A stretch of 64,000 nucleotides of DNA, taken from the NCBI RefSeq assembly GCF_000277815.2, contig NC_018480.1, positions 1 to 64,000 of the forward strand, read 5' to 3'. The position numbers and the translations under genes were made by a program. Of the stretch, positions 1 to 64,000 are shown piece after piece. Numbering within the stretch: position 1 is the first letter of the stretch; the number at the start of each line of letters is the position of its first letter. The notes under the pieces were generated by a model, which was not told the origin of the DNA, made no database searches, and was given only the letters and a program-made list of their open reading frames with translations. The stretch is from Encephalitozoon hellem ATCC 50504. Lineage: Eukaryota > Microsporidia > Unikaryonidae.

Positions 1-1158
1 CTTCTTCTTACTCTTCTTCCCCTTTGCCTTTCCTTTACTCTTCTTACCTGACAACTCCTCCCCTAGCAACTCAGCCGCATGCCTACTGGCCTCCATCTCC
101 CTTCTTCTCCTCCTCTCATCAACAACCCGAACAACCTTTTCAACATACTTAGAATCTATCTCCCTTCCATCCTTCCCCAGCATCATCTGCCTAACTATCT
201 CTTCCATAACTTCACACCCGTGCTTATCATACGTGTCTAGAACTAACTTGGTGTCAACAATACTGTATTCCATATATCCTCTCTTATTGAACTCCTCCTT
301 ACTAAGTTCCACTTTCTCGAGAAATTTTCTCATACATCCTTCAGCCAGCAGCCCCAAAAGCTCCTCCTCAGGAAGCTTACTATACAGACTCAAAGATGCA
401 TCACACACTATACTCTCTGCATCCACTATTTGCTTCCATCTTTCTATATCACAGCATTTCTCTCCACGTTCTCTTACTATGCAACAGAAACTTTTCATTC
501 TATCTTTTGATTCTTCATCCATAGCATCAGATACCTTCCCCATTACATCATCAGCCTCAGCAATAAGACACCTTCCAAACACCGACATCCTTCTTCTCTC
601 GTTACTTTCATTACACTCAAATAGCCTATCGTATACCATCAGTAATACTTCGCTAAACGTGTTTCTCCCTCTTACATACACACTTAATGCATCCTCAGAT
701 ACTTTCTTCATATGTCTTCTCATCCTCTTTCAAACATCGCCCCAAGCCGAACGTTATCTCTACAGTATGCATTATAATATGTAAATGATAATACTACATC
801 TGCAATACAGCCCATAAACCCTTTGATATACGATTCCTCATCCGTGACTTTCTTCACATCTTTGAATCTTGTGTTCGGCAGCACAACAGCATTAGCTCCA
901 AAGAAGACTAGTGGAAACACTACAGCCTTTTCCGAGCTTTTTAACTCAACAGTCCCGATGTTCTCTACAGGTAGGGACCAAATTCTGTCAAGCAGGATGA
1001 GTGTTTCCAGTACAAGCAATCTCATCGGTCCTTCTTACCAGCCATACTCCCCTTTTATTATACTTTCCCTTCTGCAATTCTATTCGCCAGTCGCCTCCTT
1101 TAACCCACAGCACAGAGCTTGCCGTAGCAAAGAGCAGGTGAGGATGCACCACACCCAT
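1..1158 (-). pseudogene. InterB / UPF0329 (DUF1609) family gene, frameshifted and cut by the window edge
   Basis: This is a member of the microsporidian InterB (UPF0329/DUF1609) multigene family, typical of Encephalitozoon subtelomeres; its function is unknown. Three consecutive minus-strand blocks in different frames read as one family protein. An N-terminal block from an ATG at 1158 contains KGKYNKRGVW. A middle block begins around 1025 (MRLLVLETL) and ends in a stop at 720. A long third block from 723 runs open to base 1, ending in a lysine-rich tail (SGKKSKGKAKGKK), which is the family hallmark. The frame changes near 1022 and near 722, the second inside an ATGA overlap. No GTAAGT-type intron explains either shift, so I read this as a decaying copy. 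The C-terminal end lies outside the window. An alternative ATG at 1172 in another frame gives a signal-like peptide, so the true N terminus is uncertain. Confidence 0.7.
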
Positions 1159-1302
1159 ATCCTTGAACACATATCACCGCATACCCCAAGATACACTATA
1201 ACATAACAACTTGTAGAATATATCTGTCTTTATTAATATTAATATTTGCTCGACTAGTCGCCCATTCAAGTCACAGTGGTCTAACACTACAGCTTGTTCG
1301 AA

Positions 1303-2079
1303 TCAATGGGCATCAGAATTTTCGTATGGCTTCAATTGCGACAGATTATCATATGTTAGAATAACCAAGGATACTGCAGTACTGACTACAACTGTCGTCA
1401 CAAATACTGCAGAAGAGACCATCTTATTGATTGCTCTCCCTTTCATAATAGATGCAAGTAATAGAGGCAGCGCAAATACACACATCCCGGCATACATCCT
1501 ATGGTTACGTAGGTCTATCATGGGAATGAAGTATTTCTTAGGACTAGTAAGATACCCTGCAACCACTATGATGTTTCCAGCTATAATCATTGCTACCTGC
1601 CCCCATGACATATCTTTCTTGCAAAGGTGTTGCAAGCATAACACCACAGTACAAATCGCTAACATCCCAAAACTCTGTGCACCCATATCCATAGGTACAG
1701 TACCGTTCTTGGCAATCTTGGCAATATTCATAAGCCCAACAGCCACAGGTATCATACTCGCAATCTCAACCCATTTCTCCTTCAGAACATCCTTGATTTC
1801 ACCACCAGAACGATCCTTCATAACCATCCACAGTAGATATCCTAGCGTTCCAACAGCTGCCAGTGTGTAGAGCGCCACATTCCATGACTTTCCCAACGTT
1901 GTATTCTCGTATTCCCAGAGAAATACATGGGCCATCAATAAAAAGAAGAATCCACTAACTGTGTTTTGAACAAACTTATCACTTAATAACTGACCATGAT
2001 CCTTACTTGATGTCTGCTGAACAGTTGAATCATCTAGTTGCTTTGCTGGTCCAGGTTGGGCTTGCATGGAATCTTGCAT
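1303..2079 (-). CDS. Seven-helix membrane protein of unknown function
   Basis: I do not recognise the family. The 258-residue protein has a polar, glutamine- and serine-rich N terminus of about 35 residues, then seven hydrophobic stretches long enough to span a membrane. The first is GFFFLLMAHVFLWEY and the last VVVSTAVSLVILTY, near the C terminus. Several loops carry charged residues (KDRSGGEIKD, SPKKYF). No cleavable signal peptide is evident because the first 35 residues are hydrophilic. The start is the ATG at 2079; the codon just upstream is GTG. It lies between the InterB relic and a secreted coiled-coil protein, a setting typical of lineage-specific surface or transport proteins. A transporter or ER membrane protein are both possible. 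The reading frame is solid, the function unknown. Confidence 0.8.
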   Translation of the reverse strand: MQDSMQAQPGPAKQLDDSTVQQTSSKDHGQLLSDKFVQNTVSGFFFLLMAHVFLWEYENTTLGKSWNVALYTLAAVGTLGYLLWMVMKDRSGGEIKDVLKEKWVEIASMIPVAVGLMNIAKIAKNGTVPMDMGAQSFGMLAICTVVLCLQHLCKKDMSWGQVAMIIAGNIIVVAGYLTSPKKYFIPMIDLRNHRMYAGMCVFALPLLLASIMKGRAINKMVSSAVFVTTVVVSTAVSLVILTYDNLSQLKPYENSDAH

Positions 2080-2526
2080 CACTTACCTTATATACTTAGC
2101 AATTTGCTGCATTTGTCTATTTTACTCCAGACCACTAAAGCAGTGTCTTCGAACATATCACTTATACAGTATCATTCTAGCAGCCAATCATTGCTAAAGG
2201 GTGAACCCAAATAGAGTATGCAAAAGTAACATGGACTGCTGTATCGCCTACATTGAGAGGCACTCATCACCATCCCAGTCTATGTATAAGGTAAGACGCT
2301 TCATCCTTATCTTTTTTATCTCACTGATCTACATGCTTCCTGTATCTATTTCATCACCCCACTATCCATCAATGAGATGGAAGGATGCACCATAGTACAA
2401 TTATTAGAATATCCACCAAATGGAACATCGTGAAGCAATAGACTAAATAACAAACCACTACTTATCATTTAATTATTAGGCAATATCAAACCCTCGTATG
2501 ATACGACAATAGTAGCATAGATGGCC
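2080..2526. other. Intergenic gap with one doubtful small ORF
   Basis: This 447-base AT-rich spacer separates two minus-strand genes. The only candidate is a plus-strand ORF at 2231-2395 (54 codons from an ATG). It has a basic stretch followed by a hydrophobic run (FILIFFISLIYMLPVSIS) and no recognisable family. No CCC block directly precedes its ATG and its composition looks like chance. I see no tRNA and no convincing RNA structure. Confidence 0.5.
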
Positions 2527-3006
2527 TCACTGAGAGGCTTGTGGCGAACCTGACTGCACATCTCTCATCTCATTGAATCCAACCTCCATACTCAGCATCA
2601 CCATAGCATTGGATGTCCTAAATGATGCCTCAGCCGCGTCGGTTATGAGGCCCTTTAGCTCTTCAAAACTACTCTCGCTATTCTCAACCGCCTCCCTGAG
2701 CCTCTCGAGTTTCTCTTGAAGCACCTCATTCTCAGAAACCAACGCCTCGTATAGCTCCTGTCCCTTCTCACTTGGATGTTCATCCAAGCATCTTTTCATG
2801 GACTCTGTCAGCCCAAGGCTATATAAATTCACAACAGACTTGTAGAATTTCTCACCTCTCTCCCTCATGTCTTTGCATCTCTCTTCTGCTACCTTGATCT
2901 CCTTGTTTACACTGGGAGACACACATTCTCCTTCACAGACAAGAGGATTCTCTCCCCTCAGTCCTCCCAAAAGCCCAATCATTCCAATAACACTTACTGC
3001 AAGCAT
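2527..3006 (-). CDS. Small secreted coiled-coil protein
   Basis: This 159-residue protein starts at the ATG at 3006. Residues 1-17 (MLAVSVIGMIGLLGGLR) look like a cleavable signal peptide. Next comes a short cysteine-containing segment (CEGEC). From about residue 35 to 130 the protein is charged and helical with heptad-like spacing (VLQEKLERLREAVENSE), suggesting a coiled coil. No known domain is evident. A secreted helical protein beside an InterB copy would fit a spore-wall, polar-tube or host-directed protein, but that is inference. The coding frame is convincing because acidic and leucine residues are periodic throughout. Confidence 0.75.
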   Translation of the reverse strand: MLAVSVIGMIGLLGGLRGENPLVCEGECVSPSVNKEIKVAEERCKDMRERGEKFYKSVVNLYSLGLTESMKRCLDEHPSEKGQELYEALVSENEVLQEKLERLREAVENSESSFEELKGLITDAAEASFRTSNAMVMLSMEVGFNEMRDVQSGSPQASQ

Positions 3007-3095
3007 TGCCTTCCACTTTCCGCTCTATTTATACATTTATTCCCAATTATTCCGGATATGGAAATTTCATTCCGCACTTCATTAACAACTCGTAC

Positions 3096-3899
3096 TCATT
3101 CCACGTCATCAATTCCAGGTCTTGCTAGCTGTGACAGGAGCACGTCGTTTCCGAACATCCTCCCGAGCTCCTCCCACCCCATCCACTCGGCATCACTCTC
3201 CTTCACAAGGTCGTTCCCCCGAAGGTCAATCAGCTCCAGCCTCCTGTTGTCAAACAGGATGTCTGCAACCTTCCGCCTTACCCTGCGTATCTTGTTGTTC
3301 CGAAGGTCGAGCCTTTCGAGGCACCTCATCCTCCCTATCACCTCCGGTATCTCCTCAAAAAGATTGTTCCGGAGGCTCAGCTTCTCAAGGGAGCGGAACC
3401 CTGCAAATGTATCCGGTATCGTGCACAGCTCGTTTCCGTCTGCATACACCTCCCCGAGATACAACAGCCCACTCATCTTCGCAGGCAGCCTCTGGAGGCT
3501 GTTGTTACTCACATCAAGCCTCTTCAGGTACTGCAGGTGCTCAATCTCCACAGGCAGCCACCTGATGCTGTTGTTGCTTACATCAAGCATCCGGAGCTTT
3601 TTTACATTTCCGATCTCCGGAGGCAAAGACGAGATCTGGTTGTCATTCATGTAGAGCCTTAGCAGGTTCTCCAGCTTTCCTATCTCAGGAGGTACAGAGC
3701 ATATCTTGTTTTTCTGGATATTGACCTCCACCAAGTACGAGGTCGACGACACCTCAAATATCTCCTCGGGAAACTCGGTGAGGCCCTGGTCACTGTAGTC
3801 GAGCACCCTTGGCCAGTACTTGCTGTCTTTTTCAATGAATGAAGATAGGTCAAAATCGCACCTAGCAAATCCTCCCAGAATCAGCCTTGCAATAATCAT
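3096..3899 (-). CDS. Leucine-rich-repeat protein with signal-like N terminus
   Basis: This is a 267-residue protein made largely of 23-residue leucine-rich repeats of the short plant/Ras-suppressor type, with cores such as LRMLDVSNNSIRWLP and LKRLDVSNNSLQRLP. I count eight or nine repeats between about residues 45 and 240. The first 15 residues (MIIARLILGGFARC) are hydrophobic after a basic residue and could be a signal peptide. Such repeats bind other proteins; the partner cannot be inferred. The start is the ATG at 3899; a stop lies just upstream of a GTG extension at 3914. The C terminus is acidic and polar. The body is GC-rich (about 55-57% in counted lines) compared with neighbours. It may be secreted or surface-exposed. 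Confidence 0.85.
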   Translation of the reverse strand: MIIARLILGGFARCDFDLSSFIEKDSKYWPRVLDYSDQGLTEFPEEIFEVSSTSYLVEVNIQKNKICSVPPEIGKLENLLRLYMNDNQISSLPPEIGNVKKLRMLDVSNNSIRWLPVEIEHLQYLKRLDVSNNSLQRLPAKMSGLLYLGEVYADGNELCTIPDTFAGFRSLEKLSLRNNLFEEIPEVIGRMRCLERLDLRNNKIRRVRRKVADILFDNRRLELIDLRGNDLVKESDAEWMGWEELGRMFGNDVLLSQLARPGIDDVE

Positions 3900-4221
3900 C
3901 CCAGGGTACTTCACTCATCTCACTCAGCAGTCATTATATACCGCCAAGTGACATGAATTAACAAAACAAATAAAAAGCTCTCAGAATCACACCTGCCATA
4001 GGCACTCAATATATTAAACGGAAAGATTATATTCTGATTGGCGCATGCATCCCAGCACACACTGAAAGCCCGCATATTCGCAAGGTCTAATAAAACTTTT
4101 ATCCCAGGAACTGTCTCCTCTTGAAGCACACGTCCTGCCCAAATGCTAACGTAGAGGGCACCTGGCAGAACACAGGAGCTCGTGCCCCACCAGCCAAAGC
4201 CCCTGATGCAACTACCCAAGC
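3900..4221. other. Intergenic gap, nothing firm
   Basis: This spacer holds the 5' region of the LRR gene and the 3' end of the kinase gene. A minus-strand reading frame (3920-4225) exists but opens with GTG, has only one late internal ATG, and resembles no family. I see no tRNA or repeat. Confidence 0.5.
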
Positions 4222-5439
4222 TCACTCGGTGTCCCTGTTTAGATTGTTTTCATACGAAATCCCGTAAACCGATATCTTCCTCCTGTCATCGCTTGGCTTC
4301 TGCTTCTTACTGGGAAGAATCACACCAGTTGTGGACATGTGCCTTATGCTTTTACTCGACGGAAGAGTGCTCTGCTGCACTCCGTTCCTGCTCGAGGGTG
4401 CCCTGCAGAGGTCTCCCCCACGGTCCTTGATCTTGAGATACGAGTGGGCCGACAACGACCTAGCATCCGGCCTCACCAGGTGGCTAGGCTCCAATGCCCT
4501 CAGCAAAAACTCTATGAATACATCGTCATCCTCCTGCATGTTATCCTTCGACCTTATCGCCTTCTTCATGTCCTCTAAGGTAAAGCTGGATGGCTGTCCC
4601 ACGAATCTGTATCCGTTTTCCTTCTCAAAGAAGACACTCGAGTTCTTTCCATGCTCTATCATGAACATAGGGAGCGACCCAAACAGCCCGTAGATCCTTC
4701 CTATTTGGTCTGTGTTATCCTTTCCCGGAAACAACGGGTGCCCAACATACAGCTCGTATCCTATGCACCCAAGAGACCATACATCACAGCTTGATCCATA
4801 CGGAATCCCAAGGATGACTTCAGGTGCACGATAATATCTCGATTGAACATAAAAGTGTGATCCCTGGGGAGAGGTAACTGCTGACCCAAAGTCAATTATC
4901 TTCACCTTGAAAGTGTCATAATCAGCTATGAGAATATTCTCTGGCTTTAAGTCGCAATGGATGATTCCTAGTATTGAAAGCTGGATCATTCCTTCAAGTA
5001 CTTGCTGAAGTATAGTTCTAACCGTAGAATGATCCAGGCCCTTAAATCTTGTCATTTTCAAGAATGTGTAAAGATTTCTTCCAAGTAACTCTTCTACAAT
5101 GCATAGATGTTGTTTATACATGAATACATCCTTAATGGCTACAAATCTGTCATTTAAGTTGTTGTAAAGCAGCTTATGAAGAATTCTAACTTCGTTCATT
5201 TCGTAGTTATAATACTTTGGCTGATTCTTCACCACCTTAATTGCAACTTCTTCGCCATCAGGTCCGACACACCTAACCACCTGACCGAAGGTCCCCGTCC
5301 CTAGCATACCAATGACCATGTATTTCTGGTTTTTGTTTTTTGACAGATAATCTCCTCTAGCCATTACAAGATCAAACTCTGCGTTGTCTGGAGACAGGCC
5401 TACCTTCTCAGATGGAAAAGTCAAAACTTTTTTGTCCAT
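4222..5439 (-). CDS. DYRK/HIPK/YAK1-class protein kinase
   Basis: This is a 405-residue CMGC protein kinase of the DYRK/YAK1/HIPK group. The glycine-rich loop is GTGTFG at 47-52, the ATP-binding lysine is in VAIK (K68), the catalytic loop is HCDLKPEN (D163), and DFG is at 183-185. The activation segment FYVQSRYYRAPE has the class signature; the first tyrosine of the YxY motif is replaced, as in HIPKs. These kinases autophosphorylate the remaining tyrosine while folding, then act as Ser/Thr kinases in growth and stress control. After the kinase lobe (to about residue 345) there is a basic, serine-rich tail. The start is the ATG at 5439. Assignment to YAK1 rather than HIPK is not possible by eye. 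Confidence 0.92.
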   Translation of the reverse strand: MDKKVLTFPSEKVGLSPDNAEFDLVMARGDYLSKNKNQKYMVIGMLGTGTFGQVVRCVGPDGEEVAIKVVKNQPKYYNYEMNEVRILHKLLYNNLNDRFVAIKDVFMYKQHLCIVEELLGRNLYTFLKMTRFKGLDHSTVRTILQQVLEGMIQLSILGIIHCDLKPENILIADYDTFKVKIIDFGSAVTSPQGSHFYVQSRYYRAPEVILGIPYGSSCDVWSLGCIGYELYVGHPLFPGKDNTDQIGRIYGLFGSLPMFMIEHGKNSSVFFEKENGYRFVGQPSSFTLEDMKKAIRSKDNMQEDDDVFIEFLLRALEPSHLVRPDARSLSAHSYLKIKDRGGDLCRAPSSRNGVQQSTLPSSKSIRHMSTTGVILPSKKQKPSDDRRKISVYGISYENNLNRDTE

Positions 5440-5631
5440 CTTTCGGCTTTAAAGGATAGCTCCAATAAATTTTAAATGTTTAATTATTTTTAATTTTTGC
5501 AATGATATGCAAATATTTATCTATTTTATATCTCTGCAGTGCTTTCGGGACGCTATGCACCTTTTGAAAGGTCAAACAACTTTCTACAGGATACTCTATT
5601 AATAATGCCTACAAGGGATAAAGAGTTTATT

Positions 5632-5793
5632 TTAATTGAACATCTTATCATTTTTGCACATGATCTCTACACATTCATCTGAGTTAAACCTTATAGGGCA
5701 TATCAAGCTCTCGATCTCCTCTGATGTGATTTTGAGATTTCCCTTTCTAGAGTTCTTGGCTTTTTCTGTGGCCAAAACCAATTTTTTAATCAT
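5632..5793 (-). CDS. Candidate 53-residue protein in a long spacer
   Basis: This is a short minus-strand ORF of 53 codons from an ATG at 5793, opening MIKKLVLATEKAKNSRKG. It lies in an otherwise empty stretch of nearly 700 bases. The start is preceded by TCATCCCAA, matching the CCC-before-ATG pattern seen at many genes here. The composition is protein-like: a basic N-terminal helix, then an acidic segment (ITSEEIESLIC) and two further cysteines. I recognise no family. The plus strand over the same bases is also open but starts with TTG. The frame has a stop 16 codons upstream of the ATG. It could be a real mini-gene, or chance in AT-rich DNA. Confidence 0.4.
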   Translation of the reverse strand: MIKKLVLATEKAKNSRKGNLKITSEEIESLICPIRFNSDECVEIMCKNDKMFN

Positions 5794-6116
5794 TTGGGAT
5801 GAGGTAATTGAGACAATTTTAGCCTTAAAAGAAAAAAATTACCCCTTCGTGTCCTTACGCAGGAGGTCTCTATCAATGACGTTTATACGGAGATAGAGAG
5901 ATTGCTAGATTGGAAATCCAAACCATTGCAATGCTGAGTCTTATGTCTTTCGTGGCATAAGCCCCTCTCATGTTTGGTGGGAGGTGTTATTTTTTGGCAT
6001 AGGCCTTTTAGGGCCTTTATTTGAATAATGTTTTTAACTCTATCCAGCGTCTTCGCGCATTTCCTCGAGAATAGCACTCATCGAAACAGGGTGTTTAATG
6101 GAATTTTTTCGAAAGT
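5794..6116. other. Long AT-rich spacer with small hairpins
   Basis: No convincing protein gene lies in this 323-base spacer. On the plus strand two similar decamers, GGCATAAGCC (5954-5963) and GGCATAGGCC (5996-6005), flank or adjoin two possible hairpins. One pairs CCTCTC (5964-5969) with GGGAGG (5979-5984). The other pairs AGGCC (6001-6005) with GGCCT (6012-6016). This could be an unrecognised small RNA on either strand, or nothing. No snRNA, SRP or RNase P signature was found. Confidence 0.3.
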
Positions 6117-8741
6117 CTATTTCCTTTTTGAAGAAATCCTAGGGCCCATGTAAAGAGATTCGGAGTCAGCAATATACTTAATCCTGTAAGTCCCAGGACT
6201 CAATTGTATTTTCATATTTTGCTTTAAACAACCTGTTATTGGTGGCTTCTTACAAGTTCTCGGTAGGAACGCGGCATCGGAAATTAGTACGCCCTCGCAG
6301 GGAGTCAGCGTTTCAAACTTTTCGATATAGTCATCCCACGCCTCGTCTTCTTTAGGGCCTATAACACCAATCTCAATAAGATTCTTAGTTTTTTTGAAGC
6401 AATAGAGAATCTCACCAGAGTCAAATTCGCTTATTCCATGAAGAGAATCAAATGATTGCTTATTTTCGATCAGGGCTATGACCTGCTTTTCTATCTTAGA
6501 GATCATTTTTTTTATGTTGTAAAGCTTGAATCCTTTACAGTCAGTAAGTTCCCTAATTCTATCCTCAAAGGCATATCCATCAATGTTCTTTTTCATAAAT
6601 TCAAGGCATGAGTTCTTTACTTCAAGGTACTTGGAGGCGGTTGGCTGTTCTAGCTCCGATTTGGACAGATCTGCCTTCTTAATTTCTAGTAGTCTCTCAT
6701 ATACTATAATTGAAAACCTAAAAATGCAAAAAAGAGGGAAATCAGAAACAATGGCAAACTCGTCCATTATGAATTTTTTGAAGATGGTCTCCAAAGCTGA
6801 ATTCATGTTAGATACAAGCGCCTTCTTTCCATCTGTCTGATTGGCCTTTATGTGTGCTTTGCAAAGATCCATGACGTCTTCGATCACATCCTGGTCGTCT
6901 ATCAAAACTCTCAATCCTTTTTCTCCTGTCTCTACGATATTCTTTGTGGTGAAAATGGTTTTTTCTGAAGACTTATATGATGGCCCCTCAACATCCAATG
7001 CTTTGTGATAATTTCTTTCCACAACTTCTCTCCATATCTTTTTCTTCTCTCTCATGCAAAGTCTAAGCTTCTTGTTCACCATATAAAGTCTTTTAATTAC
7101 AATCGGTATGGCTATATGGGGCTTCATCAGAATTCCTTCAAGTATCTCTGGTGCAGACTTGTCATAAATGCTTTTCAAAATTTCCTTTATGATACCTGGA
7201 GACATTTTTATATCTCTCATACTAATTTCTGAGTCTTTGTTGAGACTGATTATTTGCTCTAGAGAATTTATGAAATATTGAATTCTTTCAATTGCCAAAT
7301 CTGCCTCTGACCTTTCGTCCTCAATTCTAAACAATGCTTCTTCATGCACATTGCGTTTCAAGAACACGTAATTTGAATCTTCAGACTCAAAAGTTGGGCA
7401 TCCTATACATGTGAAATTCAATACTTCCCTGGATATGGGATCTTGCCTTTCACTTCTTAATTCTTCAGGAAGAATTCTGTAAGATCCTTCCTTTCTATAT
7501 TTTTCAAGGTTTCTTGGAGTCTCTCTCAGGGGCTCCTTATAGTTGATAAAGGATTTGAATCCTTTTATGAGCTCTTCATTCCTTAGAAGAGGCGCCATTA
7601 GCTCCAAAAGATCCTTTTCGTTGATAAACTTCTGGTTGAAATAGTTTATACACTTCAAAAAATCATCAAGGAGATTCTTACTCTTCAGAAGCTCTTTGAT
7701 CCTTTGAAGGACGTTTCTTTCATCGTGTACTATATACCTTCTTGCAGGTACAAAATTTCTTTCAAAGTCTTCGCATAGATCGGGGCTTTCCCACAACAGG
7801 CTGTTTACTTCTGCCTTCATTTTCTCAAACAATCCATTTTTTACTTGATGTGATTGAAGAATTTCTACAAAAGACCTATAGATGCTAGGATTGTGGGAGT
7901 AGCGTTTTTTGACTCTCTGAATAAAATCTTGTGCTTGTCTTGCCTTCATTCTTTCAAAATCCTCTCCTCTTCTTTGCTCGTATGGCATATACTTTCCGCC
8001 TTGCCCTGTTACTTTCACAGATGAATGCATAACAGGGGGTTGACTTACATAACTTTGATGAATCCCACAATGAGGGTTCATATGTGGTGGTGGATTCATT
8101 CCTAATTGAGGATTAGGTATTCTTCCTCCAGGCCCGTATAAACCTCCTCGGTATTGCGGAGAAGATCCAATAGACGGGCCAGGCCTATCAGGTAGTTGAG
8201 ATGTAGAGCCAACCACAGAAGAGGATGTTCCGTAAAACTTCAAATGAGCAGGCAAATAATCATTAAATGTTTCTATAAGATGAGCCTTATCTCGGAACAA
8301 AACCCTTACAGCCCTACAGACCTCCTCTGCATCAATTTTTCCAAACTTAAAATCCCTCATTGTTTCCAGAAAGTTGTCGTAGGTCACCATATCATTTGCA
8401 TACTCTTCTTTGATTTTGTTTAAAAACATCATTGCATCACTCAGGTCTGCATCTTCATGAGACGTTCTGGGCGGTGGGGATCTTGCCAATCCTCTAGAAT
8501 GGTATCCATTATCCAGTCCAGAATCCCCGACTTTTCCTATCATGTTAGAAGGCATATGCCCCATGTCGGAATAATATCCTCTGGCTGTGTTCCTCACATC
8601 AACTTGAGGCCCGTACCTTGGAGTGCTCTCCTCATGAGAATACTCCTTCCCCTCGGGATAATACCTTTTTCTTGCATTCCTAATGTCCTGCCACTGTTCA
8701 CTTTCTTGATTCACAAGATCTTTTTCGTAATCTTTCGGCAT
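6117..8741 (-). CDS. SIN3: SIN3 co-repressor
   Basis: This is an 874-residue homologue of SIN3, the scaffold of the Rpd3/HDAC histone-deacetylase co-repressor complex in the nucleus. Paired amphipathic helix domains are visible at about residues 100-164 (PAH1, ending FNDYLP), 269-332 (PAH2) and 345-400 (PAH3). They are followed by the histone-deacetylase-interaction region at about 419-482, with the diagnostic EEALFRIEDERSEADL. A proline- and glycine-rich linker separates PAH1 from PAH2. It is shorter than yeast Sin3 (over 1500 residues), as usual in microsporidia. The start is the ATG at 8741, which follows AGCACCCCTTCT; the longer frame opens with TTG and is discarded. The C-terminal third is poorly conserved. 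Confidence 0.9.
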   Translation of the reverse strand: MPKDYEKDLVNQESEQWQDIRNARKRYYPEGKEYSHEESTPRYGPQVDVRNTARGYYSDMGHMPSNMIGKVGDSGLDNGYHSRGLARSPPPRTSHEDADLSDAMMFLNKIKEEYANDMVTYDNFLETMRDFKFGKIDAEEVCRAVRVLFRDKAHLIETFNDYLPAHLKFYGTSSSVVGSTSQLPDRPGPSIGSSPQYRGGLYGPGGRIPNPQLGMNPPPHMNPHCGIHQSYVSQPPVMHSSVKVTGQGGKYMPYEQRRGEDFERMKARQAQDFIQRVKKRYSHNPSIYRSFVEILQSHQVKNGLFEKMKAEVNSLLWESPDLCEDFERNFVPARRYIVHDERNVLQRIKELLKSKNLLDDFLKCINYFNQKFINEKDLLELMAPLLRNEELIKGFKSFINYKEPLRETPRNLEKYRKEGSYRILPEELRSERQDPISREVLNFTCIGCPTFESEDSNYVFLKRNVHEEALFRIEDERSEADLAIERIQYFINSLEQIISLNKDSEISMRDIKMSPGIIKEILKSIYDKSAPEILEGILMKPHIAIPIVIKRLYMVNKKLRLCMREKKKIWREVVERNYHKALDVEGPSYKSSEKTIFTTKNIVETGEKGLRVLIDDQDVIEDVMDLCKAHIKANQTDGKKALVSNMNSALETIFKKFIMDEFAIVSDFPLFCIFRFSIIVYERLLEIKKADLSKSELEQPTASKYLEVKNSCLEFMKKNIDGYAFEDRIRELTDCKGFKLYNIKKMISKIEKQVIALIENKQSFDSLHGISEFDSGEILYCFKKTKNLIEIGVIGPKEDEAWDDYIEKFETLTPCEGVLISDAAFLPRTCKKPPITGCLKQNMKIQLSPGTYRIKYIADSESLYMGPRISSKRK

Positions 8742-9017
8742 AGAAGGGGTGCTTTTTTCCACCAATTTGTTTTAGCCTATTTCACCTAGATCTCTGTGCT
8801 CATTTAGGTAGCGGATATAGTATATAATGCTCAAAATCGTATCTTAGAAGACTCACTTTATCAAAAGAATTTGTTTCTCTCCATTCCACCGCCTACATCC
8901 TTTGCAAATGTCAAAAATAAACCATCATCACAATTAAATGAATAAATTACATTGAAAAAAGTTAATATTATATAAGGTTCTAATTCAGGCATATCATTTA
9001 CTTTATGTCCAATTATA

Positions 9018-9845
9018 CTAATGAAGAAACTCTACCTCGATATCGTCATATCGGTTATCTCCCTCCTTGTTTAGAAACAGAAGCTCAAAGCACTTCTTGC
9101 AGATAAACTTTTTCTTTTCCGGGAGGATAGGATCATTAACCATCTTCAGTACTGCATTGTTTTTTAGACAGCATTTGCATAATTGGGCTCTTCCATGCAG
9201 ATGTTTTACAGACATATACGGACTCGTGCTTTTATGTGAAAAAAATGTCTTTACAATTTGAATCGACTTCAGAAACCTTCCGTCATGAAAATATATTTCC
9301 TTTGATATGTCTTTTATGCATTTATCAATTCTAATGTCCCATTTCTTGATATTAAATACTTTCAATTGAAATACCATTGTGGCAAATTTTATAGAGCTAT
9401 CATCAGTGCTTTGAAGATAGATTGTTTTTCCTATGGCAAAAAACACCTTGCTTGACAGGCCGTCACTTCCAACTAGAAACCTGGCTATTTCAGAAAGATG
9501 TATGTCACCGGACATAGTAATTCTTGCCACAACCTCTCCCCCTAGAAAGCATTCTGCCTCATAATAAATGTTGCTAGCAGTATCCAGTTCAATGGGTGCA
9601 TTATGCTTGCCAATCACAGAGTTGTTCTTGCATGTGGATTCATTACCAAACTCGCCTACAAACTCCTTAGGATACAGTATTCTATGATTTGTTGAAAAAG
9701 TGTGATCCCAGCCCACCGAGTATGTTCTTTCTGCTATTACTAAGCTGCGTGTTTTTTTATGGCTCGTTCTTCTTCTTTCTTCATCTTCACCTTCTGGAAG
9801 TACTTCTAAAGCTCTTCGAACTCTATCTATATAATTTTTCTCCAT
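9018..9845 (-). CDS. SNAPC3 (SNAP50)-like snRNA promoter-binding subunit
   Basis: This 275-residue protein probably belongs to the SNAPC3/SNAP50 family, the zinc-containing subunit of the complex that binds the proximal element of snRNA gene promoters. The C-terminal third shows the family pattern: VFFAIGKTIYLQ, then YFHDGRFLKSIQIVK, then a treble of cysteine pairs (LCKCCLKN ... VNDPILPE ... FICKKCFELLF). This matches the SNAPC3 signature of C-x2-C, a ...DP..PE motif, and C-x2-C-[FY]. The N-terminal 60 residues are basic. The start is the ATG at 9845 after AGCCCTACCTT; the next gene begins divergently only 21 bases away. The identification rests on motif spacing, not alignment. A generic zinc-binding protein is the alternative. 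Confidence 0.65.
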   Translation of the reverse strand: MEKNYIDRVRRALEVLPEGEDEERRRTSHKKTRSLVIAERTYSVGWDHTFSTNHRILYPKEFVGEFGNESTCKNNSVIGKHNAPIELDTASNIYYEAECFLGGEVVARITMSGDIHLSEIARFLVGSDGLSSKVFFAIGKTIYLQSTDDSSIKFATMVFQLKVFNIKKWDIRIDKCIKDISKEIYFHDGRFLKSIQIVKTFFSHKSTSPYMSVKHLHGRAQLCKCCLKNNAVLKMVNDPILPEKKKFICKKCFELLFLNKEGDNRYDDIEVEFLH

Positions 9846-9866
9846 AAGGTAGGGCTTAAATAAGAA

Positions 9867-10397
9867 ATGATCGTAAGAGCTATAAACCACGAAAACCTCT
9901 ACATAGATGGCGATTTTAAGGATATAGAGGATTTAAAGGCTAAGATAGCCTTGAAGTATGGCATACCTACCTCCTCTCAGTCAATAATATTTAATGGAAG
10001 GCTCTACGTATTGGGCATATTTGACTTTCCATTAGAAAGTCATTCCGACACATATGAAAACCCTCTAGGATGTTTTGGATGCCCAGATACCATTTTTAAT
10101 GATTTTGCATCTAGTGGGATGACCATCAATGAAATTAGAGCCCATGCGTTTCCTCATAAGGAAGACCTAAAAGAAGAGATCTTGCCACTGCCGAAAGCCA
10201 TAGACATCAAATCCATAGCAAAAAAAGTTGTTGAAGGACAGTATGAGGAAATCTCAAAAATACCTGAGGGTCTGGAAGAAGAAGAAAAGGCTGCGATTAT
10301 GGAAAATCTTGGAGAGTATATTGATTTGATTTTAAAACAAGCTAATGATTCCACTTCTCTTGATACTATATGCTGGGGTTATACAGTGACGAGATAG
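9867..10397 (+). CDS. Ubiquitin-like-domain protein, unknown role
   Basis: This is a 176-residue protein. Residues 1-50 read as a ubiquitin-like fold (MIVRAINHENLYIDGD ... DLKAKIALKYGIP ... IIFNGRLYVLG). It lacks a C-terminal di-glycine, so it would be a built-in UBL domain rather than a conjugated modifier. A middle segment with CFGC follows, then an acidic helical C-terminal half (EGLEEEEKAAIMENL). I do not recognise the full architecture; shuttle factors such as Dsk2 or Rad23 also begin with a UBL, but no UBA domain is visible. Its last 32 bases overlap the 3' end of the convergent TFB3 gene. It starts 21 bases from the divergent SNAPC3-like gene. The frame is reliable, the role open. Confidence 0.75.
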   Translation: MIVRAINHENLYIDGDFKDIEDLKAKIALKYGIPTSSQSIIFNGRLYVLGIFDFPLESHSDTYENPLGCFGCPDTIFNDFASSGMTINEIRAHAFPHKEDLKEEILPLPKAIDIKSIAKKVVEGQYEEISKIPEGLEEEEKAAIMENLGEYIDLILKQANDSTSLDTICWGYTVTR

Positions 10398-11040
10398 CAA
10401 AGGATACAATCGTCTCGTGCAGCAATCCACTAGGAAGACTCGGCTCAAGAAAACCTTTTGGTAAATAGATTTTCCTGGAGGGCTTTGCTATTATTCTTGG
10501 GAGTTCATCTGGATCAAAATAATCGGCAACAACGCTGATCTTTTGTATCTTGCTTTCCCCCTCCTTCAAATTTTGGCTTTGCCTCTTTCTAGTATGAAGA
10601 GCGCTCTTGCCAGAAATAATTTTTGGTGCAGGATTAAGAACAGATCTCTCTCCCATATCCTGTATCTCTTTTATTTTCTCCTTTACAAGAGATTCACTTC
10701 TCATATCCAGAACTTCAAACACAAGCTCTTCAAATTTCTCAAGATAATCATTGTACTTCACAACATCACCGCCAAATTCCTCCTCTTCCCTCTTGAAAGC
10801 CCTCAGAAGGACTCTTCGTATTTTGCATTCTTTTTCAACTGTTATGTCTTCGAATGTTGGCTTAATGTAGTTCACCTTTCTTAGCATTGTCCCACATTCG
10901 GGACAAGGCGCCTGTCCCCTGTTAAATATCCTAAACATACAAGACTCGCACACTTTGTGGAAACAAGGACTTATGTATATGACTATGTCCGGATTCAAAT
11001 AAATATCACTTTTACACACTGGGCATCGCCTTTCCTCCAT
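10366..11040 (-). CDS. TFB3: TFIIH subunit TFB3 / MAT1 (RING finger)
   Basis: This is a 224-residue homologue of MAT1/Tfb3, which assembles the CDK-activating kinase (Kin28/CDK7 with cyclin H) and links it to core TFIIH in transcription and repair. The N-terminal C3HC4 RING is CPVCKSD at 6-12, then SPCFHKVCESC and CPECG. It is followed by the family-typical stretch RKVNYIKPTFEDITVEKE and a long helical segment (about 75-130). The C-terminal region is shorter than in yeast (321 residues). The start is the ATG at 11040. The 3' end overlaps the convergent UBL-domain gene by 32 bases, so the two mRNAs must share sequence. Confidence 0.9.
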   Translation of the reverse strand: MEERRCPVCKSDIYLNPDIVIYISPCFHKVCESCMFRIFNRGQAPCPECGTMLRKVNYIKPTFEDITVEKECKIRRVLLRAFKREEEEFGGDVVKYNDYLEKFEELVFEVLDMRSESLVKEKIKEIQDMGERSVLNPAPKIISGKSALHTRKRQSQNLKEGESKIQKISVVADYFDPDELPRIIAKPSRKIYLPKGFLEPSLPSGLLHETIVSFAISSLYNPSI

Positions 11041-11103
11041 CCAGGGTAAAAATAGAGAGACTATTTATCATAAGCATGTTCACAAATGTAGTATAAATTT
11101 TAT

Positions 11104-11316
11104 TCAAGCTCCATACTCCTCTAACCTTATCTTTTCAAGTAAAAGATCATCTCCCGAGCCAGATCTTCTAACACTTCCGCTTATATCGTAAATCGTCGAC
11201 TCCCCAGTGACTTGGCCATACTGATCCAGTACTGCCAATACAATCTGCACGGATCCCTTGTCAGAGGATGGAATCGGCGTTTTCCCCAATGAGCAAATTC
11301 TTCTTTCAAAAACCAT
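11104..11316 (-). CDS. RPS21: 40S ribosomal protein eS21
   Basis: This is a 70-residue small-subunit ribosomal protein eS21. Family landmarks are RRICSLGKTPIPSSDKGSVQ (counterpart of PRKCS.TNR.I..KDH.SVQ), then TIYDISGSVRRSGSGDDLLL near the C terminus. eS21 is usually 80-87 residues with an acidic lead (about ten residues) before the PRKCS motif; here that lead is almost absent. The ATG at 11316 follows GGAACCCTAAA, a good CCC context, so the short form is probably genuine. Upstream, an ATG opens only a four-codon frame. No GTAAGT intron is visible nearby, although several microsporidian ribosomal protein genes have one. Confidence 0.88.
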   Translation of the reverse strand: MVFERRICSLGKTPIPSSDKGSVQIVLAVLDQYGQVTGESTIYDISGSVRRSGSGDDLLLEKIRLEEYGA

Positions 11317-11403
11317 TTTAGGGTTCCAACATTTTTAATATTTTAAGCAATTTTGAACAGAACAATAACTCACAAATGTGCTTGAAAATACCCTCTATAG
11401 TTG

Positions 11404-12132
11404 CTATTTCTTTGTCCCCATCTCGCTAGATATCATACAAAAGTCCATCTTCAGGGAGGTTCCCCCAATTAGGAATCCATCAACTTCTTCTACGTCGAGA
11501 ATCGCCTGACAGTTAAGCATCGAGACAGATCCTCCATATATTACACGCCCATTAAACTTCATGTCTTTACCCCACTTCTTTATATTTGAAACTATCTCCT
11601 TAATCTGGGCATTAGTGGGAACTTTTCCTGTTCCTATTGCCCACACAGGTTCATATGCAATATCAATGTCTTCCCCACACATCTCCTCTCTTAGCGAAAG
11701 TAACTGATTCCTTAATTCGTCTAGATACTTTCCATCCTCTCTACACTCTTCATCCTCTCCTATACATAAAATGATGTTCAAACCTTCACTCCTGGCATTT
11801 CTTATCTTTTCCAATATAACCGCTGAAGTTTCCCCAAACCACTTACGCCTTTCAGAGTGACCTATTATTATATACTCAGCACCCATTTCCTTTACCATTG
11901 CTGCAGAGACTTCACCTGTATACGGCCCATTTCTGAACCGACTACAGTCTTGCGCCCCAACCTTGATGTATTCTGGAAATTTCATTCTTGCTGTGTGGAT
12001 ATAGGGAAATGGAACTGCTATGAACACGTCGTTCCCGTCAAAGAAGTTCTTTTTGAAGTTTTTGACTATATCGAAAGTCTGTAACGACGAGCTCATTTTC
12101 CAATTTCCTCCAAGGAGTTTATTTTTCTTCAT
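11404..12132 (-). CDS. TPI1: Triose-phosphate isomerase
   Basis: This is a 242-residue triose-phosphate isomerase, interconverting dihydroxyacetone phosphate and glyceraldehyde 3-phosphate in cytosolic glycolysis, one of the few energy pathways kept by microsporidia. Catalytic residues are all present: N10 and K12 in GGNWKM, H92 in IIIGHSERR, and E161 in AYEPVWAIGTGK, the last followed by the phosphate-gripping flexible loop. The phosphate-binding VIYGGSVS motif is near the C terminus. Length is close to the usual 250. The start is the ATG at 12132 (MKKNKLLGGN), which matches the family N terminus without extension. Confidence 0.97.
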   Translation of the reverse strand: MKKNKLLGGNWKMSSSLQTFDIVKNFKKNFFDGNDVFIAVPFPYIHTARMKFPEYIKVGAQDCSRFRNGPYTGEVSAAMVKEMGAEYIIIGHSERRKWFGETSAVILEKIRNARSEGLNIILCIGEDEECREDGKYLDELRNQLLSLREEMCGEDIDIAYEPVWAIGTGKVPTNAQIKEIVSNIKKWGKDMKFNGRVIYGGSVSMLNCQAILDVEEVDGFLIGGTSLKMDFCMISSEMGTKK

Positions 12133-12302
12133 CTCTAGGCCTCACTGGATAAACAAATTAGAGTAAATTATAATCACACGTCAACAGGACATACATCAAG
12201 GAGCTTCTTATATTTATGCAGCAGGATGGAATATTTATGGCTCTCTTTTCCAGGCTCCAACTCTTTGAATAGAATATAAAATTTTTAAAACCTAGTCCCA
12301 AA

Positions 12303-15300
12303 ATGGAGCAGATTCTGGACTTGGACAAGGATCTTAACATTGATATCTTTGACGAGGTTGTAATGAATGCAAACTGCCCAGATAACAGAAAAAAAGAGGA
12401 AGCCGAGAGGGTTCTGCTCAAGTTTAAGGAACTTCCAAACTCATGGACAAAGGTTGATTATATCTTGAACAATAGCAAGCTTCAGGAAAGCCATTATGTA
12501 GCGTTGCAACTGTTAGAAAGCATGATAAAGGTAAAGTGGTCTCTATTTGATGAGGGAATGAAGCAAGGGCTCAGAATGTATGTATTTCAGCTTGTCATTG
12601 AAAAATCCAAAGGTCGAGACAAAGGAAATTATGTCCTGCAGGAATTGAACACCATTCTTATTGAAATTGCAAAGAAGGACTGGCCCCGTCGATGGCCCAG
12701 TTTTATAACAGATCTTATCAGCGTGTCCCAGGGAATAAGCATGGAGGTATGCCGAAACAGTCTGAACATACTTAAAAGGCTTAATGAGGAGGTCTTCATC
12801 TTTTCTGAAGACAGCATTACGACTGTCAGAAAGAGGCTACTAAGGAATCAGCTTAAAGTTGAGTTTCCGCAGATATTTGGCTTCATAAAAACCATTCTCG
12901 AGTATTCCCGAAACACAGAAATGGATGAAAGTCTTCTAGAAGCAACACTAGAATCCTTCCAGTGCTTTTGTGGATCCATGCCACTTGACTTCATCTTTCT
13001 CACCGAAATAATCGATTTAGTCCTGGAGCATCTAAATTCCATGCACAGTGTTGCATGCCTCAGTTGCCTGATTGAGATTGTTGACCTAGGAAGGAACAGA
13101 AGTCTTTCCAGAAGCCATGAAATAGAGAATGCTGAGAAAGAAAAGATCCTTGTAATCCACAGGCAATGTGTTGAGTTTCTTAAGATGTACTTTAACAAGT
13201 TTCAAGAGGAAAGAATATACGAGGTGTATGGAGGAATGGACAAGTCCGAAAAAGTTTTTATCCTTAAGCTTGCGCAGCTTCTATCGTCCCTTTACGAGGT
13301 CTATATAAGCTTGCTTGAGGCAAGGGACATTACCAACACAAAGGTTGGGCTGGGATATCTTATACAAATATCTAAAATCAACAACTCAAATATTTTCTCT
13401 GTTGCATTTGAGATGTGGAATAAGTTTGTGTTTGATCTGTATTCTGAATTTCCATTCGCCAGCCAGGACTCCACAAAAAGGTTAAGGAGGTCGAACTATA
13501 TCGGAATTTTGAACCAGCTGATGGGAACTCTTGTCGACAAGATGCCAAGGCCTGAGGAAGTATTTATTGTGGTCGACGAATACAACGAAGTAATAAGAAA
13601 AAAGATGACAGACACGGACCAGATAGAGTTCTATAGAAAGATGAGAGGATGCCTATATCATTTGGCATTCCTTATTGAGGAGGATATGAAGAAGTACTTT
13701 ATAAGCAAGGTTGGGCTGCAGCTTGACGACAAAGAATGGGACTGCAACTACCTAAATAGACTATGCTGGGCTATTGGGTCTATATCAGGTGCATTTTCGG
13801 AAGTAAATGAAAGGGAGTTCTTTGTGAACATTCTTAAGCATCTGCTGGCATTATGCGAAATGAAGTCATTTAAAACAGACAAGGCGGTTATAGCTTCGAA
13901 CATTATGTTCATAATCGGGCAATATCATCGATTTCTCCTTCACAACAAGAGTTTTTTGAAGACTGTTGTTAAAAAGCTCTTTGAGTTTATGGATGAGGAC
14001 CATGAGGGAATCAAGGACATGGCATGTGATAACTTCTTTAAGATAGTGGAGAAGTGCCCCGTGGAGTTTTTAACGCAGAGGGAAAACGACGAGATCTTCA
14101 TTGTCTATATACTGAAGAACTTGCCTGGAATTACAGCGACCTTAGAATTTTATCAGAAGAGAATTGTTTATGAAGCACTCCTGCTTGTCATAAAAGAAGT
14201 CCCTAAGACAAGGGACTACAAATCTAGGGTTCTGGGCTATGCGGATCTTCTCTTATCTTCTCTGCTAAACTTCAACATTCTTGCTGACGAGCACATAAAC
14301 CGTCTTCCGAATATGATATCCAACGTGGAGGAGGCAAAAATGATTTCGCATGTCCTCAAGTCCCATTCGCTAACCTATAGATTGCTTCCTGAAACGTGTC
14401 CCTCTAGCTGTATTCAAATATTTCCGAAGTTCTTCAGGATCTTTGACATTTGCAACTCTATAATACTTGAAGGCAAGGAAGGAACTGCATTCAACAATGC
14501 CAAGGCAGTGAAGGCAGAGATTATCGAACTGTTTACTACGGTGATCGACTCAAAGTTTGTACAGGATGATTTTGTAAATATGGTCTGTGAGAAGGTCATT
14601 TTTGACTACAAGAACAATTCGATCTACAAGGAGCCTGCAATTCTTGCTCTGGGTTCAAGTATAGTGCGCAACGTGGAAAATGATGGGTCTGTTATATATC
14701 TGCAAAGGGAAGCGTTTATGATCTCTGCTTTGATAGAGCCATCTATTCCCTTTTTGATGCAAGCAGATGAGAATCTTGAGATATCGAAGAACTATCTTCT
14801 TCTTATAGAAAGCATGCTCCTGTTTTCGTTCAATTCGTTCTTTTCTTCCCTGTTTGGCCAGCCTTCGTTTCGCCAAGTATACAACACACTCCTCTATTCC
14901 TTAATATGCATAAGAGACGTTTCAGATTTGTCTCTGAACTGCCTAACTATAATCTTCAAGAAGTGCTACGAGCAGAAGATTTTCCAGTTTTACACCCAGA
15001 ACTACATGTCCACTCTAGAAAATATTCTTGGAATAATATTTGACAGAGACATGAGGTACAATTTTGACCAGCAATGCCTTCTGCTTGCATTTATGATTCG
15101 TATAAGTAAGGATATTCCGAGCCTTGACGGTATCAACCCCAACTTCAACGTTCTTTCGGAATACATAGTTGGGCTATTTATGAAATCGTTTCCAAATATA
15201 ACACAGGAGTCTGTTAAGGTATTTTCTGTCGGGCTATTTGAACTGTGCGGAGATGACGAGGTGTTTAAAGAGCATGTGGATGATTTTAGAGTCAAGGTTT

Positions 15301-15377
15301 ATGAGTTTGGCACGGATGAAGATCTCCAAGAGGAGATTGACCTTAAGAACGAAAGAATTAGAAGATGTAAGAATTAA
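12303..15377 (+). CDS. CRM1: Exportin-1 (CRM1) nuclear export receptor
   Basis: This is a 1024-residue HEAT-repeat karyopherin of the exportin-1/CRM1 type, which carries leucine-rich nuclear-export-signal cargo through nuclear pores with Ran-GTP. The N-terminal importin-beta-like segment (about 35-85) contains ELPNSWTKVDYIL and HYVALQLLESMIK. The following region has the CRM1-typical VLQELNTILIEIAKKDWPRR. Helical repeats fill the rest. It is slightly shorter than yeast Crm1 (1084). The start is the ATG at 12303, just after CCTAGTCCCAAA, with an AAATTTTT stretch 15-25 bases upstream, both fitting the promoter pattern of this genome. Confidence 0.93.
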   Translation: MEQILDLDKDLNIDIFDEVVMNANCPDNRKKEEAERVLLKFKELPNSWTKVDYILNNSKLQESHYVALQLLESMIKVKWSLFDEGMKQGLRMYVFQLVIEKSKGRDKGNYVLQELNTILIEIAKKDWPRRWPSFITDLISVSQGISMEVCRNSLNILKRLNEEVFIFSEDSITTVRKRLLRNQLKVEFPQIFGFIKTILEYSRNTEMDESLLEATLESFQCFCGSMPLDFIFLTEIIDLVLEHLNSMHSVACLSCLIEIVDLGRNRSLSRSHEIENAEKEKILVIHRQCVEFLKMYFNKFQEERIYEVYGGMDKSEKVFILKLAQLLSSLYEVYISLLEARDITNTKVGLGYLIQISKINNSNIFSVAFEMWNKFVFDLYSEFPFASQDSTKRLRRSNYIGILNQLMGTLVDKMPRPEEVFIVVDEYNEVIRKKMTDTDQIEFYRKMRGCLYHLAFLIEEDMKKYFISKVGLQLDDKEWDCNYLNRLCWAIGSISGAFSEVNEREFFVNILKHLLALCEMKSFKTDKAVIASNIMFIIGQYHRFLLHNKSFLKTVVKKLFEFMDEDHEGIKDMACDNFFKIVEKCPVEFLTQRENDEIFIVYILKNLPGITATLEFYQKRIVYEALLLVIKEVPKTRDYKSRVLGYADLLLSSLLNFNILADEHINRLPNMISNVEEAKMISHVLKSHSLTYRLLPETCPSSCIQIFPKFFRIFDICNSIILEGKEGTAFNNAKAVKAEIIELFTTVIDSKFVQDDFVNMVCEKVIFDYKNNSIYKEPAILALGSSIVRNVENDGSVIYLQREAFMISALIEPSIPFLMQADENLEISKNYLLLIESMLLFSFNSFFSSLFGQPSFRQVYNTLLYSLICIRDVSDLSLNCLTIIFKKCYEQKIFQFYTQNYMSTLENILGIIFDRDMRYNFDQQCLLLAFMIRISKDIPSLDGINPNFNVLSEYIVGLFMKSFPNITQESVKVFSVGLFELCGDDEVFKEHVDDFRVKVYEFGTDEDLQEEIDLKNERIRRCKN

Positions 15378-15423
15378 ACCGGCCTACTGCTTTTAATGTG
15401 GTGTATTTGAAGGGCTTAGGAAT

Positions 15424-15987
15424 CTATTCACAAACCATAAGAAGAATTACAGTTGATATAATTAATAGGCAGCAATAAATACTCGATCCAGAAAAGCAGA
15501 TGTTACTAGCACTGTCTATTAGGTTGTCGATGTCCCCATTGTTATATATAACTTTCTGAGCAAGCTCAACCTTCCTTTCTATAGGTATTTGAAGGGCCAA
15601 TCTCTCCTTGAAATAAGTTATTTTCCCTCCCCTCTCGATTTGAAGGTTCTTATCACAAGCAACTACTATCGTGTAAAAGTAGTGGTGAAGATCTAGCTCA
15701 AACAGTAATGGAATCTCGATGAATATAACTGAATGCCCTGCGAGAAGTAGACATATTATCCTCTTGGCCATCTTTGCATATAACTTTGGTCTTATCCTTT
15801 TCTCATGGGCTTTTCTGAATTTCGTATCAGTAAAGAACCTTTGGCGTAGGCTACTTATGTCTTCTCCTCCCAATATTTCATGAACCAGGTCATCAGTATT
15901 GATTGTTGCATGGCCTTTCGCCTCCAGGATATTTAATAGAGCCGTTTTCCCCATTCCTATACCTCCCGTTATGGCAATGATTCTCAT
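15424..15987 (-). CDS. CAB5: Dephospho-CoA kinase with hydrophobic C-terminal tail
   Basis: This 187-residue enzyme performs the last step of coenzyme A synthesis, phosphorylating dephospho-CoA at the 3'-hydroxyl. The Walker A loop is GGIGMGKTALL at 8-18, followed by the family motifs NTDDLVHEIL (29-38) and IFIEIPLLFE (about 88-97), and a C-terminal adenine-site segment (ERLALQIP). The last 20 residues (CCLLIISTVILLMVC) form a hydrophobic stretch absent from bacterial CoaE, which could anchor the enzyme to a membrane by its tail. The start is the ATG at 15987. The kinase core is slightly shorter than bacterial CoaE (about 200). Confidence 0.9.
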   Translation of the reverse strand: MRIIAITGGIGMGKTALLNILEAKGHATINTDDLVHEILGGEDISSLRQRFFTDTKFRKAHEKRIRPKLYAKMAKRIICLLLAGHSVIFIEIPLLFELDLHHYFYTIVVACDKNLQIERGGKITYFKERLALQIPIERKVELAQKVIYNNGDIDNLIDSASNICFSGSSIYCCLLIISTVILLMVCE

Positions 15988-16083
15988 GGCCTAAGGGTGT
16001 TCATATTGCATGAGTAAAATAAACGAATGTCCAGCAAAAGATCTAAGAAAATGCTTTAAAGCAAGTTTAGTACACCTCATTAA

Positions 16084-18183
16084 TTACTTGATTCCTCTCT
16101 TGTCCTTGATTTTGTTCAATTTAAGTCTTTGAAAGTCCAAAATGACAGGCAGTCCTTTGACATCGCTCAGAGTGAGGTCTTCAATATTATTGATGTATGT
16201 CATTAGGATTTCCAATACCTGCACCTCTTCGTCATTTAGATCGTTGGGCTCAAGGCACATCATCGCCATGTACGTAAAGTTCTGATAGACGGACTTAAAG
16301 TCGTCCTTGGCTATTACCAGAACCCTTTCAAGAAGTGCAACAAGCATGGAAGATGCAAGATTTTCTAAGCAGGATATTTCTACATTAGAGACGAATGTCT
16401 CAAGATTAGACTCTGATCCCTTGATGGCAATTTCTGCAGCCTCTTCAATCAGCCCTTCAGAAATAAGTCCTTTGATTTCATTTTGCTTGTTGAAAGAGCT
16501 ATGAAGCCCATCGACAGCTCTTTTAACATTTTTAAGGTGGTCTTCATTATGAATGAGTCTTATCTCATTTATCATCTGGATTCTAATTTCATCCATTGCT
16601 GCTTCGACCGCTGGAACGAGCGTACCAAGAATGATCTTCTTGACACAGTTCAAAACCTTAGACTCGTTAGATGTTTCACTTCTAAGCCGGGCCTCAAGGT
16701 TGTTCAATATCTCAACCATCCTGGGCAATTCTTCGGCCGAAAACACCTGTGTCCCTGATGTTTTCTTAGACTCATAGGACTTTTCAAGCATCTCTAATAA
16801 TCTTTTGAACCGCTCACTGTTATCCCTTTCAATCTTACTCATCTTTTCTCCAATTTCTTTTTGGGCTCTTAGCACCATGTCTATCTTTTCATCTAGACGC
16901 CTTATTTCTTCAGAATCGTTTTTGTCCGGTATATATGGACTGAAGCTATCCACAGAAACATCTTCTTTTGAAAAAACATTTCCTTCCCCTGCCATCCTAT
17001 GTCCTTCCTCGCCTGCATGGTTTCCTAATAATAAATTTGCATAAGGGGTATCGCTTCCAACTAGAAAGAGCTTGTCTGGGCTGGTATCATAACCATCTTC
17101 GGAGGACTCTATCTTTACATTACCTGTACCAGGCAAAGCACTTTCTACAATATCTCTATTTTTTTCAACTGAGCTATTCGATTCAACATTAAAGTCTTTT
17201 AAGACGGAGGAACTAGATTCTTTTGAAGACAGATCTTCACCCACTATTATTTCAGATATTCTTACAATATTTTCCTTCAAGTAAAGGCTTATACAGAGAG
17301 GACGCGTTTTCAAGTCAATTTCCTTTGCTATGCACAACTCCCCATTGCGCTCATTAACCAAATACAAAACCTCCTCAGAAACTATTCCAGTAATATTACC
17401 CAATGGAAACAAGTCGCTTGCACGTCCCGCTGCAGGAATCTTGAGCTGGCTGGCCACACAGTATTTTTCATCTAGTAAAAAGATGCAAGACTCTTTCTCC
17501 CTTCCATCCAAAACAAGGATCTTTCCTCCCATCTCACACATCTTGTCTCCTTGAACAGGCAGTTCCTTTCCATCTTCTCTACGAAATCTATATTCTGTAT
17601 TCATAAACAGAGTTGAACTGGCATAGAATATATCAATGCTGGCCTTCGATTTGATTCCAGAAGTGCACATTCGCCCTCTAAGAACCCCATTGTCTTCCAC
17701 AACCATGTTTATGTACGAGAGCTCGTTCTTGGTAGAAATGTAGAAAACCTTGTTTGACTGCTTGGTGACTTTCTGTACATTTCTTGAGATCACATACCGT
17801 TCTTCAGAAGGATATCCATTAACAAGCAACGAGTATTGAAGCTTGTTGGATGTATCTAAAGTTATGAAGTATAATTTATCTCCACTCCTGTGAAATATTG
17901 CTTTACGTAGAGGAAACGGAAGAAAAATGTACGGTGATGTCTGATTGGGATCAAACATCAGGTCTCTCCCATCGAAAGTACAGAAGTAATGGCCATCACT
18001 AGTATCTATAATGGGACATTCCGCGAACCTTGTGGGATCGGTTTTAACTACAAACTCATATTCTACTTGAATGCCGGGTTCAGACCTCTGCTCTTCGGGC
18101 ATTTTCTGCTTGAGCAATTCCTTTAGGCCCTCGCTTGGCGTCCGTGATTTCCTCCTTACTACTTCCTCAATCATTCTATCCAT
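16084..18183 (-). CDS. Possible EDC4/Ge-1-like decapping scaffold
   Basis: This is a 699-residue protein. The N-terminal half (about 40-310) is rich in beta-strand patterns that could be a WD40-like propeller. A low-complexity acidic/serine linker follows (about 310-420), then a coiled coil (RRLDEKIDMVLRAQKEIGEK) and an all-helical C-terminal domain. That last part (VPAVEAAMDEIR, then LISEGLIEEAAEIAIKGSES) resembles the C terminus of EDC4/Ge-1, the scaffold that couples decapping factors DCP1 and DCP2 in P bodies. This architecture (propeller, linker, coiled coil, helical end) is that of EDC4. Sequence similarity by eye is weak, so a nucleoporin or vesicle-tether subunit remains possible. The start is the ATG at 18183 after ACAGCCCTT. 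Confidence 0.5.
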   Translation of the reverse strand: MDRMIEEVVRRKSRTPSEGLKELLKQKMPEEQRSEPGIQVEYEFVVKTDPTRFAECPIIDTSDGHYFCTFDGRDLMFDPNQTSPYIFLPFPLRKAIFHRSGDKLYFITLDTSNKLQYSLLVNGYPSEERYVISRNVQKVTKQSNKVFYISTKNELSYINMVVEDNGVLRGRMCTSGIKSKASIDIFYASSTLFMNTEYRFRREDGKELPVQGDKMCEMGGKILVLDGREKESCIFLLDEKYCVASQLKIPAAGRASDLFPLGNITGIVSEEVLYLVNERNGELCIAKEIDLKTRPLCISLYLKENIVRISEIIVGEDLSSKESSSSVLKDFNVESNSSVEKNRDIVESALPGTGNVKIESSEDGYDTSPDKLFLVGSDTPYANLLLGNHAGEEGHRMAGEGNVFSKEDVSVDSFSPYIPDKNDSEEIRRLDEKIDMVLRAQKEIGEKMSKIERDNSERFKRLLEMLEKSYESKKTSGTQVFSAEELPRMVEILNNLEARLRSETSNESKVLNCVKKIILGTLVPAVEAAMDEIRIQMINEIRLIHNEDHLKNVKRAVDGLHSSFNKQNEIKGLISEGLIEEAAEIAIKGSESNLETFVSNVEISCLENLASSMLVALLERVLVIAKDDFKSVYQNFTYMAMMCLEPNDLNDEEVQVLEILMTYINNIEDLTLSDVKGLPVILDFQRLKLNKIKDKRGIK

Positions 18184-18351
18184 AAGGGCTGTTCTCCTCT
18201 TCAGAAAAAAATCTTTTGTATAAATTGTGACTAGAGTTTCCTAGGCCAGAAATGCAGGTCTAGGATGTGCCACACTCCAAATCCTAAGTATAAATGGCCA
18301 TAAACAATTGTGAAACTGTGGCTCTAAATGTTTGGACAAATTTAACAACAA

Positions 18352-20145
18352 ATGTCAACAAGAGTAGATCCTCTGCTGGCCGCATTCATATCTTCCTTCC
18401 GCGAGTTACCCAGCTGCAAAAAAGAAAGTGCAATAATAAGAGAGAAGCGCAAGATGATTCCTTCAAACGGATCGGAGCCCTACATAAGGCACTCCAATGT
18501 ACTGAAGTCTATATATATGAAGATGCTTTCCTATAAGGTCAATGAGATCGACTTCTTGAATGCATGTGAGTCTGACATTCTAAGGATAAAGACTGCAGGA
18601 TACCTTGGGCTAATGGCTATGGAAGGCAATGAGCATGTTATCATGGCAATAAATACAATCATGAAAGACTTGAGAAAGAGAGAGACGAGAAACGATGCAC
18701 TGACTTCGATCTGTAACCTTAGCAATGATGGACATGCTCTTTCTAACCTCATGGGACATGTTTGTCCAAATGGAAAAGGAGACCCATTTCATAAGAAAGC
18801 ATTGGTAGCATTCTTTAGGCTGAATCCAGATGCAAGGGTCTCTGTTATAAGCCAAGACTCATCTGAAGTCTATGTCAAGTCCCAGATCATAGTGGATATC
18901 TTCAAGAAAACAGAGAGGATTGACCTTACTGAAAACGATATTCTATTTCTCCTTTCACTCTTTATGAAAAGCAGCGATCCCTTTCTTAAGATAAAGCTTC
19001 TGCAGATATTTGGAATACTCCACTCAAAAAATCAGCTTACTCCAGACAAAAGCCTTCTGGATTCAATTGAAGGAGCTATAATCCCACCCCAAGACAAAGT
19101 GCGCCTGCAAGCGGAAATAGCATTAGCCATTGAAGCTGCTGAATTCTTATTGAAGGTTGGCAAAGAAACCCCAAGGGTCGAGACATTCATTCTCAGACTT
19201 ATTGAGTCGCAGAATCCCAACTCAAGGTACTTTGGGTTTAGAATGGTGAGAAAGTACAAGATTCATAGGAGCATAGCTATAGATTGCTGCATAAAACTTG
19301 GGCTTCATCGTGATCAATGCCTTGATACGCTTATTTCTCTTATAACAAGAAACAACCACAAGTCAATATATAGAAAGAGGGAGGAAATGATATTCTACAT
19401 GGAAAAGAGAGGCGCTAGTAAACAAGCGATAAACACATCACTAGCAGCTGTGTTCTCAAAGCTCACACAGTATGTCAAAGACGAACTTTTGATAAAAATG
19501 TATCAGGAGATCCCAGAGGTATGCTTAAAGACTCCTCTTGACAAAAATATTCCAAAAGGATATGTGCTAAAGCTGTTCAAAAAAGTCTGTGTGACTGTTA
19601 ACTGTAGGTATTTCCCTTTGATATACCAGCTCCTACAGCCAGGAATGGGGAACGAGGAGCTTTACACTGCTATATTTGAAAGGCACCTGAACATCTTGAC
19701 TATAAAAAGAACCCGGGGCTGGGAAACCACTATCTTAGCAAAGCTCCTTGATTGCATGTTGAACTTTGGAGTACTATCTCGTAATCGGGACATTCTAGTT
19801 TCAAAATACAAGGAGGTTTTGAAAGAGAGAGACTCCTCAGACATACTTGATATGCTACTAAACACAATATACCTGCTCAATGCTAGGCTTGAAGACCGTA
19901 CGATCCATATTACCTCAGAGCATTTCATTTACTTCGCCTTTTCTGGAAGCCACAGCGTAGAGCTTAGAATGGAACTGAGCCTAGAAGTAGAGTCTTTAAC
20001 CAGCGGAGAGCTAGATATAGAGAAGACATATGAAAGGGTTTCTGACGGCATTAGGACCCTTGCCTACTATATAGAAAATGCTTCTGGGCTGAAGTTAAAT
20101 GTTTCAGTGGGCAGCCAAACCTATGCACTAGACTTGGAAGTGTGA
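18352..20145 (+). CDS. AP-complex large chain, gamma-adaptin type
   Basis: This 597-residue adaptin corresponds to the large-chain trunk of a clathrin adaptor, most like AP-1 gamma (the alpha chain of AP-2 is the close alternative). The signature region is near the N terminus: KESAIIREKRK, then YIRHSNVLKSIYMKMLSY and AGYLGLMAM, matching the gamma-adaptin pattern of ...YR.RNV.KLLYMHMLGY... and IGYLG. Helical repeats continue to about residue 530. Gamma-adaptins are normally over 800 residues; the hinge and ear domains that bind clathrin and accessory factors appear to be missing. The start is the ATG at 18352. It would act in Golgi-to-endosome sorting. Confidence 0.8.
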   Translation: MSTRVDPLLAAFISSFRELPSCKKESAIIREKRKMIPSNGSEPYIRHSNVLKSIYMKMLSYKVNEIDFLNACESDILRIKTAGYLGLMAMEGNEHVIMAINTIMKDLRKRETRNDALTSICNLSNDGHALSNLMGHVCPNGKGDPFHKKALVAFFRLNPDARVSVISQDSSEVYVKSQIIVDIFKKTERIDLTENDILFLLSLFMKSSDPFLKIKLLQIFGILHSKNQLTPDKSLLDSIEGAIIPPQDKVRLQAEIALAIEAAEFLLKVGKETPRVETFILRLIESQNPNSRYFGFRMVRKYKIHRSIAIDCCIKLGLHRDQCLDTLISLITRNNHKSIYRKREEMIFYMEKRGASKQAINTSLAAVFSKLTQYVKDELLIKMYQEIPEVCLKTPLDKNIPKGYVLKLFKKVCVTVNCRYFPLIYQLLQPGMGNEELYTAIFERHLNILTIKRTRGWETTILAKLLDCMLNFGVLSRNRDILVSKYKEVLKERDSSDILDMLLNTIYLLNARLEDRTIHITSEHFIYFAFSGSHSVELRMELSLEVESLTSGELDIEKTYERVSDGIRTLAYYIENASGLKLNVSVGSQTYALDLEV

Positions 20146-20234
20146 GCGCCATCCATGCCAGAAGCCCCAAATAAATGATTTCCTTGAGGTATTAGGGAAA
20201 AATAATAAGTTTATTAAAGAAGATGAACATAACA

Positions 20235-21026
20235 CTAATACACGATCCTAAACAGCATAAGAAGCTCGGAGCCCAGGGCATGAAGGTCGTTGCCGTGTGC
20301 ATCCTTAATTTTCTTCTTCAAACTCTGAGCTATTTCTTTTGATCTTCTCGGGAGATAAGGGCGGAACAAGTAGTTTTCCTTGATTATCAGATCCAGCAAA
20401 AAGTCAAGGGTTATCATTTTTAGGTCGTTTGGAAAAAAAAGAACGTACGGCTTGCCTATGCTTTTTTCCATTATCGCTAAAACAACAGGAAAGAGCTTGT
20501 CTCTAATCTGTTCCTTTATCTTTCCATCTTCCTCTAGTTTATTACTGTCCTCGTCGATGTCCATAGGCTCTACTCCAGTATAAATCTTCAGAATCTTAAG
20601 CTTAAGATCCTCGTATGCTGTGTTGTGTACAAGAACAGATTCGACGTTATAGCACTTGGACTTAAGATAAAAGGCCTTGTCATCCGTCAATATCACTGGA
20701 TGGATCTGCTTAGATGCAAAATTCAAAATCTCATCGTCATTGTTCTTCGTATTTGGTATTAGCTTGGTGCAGTCCACGACATCCATTGAACTGTCTCTCA
20801 ACCTCCCCTCTAGCTCTGTTATTGGTGCATTATACACTTTTTCAAGAAATCTTATGGCCTCTCTAGCCTCTATCATCTTCCCCTTGTTGTAATCCAGCTC
20901 CCTCAAAACAACTCTTGATATAGACATGATGACGTCCACGGGGAACTCGTCCTCGTAGAGCCTCTTAACAATATCCAAGTGCGATATAAAAACATTTGTG
21001 TCTGGAACGATTGAAATCCTCAGCAT
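20235..21026 (-). CDS. SWT1: PIN-domain endoribonuclease, SWT1-like
   Basis: This 263-residue protein begins with a PIN nuclease domain (about 5-135). Acidic metal-binding positions are visible in VPDTNVFISHLD, in VVLRELDYNKG, in NNDDEILNFA and in ILTDDKAF. This arrangement, with ARE.AIRFL after the second motif, matches Swt1, a nuclear endoribonuclease that degrades unprocessed mRNPs at the pore. The C-terminal half is helical (KLFPVVLAIMEK) as in Swt1. The start is the ATG at 21026 after GGTACCCTTTA; the longer frame opens with GTG. Yeast Swt1 is larger (458 residues). A different PIN protein, such as Nob1 or Utp24, is less likely because their zinc ribbon or motifs are absent. Confidence 0.7.
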   Translation of the reverse strand: MLRISIVPDTNVFISHLDIVKRLYEDEFPVDVIMSISRVVLRELDYNKGKMIEAREAIRFLEKVYNAPITELEGRLRDSSMDVVDCTKLIPNTKNNDDEILNFASKQIHPVILTDDKAFYLKSKCYNVESVLVHNTAYEDLKLKILKIYTGVEPMDIDEDSNKLEEDGKIKEQIRDKLFPVVLAIMEKSIGKPYVLFFPNDLKMITLDFLLDLIIKENYLFRPYLPRRSKEIAQSLKKKIKDAHGNDLHALGSELLMLFRIVY

Positions 21027-21091
21027 TAAAGGGTACCGAAACACAAAACAAAGAGCTTTCCAACATTTTTAAATTAGTTTCAAATACCTGT

Positions 21092-21817
21092 TTACAGCTT
21101 CTTGCATGTTTCTTGGCTTGTAGTTGATACAATGCCGTGGAAACCACAAAAAGGGCACTTGTCCCATGTAGATTTACAGCTTGATAGGTTATTGCAATTA
21201 CTGCACTTGGCAATGTTTTTAGCCTCTTTTCCTGGATAAAAAGGCTCCATTTCGAGAAGGTGCTCGACTTTCTTGTTGATCGTAGACGTGTCTCCTATTG
21301 GCTTAGAGCATATAGGACATGTGTAGGTTTCTCTTATAAACTCATTGAAGCATCTTTCGTGTAAGGAATGCCCACATCTGAGGAGAACAAGAATCTCCAC
21401 GCTTCCAAGCATGTCCTCTGCACATATAGGGCAATTTCCAGAGGTGGTATTTTCTACATGTGTATGGTTCTTTGATCCTGTAGCAACAAGGCACGTATGG
21501 CAGGCATCACAATGAAAAGAAGTCTTAGGATCTCCTCTTCTACAGACGTTGCATTTGTTGCAATGGAATATCTGGCTATCAGAGCTGTCCCATAGGTTGC
21601 ACTTAGGGCAGAAGTACTTAGAGACTTCTACGAAACATTGAATGCATGAATGTGCTTTCTGCTGCAATAGGCTGCATCCCATGCACATCATTTGGTTAAT
21701 TTCGTACCTGTTAGCCTTATGGCTCTCTGCCTTGTCATGGCATAGTCTGCATGGATACAGTTTTTTACAGCATTCAAATTTAACCAAGCAGTTATTTGAA
21801 TAATGGCTGCAAGCCAT
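21092..21817 (-). CDS. CHY-zinc-finger / RING E3 ubiquitin ligase (RCHY1/PIRH2-like)
   Basis: This is a 241-residue zinc protein with the complete RCHY1/Pirh2 architecture. Residues 1-65 hold a CHY zinc finger (CCKKLYPCRLCHD ... MCMGC). A CTCHY finger follows at 68-120 (YFCPKCNLWD, FHCNKC, FHCDAC). A RING-H2 lies at about 127-172 (CPICAED ... LRCGHSLHERCF ... CPICSKP), and a final zinc ribbon near the C terminus (CSNCNNL ... CPFCGFHG). Such proteins are E3 ubiquitin ligases; the substrate cannot be inferred. The start is the ATG at 21817, and the divergent Rab-GDI gene begins 37 bases away, so both must share a minimal promoter. Confidence 0.92.
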   Translation of the reverse strand: MACSHYSNNCLVKFECCKKLYPCRLCHDKAESHKANRYEINQMMCMGCSLLQQKAHSCIQCFVEVSKYFCPKCNLWDSSDSQIFHCNKCNVCRRGDPKTSFHCDACHTCLVATGSKNHTHVENTTSGNCPICAEDMLGSVEILVLLRCGHSLHERCFNEFIRETYTCPICSKPIGDTSTINKKVEHLLEMEPFYPGKEAKNIAKCSNCNNLSSCKSTWDKCPFCGFHGIVSTTSQETCKKL

Positions 21818-21854
21818 GGCGGCCTCTATTTACACTTAAAGATTTATTCATGTC

Positions 21855-23015
21855 ATGAGACGTGTTTTAGATGAAGCTAATACTAGTCTTCACCTAGGTA
21901 GAAATGAGTGGCTCCTTGGCCCTAAAATGGAGAAGTTTGAATTATTCGATTTGGGATTTGAGGGAACAACAATTAGAGATTGCCTAAGGTTTCGGAAAGA
22001 GAATATCAGCAACGCAATAGTTTTTGATGATAATGGCATTTATGGATCCACATATTGTGGATACTCTAGTTTGAGGAATAGTAAATATGTCAAGGATTGC
22101 ATCCTAAACAAGGGAAGCGGTGAATCAAAGCTTTTACTTGAAGCATTTCCTGCAATATTCCGCCCCACAGACAAGCATATTGTGGAGCTCGAGAAAACAG
22201 GGATGATGGAGTTTCTTAGACTCATAAAGGTACAGAAACACTTTTATATTGACTCATCTGGGAAGGTGTACAAAATACCCTATACCAAAACCGAGGTTGC
22301 AGATTCGGATTTTCTGAGCCTTAAGGAAAAAAACTTAATTGGAAGTTTGTTTAAAGGTAGTCTGAGTCTTGAGGAGGTTTACAGAAAATTGTCCAGAAAA
22401 ACAAGAGAGGTTCTTGTAAATGGAATCGCTGGTGAGAACAGAGATTGCTCAGAAAGAATATATAGATATGCAAGGAACTTTGGAAATGTTCCTTTTCTAT
22501 ATCCCGAATACGGCCTCAAGGAAATATCTGAAATGTTCTCAAGATGTAACTCGATGTGTGGTGCAGGATATGTTCTTGACAATACACTGGTAGTTACTGT
22601 CAGAGACGAGGGGTCATCAGATGCATTTTCCCTAAAGCAAAAAGATAGCGAAATAGTTCCATCAGAGTATATGTACAAAATCGACACTGCCTACGGTACG
22701 GTTTTTACGAAGAGCATTATAAAGGCCGAGCACAAGGAACAAGTGAGTTACATAAGAGCCGTTAATACCAGAAGGCCTATACTTGGAAAAACCTTTTTTG
22801 CATTTGTGCAAAGGAAGTCTGTAATGAAGGTAATTGGATTAAATTCAGACACCGAATGCTGTCCAGAAGGAACTTATCTTACATACATCATTAAATCAGA
22901 TAGCCCTGTCACAGAAGAAGACATGAAGCCTTTGGGAATAGAGGAGAAAGATGTAGTCGAGGATATTTCTTATCAAACAAAATTCTCATTTGAATTTGAC
23001 TCCTTAGATATGTGA
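21855..23015 (+). CDS. Rab GDP-dissociation inhibitor / Rab escort family protein
   Basis: This is a 386-residue member of the GDI/REP family, which extracts GDP-bound prenylated Rab GTPases from membranes or presents new Rabs for prenylation. The N-terminal nucleotide-fold motif is altered: DLGFEGTTIRDCL stands where GDIs have VIVLGTGLTECIL, followed by VFDDNGIYGSTYCGYSSL for the usual HIDRN.YYGG. Better conserved is the Rab-binding and membrane region: VPFLYPEYGLKEISEMFSRC (about 214-233) and FIDSSGKVYK-like segments. No in-frame upstream start exists; a stop lies six codons before the ATG at 21855. GDI and REP cannot be separated by eye. Length is somewhat under the usual 440. Confidence 0.82.
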   Translation: MRRVLDEANTSLHLGRNEWLLGPKMEKFELFDLGFEGTTIRDCLRFRKENISNAIVFDDNGIYGSTYCGYSSLRNSKYVKDCILNKGSGESKLLLEAFPAIFRPTDKHIVELEKTGMMEFLRLIKVQKHFYIDSSGKVYKIPYTKTEVADSDFLSLKEKNLIGSLFKGSLSLEEVYRKLSRKTREVLVNGIAGENRDCSERIYRYARNFGNVPFLYPEYGLKEISEMFSRCNSMCGAGYVLDNTLVVTVRDEGSSDAFSLKQKDSEIVPSEYMYKIDTAYGTVFTKSIIKAEHKEQVSYIRAVNTRRPILGKTFFAFVQRKSVMKVIGLNSDTECCPEGTYLTYIIKSDSPVTEEDMKPLGIEEKDVVEDISYQTKFSFEFDSLDM

Positions 23016-23074
23016 TCCTTTCGAAGCAAAAACAAAGGTCTCAAAACACCAAGACCAATAAATTTGATTATATT

Positions 23075-23389
23075 CTACGGTTTATTCCAATCTTCTCTAT
23101 GCTTGTTCAGCCAGATAAAATACTGCTGTTCATTTAGGGCCGAAAAAAAACTTTCCTCTTTCATTGTATCATTAATATCTTCACTATTTAGATGCTCCAA
23201 AATTGTCAAACACTGAGGATAAGTCAGAAACCTCGAGTATTCCGGATGTTTCCAGTATTCTAAGTATCTTAAATAGCTCCTAAACTCCTCGGATTCAAAA
23301 TAACCTTGATGAAACAGCCATCTAAGATACTCGGGATTGCATAGAAGCTGCACAAATTCTAACTCCCTTTCAAATCTCGACCCGCTCAT
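23075..23389 (-). CDS. MED31: Mediator subunit MED31 (SOH1)
   Basis: This 104-residue protein is MED31/Soh1 of the Mediator middle module, which connects transcription factors to RNA polymerase II. The family core is nearly intact at residues 5-70: [20 protein letters not shown], then [19 protein letters not shown], then [13 protein letters not shown]. This is one of the most conserved Mediator subunits, and its length fits (yeast 127). The start is the ATG at 23389, directly upstream of the stop of the RPC2 gene on the same strand (about 15 bases). Confidence 0.93.
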
Positions 23390-23404
23390 GGGGATATAAA
23401 TCAG

Positions 23405-26400
23405 TCATTCAAGATGAAGCCTGGGAAGGATGTTCATGGACATGAGCTCTTGGAACAGAAGCTTGCATGCATAGGGCATCTTTATCTTTGTAGGATTCTT
23501 GTCCTTGCAGGCAACACAGCAACCTTTGAATGCAAGCACCCCGCATGATTTACACACGTAGGCCTCAAATACATCTGAAGATATCATCAGTCTTTCTGTA
23601 ATCAGAGAAGATGCTCCATATCCTATCAAGCAATCACGCTCCATTTCTCCTAACTTTAAACCTCCGTCCTTACTTCTACCTTCTGTTGGCTGCCTAGTGA
23701 GTATTGCCCTAGGCCCTCGTGCCCTCATATGGATTTTATCTGCTACCATATGCTTAAGCCTTTGATAGAATACCGGTCCAAAGAATATATATGCAGTCAA
23801 TGGTGCGCCCGTTGTTCCGCTTGTAAAGCAATCTTTTCCAGAATAGCTGAATCCATGTCTGGAGAGGATATTGCATGTTTCTTCAACAGAGTTTTCTTTG
23901 AATGCAGTGCTGTCGAAGATTTTCCCCTCCATCAAGCCAGCCTTACCAGAAATTAGCTCTATTATTTTTCCGACCGTCATTCTCGATGGAAATCCATGAG
24001 GATTCATGATGATATCTGGGACAATTCCTTGGTCATTGAAGGGCATATCCTCCTGTCTAACAATTAATCCTACAACACCCTTCTGACCGTGCCTACTGCT
24101 AAGCTTGTCCCCTATTTCTGGTGGTCTTGTCTGGCGCAGCATAGTTTTTATAAGCACCTGGTCTTGGGACTTTGTAATGAGTACCTTGTCAATATATGCA
24201 GGATCTCCTCTATGGACCTTCCCTGTAAACTTATATATGCCTTCCACAGGCGACATCTTATTCACATAAATGGTTCCGTCCTTCACCATCCTTCCAGGTT
24301 TTCCTAACCCATCCTCATCCAAAACACTCTCTTTGGGATTAGGCCAGAGAACATCAGACATGCCGCTACTATGCTTTTTCAACAAGGTCGTGGTTGTTTT
24401 ATACACCTCTACCCTGAAAAGCCCTCTTTCAATCGATGTTTTGTTCAAGACAAGAGCATCTTCTATGTCATACCCGGAGTAGCTCATGACAGCAACCATA
24501 GCATTTTGCCCTGCAGGTATTTCATTGTAGTTGATAAGGTCGAGTATCTTTGTGGATACCATGGGCCTGTGCGTATATGTGAGCTGTAAAATAACAGGAT
24601 CAAATCTCTTCTTGACATTTAGAGATATGTGACCGATGGCCTGCTTTCCCATTGCACATTGATATGTGTTTCTAGGACTTTGGTTGTGGTGGGGAAATGG
24701 CACTAGCCCCGCTACATATCCTAGAATTGCAAATTCAGAAATTTCAAGATGTGTTGTCTCTTCCACCATGTCCTCAGGCTTAAGTGCAACAAGGCAGTCA
24801 TTCTCCTCGTTGACATCAAGATATTCAATAAAGCCCTCTTCCAATAGATCGGAAAACGACTTGTATTTGAGATAGCAGTCAAGAAAGGTCTTTCCTCTTT
24901 CCATCTCTGGCCTTTCTGAAATGTTTAAAACCTCAAAGCACTTATCAATCTCGTTTGACACTATCATCCTGTTTATCTTTTTCTTATCAATAACAATCAA
25001 CGGGCGACACACCCTGCCATTGTCTGAGGCTATGTGGATAACCCTTTCTGTCATCACCTTGTAAATCGACACAAACTTCCCGACAAGTCCCTTTCTCCTG
25101 TGCAGCTTGAACTGCTCCACAAAAAAGTCTACCTTGTCGATTATTCCAATAATATCACCGTTGAGAAATACAGAAAACATTCCATTCTGGTGTATTTCCC
25201 TTGTATAGACAGAATTGATGTCCACAACACCGAGCTTGAATATTAAGTCCAGAACTGGCCTTACATCCGAATCAGTCGTTATTTCTGCAAGCAATGCAAG
25301 ATTCTTCACAAGCCCACATGACTCTCCTTCAGGTGTGTCGACGGGGCAAAGCATGCCCCAGGATGACGTGTGGAGCGATCGGGGCCCACTTACTTTTCTT
25401 GTCTTTTCAAAGTGAGAGTTGATCTTCGTCATCATCCCCAATGCAGATATGTAAGAATGTCTTGACAAGACATGTGTAACTCCGCTTCTCTCCATTCTGA
25501 ATCTTTTTAGATTCCAGTTTCCAGTTGAAATTGCTCTTGAGAGGGTGGACGTTATCATATTGGCTTGTAGGTTCAAAAATGTCAGTGCATCGAACTCCTG
25601 GGCTCTCGATCTCTTGCTTAATATCTTATCTATAGACTTCTTTAACTCAAAATTAAATCTTTTGAATGTGTCCTCAAAAAGAATTGACAGCAGCTGTCCT
25701 GCAAGCTCAAACCTTTTGTTTCCAACAAAGTCCTTATCATCCTCCTTAAGTATGTTGAGCCTTGTCTGTGTAAGCCTCCTAATCATCAGTGCTATGTAAA
25801 TCCCCTTCTTTCTCAGGTTGCATCCCTCTACCTGAACATTTGGAAGCACTTTCTCGGACAATATGGTGAGGACTTCCTCTATTCTGTTGTCTTCGGGTCT
25901 TAGCTTTATATAGTTGCTTATGTAAAGAAGAGCCTGCTCCTTTGTAAACACCTCCTTCGATATGCACTCGCCAAAACTGGGAACCATAATATCAAAATAC
26001 TCCTTTCCAACACACTCAGCTATTTCTTTGTCCTGGGTTAGCCCCAGAGCTTTCATCACTATCACCACAGGGATCTCTTCATTAAACATCGAGTTCTTCA
26101 AGTAATAGCAATCGTCTTTGATCGTTACCGATGTTTTGCTCTTATGCTCATCTGTGGAAGACGTAACAGAAGCAAACAGCCCCTTCGGTCCAGACTCTAT
26201 GATGATCCTGTTCTTGGAAAGCTGTTCCTGTATCAATATTACTCTTTCGATTCCTCTGATAATAAAGTATCCTCCAACGTCCAAGGGACATTCTTGCGAC
26301 TCCTTGATCTTCCTATCCTTCGCCCTGTTTCCCTCTATTGAGATTTTCGCTTCCTTTCTAAGGTGGCATCTGCTACTTCTCAACATGACTGGCATCTTTC

Positions 26401-26737
26401 CGATGCAAACATCTCTCTTAACAATTATCTGCCTGTTTCTAACATACTCTATGTCGACGTAAATATTTGCAGAGTACGTCATGTCCCTCAGCCTACACTC
26501 TATCGGAAACACGTTGTAATTAACCATGTTCTCCTCTACGCTTGGCATCCCAACACGGATGTCCAGATACTTGAGATAAAATGTATGATCAATGTCAGAG
26601 TCCACAATCTGATTTGCTCTTACAAGAGCCTTTATTTCATGATCCACAAAATAGTCATATGATTCTATGTGCTGTCTGACCAGTCCTTTTTCTTTGAAGA
26701 AAAGTTTTATAAGCTCGAGTCTCTGATCTTCCCTCAT
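23405..26737 (-). CDS. RPC2: RNA polymerase III second-largest subunit
   Basis: This is the 1110-residue beta-like subunit of RNA polymerase III (yeast Ret1/RPC128, 1149 residues), which transcribes tRNA and 5S genes. Pol III-type N-terminal text is visible (SDIDHTFYLKYLDIRVG, ECRLRDMTYSANIYVDIEY). The active-centre region has YSGYDIEDALVLNK and the hybrid-binding GDKLSSRHGQKG. The anchor and zinc-binding C terminus (CKSCGVLAFKGCCVACKD) is complete. The start is the ATG at 26737, preceded by an AAATTT-like stretch about 20 bases upstream. Pol II RPB2 is excluded by the N-terminal sequence and by the C-terminal zinc site spacing. Confidence 0.95.
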   Translation of the reverse strand: MREDQRLELIKLFFKEKGLVRQHIESYDYFVDHEIKALVRANQIVDSDIDHTFYLKYLDIRVGMPSVEENMVNYNVFPIECRLRDMTYSANIYVDIEYVRNRQIIVKRDVCIGKMPVMLRSSRCHLRKEAKISIEGNRAKDRKIKESQECPLDVGGYFIIRGIERVILIQEQLSKNRIIIESGPKGLFASVTSSTDEHKSKTSVTIKDDCYYLKNSMFNEEIPVVIVMKALGLTQDKEIAECVGKEYFDIMVPSFGECISKEVFTKEQALLYISNYIKLRPEDNRIEEVLTILSEKVLPNVQVEGCNLRKKGIYIALMIRRLTQTRLNILKEDDKDFVGNKRFELAGQLLSILFEDTFKRFNFELKKSIDKILSKRSRAQEFDALTFLNLQANMITSTLSRAISTGNWNLKRFRMERSGVTHVLSRHSYISALGMMTKINSHFEKTRKVSGPRSLHTSSWGMLCPVDTPEGESCGLVKNLALLAEITTDSDVRPVLDLIFKLGVVDINSVYTREIHQNGMFSVFLNGDIIGIIDKVDFFVEQFKLHRRKGLVGKFVSIYKVMTERVIHIASDNGRVCRPLIVIDKKKINRMIVSNEIDKCFEVLNISERPEMERGKTFLDCYLKYKSFSDLLEEGFIEYLDVNEENDCLVALKPEDMVEETTHLEISEFAILGYVAGLVPFPHHNQSPRNTYQCAMGKQAIGHISLNVKKRFDPVILQLTYTHRPMVSTKILDLINYNEIPAGQNAMVAVMSYSGYDIEDALVLNKTSIERGLFRVEVYKTTTTLLKKHSSGMSDVLWPNPKESVLDEDGLGKPGRMVKDGTIYVNKMSPVEGIYKFTGKVHRGDPAYIDKVLITKSQDQVLIKTMLRQTRPPEIGDKLSSRHGQKGVVGLIVRQEDMPFNDQGIVPDIIMNPHGFPSRMTVGKIIELISGKAGLMEGKIFDSTAFKENSVEETCNILSRHGFSYSGKDCFTSGTTGAPLTAYIFFGPVFYQRLKHMVADKIHMRARGPRAILTRQPTEGRSKDGGLKLGEMERDCLIGYGASSLITERLMISSDVFEAYVCKSCGVLAFKGCCVACKDKNPTKIKMPYACKLLFQELMSMNILPRLHLE

Positions 26738-26863
26738 CCAGGATGAACGCTAAAAATTTTACTGGATATAGAAATTCTGCAGTATACGGGCTTGTATCTA
26801 ACCCGTCACTTGATGTCTATTATAAGACGCAGGATATTTGTTTTGTAAACATAGGCCTGGAAC

Positions 26864-27097
26864 ATGCAGATAAAAGTTAAGACGATAGCTGGAAGAGATT
26901 TGGAGCTTAATGTCGACCCTGAAGAAACCGTCCTAGACCTGAAGCTGAAGATAGAAAGCATTGAGCTGATACCAGCAGAACAGCAAAGACTTGTAAGCAA
27001 TGGAAGAATACTGATGAAAGAAAAAGACACGCTTTCTAGCCTAAACATAGTTTCTGGAAATGTTGTCCACATGGTGTTAGCCCTGAGGGGGGGATAG
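26864..27097 (+). CDS. RUB1: NEDD8/RUB1 ubiquitin-like modifier
   Basis: This 77-residue protein is a single ubiquitin fold with no fusion. It opens MQIKVKTIAGRDLEL and ends VVHMVLALRGG followed directly by the stop. Alanine before LRGG (A73; position 72 in NEDD8 numbering) is the classic NEDD8 discriminator; ubiquitin has arginine there. It would be attached to cullins by an E1/E2 cascade to activate SCF-type ligases. The mature di-glycine is already terminal, so no processing peptidase would be needed. One extra residue relative to ubiquitin lies in the loop after the first helix. The start is the ATG at 26864. Confidence 0.9.
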   Translation: MQIKVKTIAGRDLELNVDPEETVLDLKLKIESIELIPAEQQRLVSNGRILMKEKDTLSSLNIVSGNVVHMVLALRGG

Positions 27098-27210
27098 GAT
27101 GCATATCGCTCTTCACAGTACTATAACAAGGCTCCGGATGCATAAACCTAAGTTTAACCAGACGAAGATTTATATAATAAAGTTGACTTGCAATAAAGAA
27201 GGCTTCTAGC

Positions 27211-27214
27211 AAAA
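27211..27214 (-). terminator. Pol III terminator of tRNA-Leu
   Basis: A TTTT run on the minus strand lies three bases past the 3' end of the tRNA-Leu gene, the normal RNA polymerase III stop signal. The run is short but is the first after the gene. Confidence 0.7.
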
Positions 27215-27217
27215 TCT

Positions 27218-27298
27218 TGGTGCAAGAGGGATTTGAACCCCCGCCTCAATGAGACTGGAGCCTAATTCCAGCGCCTTAGACCACTCGGCCATTGCACC
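27218..27298 (-). tRNA. tRNA-Leu (anticodon UAG)
   Basis: This is an 81-base cloverleaf. The acceptor stem pairs GGTGCAA with TTGCACC, with discriminator A. The D-arm/A box is TGGCCGAGTGG. The anticodon stem CTGGA/TCCAG closes the loop ATTAGGC, giving anticodon TAG. A long variable arm of class II type follows (TCTCATTGAGGC region), and the T arm GGGGGTTCAAATCCCTC holds the B box. No intron interrupts the anticodon loop. It reads CUA leucine codons. It sits between NEDD8 and a zinc-finger gene transcribed the other way. Confidence 0.95.
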
Positions 27299-27389
27299 TC
27301 TCCGTTACCCCAACAACGGGCAACTTGCGAACTACGTAACTTCCTATCTGCGGAGACATGACATTGCATTTCATAGAATGCCCTGTGCC

Positions 27390-27791
27390 ATGACAGAGAC
27401 AGCAGAAAATGCCTTGTGGATTTCCAAATTAGATTTGGAACAAGAACCTACAAATGGGGTATACTTCTCTCTTGACATTATGAGATGTAAGATATGTTTT
27501 GAGATTTTTTATGTGAAGTACCATGAGGATCATCCGTGTTTTTCGAAAGATATAGATAGCCAATGCAATCAAAAGATAGAAACAATTTCCTCTATGGAAA
27601 AAAGAGATGCAAATCAAAGTCTGGAAGAGGACCAGAAGGGCCTGACTGAACACATACGGAGGCATGCCTATCTTGAAGAAGCCCTTAATATAAAGCCTGT
27701 GGTCAACAAGATTTGGAGGTTTCCACACATATTGTTACTTGAAGAAAGAAAATACCTGTGGAAGTGGATGCATGAAAAGAAAGAAAATTGA
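27390..27791 (+). CDS. Small protein with a putative zinc finger
   Basis: This is a 133-residue protein from the ATG at 27390 (MTETAENALW), which follows AATGCCCTGTGCC. The longer open frame runs back through the tRNA-Leu gene and is therefore rejected; another ATG at 27378 would add four residues. A possible zinc-binding cluster CKICFEIFYVKYHEDHPC lies at about residues 30-47, loosely recalling a Rad18-type UBZ finger (C-x2-C-x8-H-x4-C). The rest is charged and helical, ending in a basic, tryptophan-containing tail (RKYLWKWMHEKKEN). I do not recognise the family. It ends about 40 bases before SEC6. Confidence 0.65.
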   Translation: MTETAENALWISKLDLEQEPTNGVYFSLDIMRCKICFEIFYVKYHEDHPCFSKDIDSQCNQKIETISSMEKRDANQSLEEDQKGLTEHIRRHAYLEEALNIKPVVNKIWRFPHILLLEERKYLWKWMHEKKEN

Positions 27792-27831
27792 AATCCTAAT
27801 GCATCAAAAAAGCGGTGGGGTGTAGCCCATT

Positions 27832-29904
27832 ATGGACAAAGCATTAGGCCAGCTGTCGGAGACATTAAGGCATCCGAGCGACTTGCAAACAAAACTTGAA
27901 AGCGTGGAGAGGTCCACGAGAGAGGCTTATGAAAACCATGACCAGAACCTTACGGAAATGATATCGAAGTGCTACTCGAGCATACTGAACATATCAAAGA
28001 GGATATATGGGCTAGAGGAGCACCTTAAGGACTTTGTCGAGAGTAAGGACAGGAATGTAAGGGTTCTGAAGGACTTTTTTTCTCTTGTGAAGGACTATAG
28101 ATCTGTGAAGATGGTATGTTTAGCACATTCAAACCTATGCAAGGTGATTGAATTTTCAGATAGGTTGAAAGGAATAGAAGACTCTGTTGTGTCTGAAGAC
28201 ATTGTTGCATATCACACCAAAGTGTATGATGCGGAGGACTTTGGGTGCCAATTAGACATGTACAATTCTGACATATCCCACGACGACTATATTGAGATCA
28301 ACAAGGCGCTGAACACGATTGAAAAGAACTCACTAGACTTCACTGCAAAGCTCCTCGAAATTTGTGAGGAGTTTATTGAGAACCATGAAGCCATGAGCAA
28401 GGTGGTCCAGATAGTTGAAAAGGAGGAGTCTCGGGATGAATTGACGAGAAAGGTCCAGGAAGGCGAAAAGAGTGACGATCCGGTGCTCAAGGAGCTCCAT
28501 CGAATGTATAGGATGTATGCCTCTAGAAAGCCGAAGATGCTAAAGGATAAGGTGATTAAGTCCATCGAAGTGTCGGTCAAAAACAAGTTCGACAAGCTAA
28601 GAGATGAGGAAATATTTGTGAACAAGATGGACTTTGTGTTGAATGATTTAGCTTTTATCAAAGAGAACATAAGATTTAGCTTCTACTCGTTCGATAACAT
28701 TCTGATGCTATACCACGATAATCTGAGGCTATTTCTTGATGAGAATACAGAGAGATTGGATGCCGGTGAAATACTAGCCATTGTCGAGTATGTCGGTAAC
28801 TACTACGACACCATCGAGTCTAAGTTTAATAAGATAGCTGATGCACTAGGAAAAAGGCTTCTGAGCAACGAGACCGAGCTACTGGAGAAGTATACCAAGA
28901 CAGCCCAGGACAAGCTGAAGGAATGGATTATGAACATTAACAGAATTGAGGTTGAAAAGTTCTATGCTAGGAACGAAGAGCTCTCGAGGGATGAAGAAGA
29001 CAAGCTTATAAGCCCTGGGTTTGTTAGTCTTCTCCAAATAATTAGGATGCAGCTGGAGCCCATTGCATTCAACAAGAGGATCTTTGCTCACATAACAAGG
29101 ACGATTACAAAATACTGCGAGGTGTTCAAACAGAATCTTGTTGAGGCCATGAGTAAGGATTTCAAGCCATCTTGCGAGATGAATAGCAAGGCAGGATACG
29201 AGGACTTTTGCATCATGTTTGGAAACAGCGGCCTCAAAATAGCCCAGTACATTACATCCCTGCCATCGTATCACAACGATGAAGTCAAAGAGCTGGGAGA
29301 TATATTCATAGACATTTTGAAGGCCTCAAACACATTTCTATCTGAGTTCATCATATATGCATGCCAGCCTGCAATAGATAAGATATTCACCGAAGAGTGG
29401 TGTAGCGGAAACGTCACAAAGGTTGTGATTCTGACCTTGCAGGACTTTCTTTCTGACTACCAAAACACGATGAGCGAATACTCCTTCATCACATTTATCC
29501 ATGAGCTTTCGACATCTGTAGTATTGGCCTATATGAAGCAATTAGGGAGAAAGCGGGCAACTGTGGCCTCGGAATGCAGCAAGATCCTGAAGTCTGACCA
29601 TACAAAGTTGTGTGAGCTACTCAGCAGTTATGGAGATAAGGAAGATGTGAAGACCTGCCTTTCTCCCATTCTCAAGATCATTCCTCTAATGGAAACAAGA
29701 AACGACGATCTTTTCATTGTGGAGGTGAAGTCTTTGAAGCTCATATATCCTGACATGAGGAAGAGTTTCATCAAGACGATCATAAAGAAGAGACAGGACC
29801 TTACCGAGGATCAGAAGAAGGTATTTACAGACAGACTCAAGGAGTGCTTTGCTGACGAGGCAAGCAGGGAAAAGACAATCTTCTCTCGATTGCTCAATCT
29901 GTAA
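27832..29904 (+). CDS. SEC6: Exocyst subunit SEC6
   Basis: This 690-residue, all-helical protein is the SEC6 subunit of the exocyst, which tethers secretory vesicles to the plasma membrane. Family traces include the N-terminal Sec6 lead (LSETLRHPSDLQTKLES), ILAIVEYVGNYYDTIESKF (about 320), and KLKEWIMNINRIEVEKFY through PGFVSLLQIIRMQLEP. These match the Sec6 pattern of a tryptophan-leucine block followed by a Q-L-E motif. Later ITKYCEVF and TLQDFLSDY also fit. It is somewhat shorter than yeast Sec6 (805). The start is the ATG at 27832 after GTAGCCCATT. The coiled-coil N terminus is consistent with exocyst core packing. Confidence 0.82.
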   Translation: MDKALGQLSETLRHPSDLQTKLESVERSTREAYENHDQNLTEMISKCYSSILNISKRIYGLEEHLKDFVESKDRNVRVLKDFFSLVKDYRSVKMVCLAHSNLCKVIEFSDRLKGIEDSVVSEDIVAYHTKVYDAEDFGCQLDMYNSDISHDDYIEINKALNTIEKNSLDFTAKLLEICEEFIENHEAMSKVVQIVEKEESRDELTRKVQEGEKSDDPVLKELHRMYRMYASRKPKMLKDKVIKSIEVSVKNKFDKLRDEEIFVNKMDFVLNDLAFIKENIRFSFYSFDNILMLYHDNLRLFLDENTERLDAGEILAIVEYVGNYYDTIESKFNKIADALGKRLLSNETELLEKYTKTAQDKLKEWIMNINRIEVEKFYARNEELSRDEEDKLISPGFVSLLQIIRMQLEPIAFNKRIFAHITRTITKYCEVFKQNLVEAMSKDFKPSCEMNSKAGYEDFCIMFGNSGLKIAQYITSLPSYHNDEVKELGDIFIDILKASNTFLSEFIIYACQPAIDKIFTEEWCSGNVTKVVILTLQDFLSDYQNTMSEYSFITFIHELSTSVVLAYMKQLGRKRATVASECSKILKSDHTKLCELLSSYGDKEDVKTCLSPILKIIPLMETRNDDLFIVEVKSLKLIYPDMRKSFIKTIIKKRQDLTEDQKKVFTDRLKECFADEASREKTIFSRLLNL

Positions 29905-29935
29905 ACAAGCAGAGAGAACTAAAGCGAACTGCATT

Positions 29936-30460
29936 TTATTTCTTTTCCTTATAAAGGTACTTCTTTAAAAAATTTCCTATTATTGTGTTTGGAGATGCTT
30001 TTCCTCTAACAAACAGGACCTCATCGTTCGCACTTAGGCTCAAGAAAAAACAAAACGGTGTTGTCCATACCAGTGCAAAGTAGAGTACAATCTCCGCTCC
30101 GTATATAGCAGGTTTGGAGAATATTAGCCTTATAACAAGGAAATGATTGAGAAGTGAAGCAATCGTCCCGTATATGAAGTATGGGTTATCCATCTTTACA
30201 AGAGGATATATATCCAGAAGGCAATAGAATGCATACTGTATCGACAGGCTAAAAAGAATTTGAAAGATGGAAACGCCCCTCATTAAAAGAATAATATGAA
30301 GTCCTGCCGATATCTGTATTATTGATTCTATGTGCTTCTTTGCAGCATATGCCTTATCCTCAATGTAATCTATGGCCTTTACAATGCCTATCCCAAGCCC
30401 TATAAGACCTCCTACTGACCCCAGAATCAGGATTAAACTTTTCAGAAAGACCGAGAGCAT
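29936..30460 (-). CDS. SVP26: SVP26/TEX261-like COPII cargo adaptor
   Basis: This is a 174-residue polytopic membrane protein of the SVP26/TEX261 family, which helps export type II membrane proteins from the ER in COPII vesicles. An N-terminal helix (FLKSLILILGSVGGLIGLGIG) is followed by the family-like segment ...YIEDKAYAAKKHIESIIQ, where yeast has a conserved ELVEEH.-like turn. At least three more helices follow, with ASLLNHFLVIRLIF matching the LNHFLW motif of TEX261. The C terminus ends in lysines (KKYLYKEKK), which could interact with coat proteins. The start is the ATG at 30460. Family assignment rests mainly on the NHF motif and topology. Confidence 0.75.
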   Translation of the reverse strand: MLSVFLKSLILILGSVGGLIGLGIGIVKAIDYIEDKAYAAKKHIESIIQISAGLHIILLMRGVSIFQILFSLSIQYAFYCLLDIYPLVKMDNPYFIYGTIASLLNHFLVIRLIFSKPAIYGAEIVLYFALVWTTPFCFFLSLSANDEVLFVRGKASPNTIIGNFLKKYLYKEKK

Positions 30461-30657
30461 TTGATGGGGATGTTTTTCTAGGAATATAAGAATTACAAGC
30501 TTTCATGTGATACAAAACGAATCCAATTGAAGCCACATGAAACATTACGTGATGCATGCTTCAAAACAATCACCCAGGCAATCCTTAGATTCTACTAGAG
30601 ATCTTAGATAAGAGATTAGAATCTTAGAAAACAAAATACTTGTTTAATCATATGACA

Positions 30658-31137
30658 CTAAAAGTTAGCAGATGAGTTCCTCCCAATGAATATCGCATTC
30701 TCAATGGCCTTCTTGTCCTCTTGGCTTTCAATCCAGGGGCTGTATTCATTAGAGTTCTCTGGTGATTCCATTATTTTCATCTGATTCTCAAGAATGCTCC
30801 TTAAGAACCGATCAAACTCCTTTATAGAGTTTCTTTCAACGGTGTTCCTCAATCGCTCTACAGCGCCAATGCTCACACACATGTCCACTTCAATAACCAG
30901 CTTGATACAGCTGTCTTCAAGTTCTGTAGGCGTTACTGTTTCAATTGTGGTATAGAACATTTTCTTTTTCCCCTCTGACAGATAGTAAAGGAGTATATAT
31001 GCTTTTATAAAGGCACTGTTCTTTGTAGATGGATTATAGGAAACATAGGGCCCAAAATACATTTCCACTGCTTTTGTGTTTCCTTTCTTTATTTCGCTAA
31101 GGCAAAGGGACTCCACTTCACTCAATTGTTTATTCAT
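30658..31137 (-). CDS. RPN12-like proteasome lid protein (PCI type)
   Basis: This is a 159-residue helical protein that may be the 19S lid subunit RPN12, reduced in size. Its middle (FIKAYILLYYLSEGKKKMFYTTIETV) resembles the RPN12 stretch with ...LYLLNLLS.N....FH.EL..., and the end has ESQEDKKAIENAIFIGRN like the RPN12 C-terminal helix. RPN12 is normally about 260-275 residues, so half the N-terminal helical repeats would be absent. Another PCI protein (eIF3k or a CSN subunit) is possible. The start is the ATG at 31137, two codons inside a TTG-led frame. Confidence in the coding region is high, in the function moderate. Confidence 0.7.
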   Translation of the reverse strand: MNKQLSEVESLCLSEIKKGNTKAVEMYFGPYVSYNPSTKNSAFIKAYILLYYLSEGKKKMFYTTIETVTPTELEDSCIKLVIEVDMCVSIGAVERLRNTVERNSIKEFDRFLRSILENQMKIMESPENSNEYSPWIESQEDKKAIENAIFIGRNSSANF

Positions 31138-31257
31138 CTGCAAGGCTTAAAAACCAAGGTCTTTATTTCTAATAGAGCTGGGGCTTGAAGAACACCCCCT
31201 AGGAAAGCCTACTGGCAAATCAATGCGTAATAGAACCGTAGCCACCGCAGGATGCCA

Positions 31258-31330
31258 GTGACATTGGCGCAATAGGTAGCGCGCTGGTCTCATAATCCAG
31301 AGGTTGCGAGTTCGAGTCTCGCATGTCGCA
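31258..31330 (+). tRNA. tRNA-Met (anticodon CAU), elongator type
   Basis: This is a 73-base cloverleaf. The acceptor stem GTGACAT pairs with ATGTCGC (one G-U pair), discriminator A. The D arm is TGGCGCAATAGGTAGCGC. The anticodon loop is CTCATAA closed by CTGG/CCAG with a T-T pair at 31-39, as in eukaryotic elongator tRNA-Met. The T arm is TTGCGAGTTCGAGTCTCGC. Initiator tRNA is unlikely because the T arm has TTCGA. No intron is present. Confidence 0.93.
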
Positions 31331-31334
31331 TTTT
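31331..31334 (+). terminator. Pol III terminator of tRNA-Met
   Basis: A TTTT run immediately follows the discriminator base of the tRNA-Met gene, consistent with an RNA polymerase III terminator. Confidence 0.75.
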
Positions 31335-31379
31335 GCCAAACAATCAAAACCCACAACTTTATTAAATCCAGTATCGACA

Positions 31380-32066
31380 CTACCCTGTCCTGAATGTGTC
31401 TCCCTCTTTAGCTATGAACCTCTTTCGCAATAGAAGGTCAACAAATATACTTATCTTCTCCCTCGATACTCCAGAAACCTCTTTGTAGATTTCCTCTATC
31501 GTGACATTGGACCCTCGGGAAATAGCTTCATATACCAGAAATAGGCCTTTTTCATTTCGAAACAGGGGGGGAAGCATGTCTGGGTTGAATGGAAGTATAT
31601 CTTCAGAGGACTCCGACTCTTCATAGGGCTTGAAGGCTCTTTCCTCTGCTATCCTAACAAAGCTTGAGGATTCGTTTTCAACATTACTGGTATGAAACCT
31701 TGCGGAAAGGTCTCCCAGAAACGTCTTATTCAGCATCTCCGATGATGTGCTATCAACAAATGGATTTCTTGGGGACGAAAACTTCATTGACTCGGGACTT
31801 CCCTCTGTAACACATATGTTTTGAAAACTCGGGTCTTCTCCTATCTCTTGGCCGGCCTCAGAGTACGGCACTTCACTTTCTATACTGTCCTCAGACTCGA
31901 CAGAAAAAAACTTCATCCATGGCTCTAGGTCCTTGCCGATCTTACGCCTATCCCTGCCTATTCTTTCGACAAACTCCCTGATGTTTTTCAGTGTTCTATT
32001 GATAGAGGAAAACGTGGTATCTATCTCTTCTACTGTATGGATTATCTCCTCTTCAATTTCGATCAT
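31380..32066 (-). CDS. ASK1: DASH/Dam1 complex subunit ASK1
   Basis: This is a 228-residue protein whose first 60 residues carry the ASK1 signature. A long heptad helix (EEEIIHTVEEIDTTFSSIN, then IREFVERIGRDRRKI) is followed by EPWMKFF, equivalent to the family's ...W..FFE motif. ASK1 is part of the ring-forming DASH complex that couples kinetochores to microtubules in fungi. The middle is serine- and acid-rich, a likely phospho-region. Residues 165-228 form a compact segment (LFLVYEAISRGSNVTIEEIY) that looks like a winged helix, which I do not recall from yeast Ask1. The start is the ATG at 32066. Confidence 0.75.
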   Translation of the reverse strand: MIEIEEEIIHTVEEIDTTFSSINRTLKNIREFVERIGRDRRKIGKDLEPWMKFFSVESEDSIESEVPYSEAGQEIGEDPSFQNICVTEGSPESMKFSSPRNPFVDSTSSEMLNKTFLGDLSARFHTSNVENESSSFVRIAEERAFKPYEESESSEDILPFNPDMLPPLFRNEKGLFLVYEAISRGSNVTIEEIYKEVSGVSREKISIFVDLLLRKRFIAKEGDTFRTG

Positions 32067-32298
32067 CAGGGTGCAAGCAGCAGAAAAGAAATTAGTGCTA
32101 AGCGCTGCATCCCTTCTAACCTTGAGATTCTTCCAGCAAATGATACCAATGTTTCAGCAAGGGCCAGGTTCTAATAGATTCTAAATTCCAAACTGTTTTG
32201 CTGCTTTCCAATTGTTCCTCAAAATATAGGAAACAAGTGGCACAAGCTTCACAACTTATCTGATTTTTTGCATAAATTTCTCTGGAAATAATTTCGGA

Positions 32299-34065
32299 AT
32301 GGACAAGCTTCACTCGTTCTTTGGCAGGAAAATGTCTAGGGAAGCTGACAAGATACTCCTTGGAGTAGGGAGGGAGAAAGACGAAGAGCTTGGCCTGAAA
32401 ATGCATATCGAAAACTCGGAAATAGATGTAAATTCCCTTTCTGTCTCTGCATTCTGTTACGAGTTCGGGATTGGAACCACTGTCGATATGAAGAAGGCTG
32501 AGATGAGATACACAAAGGCAGCATTAAGCGACAATGGGCTTGCACTGATCAGACTAGCATTCATAAGGAAATTTGGGAGGCCCACAGCAATAATAGATAG
32601 GCAAGAGGCTGAAAAGCACATTGATAAATTAAAACGCCTCGGAAGAAGAAGTTTAGACTGGCTTCTTTATGCAAATAAGCATGGGAACCTTTATGCTAAG
32701 TATTGTTTGGGAGTATGCTATCAGGAAGGATACGGAGTCCCTGTAGACCCTTTGCTGGCTGTGAAGTACTATAGCGAGGGCGCCTATGAGGGAAATGTTT
32801 GTTCAATTGGGATACTTGGGTACTGCTTCCTGAAAGGATTTGGAGTTGAAAAAAACGAAGAGATAGCTGTTGAACTGTTTAGATATGCATCTGAAAAAAA
32901 GGACTCAACTGCACTTTACAACATAGGCTTCTGCTATGAGGAAGGAAGAGGTGTGGAGAGAAACCTCATTAAGGCATTTGAGATGTATAAACTGTCTTCA
33001 AAGATGGAGAATTCGTATGCTCAGAATGCTTTGGGAAACTGCTATGAGGAAGGAAAGGGTGTGGACAGAGATTTCCAAAAGGCCTTTGAGTTCTATAAAA
33101 AGAGCGCTTTGCAGGGATACCCGTCGGGCCAATGCAACCTTGCATTTTGCTATCAGAAAGGAATTGGAACCAAAAAATGTTTACAAAAGGCTTTTGAATG
33201 GTACAAAAGAGCAGCCATGCAAGGGCTCAGCAGGGCGAAGCATAACATCGGATATTGCTACCAAAACGGACTGGGGACTTCTCGTTGCATGTCAAAAGCT
33301 ATTTATTGGTATAAACAGTCTGCGTCCGAAAACAATAAGCACTCAATACATGCATTGGGCGTCTGTTATCAGCATGGGTATGGGGTGCCCAAGGATGAGG
33401 AGCTAGCAGTAAGATACTTCAACGAAGGTGCGAAGGCCGGCTTTGATGAAGCGATTATAAGTCTTGCATTATGCTACAGGTCTGGGACAGGTGTCAGAAT
33501 ATCTCCAGAGAAATCCTTCTCACTCATGAAGAGGGCAGCAGAGATGAACAACTCCTCTGCTCAAAATACTTTAGGATACTATTATGAAGAAGGATTTGGA
33601 ACATCCAGAAACATAAAGGAGGCAGTAAGGTGGTACGAGACGAGTGCTAAGCAAGACAATTCATGGGCACTATTCAACCTAAGCAGCCTATACTTTAACG
33701 GGGCCCACGGCCCGCCTGATGAGAAGCTTGGAGTGAAGCTGCTATCTAGATCGAGAGACCTGGGAAATCCCAGAGCTGCAAATACTCTAGGATATTGCTT
33801 TGAGAAGGGAATTGGGGTTGAGAAGAATCCAAAGCTTGCCTTTGAGCACTACACCCAAGCACTGATGAATGGATATTCGAAGGCGGGATATAATCTTGGA
33901 AGGTGCTACGAAAATGGCATTGGAACTGGGATAGATATAGACAAGGCTTTGTATTACTTCTATAGGGCATCATCTGCCGGGGAGGAAGCCTCTCTTCAAA
34001 GGCTCAAGAAGATACTTTCTTCTTTAATCGAGCCGAATCATATGACAATTCCACCTTGTGCATGA
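32299..34065 (+). CDS. Sel1-repeat protein (13 repeats)
   Basis: This 588-residue protein is built from about 13 Sel1-like repeats of roughly 36 residues, with cores such as LGVCYQEGYGVPVD and LGNCYEEGKGVDRD, from about residue 45 to 570. Sel1 solenoids mediate protein contacts; known families are Hrd3/SEL1L of ER-associated degradation and Skt5/Chs4, activator of chitin synthase. No signal peptide or transmembrane helix is present and no C-terminal CaaX box, so the Hrd3 role is unlikely. A cytosolic Skt5-like role in chitin synthesis is possible. The start is the ATG at 32299. Repeats are similar enough that slipped alignments should be expected. Confidence 0.92.
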   Translation: MDKLHSFFGRKMSREADKILLGVGREKDEELGLKMHIENSEIDVNSLSVSAFCYEFGIGTTVDMKKAEMRYTKAALSDNGLALIRLAFIRKFGRPTAIIDRQEAEKHIDKLKRLGRRSLDWLLYANKHGNLYAKYCLGVCYQEGYGVPVDPLLAVKYYSEGAYEGNVCSIGILGYCFLKGFGVEKNEEIAVELFRYASEKKDSTALYNIGFCYEEGRGVERNLIKAFEMYKLSSKMENSYAQNALGNCYEEGKGVDRDFQKAFEFYKKSALQGYPSGQCNLAFCYQKGIGTKKCLQKAFEWYKRAAMQGLSRAKHNIGYCYQNGLGTSRCMSKAIYWYKQSASENNKHSIHALGVCYQHGYGVPKDEELAVRYFNEGAKAGFDEAIISLALCYRSGTGVRISPEKSFSLMKRAAEMNNSSAQNTLGYYYEEGFGTSRNIKEAVRWYETSAKQDNSWALFNLSSLYFNGAHGPPDEKLGVKLLSRSRDLGNPRAANTLGYCFEKGIGVEKNPKLAFEHYTQALMNGYSKAGYNLGRCYENGIGTGIDIDKALYYFYRASSAGEEASLQRLKKILSSLIEPNHMTIPPCA

Positions 34066-34083
34066 CATTAAAAACACATAGAT

Positions 34084-34503
34084 TTATTTGAATTTATTTT
34101 TACGGTTGTGCCATAGGTTAGCCCTATTTCTGAGCCTGGTGGGTATAAACCTGATGTCGTTTCCTCTTGCATACTCGATATATACAGACTTTCCTCCTAC
34201 ATCATAGTACTTTCCGGATATGTGCTCTATGTTTGCATCGTCGTCAAATGATATGAAGGCATAATTCTTGAGTATCTTGATGTTTTTTACGGGCGCGATC
34301 TCGCGGAAAGCCTCTTCTAGAGCCTGCTTCGTCGTTGTTCCTGCTACAAATAGCTCATTGCTCCTAGCTGGAATTTTTGGATGTGTCATAAACCTCGATA
34401 TGCCTTCTATCCTTGGAGAGGTTGTCCTTCTTCTCTGTGGAACATAGGGTACCGTAGGCGAAAGATGCTTGTCAAAAGGTGCTTGCAAGGCTGTATCTTT
34501 CAT
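34084..34503 (-). CDS. RRM RNA-binding protein
   Basis: This is a 139-residue protein with one RNA-recognition motif at about 49-113: NELFVAG is the RNP2-like strand, and LKNYAFISFDD is the RNP1-like strand. The N-terminal 45 residues are basic and proline-containing (VPQRRRTTSPR), and the tail is strongly basic (RLRNRANLWHNRKNKFK). Such small RRM proteins act in splicing or mRNA export; the exact orthologue is not evident. The start is the ATG at 34503, and the gene ends 18 bases from the Sel1 gene it converges on. Confidence 0.82.
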   Translation of the reverse strand: MKDTALQAPFDKHLSPTVPYVPQRRRTTSPRIEGISRFMTHPKIPARSNELFVAGTTTKQALEEAFREIAPVKNIKILKNYAFISFDDDANIEHISGKYYDVGGKSVYIEYARGNDIRFIPTRLRNRANLWHNRKNKFK

Positions 34504-34562
34504 CTTCCAGAGGATTTTTAAAGACTCGTTTATTTTATGTGAAAAAATTGCCTTAAGGAGTC

Positions 34563-37500
34563 TTAGAAAGCAATGTTGTTCGTAATCTTCTGGTATTGAT
34601 CATACATCCAAGTCCTGAACTTCTGTGATGACTCTGCTATCAGCGATAGCACAAATCTCCTTGCATTTTTGTCAGACAACTCTAGCCTGAATCTCAGAAC
34701 AAAGTTTTCCACCGCATTTTTCTTGTAGCAGGGAAGCTTGCTGTCTGCAAAGGAGTCCATCATCATAACAAGATCCTTGCTCCGTCTCCTCAAGGCCAGA
34801 AATCCCTTGACCATCAAATCTTGGTAGATCTTAAATCCCTTTCCAGACACGCCTCCAAGAAGCTCTTCAATCTCTTTTGTCAATTTCAAAGGTGCCTCTA
34901 TGTTGAGATTTCCCGGTGACATCTCTAGCATATACCCGAAGTCTATGTGTATCATCCTTCCCCGGTCATCTATCATTATATTTCCATTGTGCCTGTCCTT
35001 AATGTTAAGAAAATATACAACTAGCGAGTATCCTGCAAGGCTGGAGGCAAAATTACAGATTGCAGTGAGATACCCTTCGCTTTCCTTGAATCCAAACTTG
35101 TATTCGAAATATTCAGATAAATTGTTGATATTTTCTTTTCCTATCTGGTCTCTTGACTTTGAATTCGGGATCACTTCTATAATTCCAGTTCCTGAGGATG
35201 TAGCCATAACCCGGTATGGATATAGGAATATGTCCAGGTTCGCCTGCTTGAATATCGACTCGAACATCGAAATTATCTGAAGGGCCAGCATATCCTGTCT
35301 ACAATCATCTCCAGACTTGAAAATTAGTTGCTTAATGCTTATTTGGCCATTTGGGTCCTGAACCCTGAAAGAAGCCATGAAGGGAACCTTAGCATGGCTC
35401 TGGAGGGCTCTTGTAGATCCGGTCATAATCTCGACAATTTTGAGCTCAGGATAGAACGGAACATAAACACCCGAATGCAGCTTGATCCTCGAGAGGTGAT
35501 CGTTTATACGCCTTCTCTTTTCATCCTTCGAGGACTTAAGATATGGAATGAGCTCAGAGGAGATCCTGGTGAGACTGTCTATAAACTCTTCTTCTATAAG
35601 AAATACACTTCTGATTTCTTCTGGCATTTCTTCCATAATCTCTTCTATACATCGTATGAATGTGCTATAGCACTCGTCCTTGTCTGTTTTCCCGTCTGCG
35701 TACAAATTTGCCTTCAGATTCCAAATTAGCTGGTGCGCAACATATTTATCCTTTGCCAGATCTTTTAGTGCTGAAAATGCCATTTCAAACACCCTTTTGT
35801 GTCTCAACATCTGAACAAGCTGCGGAACATAAAACTGCATCTCATCCTTGAAGTCTTTAAGCTTCTCAAAGGCCTTTGATACAAGAGACGCATCATCTAT
35901 TCTTCTGATTATTGTGAGGCAGTCGATGATTCCAAGTGCTTCCATGTTGAAAAAGTAGGACCTGTAAGATGGAATTGAAGATCTCTCTAGGAATCTCTGC
36001 ACCATCTTTTGCTTGAATGTATTTTGTATGTGTATAAGGTCAGTCGTGTCAAACCTGGAGATTAACTGGGCTCTTTCCGGAAATGAAAGATCTTCGCCAC
36101 TTGAGAAATTAGAAACTGCAAAGTGGAGTGCTCTGAAGAAAAATCTGTAAAATCCATTTGTTTCCAATGACAGTTTATAGCATATGGCTGGATCGGTTTT
36201 GAAGTCTAACCCTCTATGGAGTGCGTGCTTTAGGAATTCCTCAGAGTCGTTTTCCCTTATCGATAGAATGTTGTAGGCCTTTAGAAGGATATAAAGGTCT
36301 TCGTATTCAAACATATTCCTGAGCCTTAGCTTTAGAAGGTCTAAAACCATTCTTATTGTTGAGCTTTGGCTTCTTCGTGTGTATATTACATCAATAAGCC
36401 ATGAGACAGATTTCTCTCTTTTTCTGATGTTCTCGTCTAATATTTCCATCCGTACGTCACGCGATACCGAATGCATAGGTGATGAGCTGTGGAGCGAAAT
36501 GTTTCCTGTTGAGCTTTCCAAGCTCACGACACTATCATTCATACCTGTATGGATGATGCTATACATGTTATGCGACTTCTCCTCTCTATGCCTTGATATG
36601 TCTTCTTTTTCTCTAAGAGAACGATAGTCTGTGCCGCTTGCTCTGCATTGCCCGTGTATAGACGACATCGAGGCTACTTCGCTTGTGCTTTCCGAAGCGT
36701 TCCATCCATGATCAACCATAAATATGTCTGGAAACTCCTCCACAACGCCCATCCTAGACAGCGTCTGATTGTATAGCTCGTTGAATGACTTGAAATGTCC
36801 TTTTGGAAACTCTCCATCAAAAAAAGAGATGTCTGCCAGGCATAACACTACATAGTTGTAGAAGTTCGGTGCACATCTAATTTTTGCCAATATTCCTTTG
36901 TACAGTTTCCGGTATGAATCAATAACGTCGTCACTCAAAAACCTTTTGGTACTGAGAAGTACAAAAAGCTCCTGAAATCTTTGATGAATTTCCTTCATGA
37001 ATACTATCTTGTCCTCCTTTTCAAGAATCTTTCTCAGAATAATCTCGACCATCACTAGCGTCGTCTCTACCGTCTTTGACTCGAGTGCTATGGTCAGAAG
37101 TGCATTTACATATGAAAGTGTAAAATCGTGAGACCTGCTAATGTAGTTAGTGTGGATAAGCTCTATAACAGAGATCAACCCATCTCTGGACATTCTTATT
37201 CCATCCTCGTCCTGTATGTATTCCAGTATTCCTGTGTAATTGAAGTTATGCAACTTCTTCGATTCGCAATAATACACAATGCCAAGAAACACAAGCATTC
37301 GTGGCTCTACATTTACAAGATTCAGCCTCGATGCTAAGTGGTTCAGGTATCCGACATTATAGTAAATGCTCGATGATATCCCAACTAGCGCCGGTGTCTT
37401 GAGAAGAAACAGGCCCACATGCTCAATTGCTTCATTTTCAAAGAGAAAGGAGTATATCTCGTATAAAGCATAAAGGACCTCTCGTTTCGCCGGGATATAC

Positions 37501-38828
37501 GGAACAAGAGGAAGAACACCAATGAGTTCCTTGTGCTTTGTGCTCAGGAAAAACTTGAGGAAATCAGAAATAAGCCTATCCACGTGGGCCCTATCATGCT
37601 TTTCTTGGCGGACCTTGTTGAATAGAATAGAATAGAACCTTTTCACAAATCCAAAGCTAGAAATTTCGTGAAGACTATGGAGGGGAAAGTCAATTCCATT
37701 GATGAGAATGAAGTTCGAGTAGAGATCAATGGTTTCCGGATACCCCACAATAAACTTCAGGAAAATACTGTTCATATCTCCCATGTCTCCATTTATCCGG
37801 AGCTTCGATAGGAAGTTCAAGAAGTTCCACACCAATGCACCTTTGTTCTCCGATTCTGAGTCTCGGAGGCTGTGAAAAATCTTTCTAAATGTCTCTATAA
37901 CGTTCCCACTCCTATCATTTTCGCCTCTTCCGTCTTTCTCAACCATTTCTATCAAAACTCCAATAAATTCATTTCTGTACTTCATACCCAGGGAAATGAG
38001 GCAATTAGTTGTGAACACAGAGTACAGCAACTCATACAGCGCATCATCCTCGTATAGGCATATCCTTGCCATTTGAATATGTATGCTGAACATATTTCTT
38101 TCTGAAATAGGGAGACTTTCAATAATTGGAAACACTTCGCTTACTCTATTTACCACCTGCCTGGTTACTAAGGCATCAATGGCCAGGGTAGACTTAAATA
38201 TAAATGTCATATCGTCTTCTAAACCCTTCATCTCTCCGAGAAAAACAAATGTCTTGTAAAAGTACTCCTTCGCAAATGCAAATATACTCCTCTTCTTTAC
38301 CTCTCCTTCCTTTTTTGCCTTACTCTCAACCATCATTACAATAAGCCTCAGTGACAGAAGTAAGAAATCGAGTTTTATGTTCATTATGTCCTCTTCTTGC
38401 TTCCAAAGACCAATCTCACAAAGAAGGCTATTGGTCATTTTTCCACACAGCCTTTCTATAAATGTCTCATACTTACTCAAACACTCTCCCCTCTCAATTC
38501 TCCATATCAGAGCTTCAATAAATGCATTGATGACCCCAGTTTCAGAAAGGGTGCAGGGCTCTATGGTACCTATGTCAGAAATAACCTCTTCGCTTATGTC
38601 TGCATCATCCAAAATCTTAAGAAATATTACTATATGCATCTCATAGAGCTTACTGCTGTACCCTAAACATACACTTGAGTTTTTTACATGTGCATATGCA
38701 TTCAACCCAAACCCTTCATCGTATGCCTCCATTTCAGACAGCTCTTTGATGTCTTCAATCGTTGTCTCCTTGATGAGAGGTATGTAGATCTCCTCAGAAT
38801 TCCCTTTTATCATCACCTCTATCTTCAT
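34563..38828 (-). CDS. STT4: Phosphatidylinositol 4-kinase III-alpha (STT4)
   Basis: This 1421-residue protein is the STT4/PI4K-alpha lipid kinase, which makes phosphatidylinositol 4-phosphate at the plasma membrane. The C-terminal 280 residues hold the kinase: PFMASFRVQD, the SGDDCRQDMLALQ segment, the catalytic loop KDRHNGNIM and the DFG-equivalent IHIDFGYMLEMSPG. The ending WMYDQYQKITNNIAF matches the class. The kinase is preceded by a lipid-kinase-unique helical region and a long helical N terminus. It is shorter than yeast Stt4 (1900). The MSPG.L.IE.PLKLTKE text after HIDFG separates it from TOR-like kinases. The start is the ATG at 38828. Confidence 0.95.
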   Translation of the reverse strand: MKIEVMIKGNSEEIYIPLIKETTIEDIKELSEMEAYDEGFGLNAYAHVKNSSVCLGYSSKLYEMHIVIFLKILDDADISEEVISDIGTIEPCTLSETGVINAFIEALIWRIERGECLSKYETFIERLCGKMTNSLLCEIGLWKQEEDIMNIKLDFLLLSLRLIVMMVESKAKKEGEVKKRSIFAFAKEYFYKTFVFLGEMKGLEDDMTFIFKSTLAIDALVTRQVVNRVSEVFPIIESLPISERNMFSIHIQMARICLYEDDALYELLYSVFTTNCLISLGMKYRNEFIGVLIEMVEKDGRGENDRSGNVIETFRKIFHSLRDSESENKGALVWNFLNFLSKLRINGDMGDMNSIFLKFIVGYPETIDLYSNFILINGIDFPLHSLHEISSFGFVKRFYSILFNKVRQEKHDRAHVDRLISDFLKFFLSTKHKELIGVLPLVPYIPAKREVLYALYEIYSFLFENEAIEHVGLFLLKTPALVGISSSIYYNVGYLNHLASRLNLVNVEPRMLVFLGIVYYCESKKLHNFNYTGILEYIQDEDGIRMSRDGLISVIELIHTNYISRSHDFTLSYVNALLTIALESKTVETTLVMVEIILRKILEKEDKIVFMKEIHQRFQELFVLLSTKRFLSDDVIDSYRKLYKGILAKIRCAPNFYNYVVLCLADISFFDGEFPKGHFKSFNELYNQTLSRMGVVEEFPDIFMVDHGWNASESTSEVASMSSIHGQCRASGTDYRSLREKEDISRHREEKSHNMYSIIHTGMNDSVVSLESSTGNISLHSSSPMHSVSRDVRMEILDENIRKREKSVSWLIDVIYTRRSQSSTIRMVLDLLKLRLRNMFEYEDLYILLKAYNILSIRENDSEEFLKHALHRGLDFKTDPAICYKLSLETNGFYRFFFRALHFAVSNFSSGEDLSFPERAQLISRFDTTDLIHIQNTFKQKMVQRFLERSSIPSYRSYFFNMEALGIIDCLTIIRRIDDASLVSKAFEKLKDFKDEMQFYVPQLVQMLRHKRVFEMAFSALKDLAKDKYVAHQLIWNLKANLYADGKTDKDECYSTFIRCIEEIMEEMPEEIRSVFLIEEEFIDSLTRISSELIPYLKSSKDEKRRRINDHLSRIKLHSGVYVPFYPELKIVEIMTGSTRALQSHAKVPFMASFRVQDPNGQISIKQLIFKSGDDCRQDMLALQIISMFESIFKQANLDIFLYPYRVMATSSGTGIIEVIPNSKSRDQIGKENINNLSEYFEYKFGFKESEGYLTAICNFASSLAGYSLVVYFLNIKDRHNGNIMIDDRGRMIHIDFGYMLEMSPGNLNIEAPLKLTKEIEELLGGVSGKGFKIYQDLMVKGFLALRRRSKDLVMMMDSFADSKLPCYKKNAVENFVLRFRLELSDKNARRFVLSLIAESSQKFRTWMYDQYQKITNNIAF

Positions 38829-39025
38829 ACTAAGAATGTTTGTTGGGGTCTAAGGTATTTATGGTATATGGCACGGTCACAGCTATAGCACCCACGGTCC
38901 CTGTCTCTAGTAGAAATAAGCCTCGTAACTAGGACAAAATCTGAAAGATAACAAGAATGAAAATCATATGGTTTATTATCCTTTGAAGTTAATTAGATTC
39001 TGCATCCGTACTATAGTTATAGCTC

Positions 39026-40225
39026 CTAGTGCTCATACTCTACATCCTCAAATCTATTCACCAAATCCTCTATCTTATGTCTTTTGGTCTTTGACATCGT
39101 CATAAGGCTTTCCTTCGAAATAACACTGTCTATTGAAGCAAAGGGCGAGGCATGTTTAGGCAGACTCCTTCCTATAGAATAGGCTTCCGCATAGAGTCTT
39201 TTCCCCTGATTTAAGCAATCAAACAAATATTGTGGCTGTACATATGTTACGTTTTCTACCATCTCATCTATCTTCTCAGATATATGGATATCTGCATTGC
39301 ATGGGCTTTCAACTATACTTCCTCCACAGCTCAAGGCAATGAATCTTAGTGCTCCCTCGACTGCTTTGCTTTCAATGTAAAACTTCACTCCTTCAAATAT
39401 CTTTCGCTGTTCTTTGTGAGATTCATACACCTTTTCCAATTTGTGGAGAACTAGCTTGCAGTGTGTCATAAGAAGAGGAATCGAGTACGACAGCAGAGAG
39501 ATGTCAATCTTAGCAGGATCGTTACAAATACCCTTTGCCTCCCCAGACTCAGAGGATTCTTCTTCAGAAGAAGATAAAAAGTCCAGAAAGTTGGGCTCGC
39601 TCCACTCGAATTTCTTTGGCATGTCCTTTTTTTCTTCTATTATATCCTTCAGCTCTGCTCCTGGATACGGAACAAGCCAAACAACTCTTATCTTTCCTAA
39701 GGTTATCTGGTTGTAAACGCCAGACTTCGACATATAAGAACACTCAAGCAAGGACTTTCTTGCAACAAACTCTTCAAACATCTCAATGACCTCTGGTATT
39801 CCATCGTCGAGCCCAAGCATCCTCCCCAAATACAGATTGCTCAGGGTGTGGTTCAACTCATCCACAGCTTCTCCAAACCCTTTACATCTACTTTTGATCA
39901 GGTCTACATATCCATATTCTCTGTAATGGATATTTTTAATCTTGTACTCAATCCCCGTTCCCGTATATCTTTTCTTTTTGTTCTCAAGATTTCTGTTTTT
40001 GATCAGCGTTCTATAGGCGTCAGAATGGATGAGCTTGTTGGCATCAGATATTCTATAGTAAAATCCATCTCCTTGGTCTACCTTCCGGTTGTTCTTGGGG
40101 ATGTAGGGATGCACTCCACACAGTGTAACAAGCTTGTCGAACTCCTTCTCCTGCAAGTCCAGATTTTTCATAACTAAGTCTTTCGAAATATATTTCTTCG
40201 GCGGCTTTATGTAGCTACTTCCCAT
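39026..40225 (-). CDS. NOP7: Pescadillo (NOP7) ribosome-biogenesis protein
   Basis: This 399-residue protein is pescadillo/Nop7, part of the PeBoW complex required for maturation of 27S pre-rRNA and 60S subunits in the nucleolus. The N-terminal pescadillo domain is clear: KYISKDLVMKNLDLQEKEFDKLVTLCGVHP is split by the family's ...GIYPR.P-like turn, then YYRISDANKLIHSD. A BRCT domain lies at about 290-375 (IFEGVKFYIES, VTYVQPQYLFDCL). Acidic serine residues form a linker between them. The start is placed at the ATG at 40225 (MGSSYIKPPKKY), which follows CCTTCCCCCTA. An upstream in-frame ATG at 40294 would add 23 residues unlike the family. Confidence 0.92.
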   Translation of the reverse strand: MGSSYIKPPKKYISKDLVMKNLDLQEKEFDKLVTLCGVHPYIPKNNRKVDQGDGFYYRISDANKLIHSDAYRTLIKNRNLENKKKRYTGTGIEYKIKNIHYREYGYVDLIKSRCKGFGEAVDELNHTLSNLYLGRMLGLDDGIPEVIEMFEEFVARKSLLECSYMSKSGVYNQITLGKIRVVWLVPYPGAELKDIIEEKKDMPKKFEWSEPNFLDFLSSSEEESSESGEAKGICNDPAKIDISLLSYSIPLLMTHCKLVLHKLEKVYESHKEQRKIFEGVKFYIESKAVEGALRFIALSCGGSIVESPCNADIHISEKIDEMVENVTYVQPQYLFDCLNQGKRLYAEAYSIGRSLPKHASPFASIDSVISKESLMTMSKTKRHKIEDLVNRFEDVEYEH

Positions 40226-40339
40226 TAGGGGGAAGGTTTTTCTATGGTATCTAGAGAAGTAGCATATGGACGGGATTCTGTAGTCCACCCTCATGGAAAG
40301 TAATATCTAGCTATAAAATGGCAAGCTTTAACCCTGGTG

Positions 40340-42085
40340 ATGAAGGACCTGAGAACATACCTAGCAGAGAGCAAAGTGGAGCATTTGTATCAACTGTTTG
40401 AAAGGCTGGGGATAGATGAATCCCAGCTGTTAGCAAAGCTTAAGTACTCAGATTTGGAAAAAATTGGGATTGAAAATCTTATAGAGAGGAGAAAGGTTTT
40501 TGATATAATCAATGAGATAAACCAAGACATATATAGTGAGGACATAGAGATGAATGAAAACGAGTCCTTCAAGGACAGTCTTGTTTCCTCACCTTTTGGT
40601 TTCAAGGACAATTTAAAATCTGAATCGCAATCTTTCCTTGGGAGCCTTGCAGAAAAAAATGGGCTTTTGTTTGGGAGTGGAGAAACCATAAGCCAAAGAC
40701 TGTCTTCATGCTCTATGCCAAGAAGAAATAGTTTTGAAAAGTCTTTGATTGGACTGGATGATCTTGATGCAGGGTATGGGAAGGCAACATTAGAATCATG
40801 TGATACAAGTCTGTCGATCTCTTTTGATGCTAGAGAGACTGGGATAAGAGAGGAAAAGATAATTGTATGTGTTAGAAAAAGGCCTTGTGGAGATCCAAAT
40901 CTCGATATAGTTGGCATAGAAGGAAAGGATGTTATTGTTCACGAAGAGAGGCTCAGGGTGGATCTAAGGCCATATGTAGAGCACCACAAGTTTAGATTTG
41001 ACTATTCGTTTGATTGGGACAAGAAGAATATTGACGTGTATAGGGAGTGTGTGAAAGATATTGTGAACCACGTTGCTGCTGGAGGGCTTGGAACCGTTCT
41101 AGCATATGGGCAAACGGGAACTGGAAAGACGTACACCATGCTTGAAAAGGACATTGGAATGATGTACCTGGCAATTAAGGACCTTATGGCCTTCAAGAGT
41201 TATGGAACAGTAATGTTTTGTGAAATATACATGGGACAAGTTTACGATTTATTGGACAATGGAAAAAGAATACATCTGCGGGAAGTCAACGGGGTTGTGC
41301 ATCTCTCCAACTCAAAGGAAGAAAGCTTTGAGGGATATTCAGAGGTGGTTAGTATTATCGACAGGGGGATGTCTCTGAGAAAGACCGGAGTGACCGGGGC
41401 TAATTCCAAATCATCTAGATCCCATGCAGTGATCTTAGTCAACTTTTCTGGTAAGAAAGTGGAGAAGGATGGCCAGAAAGTTCATTGTGGATCTATAGTA
41501 TTTGTTGACCTTGCTGGAAGTGAACGGGGATCTGATAGAAGAGAGACAGGGTCTGATGTCAAGAACGAGGGTGCAGAGATCAACAAAAGCCTTTTAGCTT
41601 TGAAAGAGTGTATCCGAGGAATGGAAAAGGATAAAAAGCACCTTCCGTTCAGGCAAAGTAAACTGACGCAAATACTCAAAAATTCTTTTGTTGGGGCATC
41701 CAGAACATGCCTTATAGCCACTATATCCTCCACGTCTGAGAATGTTGAGCATACCTTGAATACATTGAGATATGCTTCGAGGATAAAGGAAAGCGTTGTA
41801 CCCAAGGAAAAGAGAAGTAGAGAGTCTCCAAATTCCAACAGGTTTACAACCAGAGGAAGGTTTTCTGATGTTATATCTAAGCAGGAACTTGAGAGAAGGC
41901 ATGTTGAATCATCTGCTTTAGGTACATCTAAAGCCAAAGATTCTCTTGTGAATGAAATCAGAAGAGCATTAGTGAGAATTGAATCTAAAATTCCATCATT
42001 GAAGACACCTGAAGAGTTAGAAAATGCACTAAATCTCTGTAAAGAAATAGAGGAAAGCCTGGGATGCAAGGAAACTAAATATTAA
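40340..42085 (+). CDS. Kinesin-13 motor with N-terminal SAM-like domain
   Basis: This is a 581-residue kinesin. Residues 1-60 look like a SAM domain (YLAESKVEHLYQLFERLGI, then KIGIENLIERRKV). The motor domain, about 173-495, contains the P loop GQTGTGKT (257-264), switch I NSKSSRSHA and switch II DLAGSERG. The neck-proximal text RPYVEHHKFRFDYSFD and HLPFRQSKLTQILKNSFVG matches kinesin-13 (MCAK/KIF2), microtubule depolymerases acting at spindles. A helical C terminus follows. The start is the ATG at 40340 after TTAACCCTGGTG. The motor sits centrally, as in kinesin-13s. Confidence 0.9.
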   Translation: MKDLRTYLAESKVEHLYQLFERLGIDESQLLAKLKYSDLEKIGIENLIERRKVFDIINEINQDIYSEDIEMNENESFKDSLVSSPFGFKDNLKSESQSFLGSLAEKNGLLFGSGETISQRLSSCSMPRRNSFEKSLIGLDDLDAGYGKATLESCDTSLSISFDARETGIREEKIIVCVRKRPCGDPNLDIVGIEGKDVIVHEERLRVDLRPYVEHHKFRFDYSFDWDKKNIDVYRECVKDIVNHVAAGGLGTVLAYGQTGTGKTYTMLEKDIGMMYLAIKDLMAFKSYGTVMFCEIYMGQVYDLLDNGKRIHLREVNGVVHLSNSKEESFEGYSEVVSIIDRGMSLRKTGVTGANSKSSRSHAVILVNFSGKKVEKDGQKVHCGSIVFVDLAGSERGSDRRETGSDVKNEGAEINKSLLALKECIRGMEKDKKHLPFRQSKLTQILKNSFVGASRTCLIATISSTSENVEHTLNTLRYASRIKESVVPKEKRSRESPNSNRFTTRGRFSDVISKQELERRHVESSALGTSKAKDSLVNEIRRALVRIESKIPSLKTPEELENALNLCKEIEESLGCKETKY

Positions 42086-42145
42086 ATTTGATATTAGACA
42101 CTTTAGAACGGTTTTTTCTTTAGGATGCTGTTATCAAAACATACT

Positions 42146-43753
42146 TTATTTTGACCTTTGGCAAGATGCAGATACCAGTCCTGTTATCAGTGGATGGGGC
42201 TGGTTGGGCCTTGCAATAAACTCAGGGTGGAACTGCACTCCAACAAAGAACTTGTGTGTCGAAAGCTCAAAGATCTTCGTGGCCTTTCCCCCGTTGCTGA
42301 ACCCAACAAACTTCAGCCCGTGCGCCCTCAGATCCTTCACCTTCTCCCACACAACCTCAAACCGGTGTCTATGCCTCTCCCGGATAGTCTCCTTCCCTCC
42401 ATACAGACTCTTCACAAGCCCGTCACTGAGCTCAATCATGCTTCCGCCAACACGCAGCTTCTTATCAACCACCCCGTTCTCGTCGCTGATAAACCTCACA
42501 ACAAGATCCTTCCCGTTAGCCTCAAACTCCTCGGAAAACGCATCCTTCATCCCAAGCACATTCCTGCACATCTCAATCACACACAGCTGGTATCCAAGAC
42601 AGATCCCAAGAAGTGGAATATCCCGCTCCCTTGCATACCGTATCGCCTTGATCTTCCCCTCAATCCCACGTGCACCAAACCCTCCAGGTATGATGATCCC
42701 GTCGCACCGAGACAGGCCAGACTCGTCGTACTCCTCGGCATTCACCCACTCTATCTCAACATCAACCCCCACACGGGCACCAGAAAACTTCAGTCCATGC
42801 ACAAGAGACGTGTAGCTATCAAACTGCGGCCCATACTTCCCAACTATCCCAATCCTTACACTCCTCCCGTGCTTCACACAGAGACGCCCAAACATCTCAA
42901 GAACTCCCCGGTCGATCTTCTTATCGCAGAGCCCGAGAACCCTGTACAGAGAGTCCACAATCCCACGGGACTCAAGAAAAGAAGGCACAGCATACACAGA
43001 GTCCAGGTTCGGAAGCCCTATCACATTCGAAAGCGCAACCCAGCAGTTCTTCGATATCTTCCGGCGCGTCTCCTCAGACGCCTCCCTCACTCCTCTGCAC
43101 ACAATGATGTCGTGGCTCAGCCCAAACATCCTGAAGTTCCTGCACCCCATCTGGATGCTCTTTGTCTTCTGCTCCCCACTTTCCAGCTCGGTGAGGTAGT
43201 CCACAGACACAAATGCACAGTTGTCCCGCCCGACGTCATGCTGGAACTTTGCAAGTGCATCCGTGTATATCGAGGACTCGTACTCGCCCACCGTTCCCCC
43301 GAGCTCGATGATCACGACGTCTGGGACTGCAGTGTGGCCATCCTCGAAGGACTCCACGGGTGTCTCACCAACAACTTTGATTCTTCGGATCACATCATCT
43401 ATCACATGAGGATTGATCTGTAGGGTCTTTCCAAAAAAGTTTCCTTCTTTTTCACTTTTTATTATATCATGTAACAGCCTTCCTCCAGATACACTGTTAA
43501 TAACAGAAAGCTTTACCATACTGAATCTTTCGTAATTTCCAAAGTCCATGTCGCATTCGTGTCCGTCATCAAGAACATAGACCTCCCCGTGTTCAGAAGG
43601 CGCAAGCATTCTTGCATTGTAATTCAGGTATGGGTCTATCTTAAAGTGTGTCACTGCATATCCTCTTGACTTTAGCAGCACTCCAATGCTGCTGCCCACT
43701 ATACCTTTTCCAATTCCAGAAATAACACTTCCAGAGACAATAACGTACTTCAT
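42146..43753 (-). CDS. URA7: CTP synthase
   Basis: This is a 535-residue CTP synthase, which aminates UTP to CTP using glutamine. It may matter greatly here because microsporidia take most nucleotides from the host. The N-terminal synthetase domain (1-270) opens with GSVISGIGKGIVGSSIG; the glutaminase domain (300-535) has nucleophile C385 in LLGICLGYQ and the catalytic His/Glu in VQFHPEF. Length and motifs fit the family. From about 43,400 down to 42,190 the gene is markedly GC-richer than its first 110 codons and its neighbours, with codons mostly ending in G or C. This produces a long but spurious open frame on the opposite strand. Confidence 0.97.
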   Translation of the reverse strand: MKYVIVSGSVISGIGKGIVGSSIGVLLKSRGYAVTHFKIDPYLNYNARMLAPSEHGEVYVLDDGHECDMDFGNYERFSMVKLSVINSVSGGRLLHDIIKSEKEGNFFGKTLQINPHVIDDVIRRIKVVGETPVESFEDGHTAVPDVVIIELGGTVGEYESSIYTDALAKFQHDVGRDNCAFVSVDYLTELESGEQKTKSIQMGCRNFRMFGLSHDIIVCRGVREASEETRRKISKNCWVALSNVIGLPNLDSVYAVPSFLESRGIVDSLYRVLGLCDKKIDRGVLEMFGRLCVKHGRSVRIGIVGKYGPQFDSYTSLVHGLKFSGARVGVDVEIEWVNAEEYDESGLSRCDGIIIPGGFGARGIEGKIKAIRYARERDIPLLGICLGYQLCVIEMCRNVLGMKDAFSEEFEANGKDLVVRFISDENGVVDKKLRVGGSMIELSDGLVKSLYGGKETIRERHRHRFEVVWEKVKDLRAHGLKFVGFSNGGKATKIFELSTHKFFVGVQFHPEFIARPNQPHPLITGLVSASCQRSK

Positions 43754-43845
43754 TCTAAGGATTATTTGTAAATTAATTTATTACAAAAATATATCCATAC
43801 TCTTAATTAAAATTCTAAATAAAATTTTTATTACAAATACTCATC

Positions 43846-45462
43846 TTAGCCTGACGTTTTACCTAGCAGAAATGCTTTATCTTCAAGATCTCTGAAGGCT
43901 AGCGAGCAAAGAGAGATAAACTCCTCATCGGAAATGCAAAGCTTGCCATTTCTGTAATCTTTAACCAAGCTCTCCTTATCCAAAGATAGAACCTGCTTGT
44001 AAGACCTAAGCTTTTCTTTGTTTCCTATCGCCTCCATAGGAAGATGGAACGATAGATCAAGAACATAATCAATTAACAAAACGATATTCTTAATAGTGCT
44101 TTTTTTCGCCATTCTTAGTCCCAAAATTCTTTCCATCAAACCTTCATCAAGTATCTCAAAAAATTGGATCTCAAATAAACTTCTATTAATTAAAGGCACA
44201 AATAATCTCATATTGTCAACAAACTCCACATGCTTCTCCTTGAAATACAGCTTGAGAGTCACCAAGGGTTCACTCAGGTCTACGCTGACTCGCGAAGACT
44301 CCTTAACAATATCAAAAAACAGCTCTTCCTTTCTTTTGGAAAGCTCGTCAGTAAGAGGATGCCCAGGATAGGTTCGGAGGAAGTGTGTTATGTCCGCAAA
44401 CTCAACAAAATAGCTATATACAGATGGCTCGTGCCTCTTTGGATCAAATAGCTTTGTTATTGCCCTGTTGATGACCTTTGCTCCTTTCTCATGTCTTTTC
44501 GACTTTAGTTTTCTAAACACCTCAAAGCATCCTTGAAATCTTTTGTAACTGGCGGAAACGGATCTTGGCATCCTATCAGACGCCTCAAAGATTTCAACTG
44601 CATCCATACTTCTGGGACCCTTCGTCATCTCAATTATCTCCTTCATCACAACATCAAGCTTCCACTCAGGCACATTATGCACATAAAACTCAGTGTCCTT
44701 GAAGAAGAGGTTATTCCTTTCTACCTCTTCATCAGAAAGGCCCTTTTCCACAACCCTCTTTCTCAGATTATCTCTCAAGACTTCGAATATTGCGTGTGAC
44801 ATCATTTTGTACTCCAAGATTTCTTTCAGATCCATCACAGCCTTCTCACCAAGTATGCAGGCAGAGAGTTCATCACGATTTCTCTCGGATGCAAAGAACA
44901 ATGACCGATCATCTTGAAAAATCTTTATGTCTACAGGAATCAAGTCCTGGATATTCTCGCACACCATCAATTTGAATGAAAGGTAGCATCTTTCTTGTAT
45001 TCTGGCATACTTTGCAGAAAGCTCGAAAAGCATTTCTACATCTTTGCTTATTTCAAACCAAGCAAACCTATTCTCATGTTCATCTTCTTGTCCTTTAATT
45101 TTTCCTTCACTTTCTTGGTCTAGGTACCTGATGGTAGCTGAATGCTTGAGAAACTCTAATGACTTCTTCAGCAGCACATCCATATCTAAGATCTTAGAAA
45201 AAACCATTTCTAGGTCTTCTATAGTTCTACATTCCTTAGAATTCAAGGAAAGAACCTCGATATCCTCAAGAACACTTTGGTATTCATTGGTGGTCTTTTT
45301 TATTTCTCTTTCTAAGCTTACAGAGTCGACCCTTTTTATCTCTTCCTCTATCCGTCCCAGCTCCTTTTCCAGCTTATTTTTTTCATCTCTGAAGGATTGG
45401 TACCTTGCATAGCACTCGTCAACATCTCTGATTTCACTGAAGAGACTATCTATTCTTTCCAT
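43846..45462 (-). CDS. Possible ZW10/DSL1-like vesicle-tether subunit
   Basis: This is a 538-residue all-helical protein with an N-terminal coiled coil (EKELGRIEEEIKRVDSV). The C terminus (ESLVKDYRNGKLC, then ISDEEFISLCSLAFRDLEDKA) resembles the end of ZW10/Dsl1, where ...W..G.L....S..EV..LI.ALF..T..R.. is typical. ZW10/Dsl1 acts in retrograde Golgi-to-ER tethering and, in animals, at kinetochores. Similarity elsewhere is low, so other tether subunits (RINT1/Tip20, COG) are alternatives. The start is the ATG at 45462, directly after ATCCCTTTG; longer frames through an ATG at 45501 approach the divergent RRM gene at 45518. Confidence 0.55.
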   Translation of the reverse strand: MERIDSLFSEIRDVDECYARYQSFRDEKNKLEKELGRIEEEIKRVDSVSLEREIKKTTNEYQSVLEDIEVLSLNSKECRTIEDLEMVFSKILDMDVLLKKSLEFLKHSATIRYLDQESEGKIKGQEDEHENRFAWFEISKDVEMLFELSAKYARIQERCYLSFKLMVCENIQDLIPVDIKIFQDDRSLFFASERNRDELSACILGEKAVMDLKEILEYKMMSHAIFEVLRDNLRKRVVEKGLSDEEVERNNLFFKDTEFYVHNVPEWKLDVVMKEIIEMTKGPRSMDAVEIFEASDRMPRSVSASYKRFQGCFEVFRKLKSKRHEKGAKVINRAITKLFDPKRHEPSVYSYFVEFADITHFLRTYPGHPLTDELSKRKEELFFDIVKESSRVSVDLSEPLVTLKLYFKEKHVEFVDNMRLFVPLINRSLFEIQFFEILDEGLMERILGLRMAKKSTIKNIVLLIDYVLDLSFHLPMEAIGNKEKLRSYKQVLSLDKESLVKDYRNGKLCISDEEFISLCSLAFRDLEDKAFLLGKTSG

Positions 45463-45517
45463 CAAAGGGATAAAATCTCTATTAAGATATTTATTGGGCA
45501 TCCTTAGAGAAGAAAAA

Positions 45518-46135
45518 ATGGACTTCGATGAAGATACTCTGTTTCTTGGAAATATTCCTTCCAGCTTCACGAATGAACTTCTTACGGAAATGCTAAGCAC
45601 TTTTGGAGAGATTAAAGAGTTTAGGCGTGGTAGGAGTCTGGAGGGCATTAACTCGGGATGGGTATTTGTAAATTACCACGAGTCAGCATCTGCAGAGCGT
45701 CTCTACGACACTCTTTTGGGCAGAGACTTGGGACAAAGCGGAATAATTATTCTTCCTCAAAGAACGAGTCCCAGCTCGTGGGAAGGTAAGAAGAATGCAC
45801 TTAAAAGAATTGAGAGCATATGTGAGAGATACAGGAAGGAGCTTGAGAAAGAGGAACGCCTGGAAAAGTTTGTTTCTAGCTACAATCTGCTGTATGGAGA
45901 TGCAAATGATAGCAAGGTATTTTATGATGCATTGAAAAAATGGATAGAAGAAGAGTCAGAAATACGCAGAAGATGCAGAAGAATTGAAGAGGAATTTAAA
46001 AGAAGCATGGAGAAGAAGAGACAGGAGGAATACCATTATCTGTCTACCTATGACGATGACAGGTCGAATGACTTATTTTATATTGACAGGGCATCTTGGA
46101 TTTCCACCAGAAGGAACAAATATGGCGATAAATAA
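45518..46135 (+). CDS. RRM protein with coiled-coil tail
   Basis: This is a 205-residue protein. The first 80 residues form an RNA-recognition motif (TLFLGNIPSSFTNELL, then SGWVFVNYHESASAERL). Residues 95-185 are strongly charged and helical (RYRKELEKEERLEKF, RRIEEEFKRSMEKKRQEE), likely a coiled coil. The RRM with long helical extension is seen in spliceosome-linked proteins, but I cannot name an orthologue. The start is the ATG at 45518; the longer frame opens with TTG. It is divergent from the ZW10-like gene with only 55 bases between the two start codons. Confidence 0.8.
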   Translation: MDFDEDTLFLGNIPSSFTNELLTEMLSTFGEIKEFRRGRSLEGINSGWVFVNYHESASAERLYDTLLGRDLGQSGIIILPQRTSPSSWEGKKNALKRIESICERYRKELEKEERLEKFVSSYNLLYGDANDSKVFYDALKKWIEEESEIRRRCRRIEEEFKRSMEKKRQEEYHYLSTYDDDRSNDLFYIDRASWISTRRNKYGDK

Positions 46136-46189
46136 ACTTGAATCCATCAACCGTCACTTAAACATTTATTTGGTCACAAAATTTTGATT

Positions 46190-46495
46190 ATGAAGGGTGG
46201 CCTGGAGTCAAGAATGTTCGATGCCCTGAAGAAGGAATTCTGTCCAGCAAGTATGGAGGTTAGAAACACTTCCTACGACCATATAGGACATAGAGAAGTG
46301 GGCATGGGGGGCTTAGAGACACACTTTCGTGTAAAAATAAAGTCCGCCATGTTTAACGGAATGGTAAGTCTTAGCAGTTTATAATTTAAGAAATTTGCAG
46401 ATAGGCACAGACTTGTACACAAGACACTGGAGTTTGCTTTTCAAGAGGGGCTTCATGCTATTGAGATTGATTGCGATTCAGATAGCCAGGAGTGA
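46190..46495 (+). CDS. BolA-like protein, two exons
   Basis: This is a 92-residue BolA-family protein, joined from exons 46190-46363 and 46391-46495. BolA proteins work with monothiol glutaredoxins in iron-sulphur cluster delivery and iron sensing. Exon 1 has the family core: SRMFDALKKEF, SMEVRNTSYDHIGH and LETHFRVKI. Exon 2 supplies the other half (RHRLVHKTLEFAFQEGLHAIEI). Without removing a 27-base GTAAGT...TTTAAG intron the frame ends after eight further codons and the RHRLV half is lost. With it, phase and family order are restored exactly. The start is the ATG at 46190, preceded by AAAATTTTG. A mitosomal Hsp70, also of the Fe-S pathway, lies 3.6 kb downstream. Confidence 0.85.
46364..46390 (+). 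other. 27-base spliceosomal intron in BolA gene
   Basis: The segment starts GTAAGT, the strong 5' splice consensus of Encephalitozoon, and ends TTTAAG, with TATAATTTAAG at the 3' end as a possible fused branch/acceptor. Removal keeps phase 0 on both sides. The next AG, at 46399-46400, would shift the frame and break the BolA motif. Confidence 0.8.
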
Positions 46496-46638
46496 CTTGG
46501 CGATATACGCTTGATCTTAATTTAAAATTTAATTTGGCTTTGAATTGATCTTTCTAGATTATAATCTATACCTTTTTGGAAAAAAGAATGCAATTCCTCT
46601 GCACACTTTTCCTTAAATAACAAGGTAGTTTCCTACCC

Positions 46639-47388
46639 ATGCTATGGCTACTATACTTTGCATCTTGCTGGTGTGCATACGTTCCTGATGTGTGTACAAG
46701 CTCTGGAACGATAGCATTACACTTTGTGGACGGCCCTGTTAAAGGCGTAACAGATAGGGTTCTTAATGCTTTAGATGAGCTTGGGGTGAAGGCCACTTTC
46801 TCGTTTACAGTAAACCAAAAGGTAGTCGGAAATGTGGGGCAACTGTACAGAAGAGCTCTTAATGAAGGGCATAGTGTGGGGCTGAGGATAGATCCAAGAA
46901 TGGACGATAGCTACGGTGATGTTTCCAGAGATGCTTTAGAAGAGCATATTGATAAGGAAATAGACACAATAGATGGGCTCAGCGGGACCGAAGTAAGGTA
47001 TGCGTTCGCACCTGTAAACAACGGAGAAGTTAATTCGGAGGTCTATAGTGTCCTTACTGAGAGAGGTGTTCTTCCTATAGGGTATACCTTCTGCCCATAT
47101 GATTGGGATGATCCCATGGGAGAGTTTGAAGGTATGATAGAAGGATCTGATCCAAAGCATCATTCATACATCATCTTGATGCATGATGGGCAGGAGGGAG
47201 ACACTTCGCGCCTTGAAAGAATGGTGAAAATAGGAGAGGAAAAAGGCTACACGTTTGTAAATATGGACGAATGCCTCAGAGGCTACAAAGGTGCTTCGGG
47301 AGAGCCCGAAATCACCCTGAGAGGAAAGGGTGTTGAAAGCTTTTCATCGTTTTTACCCTTTTTCATCCTATTATCTCGATTTCTCTAA
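46639..47388 (+). CDS. Polysaccharide-deacetylase-like secreted protein lacking metal ligands
   Basis: This is a 249-residue NodB-fold protein with an N-terminal signal peptide ([12 protein letters not shown]) and a hydrophobic C-terminal run ([12 protein letters not shown]), suggesting GPI or tail anchoring at the spore wall. The fold motifs are present but catalytic residues are lost. TFDDGP is HFVDGP (only D31 kept), and the metal-binding H-x3-H is replaced by arginines (GLRIDPRM, R83 and R87). The RPPYG-like motif is FAPVNNG; ILMHDG is kept. From memory the E. cuniculi orthologue (ECU11_0510) has a solved structure and no detectable chitin deacetylase activity. The start is the ATG at 46639 after TCCTACCC. 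It is better regarded as a wall protein than an enzyme. Confidence 0.9.
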
Positions 47389-47617
47389 AGTATAAATAAA
47401 CATACATCTTATGAATATACTGCTTTGTTGGGCTTGGGTCAAAATACAATGATAGATAAATTAGGCATCTCCTGTTTGAAGTGATTTTATAAATGCATGA
47501 TATTGGGGCTGCTGCAAGCCCGAGACAAGGCATCATGGCTATGGTAATTTATATGGGATAAATAATAGACCTTACATCTATATTTATGTGGGGCCGTATT
47601 CTTCCCTCTCGAGCTTT

Positions 47618-48577
47618 CTATCCATTTAAATAATCTTCATCAGATAGACTCAGATTGCGAGGAAGTATAAGACCACAGCCGGTGCAGAATTGCTTGTCCT
47701 CTTCGCTCACATCATAATATCCAGGATATGGCTGATATGAAAGATAATATTTGCCATCGCTGCTCTCCACAAATCTGTGTCCTTCATGTATAGACTGTTC
47801 AATGTCAAATCCATTCACGTGATTGAACTCAGGACTAAAGAAATACCTGTTCATCAAGAACTCCACATCAGAAACCCATCCAATGTACGGTCCTGGAGAC
47901 TTCCGAGCATAGTACTTGGCCCCCTCAATCCCTAGCCAGTGAAATGCATCCCTTACCCACTCCAGAGCAAAATTGAAGTCTTCGTCTCCATCCTCTATCT
48001 CGGTGTTTTTGAGACAGTAGTTTGCAATAAGAACAAACTTGTCTAGCGCCGTAAAGAACTCTTCAATCAGATGCTTTAACTTGATTTCCTCCCTCAAGTT
48101 TTTAGTCTTCTCCTTAAAGTAAAGATCCTCCAAAGCCACAGTGTAGTCGCTTCTCCCCTCAGCGTTACACAGGAAATTTGGGTTTGGATGGTTTCTTCTA
48201 TTCTTCTCGAAGGCCAGGTCTGAAACCCTCAAAACCTTAAGATTTTTGCGTGACCCTTCAGCCTCTCTGACCCGGTATACGCTTAAAAGTCCTGAGCGCT
48301 CATCGGACTCGCCGCTCTCAAAGTCACTTGATGACAAGTCCTCTTTGTTCACCTCGCAATTCATAGAGGCCTCAAATAATCCTGTTTTGGAATTGGGATG
48401 TCCAGAAGCAACGTCTTTCATTTGGGTGCTTTTGCCTTCATCCTCATCATCTATGGAAGATGATGTGCCCTTCTCCAGAATGGATGGCATCCTTGGTCTT
48501 GCTTGATCCTCATCAATATCTGCCTTTGTAAGATTTAAAGGATTCTTGGTGCTTTCCTTCCCTCTGGAGACTTCCAT
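47618..48577 (-). CDS. Hypothetical acidic protein with helical and aromatic C-terminal domain
   Basis: I do not recognise this 319-residue protein. Residues 1-110 are low-complexity, acidic and serine-rich (SSSIDDEDEGKST). From about 130 a folded region begins, with a long helix (NLREEIKLKHLIEEFFTALDK) and aromatic-rich segments (RDAFHWLGIEGAKYYARK, YYLSYQPYPGYYDV). The end has a CTGCGL pair that could bind metal with another site or form a disulphide. No signal peptide is present. The start is the ATG at 48577 after AAGCCCCTG. It is likely conserved among Encephalitozoon only. Its role may be nuclear given the acidic tail, but that is a guess. Confidence 0.75.
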   Translation of the reverse strand: MEVSRGKESTKNPLNLTKADIDEDQARPRMPSILEKGTSSSIDDEDEGKSTQMKDVASGHPNSKTGLFEASMNCEVNKEDLSSSDFESGESDERSGLLSVYRVREAEGSRKNLKVLRVSDLAFEKNRRNHPNPNFLCNAEGRSDYTVALEDLYFKEKTKNLREEIKLKHLIEEFFTALDKFVLIANYCLKNTEIEDGDEDFNFALEWVRDAFHWLGIEGAKYYARKSPGPYIGWVSDVEFLMNRYFFSPEFNHVNGFDIEQSIHEGHRFVESSDGKYYLSYQPYPGYYDVSEEDKQFCTGCGLILPRNLSLSDEDYLNG

Positions 48578-48636
48578 CAGGGGCTTCAGAAATGTTTATA
48601 GATTCATTGGACGTTGTCCCAAACGCAAGATAGTCT

Positions 48637-48819
48637 ATGAACATTAGAGAGTCGTTCATCAATGCCAGAAGGGCATGCGCTTCTCCTACAGACTCTGATA
48701 GGGATAGCTATGAAGAGGAGTATTACAAGTGGAAGATACGTGATCTGAAAAGAAAAATAAGGGATGTAAGAAAGGAGGTGGCCAAAGCCAGAAACATAAG
48801 AGGTCTTAGAAGGTTTTAG
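48637..48819 (+). CDS. Candidate 60-residue basic coiled-coil protein
   Basis: This is a short ORF of 60 codons from the ATG at 48637. The second half is a basic amphipathic helix (IRDLKRKIRDVRKEVAKAR), so the composition is not random. A CCC block (GTTGTCCCAAACG) lies about 18 bases before the ATG. The stop overlaps that of the convergent TrpRS gene by four bases. A 13-codon ORF just upstream (ATG near 48593) ends eight bases before and might be a leader. No family is recognised. It could be a real mini-protein or chance. Confidence 0.5.
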   Translation: MNIRESFINARRACASPTDSDRDSYEEEYYKWKIRDLKRKIRDVRKEVAKARNIRGLRRF

Positions 48820-49973
48820 AATTTATTGATGTCCATAAATGCTTTCACGTCCTCCTCCGTGACATTTTTCCTAGTCTCCTGATACTTTAATACAAAAGTC
48901 TGTATTATAGCAATACACTTTTCTTTCATTTCTTTACTAGTGATCTCACCCTTAATGTATCCTGATCGGTATCTCTCAAGTTCCTGGTCATCGTCCAAAA
49001 AATACTTTAGGTATTCAAACGGAACATCTACGTCGATGTTTCCTCCTCTTTCTCGGTGCTCTTCCAGAGTCTTTCCACCTCCGGAATATGCATGCACACT
49101 GATCTTCTTCCTAATCACTTCCTGGGAATCATCCAGGTATATAGAGCTGTTTGGGTCGCTGGCAGACATCTTTCTGTTTACACCCTTGAGGTCTGGAAGA
49201 AGTGATACATACATGGTTGCAGGCTTTTTCTCTCCAAGCATTTTTGCCTTGTCTCTTGCAAGCCTAAAGTATGGGTCCTGGTCAACCGCAGCAGGAACAA
49301 GGCACATAGCCCCCTCTTGAATAAACTTGAAGGAGCTTGAGAAGCAAGGTGCTATCTCCTTTGATGGAAACCCTACCTGGCCTATGCTACTTGACATGTT
49401 GAAGCCAAATATCTTCGACGCCTCGTTGAGATTGATCGTTTTCGCTACCTTTAGAACATTCTTCTCGAAGTGGTGGGAGGACTCGACATTGGAGAATATG
49501 TACGTCAACTTTGGATCAAAGCCCAGTGCAACAATGTCCTTGATGTTTTCCTTTCCATTTTCTATGGCGTCCTCAAGCCTTATATTCTTCCACAAGAACT
49601 TTTCATCATCGGTCATCTGGATCACGAGAGGTATTTTAAAGGTGTCCTGGATGTACTTGCACAGGAGAAAGGGCACTACGTGTCCAATATGCATGGCCTT
49701 GGTGCTGGGCCCTCTGCCAGTATACAGATAGAATGCCTTACCTTTGGATATCTCGTCAAGCAAAAGATTGAAGTCTCTGTGCGCAAAGACAATGCCCCTC
49801 CTGAAAAAATAATGTGCAGGCTTTCCTGCCAACTTTTCCAAGCGGTCCACCAACTCCTTTCCAAGTTTTTCGCACCCAAACTGATTGACTATCTTGTCGT
49901 AGTCAATGGCCACCGGAGTTTCGTCTGTAGACACCACCTCCACCTCCCAAGGAGTAACCTTCTGCTCGGCCAT
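48816..49973 (-). CDS. WRS1: Tryptophanyl-tRNA synthetase (cytosolic)
   Basis: This is a 385-residue class I synthetase that charges tRNA-Trp. Signature motifs are HIGH at 95-98 (TKAMHIGH) and KMSAS at 268-272, and the eukaryotic-type FYLYTGRGPS lead is present. The length equals what I recall for the E. cuniculi enzyme (385). The start is set at the ATG at 49973 (MAEQKVTPWEVEV), right after AATCCCTCAA. An ATG-led extension up to 50084 would overlap the Hsp70 gene and is rejected. The divergent Hsp70 begins 74 bases away. Confidence 0.97.
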   Translation of the reverse strand: MAEQKVTPWEVEVVSTDETPVAIDYDKIVNQFGCEKLGKELVDRLEKLAGKPAHYFFRRGIVFAHRDFNLLLDEISKGKAFYLYTGRGPSTKAMHIGHVVPFLLCKYIQDTFKIPLVIQMTDDEKFLWKNIRLEDAIENGKENIKDIVALGFDPKLTYIFSNVESSHHFEKNVLKVAKTINLNEASKIFGFNMSSSIGQVGFPSKEIAPCFSSSFKFIQEGAMCLVPAAVDQDPYFRLARDKAKMLGEKKPATMYVSLLPDLKGVNRKMSASDPNSSIYLDDSQEVIRKKISVHAYSGGGKTLEEHRERGGNIDVDVPFEYLKYFLDDDQELERYRSGYIKGEITSKEMKEKCIAIIQTFVLKYQETRKNVTEEDVKAFMDINKF

Positions 49974-50047
49974 TTGAGGGATTGTTTTGTCATGTTTACA
50001 TATCCCTGAAAGGCTAAATATATGCAAAAAACGACTTCCTTCTAAAA

Positions 50048-51829
50048 ATGCCGAACGCAAATGCTTTGAGCAAGAAGCCTTCATCGAACATAATTGGAAT
50101 AGATCTGGGAACTACAAATTCCTGTGTATCTGTAGTCAAGAACGGGGAGCCTGTAATAATAGAAAATCAAGAGGGAGAGCGTACAACGCCTTCTGTGGTA
50201 TCCATACTGAAAGATGAAGTTCTTGTCGGTAGCCAATCGAAGAGCAAGATACTGACCCACCCCAAGAACACGGTATTTGCATCTAAGAGGTTGATAGGAA
50301 GGAAACTTGAAGACCCAGAGGTTAAGAAGTATGTGAAGGGGCTCCCGTTTGATACGACATCTCATTGTAACGGGGATGTCTGGATAAAGGTTGATGGGAA
50401 AAAGTACTCACCTGCACAGATTGGAGCGTTCATACTTTCAAAGCTCAAGAGAAGTGCAGAGTCGTTTCTGAATCACTCTGTTGTGAAGTCGGTCATAACG
50501 GTTCCTGCCTACTTCAATGATAGCCAGCGCCAGGCAACAAAGGATGCGGGAAGGATAGCAGGGCTTGATGTTGTGAGGGTCATCAATGAGCCAACAGCCG
50601 CAGCGCTTGCCTACGGGCTGGACAAGTCGGCGAGAGGGAACATTGCAGTCTATGACCTTGGAGGAGGAACCTTTGACATATCGATACTCGAGTTGAGCGA
50701 CGGGGTATTCCATGTGAAGGCCACTAATGGAGACACTTTTCTTGGAGGAGAGGATCTTGACAACGAGGTTGTGAGTTTTATTGTAAAGGACTTTATGGAG
50801 AAGGAGGGGATCGACCTTGGCAGAGATGTGAATGCTTTGGCAAGAATCAAAGAGTGTGCAGAGAAGGTAAAGAAGGATTTATCTTCGTCTGTTGTCTCAA
50901 GAATTGACATACCTTACATATGCAATGTTGGAGGAGAAGCGAAGCACTTATCTAGAGAGATCACTAGAAGTGAGTTTGAGAAAATCGTTGAGAAAATTGT
51001 GAACAGGACGATTGAGCCATGCAAGAAAGCACTTGCAGATGCAGGACTGGACTCTGCGGATATTAAGCATGTGATATTGGTTGGGGGGATGACAAGAATG
51101 CCCTATGTAAGGAAAGTGGTCAAAGAGATTTTTGGGATTGAGCCTTCTACCGAGATTAACCCTGATGAAGCAGTTGCGAAGGGAGCAGCCCTTCAGGGAG
51201 GTGTCCTTGCAGGAGAAGTTGATAATGTACTTCTCTTGGATGTAGCACCGCTAAGCCTTGGAATTGAGCTTCTAGGAGGAGTGTTCAGCAAGATAATAAG
51301 AAGAAACACAACCATTCCATTTAAAGAAACACAGATATTCTCTACCTCTGAAGACAACCAGACAGATGTCGATATCAAGGTGTATCAGGGTGAAAGGGCC
51401 ATGGCAGCAGACAACAAGTATTTGGGACAGATAAAGCTCAAGAACATTCCTCCCCTCCCCAGAGGAGTTCCTAAGATTGAGGTGACATTTGAGTCTGATG
51501 CTAATGGAATGTACAGAGTGACTGCACAGGACAGTGTTACAAGAACGCCTCAATCACTTGAAATAATACCATCCAGCGGATTGACGGAAAAGGAGATAGA
51601 TAGAATGGTGAGAGAGGGAGAGGAGCTCAAGAATCTAGACGAGATGAAGAGAAGGAAGGCTGAGGTTACTATTTCTGTAGGGGAGCTTCTCAGAAGAGGA
51701 TATAATGAGCTGAGGAAGGCCCCTGAGGACAGTTTAAGCAAGCTTAGAAAGGTGGCGAGGGGTGAAGACTTCGACCTAGAGGAAACAGAGCAGATATTAT
51801 TGGATGTAAAGAAAGCAATATCCAAATGA
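50048..51829 (+). CDS. SSC1: Mitochondrial-type (mitosomal) Hsp70
   Basis: This 593-residue chaperone is the mitochondrial-type Hsp70 that in microsporidia resides in mitosomes, where it supports iron-sulphur cluster assembly and protein import. IDLGTTNS is at 18-25, then NEPTAAALAYG, DLGGGTFD and VGGMTRMP. DnaK-like text (GERTTPSVVSI, IGRKLEDPEV) marks the alpha-proteobacterial lineage rather than cytosolic Hsp70. Only about 12 polar residues precede the core (MPNANALSKK), so there is no long targeting peptide. The C-terminal lid is shorter than in yeast Ssc1. The E. cuniculi orthologue is, from memory, 592 residues. The start is the ATG at 50048. Confidence 0.97.
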   Translation: MPNANALSKKPSSNIIGIDLGTTNSCVSVVKNGEPVIIENQEGERTTPSVVSILKDEVLVGSQSKSKILTHPKNTVFASKRLIGRKLEDPEVKKYVKGLPFDTTSHCNGDVWIKVDGKKYSPAQIGAFILSKLKRSAESFLNHSVVKSVITVPAYFNDSQRQATKDAGRIAGLDVVRVINEPTAAALAYGLDKSARGNIAVYDLGGGTFDISILELSDGVFHVKATNGDTFLGGEDLDNEVVSFIVKDFMEKEGIDLGRDVNALARIKECAEKVKKDLSSSVVSRIDIPYICNVGGEAKHLSREITRSEFEKIVEKIVNRTIEPCKKALADAGLDSADIKHVILVGGMTRMPYVRKVVKEIFGIEPSTEINPDEAVAKGAALQGGVLAGEVDNVLLLDVAPLSLGIELLGGVFSKIIRRNTTIPFKETQIFSTSEDNQTDVDIKVYQGERAMAADNKYLGQIKLKNIPPLPRGVPKIEVTFESDANGMYRVTAQDSVTRTPQSLEIIPSSGLTEKEIDRMVREGEELKNLDEMKRRKAEVTISVGELLRRGYNELRKAPEDSLSKLRKVARGEDFDLEETEQILLDVKKAISK

Positions 51830-51944
51830 TAATCATGACATTTTCAGAAACGCTGTTCTCCTCCTAAGATACAGAATCTGAAACAAGCTGAACTGGTGTA
51901 GTGAAACATATTAATAAACTAAGAGCCCCAGAAAACAAAGACCC

Positions 51945-52700
51945 ATGGGAATGAATTTCAACAAAGAAGTCAAGATGCTTCGAGAGATCGAGGAGAACAA
52001 AAGATGTGCAGACTGCTCTACGTCAAATCCGCCGTGGGCATCTGTGACTTACGGGATATTCATATGCTTTGACTGCGCTAGTGTTCATAGGTCTTTGGGA
52101 GTCAAGACTAGCTTTGTAAAGAGTGTGAATCTGGACATTTGGGACGAGAAGGAGTACTTGTTTATGAAACACGGATCGAATGGGAATTTTAGAAAGTTCT
52201 TGGAGCAGCATGGACTTGTTGGACGCGAGATGAATGAGATTTATAACAACAACCACATCAAGAGATATGCAGCAAATGTTAAGAGCCTTGTTGTGAAGGA
52301 TATAGGAGAAGAGGCATTCAACAAGGCAAAGGCCAACACTGTTCCCAAGGAGTCCAGAGACTCGGATGGATGGATGAACAAGTCCCCTATGAATTGTGTA
52401 AATAGAAACAAAAGTCCATACGGTACACTGGGGCTTGAATCATCTGGCACAGGATCATTGCATAGCTCTATTGCATCTACCCTATCTGTTGTCGGAAGTG
52501 CGATTTTCTCGAGCGCAAAGGTCATCACTGGCAAGACCGTTGAATATGGAGGCATTGTTGTTAGCTCTACAAAGAACATGATCAAGGATAACTCTTCCTC
52601 GTTAACATCCATTTTCAAGAGAAAAGAACTAACTCCAAAGGATAACTTAAAGGTCCCAGAAAAGCAAGAGATCTGCGAAAAGTCGGGGAAATGGGACTAA
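51945..52700 (+). CDS. ArfGAP (GCS1/GLO3-like)
   Basis: This is a 251-residue GTPase-activating protein for Arf, acting in COPI vesicle traffic. The ArfGAP zinc finger has C21 and C24, then C41 and C44, with the characteristic 16-residue spacing. The arginine finger is R49 in HRSLG, with VKSVNLDIW after it. The C-terminal half is serine-rich ([19 protein letters not shown]), reminiscent of an ALPS-type curvature sensor, and ends basic. GCS1 and GLO3 cannot be distinguished by eye; the ALPS-like region favours GCS1/ArfGAP1. The start is the ATG at 51945 after AAGACCC; an ATG two codons in is an alternative. Confidence 0.93.
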
Positions 52701-52765
52701 AACATTAGATATCTAATAAAACTTTCAAAGATTATCCGAGGTCTTTACAACAATCCAGAGATTCT

Positions 52766-53188
52766 TTATGATTTATTTACAACGAGTTCTGAAAAGTATC
52801 TATAAAGGAGGAACACATAGAAGGATATCTTGCAGAACATCTCAATCTTTATCCATCTCTTCTGCTTGAAGAAATCCAAGGCACTAATTGTAGTATCCGA
52901 TCCTTTTTTCTGTACTTCATAAACAAACATTAAGACAACAAGAAGTGATACATAGCTCAGGGAAAGGACTTGTGCAGCTATCATTAGTACAAGCAACTTG
53001 AATTCCACGTTTACAAGACGAAGAATCCTATCGCATGCATTATAGGATGATGCTCTTCTACTTTCTACATCTAGCACTGCTTCAATTTTATAGAGCTCTA
53101 TGATACAAAGCATAGTACTCAGCAAGAGAGAGGCAAGGTTTCCTATAAACCTCATTACAAGGGTACATAATTCGAGCCTTGAAAACAT
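52766..53188 (-). CDS. ERV14: Cornichon/ERV14 cargo receptor
   Basis: This is a 140-residue polytopic protein of the cornichon family, which recruits transmembrane cargo to COPII vesicles. Three or four hydrophobic helices are visible (about 7-30, 62-90, 117-134). The central region (SSYNACDRILRLVNVEFKLL) corresponds to the family's CN.LN....PE...H, and the end (ISALDFFKQKRWIKIEMFCKISFYVFLLYRYF) to the strongly conserved I...L..........KL.FYLL.FF.YLY. Length is exactly family-typical. The start is the ATG at 53188, and only three bases separate it from the RPN11 stop codon upstream of it on the same strand. Confidence 0.8.
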   Translation of the reverse strand: MFSRLELCTLVMRFIGNLASLLLSTMLCIIELYKIEAVLDVESRRASSYNACDRILRLVNVEFKLLVLMIAAQVLSLSYVSLLVVLMFVYEVQKKGSDTTISALDFFKQKRWIKIEMFCKISFYVFLLYRYFSELVVNKS

Positions 53189-53191
53189 GGT

Positions 53192-54103
53192 TTATTTATT
53201 TATCTCTAACTGGTGGTCCGATTGATTGAAGATATACCTATGGATAGAATACAGAAGGTTGTGGATGGTATTTTCCATTATGCTTTCTTCGCACTTCTCA
53301 AGAAGTCGTCTTCTGTAGTCGACCTTGCCCACCCTAGCCATGTCGAGATTCTTACCTGTTAGGTTCTTTTCCTCTTCACATGCTTTTCCGTAGCTTTCAA
53401 TGAGTTTCAAAACATCTCCCCTCTTTTCCCTGACGTCTCTGAGCTTAAGATTGTCTGCCCATGTCTTTCTATGAAGATTCAGCAGCATCTTCTGTTCAAG
53501 ATCATTTTTCCTGCACGTTATGTTGAAAGAATAGTAGTGCTTGTTGAGCCCGTGAATTATGGATATGAGTGTGGGTGTCTTGAGGTACCCAATGTTTGAT
53601 GTCACTTGTCTCGGCTCTCCTCCAAGGACACCTAACTGGTTGTCAATAAGTCTGAAGGCATCAATTACAACCTTCCCCTTAACACTTTGGATGGGGTCAA
53701 CGACAACCGCAACAGCTCTCTTACATAGCTTTTCAAAGCTCTGCTGGGTACTTATATCAACTGTGCTTAGCCAGCACCCAAACCCTGGATGGCTGTGGTA
53801 CCATCCTACCACTGTCTCATGCCTCCCAGTTGCCTTCAGTATATTCATCATCTCCGTCTGAAAGATAGGATCCACAGACTCTACAGTGACATTTGTACCG
53901 CTTTGGGGCATGGCAAATACATCAACAACTTTCACAGTGTATTCATCAACAAATTCCCCAAGCATCAGTCCCATGACTTCAAGGGGAATCCCAGCTCTCC
54001 CATGCTTAAGCATCTTTAACAGTGCAAGCGAGGATATCTGTACAGTCTCTGAGGCATCTGATGTTGGCTCCGCATCATCAGTCCCAACAAACCCATTGAA
54101 CAT
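53192..54103 (-). CDS. RPN11: Proteasome lid deubiquitinase RPN11
   Basis: This is a 303-residue metalloprotease of the 19S lid, which removes ubiquitin chains from substrates about to be degraded. The JAMM motif is complete: E50 in GLMLGE, then H103-x-H105 in [13 protein letters not shown] and D116. The [24 protein letters not shown] segment ([13 protein letters not shown]) is the RPN11 hallmark that separates it from CSN5. The C-terminal helices are present. The start is the ATG at 54103 ([10 protein letters not shown]). Length matches yeast (306). Confidence 0.97.
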
Positions 54104-54147
54104 TTCAGGGTTTAGGATTTCTTGCTTTTAAGTTTCCAGGCCAGGCC

Positions 54148-54324
54148 TTAAACCTCACTAGTTTTGAAGACTTCAAAGCCATCGTCTTCTAACTGGATTA
54201 TCATGTCCTCAAGAACCCTTTCAAGCTCTTCTATGCTTTCGGATATAGACGTCCCACCGAGCCTTATGCCGCTGTCCAAACTTCTTATAAGTCTGTTATA
54301 GGCTCTCTCAATTTTCTCTTTCAT
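54148..54324 (-). CDS. Candidate 58-residue helical protein
   Basis: This short ORF on the minus strand encodes MKEKIERAYNRLIRSLDSGI and continues as an acidic amphipathic helix (SISESIEELERVLEDMIIQ). The regular leucine and isoleucine spacing and balanced composition look like a real protein. It fills the spacer between RPN11 and the EMC7-like gene. A CCC block (TAGACCCTGC) lies about 25 bases before the ATG at 54324. The family is unknown; small helical subunits of Mediator, kinetochore or SNARE-associated complexes could look like this. Confidence 0.55.
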   Translation of the reverse strand: MKEKIERAYNRLIRSLDSGIRLGGTSISESIEELERVLEDMIIQLEDDGFEVFKTSEV

Positions 54325-54394
54325 TTGTAATGGAGTAAAGCAGCAGGGTCTAATAACTTCAGAAAGAAAGAGCTTGCAAAATACACTTCTTTTA

Positions 54395-54754
54395 TTATAT
54401 GCTTTTCAAAGGCATGACAAACATTATAATTGAAAAGACCGTCAGAGAGGTAATCATAGCCCATGCATCGGGTATCAGCCCACAATACTTTGTTTCAAAA
54501 TCCACCCGGAACTGCATTTCCTCTTTCTCTCCAAAGTACTGAGTGGAGTCAACTAGCTCGAGTTTTCGAGGCTCATTCTCTTTAATATCATACCTGTAGT
54601 ATCCAGGAAAAGATATTTTAATTGAATTCCAAGTAGGCGAAGTACCGTTTTGTGAAGAGGATATGTATGCATTTCCAACCTTAAGCGTATCAAACGAGTG
54701 TCTTGGTATTTCTACGTTATCTGCAACTACAGAGACAAGAAAAAAGAAAAGCAT
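54395..54754 (-). CDS. Type I membrane protein, perhaps EMC7-like
   Basis: This is a 119-residue protein from the ATG at 54754 (MLFFFLVSVVADN), which follows TACCCTCAGAGAAT. It has an N-terminal signal peptide, a short beta-rich lumenal domain (KISFPGYYRYDIKEN, QYFGEKEEMQF) and a C-terminal membrane helix (AWAMITSLTVFSIIMFVMPL). This topology and the PL-rich end recall EMC7, a beta-sandwich subunit of the ER membrane complex; PIG-X-like GPI factors are an alternative. Frames starting further upstream (to 54904) overlap EAF6 and are rejected. No firm homology is visible. Confidence 0.6.
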   Translation of the reverse strand: MLFFFLVSVVADNVEIPRHSFDTLKVGNAYISSSQNGTSPTWNSIKISFPGYYRYDIKENEPRKLELVDSTQYFGEKEEMQFRVDFETKYCGLIPDAWAMITSLTVFSIIMFVMPLKSI

Positions 54755-54860
54755 ATTCTCTGAGGGTATTGGCTCGGCCGAAAAATATGCTTTCGTGCGA
54801 ATATATGGAAGAAGGATGTTAATGCACTTCTTCGTCTTATCCCGGCCAAATTCAGGGCCC

Positions 54861-55118
54861 ATGAGCACCGAGGATGTTTCCCAGGACATAGGAAAAAGAT
54901 TCAAATCTCTTCTTTCAAAAAGAAAGAAGCTTAGAAAGCAGATTCAGAGTATCGAAAAGGAAATGTTCAAGTACGAAACCGTGTATTTGGAAATGACCCA
55001 AGGATCTCCTCTTACTCGGAATGTTGAATACTATGTCTCAAACAGGACAGACAAGAAAAAGCATAATGTTGACGATAGAATGAGGATATTCAACAAAAAC
55101 TTTCCTAGGGTTGACTAG
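54861..55118 (+). CDS. EAF6: EAF6, NuA4 / HBO1 acetyltransferase subunit
   Basis: This 85-residue protein matches EAF6, a small coiled-coil subunit of the NuA4, NuA3 and MOZ/HBO1 histone acetyltransferase complexes. The family pattern is clear: a heptad helix (LLSKRKKLRKQIQSIEKE), then FKYETVYLEMTQ, corresponding to the conserved ...YE..YLE.T. segment, and a final DRMRIFNKNFP for the family ...ERLFS.SS end. The start is the ATG at 54861, directly after TTCAGGGCCC. The longer frame from 54663 overlaps the EMC7-like gene on the other strand. Confidence 0.85.
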   Translation: MSTEDVSQDIGKRFKSLLSKRKKLRKQIQSIEKEMFKYETVYLEMTQGSPLTRNVEYYVSNRTDKKKHNVDDRMRIFNKNFPRVD

Positions 55119-55178
55119 TAAAAGCATTCAATTTTGTAAAGCTGCGAATGGGAAAAAAATTTGAATCTTCCTTCCCAT

Positions 55179-55493
55179 ATGGATAAAGAGGACTGCATAA
55201 GCATCCTGAATGATCAAACCATACAGGTGAAGGAAGAAGACCATACAATTATGAACCCGTTAAGATGGTGCATAAGCAAGAATTTTACGGGTGAGAGCGT
55301 GGAACTTGTAGGATATACCATCCCACATCCATCTGATGATGTCTCTAATTTAACCATTCAGTTTTCTTCTGAGTCGTCACAAACGCCTCCAAATCTTCTT
55401 AAGAAGATGGTGGAAGGTCTGGAGTGTATGGAGGCTATCGGAAACAAAATGTTAAGCGAGATAGAGAGGTTTGGGAATGAAACTAATAAATAG
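55179..55493 (+). CDS. RPC19: RNA polymerase I/III subunit RPC19 (AC19)
   Basis: This is a 104-residue AC19 subunit shared by RNA polymerases I and III, which pairs with AC40 in the assembly platform. The family core is EEDHTIMNPLRWCISKN, then VELVGYTIPHPSDD, near-identical in layout to yeast Rpc19. The N terminus is reduced (yeast has 142 residues). The start is the ATG at 55179 after CTTCCCAT, with an AAAAATTTG stretch just upstream; the TTG-led extension is discarded. It complements RPC2 at 23.4-26.7 kb. Confidence 0.95.
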   Translation: MDKEDCISILNDQTIQVKEEDHTIMNPLRWCISKNFTGESVELVGYTIPHPSDDVSNLTIQFSSESSQTPPNLLKKMVEGLECMEAIGNKMLSEIERFGNETNK

Positions 55494-55543
55494 AGACTTG
55501 CTATTGTTTATTTTAGGCCTCGATTCATATGCTGATAAAAGAA

Positions 55544-56488
55544 CTACTCGTTACGTGCATAGAACAGCATTAATGGATATCCATGGACATCCTTCATTTC
55601 CAAGACATCTCTTATTCCATCACTTTCGTATCCATGCCAATCTTTGTCCCCACTCTTAACATAGCAGTAGCTCATAGCTCCGTCTTCTGTGATAAAAGAG
55701 CAAAGAGAGAACATACAGTTCCCAATGCTTATTTTTGAGTTGTTAAATAGATCAGTACTCTCCTGGTCCTTTACAACAAGAACAAGAATCTGAGGCTTCT
55801 TGGTTATCTTCTTATTCTCAGCCTTCAGGCTAGAATCAAAGGCCTCTTGGATACTAGAGAATCCCTTCAGAGATATCTTACTCTTTTCAAATGAGATCTC
55901 TTGAGGCATATCTCTAGAGACTGCCTTTCCTTGAAACATTTCCACAATCGGGGAATAGTCTTTGTAAAGCAGTTTCGGCTTAATTCCCTGGGTTCTGTCC
56001 ATAGTGCTCCAAGTGTCCTCCTCAAAATTGTACCATTCACAAAGCTCCTGGTGGATGGACAGGAGGAGTTCCGAATATATATCCTCATAAAGTTTTGAAT
56101 CCGGCTCCATTAAGAGCTCATTCACGTTTTCCTTCTTGCCTTCCATCACTAGGCTGAGGAGTTTGGAGATTCTGCCCGTAATGTGGAACTTCCCTATGTC
56201 CTGGCTTCTTTCTTCAAGGTTTAGAATGAAATTGTAGAAAGGAGGAAGCCTTAACAGGCACGAGAGCAAGTTGAACATCTTCTCATCTGTCTCTACATAT
56301 TCAAGGTCCACAGCTTTCATGGGTCTTTTCTCAAATGCTTTGCGTCCACTAAGTATGAGTCTACTCCCATTCAATCTTCCCATAGGCTTTTTCTGAGCCT
56401 TAGATAGTTGTCTAGTGGCAATCTCGTATTCCTGCTCCGCCGTCATTCCATTCACAAAGAAGACACAGGACTCTGCTTTTACTTTCAT
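55544..56488 (-). CDS. Catalytically dead ubiquitin-specific-protease-like protein
   Basis: This 314-residue protein keeps the outline of a USP/UBP domain without its active site. The Cys box region reads DEKMFNLLSCLLRLPPFYNF, where active USPs have NTCYMNS..QCL...PPF; the catalytic cysteine aligns with glutamate. The His box reads MSYCYVKSGDKDWHGYESDG, then YPLMLFYAR, where H-Y..Y is expected; the histidine is lost. The middle (RISKLLSLVMEG, EAFDSSL) is helical as in USPs. Such pseudo-USPs serve as scaffolds (as in PAN2 or SAD1/USP39). No zinc finger or WD40 domain is present. The start is the ATG at 56488; a TTG-led frame is longer. Confidence 0.65.
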   Translation of the reverse strand: MKVKAESCVFFVNGMTAEQEYEIATRQLSKAQKKPMGRLNGSRLILSGRKAFEKRPMKAVDLEYVETDEKMFNLLSCLLRLPPFYNFILNLEERSQDIGKFHITGRISKLLSLVMEGKKENVNELLMEPDSKLYEDIYSELLLSIHQELCEWYNFEEDTWSTMDRTQGIKPKLLYKDYSPIVEMFQGKAVSRDMPQEISFEKSKISLKGFSSIQEAFDSSLKAENKKITKKPQILVLVVKDQESTDLFNNSKISIGNCMFSLCSFITEDGAMSYCYVKSGDKDWHGYESDGIRDVLEMKDVHGYPLMLFYARNE

Positions 56489-56593
56489 TGCTTGATTCTC
56501 AGGATACAAATTTTTGTGTTCATTTAAGAGTTACGAAACTTAGAGCATTCAAATAGGATTTCTTTCCAAACAGCCGAAGGGATTTAATGGGCA

Positions 56594-59500
56594 CTAGAAC
56601 ACATTCAGAGATGCTATCACATCCAGTATTTCTCTTCTGCTCATTCTAACAGAGGAGGAGATTAGTTTCTGAGTATTGAGATCGAAATAACTAAACAGAT
56701 TCAGGATGTGCATAACTATAGGACTCTTCAACGACAGGCTATGCAGATGGATGTCAGAATTCAGATAGTCCCTTTGGTTCAATCCAAGCACACTCTTGAG
56801 ATGCACCATGATTGATGTCTGTATTTCCAGAAGCTTAGGATAGTTCAAATCGTCTATTCCGGCCAAGTGTATTGATAAGTTAGTCTTTGAATAGAACATA
56901 ATGCTATTCTTTCTAAATCCTATCCCGGAGGAAAACAACCTTCCTAGGTTAGTCTTCATCTCTGCTCTTTTGACAAGCTTTGCTCCATCCATACTTATGA
57001 TGTTGTTTGGCGAATATGTATATGCATGGATCGTTCCCTTGGAATCGCAGCACACCATTGAAAGCTCGTTGCCTGCAATGAGAAGCTCCGTGGACGTCAC
57101 GTTCTTGAGAGGTTCACTAGAGCTTATTAGGTGGAGCCTGATAGGTTTGGACTGGAAGAAGAAGAACGACAGCCCTCTATAGATGTCTGAAGCAAGAATG
57201 TAGTTTTTCACGACAGATATGGAGGATGTGAAGATATGCAGGTCATAGAAGCCTATGGGTATTATTCCGTTACTCCTGTCGATTTTATATATCATTATCT
57301 TTGTTCCCAAGCATAATGCAATCTTACCCCGAATCTCCGAGCATTGCACAATCGATCCCTTGGTCTTCTCAATTCCTAGCACCTTAAGCTTGCAATCCTT
57401 GAAGGGGCTTTCCGGCGACGGGACAACCGAAATTATTTCCAGTACATGGAGCCGGCCCTTTGCAGGCTTATCCTCCCCTTCAATGAAGGTTGTACAAATG
57501 AGCAGGAAAGGAGACTTTCCGTAATTTCCTTGCATGTCATCTAGAATAAGGTACTTGACGTCGAAAACATATTCATTCTCTTCGAGTTCATATGTATCTA
57601 TGTGCTCATGATTTTCAGAGTATAGGTCCACATAGAACCGGTAAGTATTCACAGGAATCCCGCAGTCTTTTTCATTATTCGAAGAGACTTCAACCTCCTC
57701 ACACGATGCTACAACCATATACCTATCTGCATACTCAATGTGCTTTGGAATCCTGAAGACAGGAACCCTTTTCCCAATAAGTCCATTCCCGAAAACATAT
57801 TGGCTGTCTCCAACAGCAGGCACTCTGCAGACCATCAGATGCCCTCTGGAAAGCTGTATCAACTGGTCTTTGCTCATAGCCACGGAATTCAAAGTGTATC
57901 GGCTCTTGTATAGAAAATGCCCCTTGTCGCTTGGAACTATAAACATGTTGGTTGTAGCTCTGATGAATGCCATTCCCCCTAGATTGTAAAATGCTCTGGC
58001 TTCTGCTGTGGGATTGAAGGCAATATACCTTGGAAGATTGATCTTGAAAAATACAATCTCCTGCCGTAAAGTCTCATCAAACAGCCCAGATAGGTCAAAA
58101 GACTCATATGCAACTACATATCCTATTTTCAGCCTAAGCAGCATGAGAATCTTATTGCTTGTTAAAGACATGCACATTTCTATAATGTCATCCCCTTCTT
58201 CCTTCTCATCCAATCCTTCGGCCATGGAAGTCTCTGGAGAAAGCCTTATGGAATATGGAAGATCCTTAACAGAGCAGGGCGAAAACTGATTCATTCTGCT
58301 ATTTATATCAAAGACATTCAAAAGATGCCCCGAAAGGACAAAAACCTTGTTCCTTGCGCCTCCAAAGCATGTAACATCAGGTATGCTTGAAACGACGCTC
58401 ATATTCCCATCATAAAAACTAAGCTTTTTCTTTATATCTTTCACAGCGAGGAACATTCCGTCACAAATTATCTGAGCTTCAATTGCTTTGTCAGGGAAAT
58501 TCAATTTGTTGAGAGCCCCAAGATTCTGATCCATTGATAGGCAGTATGTAGGTGTGACCTGAATTATCCCATCTCCAAACTCCACAAAAAGCAGTGTGTC
58601 TACATCTTTGCCATACTCGCCGTCAACTTCCAAAAGATCTTCTTTGGACCAACTGAAGACCCTCGTCTCCGAAATCCTTCCCAGAATATAGAAATCTAAA
58701 GCCTTCGAACAGTATAGATATCTTTTCGTTTTCTGGGACTTCACTATCTCAAGCGGCATAGTATTGCTCACAAGACGAACACACGGCTCCAGCCCTTCGG
58801 TGCCAAATGCAACTTCGTTGTCATTCTTCATTCCCACTCCATTCAAAAACCCGATATTTGGAATTTCATCAACCCGGTGGAGCACGAAGCTTTCCTCAGC
58901 CCTTGACTCCGATCCTTCACTAAAAAGCCTAGCATACTCTTCGTCCTGCTTTTGAGCATCCTGGTCTTTACTTCCAAACAGATTTGCATATTCTTCGGGA
59001 ACGTCTACTTTCTCAGCCTCGCCCACCTTAGGTTTCATTTGAAGCCTCTCTATCTCAAACACCTTCGAGCTATCTCCCACAGACCCAACAAACAGAAGGT
59101 TGTTCACATGCCCTACACAACTGGCTACAGAATCTCTTGCTTCAAATTCAAGTGATGCACCTATAATTCTTTTTATGTCCATCGATATCACCAGTCTATA
59201 TATATCTCCATTCCCATTGAATATCAGGAAGGTGTTTCCCCTCGAGAAGAAGTTCACATCGGAAAGAACTATATCATTAACTGCTTTCTTTCCTTCGCTT
59301 GCCTCAGACATCCTATTCAGAGGAATGGAATAAGAGCTGCTCGTCGATCTTATTAGTATCGAATTGTGTGACATGAATACAAGAACTGATCCCGCACATC
59401 CCACCCTGAAGGTTCTTGGAGGAACAAGAAATTCATCAATGACATGGAATTTCCCAGCATTCAGATCAATTGAAAACACCATGGCATTGCAACTCTTCAC

Positions 59501-60115
59501 AACAGTATACTTCCTTGGCAATGAGTCGTACACTAGGCATACAGTGGGCATGGAATAGTTTTCCAGAAAAGTAAAGTCCACAGGATTTTTGATCTTTCCA
59601 TCAATGTCTACAAACTTGAATACCCTTGCGTTGAACGTCCCGGGAAACAAGGGAAAGATGCTGAAGTGTCGCTTGCTCATCTGTAGCATTCCTAGATCTC
59701 CACTTATCTTGATCCTTCTTATGTCCTCATCCTTAATGTCAAATTCATCCTTCTCAAAAAACTTCAGAGATATCGTTCTAAACTCGTTTTTTTGAGGATT
59801 AAACCTGGCAAGGGAAACCTTAGCCTTGTGGAATAAGAAAGCCAGCCCATCTTCATTGGGAGATATTCTATACTTTTCTACCTGGCAGACTTTTTCAAGC
59901 AGTATGTCTTCCTTCACCAAAACCAAGCCAGAGCTGTATTTCCAGAGTTTAATAATGTTTCCATTGTATGTCAGAAATGAGGGTGTCCCCGGTACAAAGA
60001 ACCCTGCAGAGCACCCCTCGACACCATTCCACGGGCTCTCCTGTGAATACAGGTAGTTCATTGGGGTTACATTTTCCTGGATCCAAACTCGTATTTTCAG
60101 CAAGAGTGCAGCCAT
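56594..60115 (-). CDS. CFT1: Cleavage and polyadenylation factor CFT1 / CPSF160
   Basis: This is a 1173-residue homologue of CPSF160/Cft1, the triple-propeller scaffold that helps recognise the poly(A) signal during mRNA 3' processing. The CPSF_A C-terminal region is clear: KGRLHVLEIISVVPSPESP, then KLKVLGIEKTKGSI and KNYILASDIYRGLSFFFF. The N terminus has three weak beta-propellers and is divergent. Yeast Cft1 is 1357 residues. The start is the ATG at 60115 (MAALLLKIRVW), preceded by AAATTTACC, a promoter-type AAATTT motif. The other candidate ATG (60154) would add a hydrophobic lead not expected in a nuclear protein. Confidence 0.88.
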   Translation of the reverse strand: MAALLLKIRVWIQENVTPMNYLYSQESPWNGVEGCSAGFFVPGTPSFLTYNGNIIKLWKYSSGLVLVKEDILLEKVCQVEKYRISPNEDGLAFLFHKAKVSLARFNPQKNEFRTISLKFFEKDEFDIKDEDIRRIKISGDLGMLQMSKRHFSIFPLFPGTFNARVFKFVDIDGKIKNPVDFTFLENYSMPTVCLVYDSLPRKYTVVKSCNAMVFSIDLNAGKFHVIDEFLVPPRTFRVGCAGSVLVFMSHNSILIRSTSSSYSIPLNRMSEASEGKKAVNDIVLSDVNFFSRGNTFLIFNGNGDIYRLVISMDIKRIIGASLEFEARDSVASCVGHVNNLLFVGSVGDSSKVFEIERLQMKPKVGEAEKVDVPEEYANLFGSKDQDAQKQDEEYARLFSEGSESRAEESFVLHRVDEIPNIGFLNGVGMKNDNEVAFGTEGLEPCVRLVSNTMPLEIVKSQKTKRYLYCSKALDFYILGRISETRVFSWSKEDLLEVDGEYGKDVDTLLFVEFGDGIIQVTPTYCLSMDQNLGALNKLNFPDKAIEAQIICDGMFLAVKDIKKKLSFYDGNMSVVSSIPDVTCFGGARNKVFVLSGHLLNVFDINSRMNQFSPCSVKDLPYSIRLSPETSMAEGLDEKEEGDDIIEMCMSLTSNKILMLLRLKIGYVVAYESFDLSGLFDETLRQEIVFFKINLPRYIAFNPTAEARAFYNLGGMAFIRATTNMFIVPSDKGHFLYKSRYTLNSVAMSKDQLIQLSRGHLMVCRVPAVGDSQYVFGNGLIGKRVPVFRIPKHIEYADRYMVVASCEEVEVSSNNEKDCGIPVNTYRFYVDLYSENHEHIDTYELEENEYVFDVKYLILDDMQGNYGKSPFLLICTTFIEGEDKPAKGRLHVLEIISVVPSPESPFKDCKLKVLGIEKTKGSIVQCSEIRGKIALCLGTKIMIYKIDRSNGIIPIGFYDLHIFTSSISVVKNYILASDIYRGLSFFFFQSKPIRLHLISSSEPLKNVTSTELLIAGNELSMVCCDSKGTIHAYTYSPNNIISMDGAKLVKRAEMKTNLGRLFSSGIGFRKNSIMFYSKTNLSIHLAGIDDLNYPKLLEIQTSIMVHLKSVLGLNQRDYLNSDIHLHSLSLKSPIVMHILNLFSYFDLNTQKLISSSVRMSRREILDVIASLNVF

Positions 60116-60158
60116 GGTAAATTTTGTGCTTGAGATAAGTAGGAAAAAGATCATGGAT

Positions 60159-61346
60159 TTAATATGGATTCTGCCTGGCAAGCTTCCTTGTATCTTTTAC
60201 AATCGATAAGAAACTAATCCCCAATGCCTCCTTGAATGCGAGTATCACTCTTGACATCACCAGAACATAGTATATAGAAGTAAAAACAAAACAAGCGCCT
60301 ATAAGAGGCCTCTTGAACTCCCTGAAGTGCTTCAGTTGCAAAATGGCAGAAATTACAAGATACATCAGATATACCGGGGTGAATAGGAAGAGGTCTTTCT
60401 TGATTATGTAAGAGCACACCTCGTTCACATAACTTATCGAGAATATCTGCCCAAACATCAGGATGTTTAGATACTGCACCCACAGCTTTTCTGTTGTGAG
60501 GGTGTTATACAGAATGACAAACGAGGTAGTAAAGGACATGATCCTTAGGAATGTCGAGTATAGCAAAAATCTCTTTGGTGGGTTTGTCTTGGACTCTATT
60601 GATATCAGAGTTAATGCGGTGTTGAGCACCAGAGACGTTGCAATGACTGCTGAAACTGCACTAAAATTGCTTGTTCCTAGTATTGAGGAGTAGAACTTCT
60701 TGACAGGCCAGAGAAACTCGTCTGAGAAGACATAATGGAAGAACCCCTTTCCACATGCAAAGGTGGTCAAGTGTGATATCAAAGCAAATGCTACTCCCTC
60801 TGAGGCCCCGCTGATTTTTCCCAGAACGAAATGCCCGGTGAATTTCTCCTCAACTCCAGCAAGATAGAATTGGGTCATAATGGCCAGTGCAAGTATTAGG
60901 AACTTCTGTGATAGTCCAAACCCAAAAGTAGATGAAAGCGTTATGCTTGTGATCAGAGCACAGCACGAGTCCACCCCATGATCAAAAAGTTGGCCTAGCG
61001 GCGTTCCGGATCCTGTTCTTCTAGCTTGGGCTCCATCCAGATTGTCACATGTAAAATACACAAACATCAAGAGAAAGTTAGCGAGAGAAAGAAAACGCGG
61101 GGGATTGCTCAGGTATGGATCAAACAACAATGTCAAGCACAGACTTATGATCATTGCAATAAATCCGCAGAGAGTCAGTGTGTTTGGTGCCACTGTTTCT
61201 GGTACTTTTTGTATCATCCACTTTATGTAGTGATGGATTACGTATTTTGAGAGGATGGAGTTGTCTGTTCCGATGAACCTGTGCTTCCTTAGGCTTGAGA
61301 TCTCGCTTGGGCCTAGCTCCATTTTGAAGAATCGTTTTCCAAGCAT
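60159..61346 (-). CDS. EPT1: Ethanolamine/choline phosphotransferase (EPT1/CPT1)
   Basis: This is a 395-residue integral membrane enzyme that transfers phosphoethanolamine or phosphocholine from the CDP derivative to diacylglycerol, the last step of the Kennedy pathway in the ER. The CDP-alcohol phosphatidyltransferase motif is complete in DNLDGAQARRTGSGTPL and GQLFDHGVDS (pattern DG-x2-AR-x8-G-x3-D-x3-D). About eight to ten hydrophobic helices are present. The start is the ATG at 61346 (MLGKRFFKMELGPSEI), right after TCTCCCCCC; an ATG at 61412 adds 22 residues unlike the family. Substrate choice (ethanolamine or choline) cannot be read. It ends 43 bases from the CFT1 start. Confidence 0.95.
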   Translation of the reverse strand: MLGKRFFKMELGPSEISSLRKHRFIGTDNSILSKYVIHHYIKWMIQKVPETVAPNTLTLCGFIAMIISLCLTLLFDPYLSNPPRFLSLANFLLMFVYFTCDNLDGAQARRTGSGTPLGQLFDHGVDSCCALITSITLSSTFGFGLSQKFLILALAIMTQFYLAGVEEKFTGHFVLGKISGASEGVAFALISHLTTFACGKGFFHYVFSDEFLWPVKKFYSSILGTSNFSAVSAVIATSLVLNTALTLISIESKTNPPKRFLLYSTFLRIMSFTTSFVILYNTLTTEKLWVQYLNILMFGQIFSISYVNEVCSYIIKKDLFLFTPVYLMYLVISAILQLKHFREFKRPLIGACFVFTSIYYVLVMSRVILAFKEALGISFLSIVKDTRKLARQNPY

Positions 61347-61499
61347 GGGGGGAGAATGGTGATTGAATATATATTGGGAGCAGGTGCTTAATTCCCTGTG
61401 ATAAATTACCATGTAATTCTAAATGTGGAACAAAGAAGGAGCAGAGGAATTGACTGATTTGCAATGGTATTTGGGGGAATGCAAAACCCCTTAAAAGTT

Positions 61500-62369
61500 A
61501 TGGGGGGCGCTGATAATGAAAAGAAAAGCCAGTGCAAACAGTTATGTCCAATAAAGATTCCATTGATAGGGCCTCTCAGAGACATGATAGCTAGAGAGGT
61601 TGGAGACAAGGCCTCCACGGTGATTGACATTCTTGAGGGTCTTGTGCCCACGGTATCCCCTGAGAATATGTACAGTGAGCTGGTGGAGGCTTTGACTCCT
61701 GTGATAGACCAAAAGGCCAAGGGATTGGTAGGAAAAGTCATGGCATACAAAAGAAAGATTTGCAGGGACGGAGACGAATGTAGAGCAAAGAATTGCATTT
61801 TTCTGCATGGACGGGACAAAAGGAATGGGGAATGCACATCCGGGGGTTCTGGAATGAAAGGGAAGGAAGAGGGTGCAGATGCTAGCGATACCACCTCGAA
61901 AAGAAGGAAGATGGCCGAGCCCAATGAAAACAATGAGGTGGTGTTTAATAAGGTAAACGAATCGAGGCATAATCCAGAGGACCTTAAGGCCTATGCAGCG
62001 AGATTTGGAAGGATCACCAATTTCAAGAGACTCAACCCTGAGAAGTACCTTGTTGTTTTTGAAGACCCTGAGTCTGCTAGTGAGCTGGTGAAGTCGTCGG
62101 AGCCCGTATTGGAGGATCCTGGAATCAAGAAGTTTTATAACGTTATAGACAATCTTGTCAAGGTCGAGCTTAAAAAGCTGTTTGAGGAGCAGGAGGCCAT
62201 TATAGATAAGATGTCCACAGAGTTTTCTGCAGCATTGCTTGGACATCTCAGAAACATAAATATCAGGATAAGAAGCCTAGTCATGAAGGACAGGTCTAAG
62301 GACAACGGAGGGGTAGACAACAAGAGAGGATTTGACCAAGAGAACAGCCTATACTATAACTGCTTTTGA
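61500..62369 (+). CDS. RBM26/27-like protein (PWI-like, CCCH, RRM)
   Basis: This is a 289-residue nuclear RNA-binding protein with the order of RBM26/RBM27 (yeast-type Rmn1). An N-terminal helical PWI-like region lies at about 20-80 (LRDMIAREVGDKASTVIDIL). A CCCH finger follows (CRDGDECRAKNCIFLHG; C-x5-C-x4-C-x3-H). Then comes a basic linker (TSKRRKMAE) and a degenerate RRM at about 145-215 (VVFNKVNESRHNPEDLKAYA, KYLVVFEDPESASEL). RBM26/27 link the nuclear exosome to polyadenylated RNA. The start is placed at the ATG at 61500, nine bases after CCCC; the in-frame ATG at 61464 would add twelve residues and lacks the C block. Confidence 0.82.
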   Translation: MGGADNEKKSQCKQLCPIKIPLIGPLRDMIAREVGDKASTVIDILEGLVPTVSPENMYSELVEALTPVIDQKAKGLVGKVMAYKRKICRDGDECRAKNCIFLHGRDKRNGECTSGGSGMKGKEEGADASDTTSKRRKMAEPNENNEVVFNKVNESRHNPEDLKAYAARFGRITNFKRLNPEKYLVVFEDPESASELVKSSEPVLEDPGIKKFYNVIDNLVKVELKKLFEEQEAIIDKMSTEFSAALLGHLRNINIRIRSLVMKDRSKDNGGVDNKRGFDQENSLYYNCF

Positions 62370-62462
62370 GAGGCAGGAAGCAACTTTGGCGTTGTTTGTC
62401 TTTTTGCTGGCAATAGGTGGGGAGGATATTTATTGAAGCTAATCTTATTATCCCAAGCCCTG

Positions 62463-62699
62463 ATGAATAAGGACAAAATTAAGAAGACTCAGCTGCTCAG
62501 TGACTTGGGCAGGTTTAAAGGAAAAAAGATAACAATAACTTTTATCGATGGGAAGTCTATTACAGGAAAGCTTACGTCATTCGATGATGTTGGCAACTGC
62601 GTATTAAGAAGGTGTGGGGACTGGAATTATGGCAATACCGTAGTATGCTTGGGAAGGAGCATAGTTCTTGTCTGTATGAATACTCCATACATCCTATGA
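62463..62699 (+). CDS. LSM7: Sm-like protein LSM7
   Basis: This is a 78-residue Sm-fold protein. Sm1 is visible in GKKITITFIDGKSITGKLTS, with FDDVGNCVL, and Sm2 in VVCLGRSIVLVC. The VVCRG.S-type ending is typical for LSM7, a member of both the Lsm1-7 decay ring and the Lsm2-8 U6 snRNA ring. SmG is the alternative. The asparagine of the usual loop (DPLLNLVL) is kept as GNCVL. The start is the ATG at 62463, after CCAAGCCCTG; the longer frame opens with TTG. Confidence 0.82.
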   Translation: MNKDKIKKTQLLSDLGRFKGKKITITFIDGKSITGKLTSFDDVGNCVLRRCGDWNYGNTVVCLGRSIVLVCMNTPYIL

Positions 62700-62809
62700 C
62701 AGGCTGGGGCTCCATGACAAGCAAATGCCTGTGAAATTTAATAACCGACCAAATAAAGCATATGTCTTGCATATTTATTTCTTCGCAACTACTTCTTTTC
62801 CTTTCGAGC

Positions 62810-63280
62810 TCATTCAAAGAGTCTATAAAACAAATAAAAAGCATTGAAGAGGATATAAATATGGACAAAAAGCGCAATGGCACCTTTGCTTTCTGAGCAT
62901 TCGATTGTTTCTTTAGTCGTCTTCTCCTCTTCCTCATATAATATTCCTATCCTAGATGTCCAGCATGGTTTGGGCAAAGAAGACCTGAGGTGCTGCTTGA
63001 AGTCGTTTAGGGACCTTCTCCAATCAAACTTGTATATTTCTATGAGAAACTTGTGGCTACTATCCGGAACTGTATTTTCAGCGAGAGTAACCTCAATCTC
63101 TGCCTGCTGCATTGGCACTATAAGCCCCATATTCGGCCTTACTATGTATTCCCGAGGCTTCGTTGTTTTAATCTTGTATCCGACACTTTCCATAGAGTTG
63201 TTCTGCACAACAAAGGTTGAAGACCTTTTATTCCTTTTGATTCTGATTGTTGTTTGTGGCACAACTTTGATGTCCAGCAT
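62810..63280 (-). CDS. SCS2: VAP/SCS2-like MSP-domain membrane protein
   Basis: This is a 156-residue tail-anchored protein of the VAP/Scs2 family. The MSP domain (about 1-115) contains the family signature VGYKIKTTKPREYIVRPNMG, the FFAT-motif-binding surface. A single hydrophobic helix at the C terminus (ALFVHIYILFNAFYLFYRLF) would insert in the ER. VAPs form contact sites between the ER and other membranes, and recruit lipid-transfer proteins and phosphoinositide enzymes; STT4 is encoded elsewhere in this window. The linker between domains is short, with little room for a coiled coil. The start is the ATG at 63280. Confidence 0.93.
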   Translation of the reverse strand: MLDIKVVPQTTIRIKRNKRSSTFVVQNNSMESVGYKIKTTKPREYIVRPNMGLIVPMQQAEIEVTLAENTVPDSSHKFLIEIYKFDWRRSLNDFKQHLRSSLPKPCWTSRIGILYEEEEKTTKETIECSESKGAIALFVHIYILFNAFYLFYRLFE

Positions 63281-63318
63281 TTAAAGGGGAGACTCTATTT
63301 CTCTTAACTATGCGGTCA

Positions 63319-63984
63319 TCATTGTTTATTATAAAACTTGGCAAGTTCAATGTATGAAGAGTTGAATATGGAAGATTTTGGCCTGCCAGAAGAAGTACAG
63401 TCATCAATAAAGTGCCTTTTGGATAGGCACATTGGACATGCCTTGTATATGGTATATCTCGATGTGCTGCCATTAAGTTTGTATCTTTTCCATGCCCTGG
63501 GACAGTCTTCTGTACTATGGCATCCTACAGGGCAGTCCTTGCACGTCTTCAGTATGTCTAGATCCTTAGGGCCAGGGCAGCTATCCATCAAATGCCCAAA
63601 TCCTTTACACCTCTGGCAGTATCTATAGGGACATCGCGCCCTCACATGCCCATCCCGACTACACAAATCACACGTGCTCTCCTTGAGCGTTTTGGTGCAC
63701 TCTCTGAACTCATGGCCTATCTCTCCACAGCGGAAGCATACAGTTGTGTCACAGAAATATCTCAATTTCCTATCAGTTGGGTTGCCCAAAGAACGAGTCT
63801 TACTCTCAGTCTCAACATCCTCGAAGTGGTAAACTAGTCCTAGGATGCTGTACAGAGTGTTTGCGTCAATCTTCTCCAAAGAAATGTGTGGATCGAGCAA
63901 ACAGATGTCCAGGTCCTCTAGCTCAACAGTTTTGATTCCTTCAGTATCCTTGGCATAGTCCAACAAGGTCAGGGGCTTTTTCAT
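63319..63984 (-). CDS. AIR1/AIR2-like zinc-knuckle protein (TRAMP complex)
   Basis: This is a 221-residue protein with five CCHC zinc knuckles in a row: CFRCGEIGHEFREC, CDLCSRDGHVRARC, CQRCKGFGHLMDSC, CKDCPVGCHSTEDC and CPMCLSKRHFIDDC, from about residue 82 to 202. This number and spacing matches Air1/Air2, the RNA-binding subunit of the TRAMP poly(A) polymerase complex, which marks nuclear RNAs for the exosome. The first 75 residues are acidic and hydrophobic without known domain. The fourth knuckle has an extra cysteine beside its zinc ligand. The start is the ATG at 63984, 16 bases from the window edge. Retroelement Gag is excluded by the absence of any other Gag feature. Confidence 0.85.
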   Translation of the reverse strand: MKKPLTLLDYAKDTEGIKTVELEDLDICLLDPHISLEKIDANTLYSILGLVYHFEDVETESKTRSLGNPTDRKLRYFCDTTVCFRCGEIGHEFRECTKTLKESTCDLCSRDGHVRARCPYRYCQRCKGFGHLMDSCPGPKDLDILKTCKDCPVGCHSTEDCPRAWKRYKLNGSTSRYTIYKACPMCLSKRHFIDDCTSSGRPKSSIFNSSYIELAKFYNKQ

Positions 63985-64000
63985 CGCTATCCTCTGTGGT

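What the first reader, a model, noticed from the sequence alone, without database searches (positions are those of the whole stretch)
46190..46495. 27-base intron required for a BolA-like gene
Only removal of GTAAGT...TTTAAG (46364-46390) joins the two halves of the BolA family pattern in one frame. The uninterrupted frame ends after eight codons and loses the conserved RHRLV half. Encephalitozoon has few introns, mostly in ribosomal protein genes, so one in an Fe-S-pathway gene is worth recording.
Basis: partly seen in the sequence, partly recalled or inferred. Interest (0 to 1): 0.75.

Follow-up and report, generated by a model that had tools for sequence, protein, structure and literature searches.

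The report
Tiny intron inside Encephalitozoon BolA gene
A small iron-sulfur helper gene of the microsporidian parasite Encephalitozoon hellem is very probably split by a 27-base intron of the ordinary kind for this genus, and the public protein records for two Encephalitozoon species appear to cut it out at the wrong place.

Summary
The gene at 46190-46495 (+) encodes a whole BolA protein only after a removal around 46364-46390, and those 27 bases fit best: best BolA match of 13 frame-keeping GT-AG removals (73.1 bits; next 69.1 and 67.2) and the usual BolA spacing. They belong to a class of 15 GTAAGT...TAATTTNAG sites in this 2.25-Mb genome (reversed-pattern control: 1). U2 and U6 snRNA genes are present. 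Two truncated database frames, one identical to E. intestinalis over exon 1, end just after FNGM-VS, as a conserved GTAAGT donor followed by a stop would give. The E. romaleae record has the same junction.

Corrections: the unspliced frame runs six codons past the donor, not eight; frame alone does not single out this removal; in this short class 3 of 12 other host genes are ribosomal. E. romaleae is already annotated this way; the E. hellem and E. intestinalis records use motif-poor junctions.

No RNA evidence was available. It is an ordinary U2-type mini-intron, a new member of a known kind. More interesting is a BolA1-type gene in a mitosome-bearing lineage reported to have lost the late Fe-S steps.

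The parts
46190..46363 (+). Exon 1 of the BolA1-like gene, codons 1-58 (MKGG...FNGM)
   Evidence: raw frame containing it scores Pfam BolA 39.4 bits; identical to NCBI E. hellem record P0001 up to the junction
46364..46390 (+). 27-nt phase-0 U2-type spliceosomal intron GTAAGTCTTAGCAGTTTATAATTTAAG
   Evidence: best of 104 GT-AG pairs in the gene, and first in the window among pairs whose donor passed the script's threshold; one of 15 class members in the genome; removal gives 73.1-bit BolA
46364..46369 (+). 5' splice site GTAAGT
   Evidence: M-V-S continuation in P0003 and P0005 fits the same donor
46380..46385 (+). Branch-site-like TATAAT; branch A inferred at 46384, 6 nt before the intron's last base
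   Evidence: TAATTT is in all 15 sites by the search pattern; U2 snRNA with GTAGTA present; the pairing is inference
46382..46384 (+). In-frame TAA that ends the unspliced frame after six intron codons
46389..46390 (+). 3' splice site AG (TTTAAG)
46391..46495 (+). Exon 2, codons 59-92 plus TGA (KFADRHRLV...DSQE)
   Evidence: Pfam BolA 25.3 bits alone, cut-off 25.7; 30 of 34 residues identical in E. romaleae P0002
46377..46400 (+). 24-nt GTTTAT...TTGCAG removal implied by the NCBI E. hellem protein P0001; judged wrong
   Evidence: splice-site score -15.3 against 19.7; one residue too many in the F...RHRLV spacing
46368..46400 (+). 33-nt removal that would give the same junction residues as the NCBI E. 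intestinalis protein P0004; judged wrong
   Evidence: score -16.5; two residues too few in the spacing; E. intestinalis DNA not seen

Best explanation
The gene is a BolA1-type Fe-S helper of E. hellem (or a very near strain) interrupted by a minimal U2-type spliceosomal intron at 46364-46390. The parasite's reduced spliceosome recognises GTAAGT, forms the lariat on the A of TATAAT (46384, inferred) and uses the AG six bases further on, joining ATG (M58) to AAA (K59). Unspliced RNA meets TAA six codons into the intron and would give a 64-aa protein without the RHRLV half, so whole BolA is made only from spliced RNA. The 92-aa product probably works with a monothiol glutaredoxin in handling [2Fe-2S] clusters (inferred from the family). 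Shown: motif, frame, family match and relatives. Inferred: that the RNA is spliced, the branch point, and the partner.
For: Pfam 73.1 bits spliced, against 39.4 and 25.3 for the raw pieces and 58.4 read through; best of 13 frame-keeping removals. Motif class 15 against control 1; the other 14 members lie in 12 genes whose splicing gives frames of 108-479 aa. Spacing F...RHRLV of 13 residues in the 27-nt product, E. romaleae P0002 and 5 of 5 further database BolA proteins P0006-P0010; 14 in P0001 and 11 in P0004. Gap-free across the junction in all 5 printed PDB alignments, two of them near-identical chains. P0005, identical to E. intestinalis P0004 over 59 residues, ends MVS; P0003 ends MVSL. 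Exon 2, behind the in-frame stop, is better conserved with E. romaleae than exon 1: 30/34 against 39/58. U2 and U6 snRNA genes found.
Against: No RNA evidence was available. Two of three NCBI-named records (E. hellem, E. intestinalis) draw the junction elsewhere, and in the window their junctions score only 4-6 bits less with Pfam. The 7th intron base is C; of the 14 other class members 12 have G, 2 T and none C (list). The position weights were trained on sites picked by a motif the candidate shares, so that score is partly circular for the core bases. Orthologue DNA could not be fetched, so conservation of TTTAAG is untested and that of GTAAGT is inferred from protein ends, which a contig end could also produce.
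Confidence: 0.95

Rival explanations
1. The intron is the 24-nt GTTTAT...TTGCAG (46377-46400), as the NCBI E. hellem protein implies; VSLSN is coding.
For: Deposited protein P0001 matches exactly this removal; it also scores as BolA, 69.1 bits.
Against: Donor and acceptor lack the class motifs (score -15.3 against 19.7); one extra residue in a spacing that is constant in the other BolA proteins measured here except P0004; E. romaleae and E. intestinalis records show different junctions.
Confidence: 0.03
2. Pseudogene or sequencing error: the TAA is a true nonsense change and the gene is dead.
For: The uninterrupted frame stops at 64 aa.
Against: Exon 2 is 30/34 identical to E. romaleae; two other Encephalitozoon-like database frames also end just after M-V-S; the ends match the genome's intron class.
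Confidence: 0.01
3. The intron is real but splicing is poor, and the unspliced RNA gives a functional 64-aa short form.
For: In E. [quoted passage not shown]
Against: The short form loses the RHRLV half; its added tail differs between species (VSLSSL, VSL, VS), so it is not conserved.
Confidence: 0.05

Closest known systems
Short U2-type introns of Encephalitozoon cuniculi (Grisdale et al. 2013, PMC3629993; Irimia and Roy 2008, PMC2483917)
   Same: GT-AG ends, strict GTAAGT donor, TAAYTT branch motif close to the AG, 22-76 nt, stop codon inside
   Different: This one lies mid-gene in a BolA gene; splicing not shown by RNA here
BolA-like protein of E. romaleae SJ-2008 (P0002)
   Same: Same junction (FNGM-KFTDRHRLV), 75% identity
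   Different: One residue longer in exon 1; its DNA was not seen
BolA1-type chains in the PDB: 4pug, 4pui, 1v60, 2n8q, 5zb6 (UVI31+), 5lci (BolA-like protein 1)
   Same: Whole-domain match; ETHF and RH-rich motif shared in the five printed alignments (5lci not among them)
   Different: No N-terminal extension in the Encephalitozoon protein; partner untested. Organisms of the chains are recalled, not from the call

Membership tests
Encephalitozoon U2-type mini-intron | GT-AG ends with GTAAGT donor | tested here: met
Encephalitozoon U2-type mini-intron | TAAYTT branch motif (in all 13 E. cuniculi introns after two questionable ones were excluded, PMC2483917 passages) | tested here: met
   TAATTT at 46382-46387
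Encephalitozoon U2-type mini-intron | length 22-76 nt | tested here: met
   27 nt; range from PMC3629993
Encephalitozoon U2-type mini-intron | retention breaks the frame or brings a stop | tested here: met
   TAA after six codons
Encephalitozoon U2-type mini-intron | spliced RNA observed | not testable with these tools
   no RNA data
Encephalitozoon U2-type mini-intron | splice ends conserved in sister species | tested here: inconclusive
   donor supported by M-V-S protein ends; acceptor DNA not available; deposited models disagree
BolA (PF01722) | profile match above the curated cut-off over the whole domain | tested here: met
   73.1 bits, cut-off 25.7, profile 1-73 of 76
BolA (PF01722) | RHRLV motif with its histidine | tested here: met
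   H64 in the spliced product; P0006 has RQRKV instead, so the motif is not invariant in the set
BolA1 subtype | closest solved relatives are BolA1 type, not BolA2 or BolA3 | tested here: met
   70.7-95.2 bits for 4pug, 4pui, 1v60, 2n8q, 5zb6 and 5lci; protein bolA 2dhm 66.3; chains named BolA2 or BolA-like protein 2 26.0-42.4; BolA-like protein 3 23.3 (the profile includes the two doubtful models). No tree was made; subtype of the unlabelled chains is recalled
BolA1 subtype | binds a monothiol glutaredoxin | not testable with these tools
   a protein with a glutaredoxin domain and CGFT is encoded (L043)

The most novel reading that the evidence does not exclude
Encephalitozoon has kept one BolA1-type protein although microsporidia are reported to have lost late mitochondrial Fe-S factors and their monothiol glutaredoxin looks Grx3-like (mainly cytosolic in T. 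hominis). BolA1 may have been re-routed to a cytosolic Grx3-like partner, with production gated by an inefficiently spliced intron that also hid or distorted the gene in catalogues.
Probability: 0.25. Interest if true: 0.55.

Novelty: new member of a known kind. Interest (0 to 1): 0.3.

Why it matters
It proposes one gene model where three named Encephalitozoon records show three different junctions, and shows how a 27-base intron with a whole number of codons can distort or hide a short gene in a compact genome. It also qualifies the reading that microsporidia lost the late Fe-S cluster helpers: the passages seen of PMC5216125 name Bol3 among the lost factors and report no genes for the late part of the pathway in E. 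cuniculi or T. hominis, yet a BolA-like protein, BolA1 type by sequence, is recorded in three named Encephalitozoon species.

Tried and rejected
Relatives' DNA: the one viral-contig scan gave no relative; the bacterial, phage and plasmid collections hold no microsporidia by their descriptions and were not searched; no metagenome scan was allowed; the tool says this genome has no relatives held.

Second-ranked splice-like pair of the window, 11846-11823 (-), score 16.1: rejected as an intron. A triosephosphate-isomerase-like frame runs through it without a stop, and the bases encode part of an HSERRKWFGET stretch (the enzyme name and motif are recalled). It shows that a good donor plus AG is not enough, and that the score alone can mislead.

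The looser pattern GTAAGTN{2,32}TAAYTTN{0,4}AG gave 36 matches (33 distinct donors) against 18 for the reversed control, so it was used for leads only.

NCBIfam gave only a below-cut-off match to bacterial BolA (38.1 bits, cut-off 137). Literature: searches BolA+microsporidia (20 of 111 papers listed) and BolA+Encephalitozoon (20 of 34 listed) showed no title on this gene; the unlisted papers were not seen. Lee et al. 2010 and the E. intestinalis genome paper are not held. Supplements could not be read, so whether this intron is among the 37 E. cuniculi introns is unknown. No structure was predicted; the Pfam and PDB matches were judged enough.

Full report
Observation. The window belongs to a 2,251,784-base, 12-contig genome. 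The sequence is E. hellem or very near it: the NCBI protein 'BolA-like protein [Encephalitozoon hellem]' (P0001) is identical to the window's product except at the splice junction. The gene runs from ATG 46190 to TGA 46495. Unspliced, it stops at TAA 46382-46384, six codons past the donor.

Frame and family. The genome-wide Pfam search finds one BolA place, 46226-46480, with one stop inside and 58.4 bits. Spliced at 46364-46390 it scores 73.1 bits; the raw first frame scores 39.4 and the second half alone 25.3, just under the 25.7 cut-off. I listed every GT-AG pair of 20-80 nt in the gene: 104, of which 13 leave an open frame to 46495. All 13 products were scanned: 73.1 for the 27-nt removal, 69.1 for a 24-nt and 67.2 for a 33-nt one, and 40.0-48.8 for the other ten. 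So frame alone does not single out the 27 bases, and the family score leads by only 4-6 bits; frame, family, spacing and motif together do.

Motif. A plain GTAAGT...TTTAAG pattern is not enriched in the genome (9 matches, reversed control 17). Requiring the branch motif, GTAAGTN{2,32}TAATTTNAG occurs 15 times, and once when the pattern is read backwards. In the window it occurs once, with 0.02 expected. The other 14 sites are 23-33 nt long and lie in 12 genes. By Pfam, with 11 of the 12 genes scanned, three are ribosomal (Ribosomal_L5, S6e, L6e); the others are adenylate kinase, PTH2, a PLD-domain protein, a ThiF protein, a Sec61-plug protein, one with only a below-cut-off DUF match and two with no family; L006 was not scanned. 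In the looser list, 15 further genes gave frames; of the 7 of these scanned, four are ribosomal (S3Ae, L5e, L19e, S8e) and three have no family. A position-weight score trained on the 14 ranks the BolA site first of 104 pairs in the gene and first in the window among pairs whose donor passed a threshold (19.7). Because the 14 were chosen by the shared core, this score is partly circular; the shuffle and reversed-pattern controls are not. The window's second-ranked pair (16.1) lies in an intact triosephosphate-isomerase-like frame and is coding. Published E. cuniculi introns are 22-76 nt with relatively strict donor and branch motifs (PMC3629993, section 8 part 1); all 13 left after two questionable ones were excluded carried TAAYTT (PMC2483917, passages). 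U2 and U6 snRNA genes are in this genome (79.8 and 66.2 bits), U2 with the GTAGTA branch-pairing stretch (its role is recalled). Pairing of GUAGUA with UAUAAU, with the A at 46384 bulged, is inference.

Relatives. Three protein searches gave ten relatives. E. romaleae P0002 has FNGM-KFTDRHRLV, the 27-nt type of junction. E. hellem P0001 has FNGM-VSLSN-RHRLV, exactly what the 24-nt removal 46377-46400 would give. E. intestinalis P0004 has FNGM-VN-RHRLV, the residues that removal of 46368-46400 would give here; its own DNA was not seen. Counting from F to V of F...RHRLV, the spacing is 13 residues in the 27-nt product, P0002 and 5 of 5 further proteins (P0006-P0010), 14 in P0001 and 11 in P0004; P0003 and P0005 end before the motif. 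P0006 shares the DCDSD tail and reads through the place without interruption; it is probably another microsporidian, but its source is unnamed and its DNA was not seen. Two truncated frames are telling: P0005 equals E. intestinalis P0004 over 59 residues and then ends VS; P0003 ends VSL. If P0004 and P0005 come from the same sequence, it must read GTN-AGY and then end, as GTAAGT plus a stop would give; a contig end cannot be ruled out for either P0003 or P0005. Exon 2, beyond the stop, is 30/34 identical to E. romaleae against 39/58 for exon 1, which argues against a dead gene.

Function. A profile of the ten relatives plus the window product matches BolA1-type chains best (4pug 95.2, 4pui 89.3, 1v60 74.6, 5lci 'BolA-like protein 1' 70.7 bits) and BolA2 (26.0-42.4) and BolA3 (23.3) chains weakly (the subtype of chains not so named is recalled). 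The protein begins at the domain, without an obvious targeting extension. The genome has three glutaredoxin-family places; one encodes a 196-aa protein with a CGFT site after an N-terminal stretch (L043), which recalls the Grx3-type microsporidian protein with a divergent Trx domain in PMC5216125 (passages). That paper names late-acting mitochondrial factors, Bol3 among them, as lost in microsporidia (passages). In Giardia a mitosomal BolA1 binds Grx5 and can be deleted without significant change in mitosome biology (PMC10578589, abstract and passages). The likely role here, a [2Fe-2S] handling partner of a monothiol glutaredoxin, is inference from the family.

Verdict. This is very probably a real, ordinary mini-intron in an already recognised BolA-like gene. 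The useful results are a better-supported junction for E. hellem and probably E. intestinalis, and a BolA1-type protein in a lineage reported to have dropped late Fe-S steps. No E. cuniculi protein was named in any of the three searches; P0003 may be from it, but that is a guess.

Noticed in passing
G000:C8:90539-90892 (-) and G000:C8:100630-100969 (+) (L005/L014, L006/L016): Two genes that look alike by eye (hydrophobic stretches), 302 and 305 aa after splicing, each with two mini-introns (23-25 nt) at like positions and phases (codons 150.33/252.67 and 160.33/257.67); no Pfam family for the first, second not scanned.
   Followed up: partly
G000:C12:84782-84806 and 85220-85242 (L010/L020): A PLD-domain gene with two mini-introns, one ending TAATTTTAAG with an extra base.
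   Followed up: partly
G000:C11:208096-208264 (L039): Two genes head to head, each with a candidate intron directly after the start codon, the introns less than 100 bases apart; they look like ribosomal proteins by eye, not scanned.
   Followed up: no
L043:1186-1776 (G000:C5, about 184 kb): Protein with a glutaredoxin domain bearing CGFT instead of the usual CGFS (usual motif recalled) after an N-terminal stretch; a possible BolA partner.
   Followed up: partly
window 45518-46135 (+): Neighbouring gene with an RRM domain (37.3 bits) and a long charged tail; its 30 PDB matches are spread over poly(A)-binding, ELAV, CUG-binding, U2AF65 and other RRM proteins, so its role is open.
   Followed up: partly
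window 46639-47388 (+): Polysaccharide-deacetylase-like gene (39.3 bits) with hydrophobic ends by eye, downstream of BolA.
   Followed up: no
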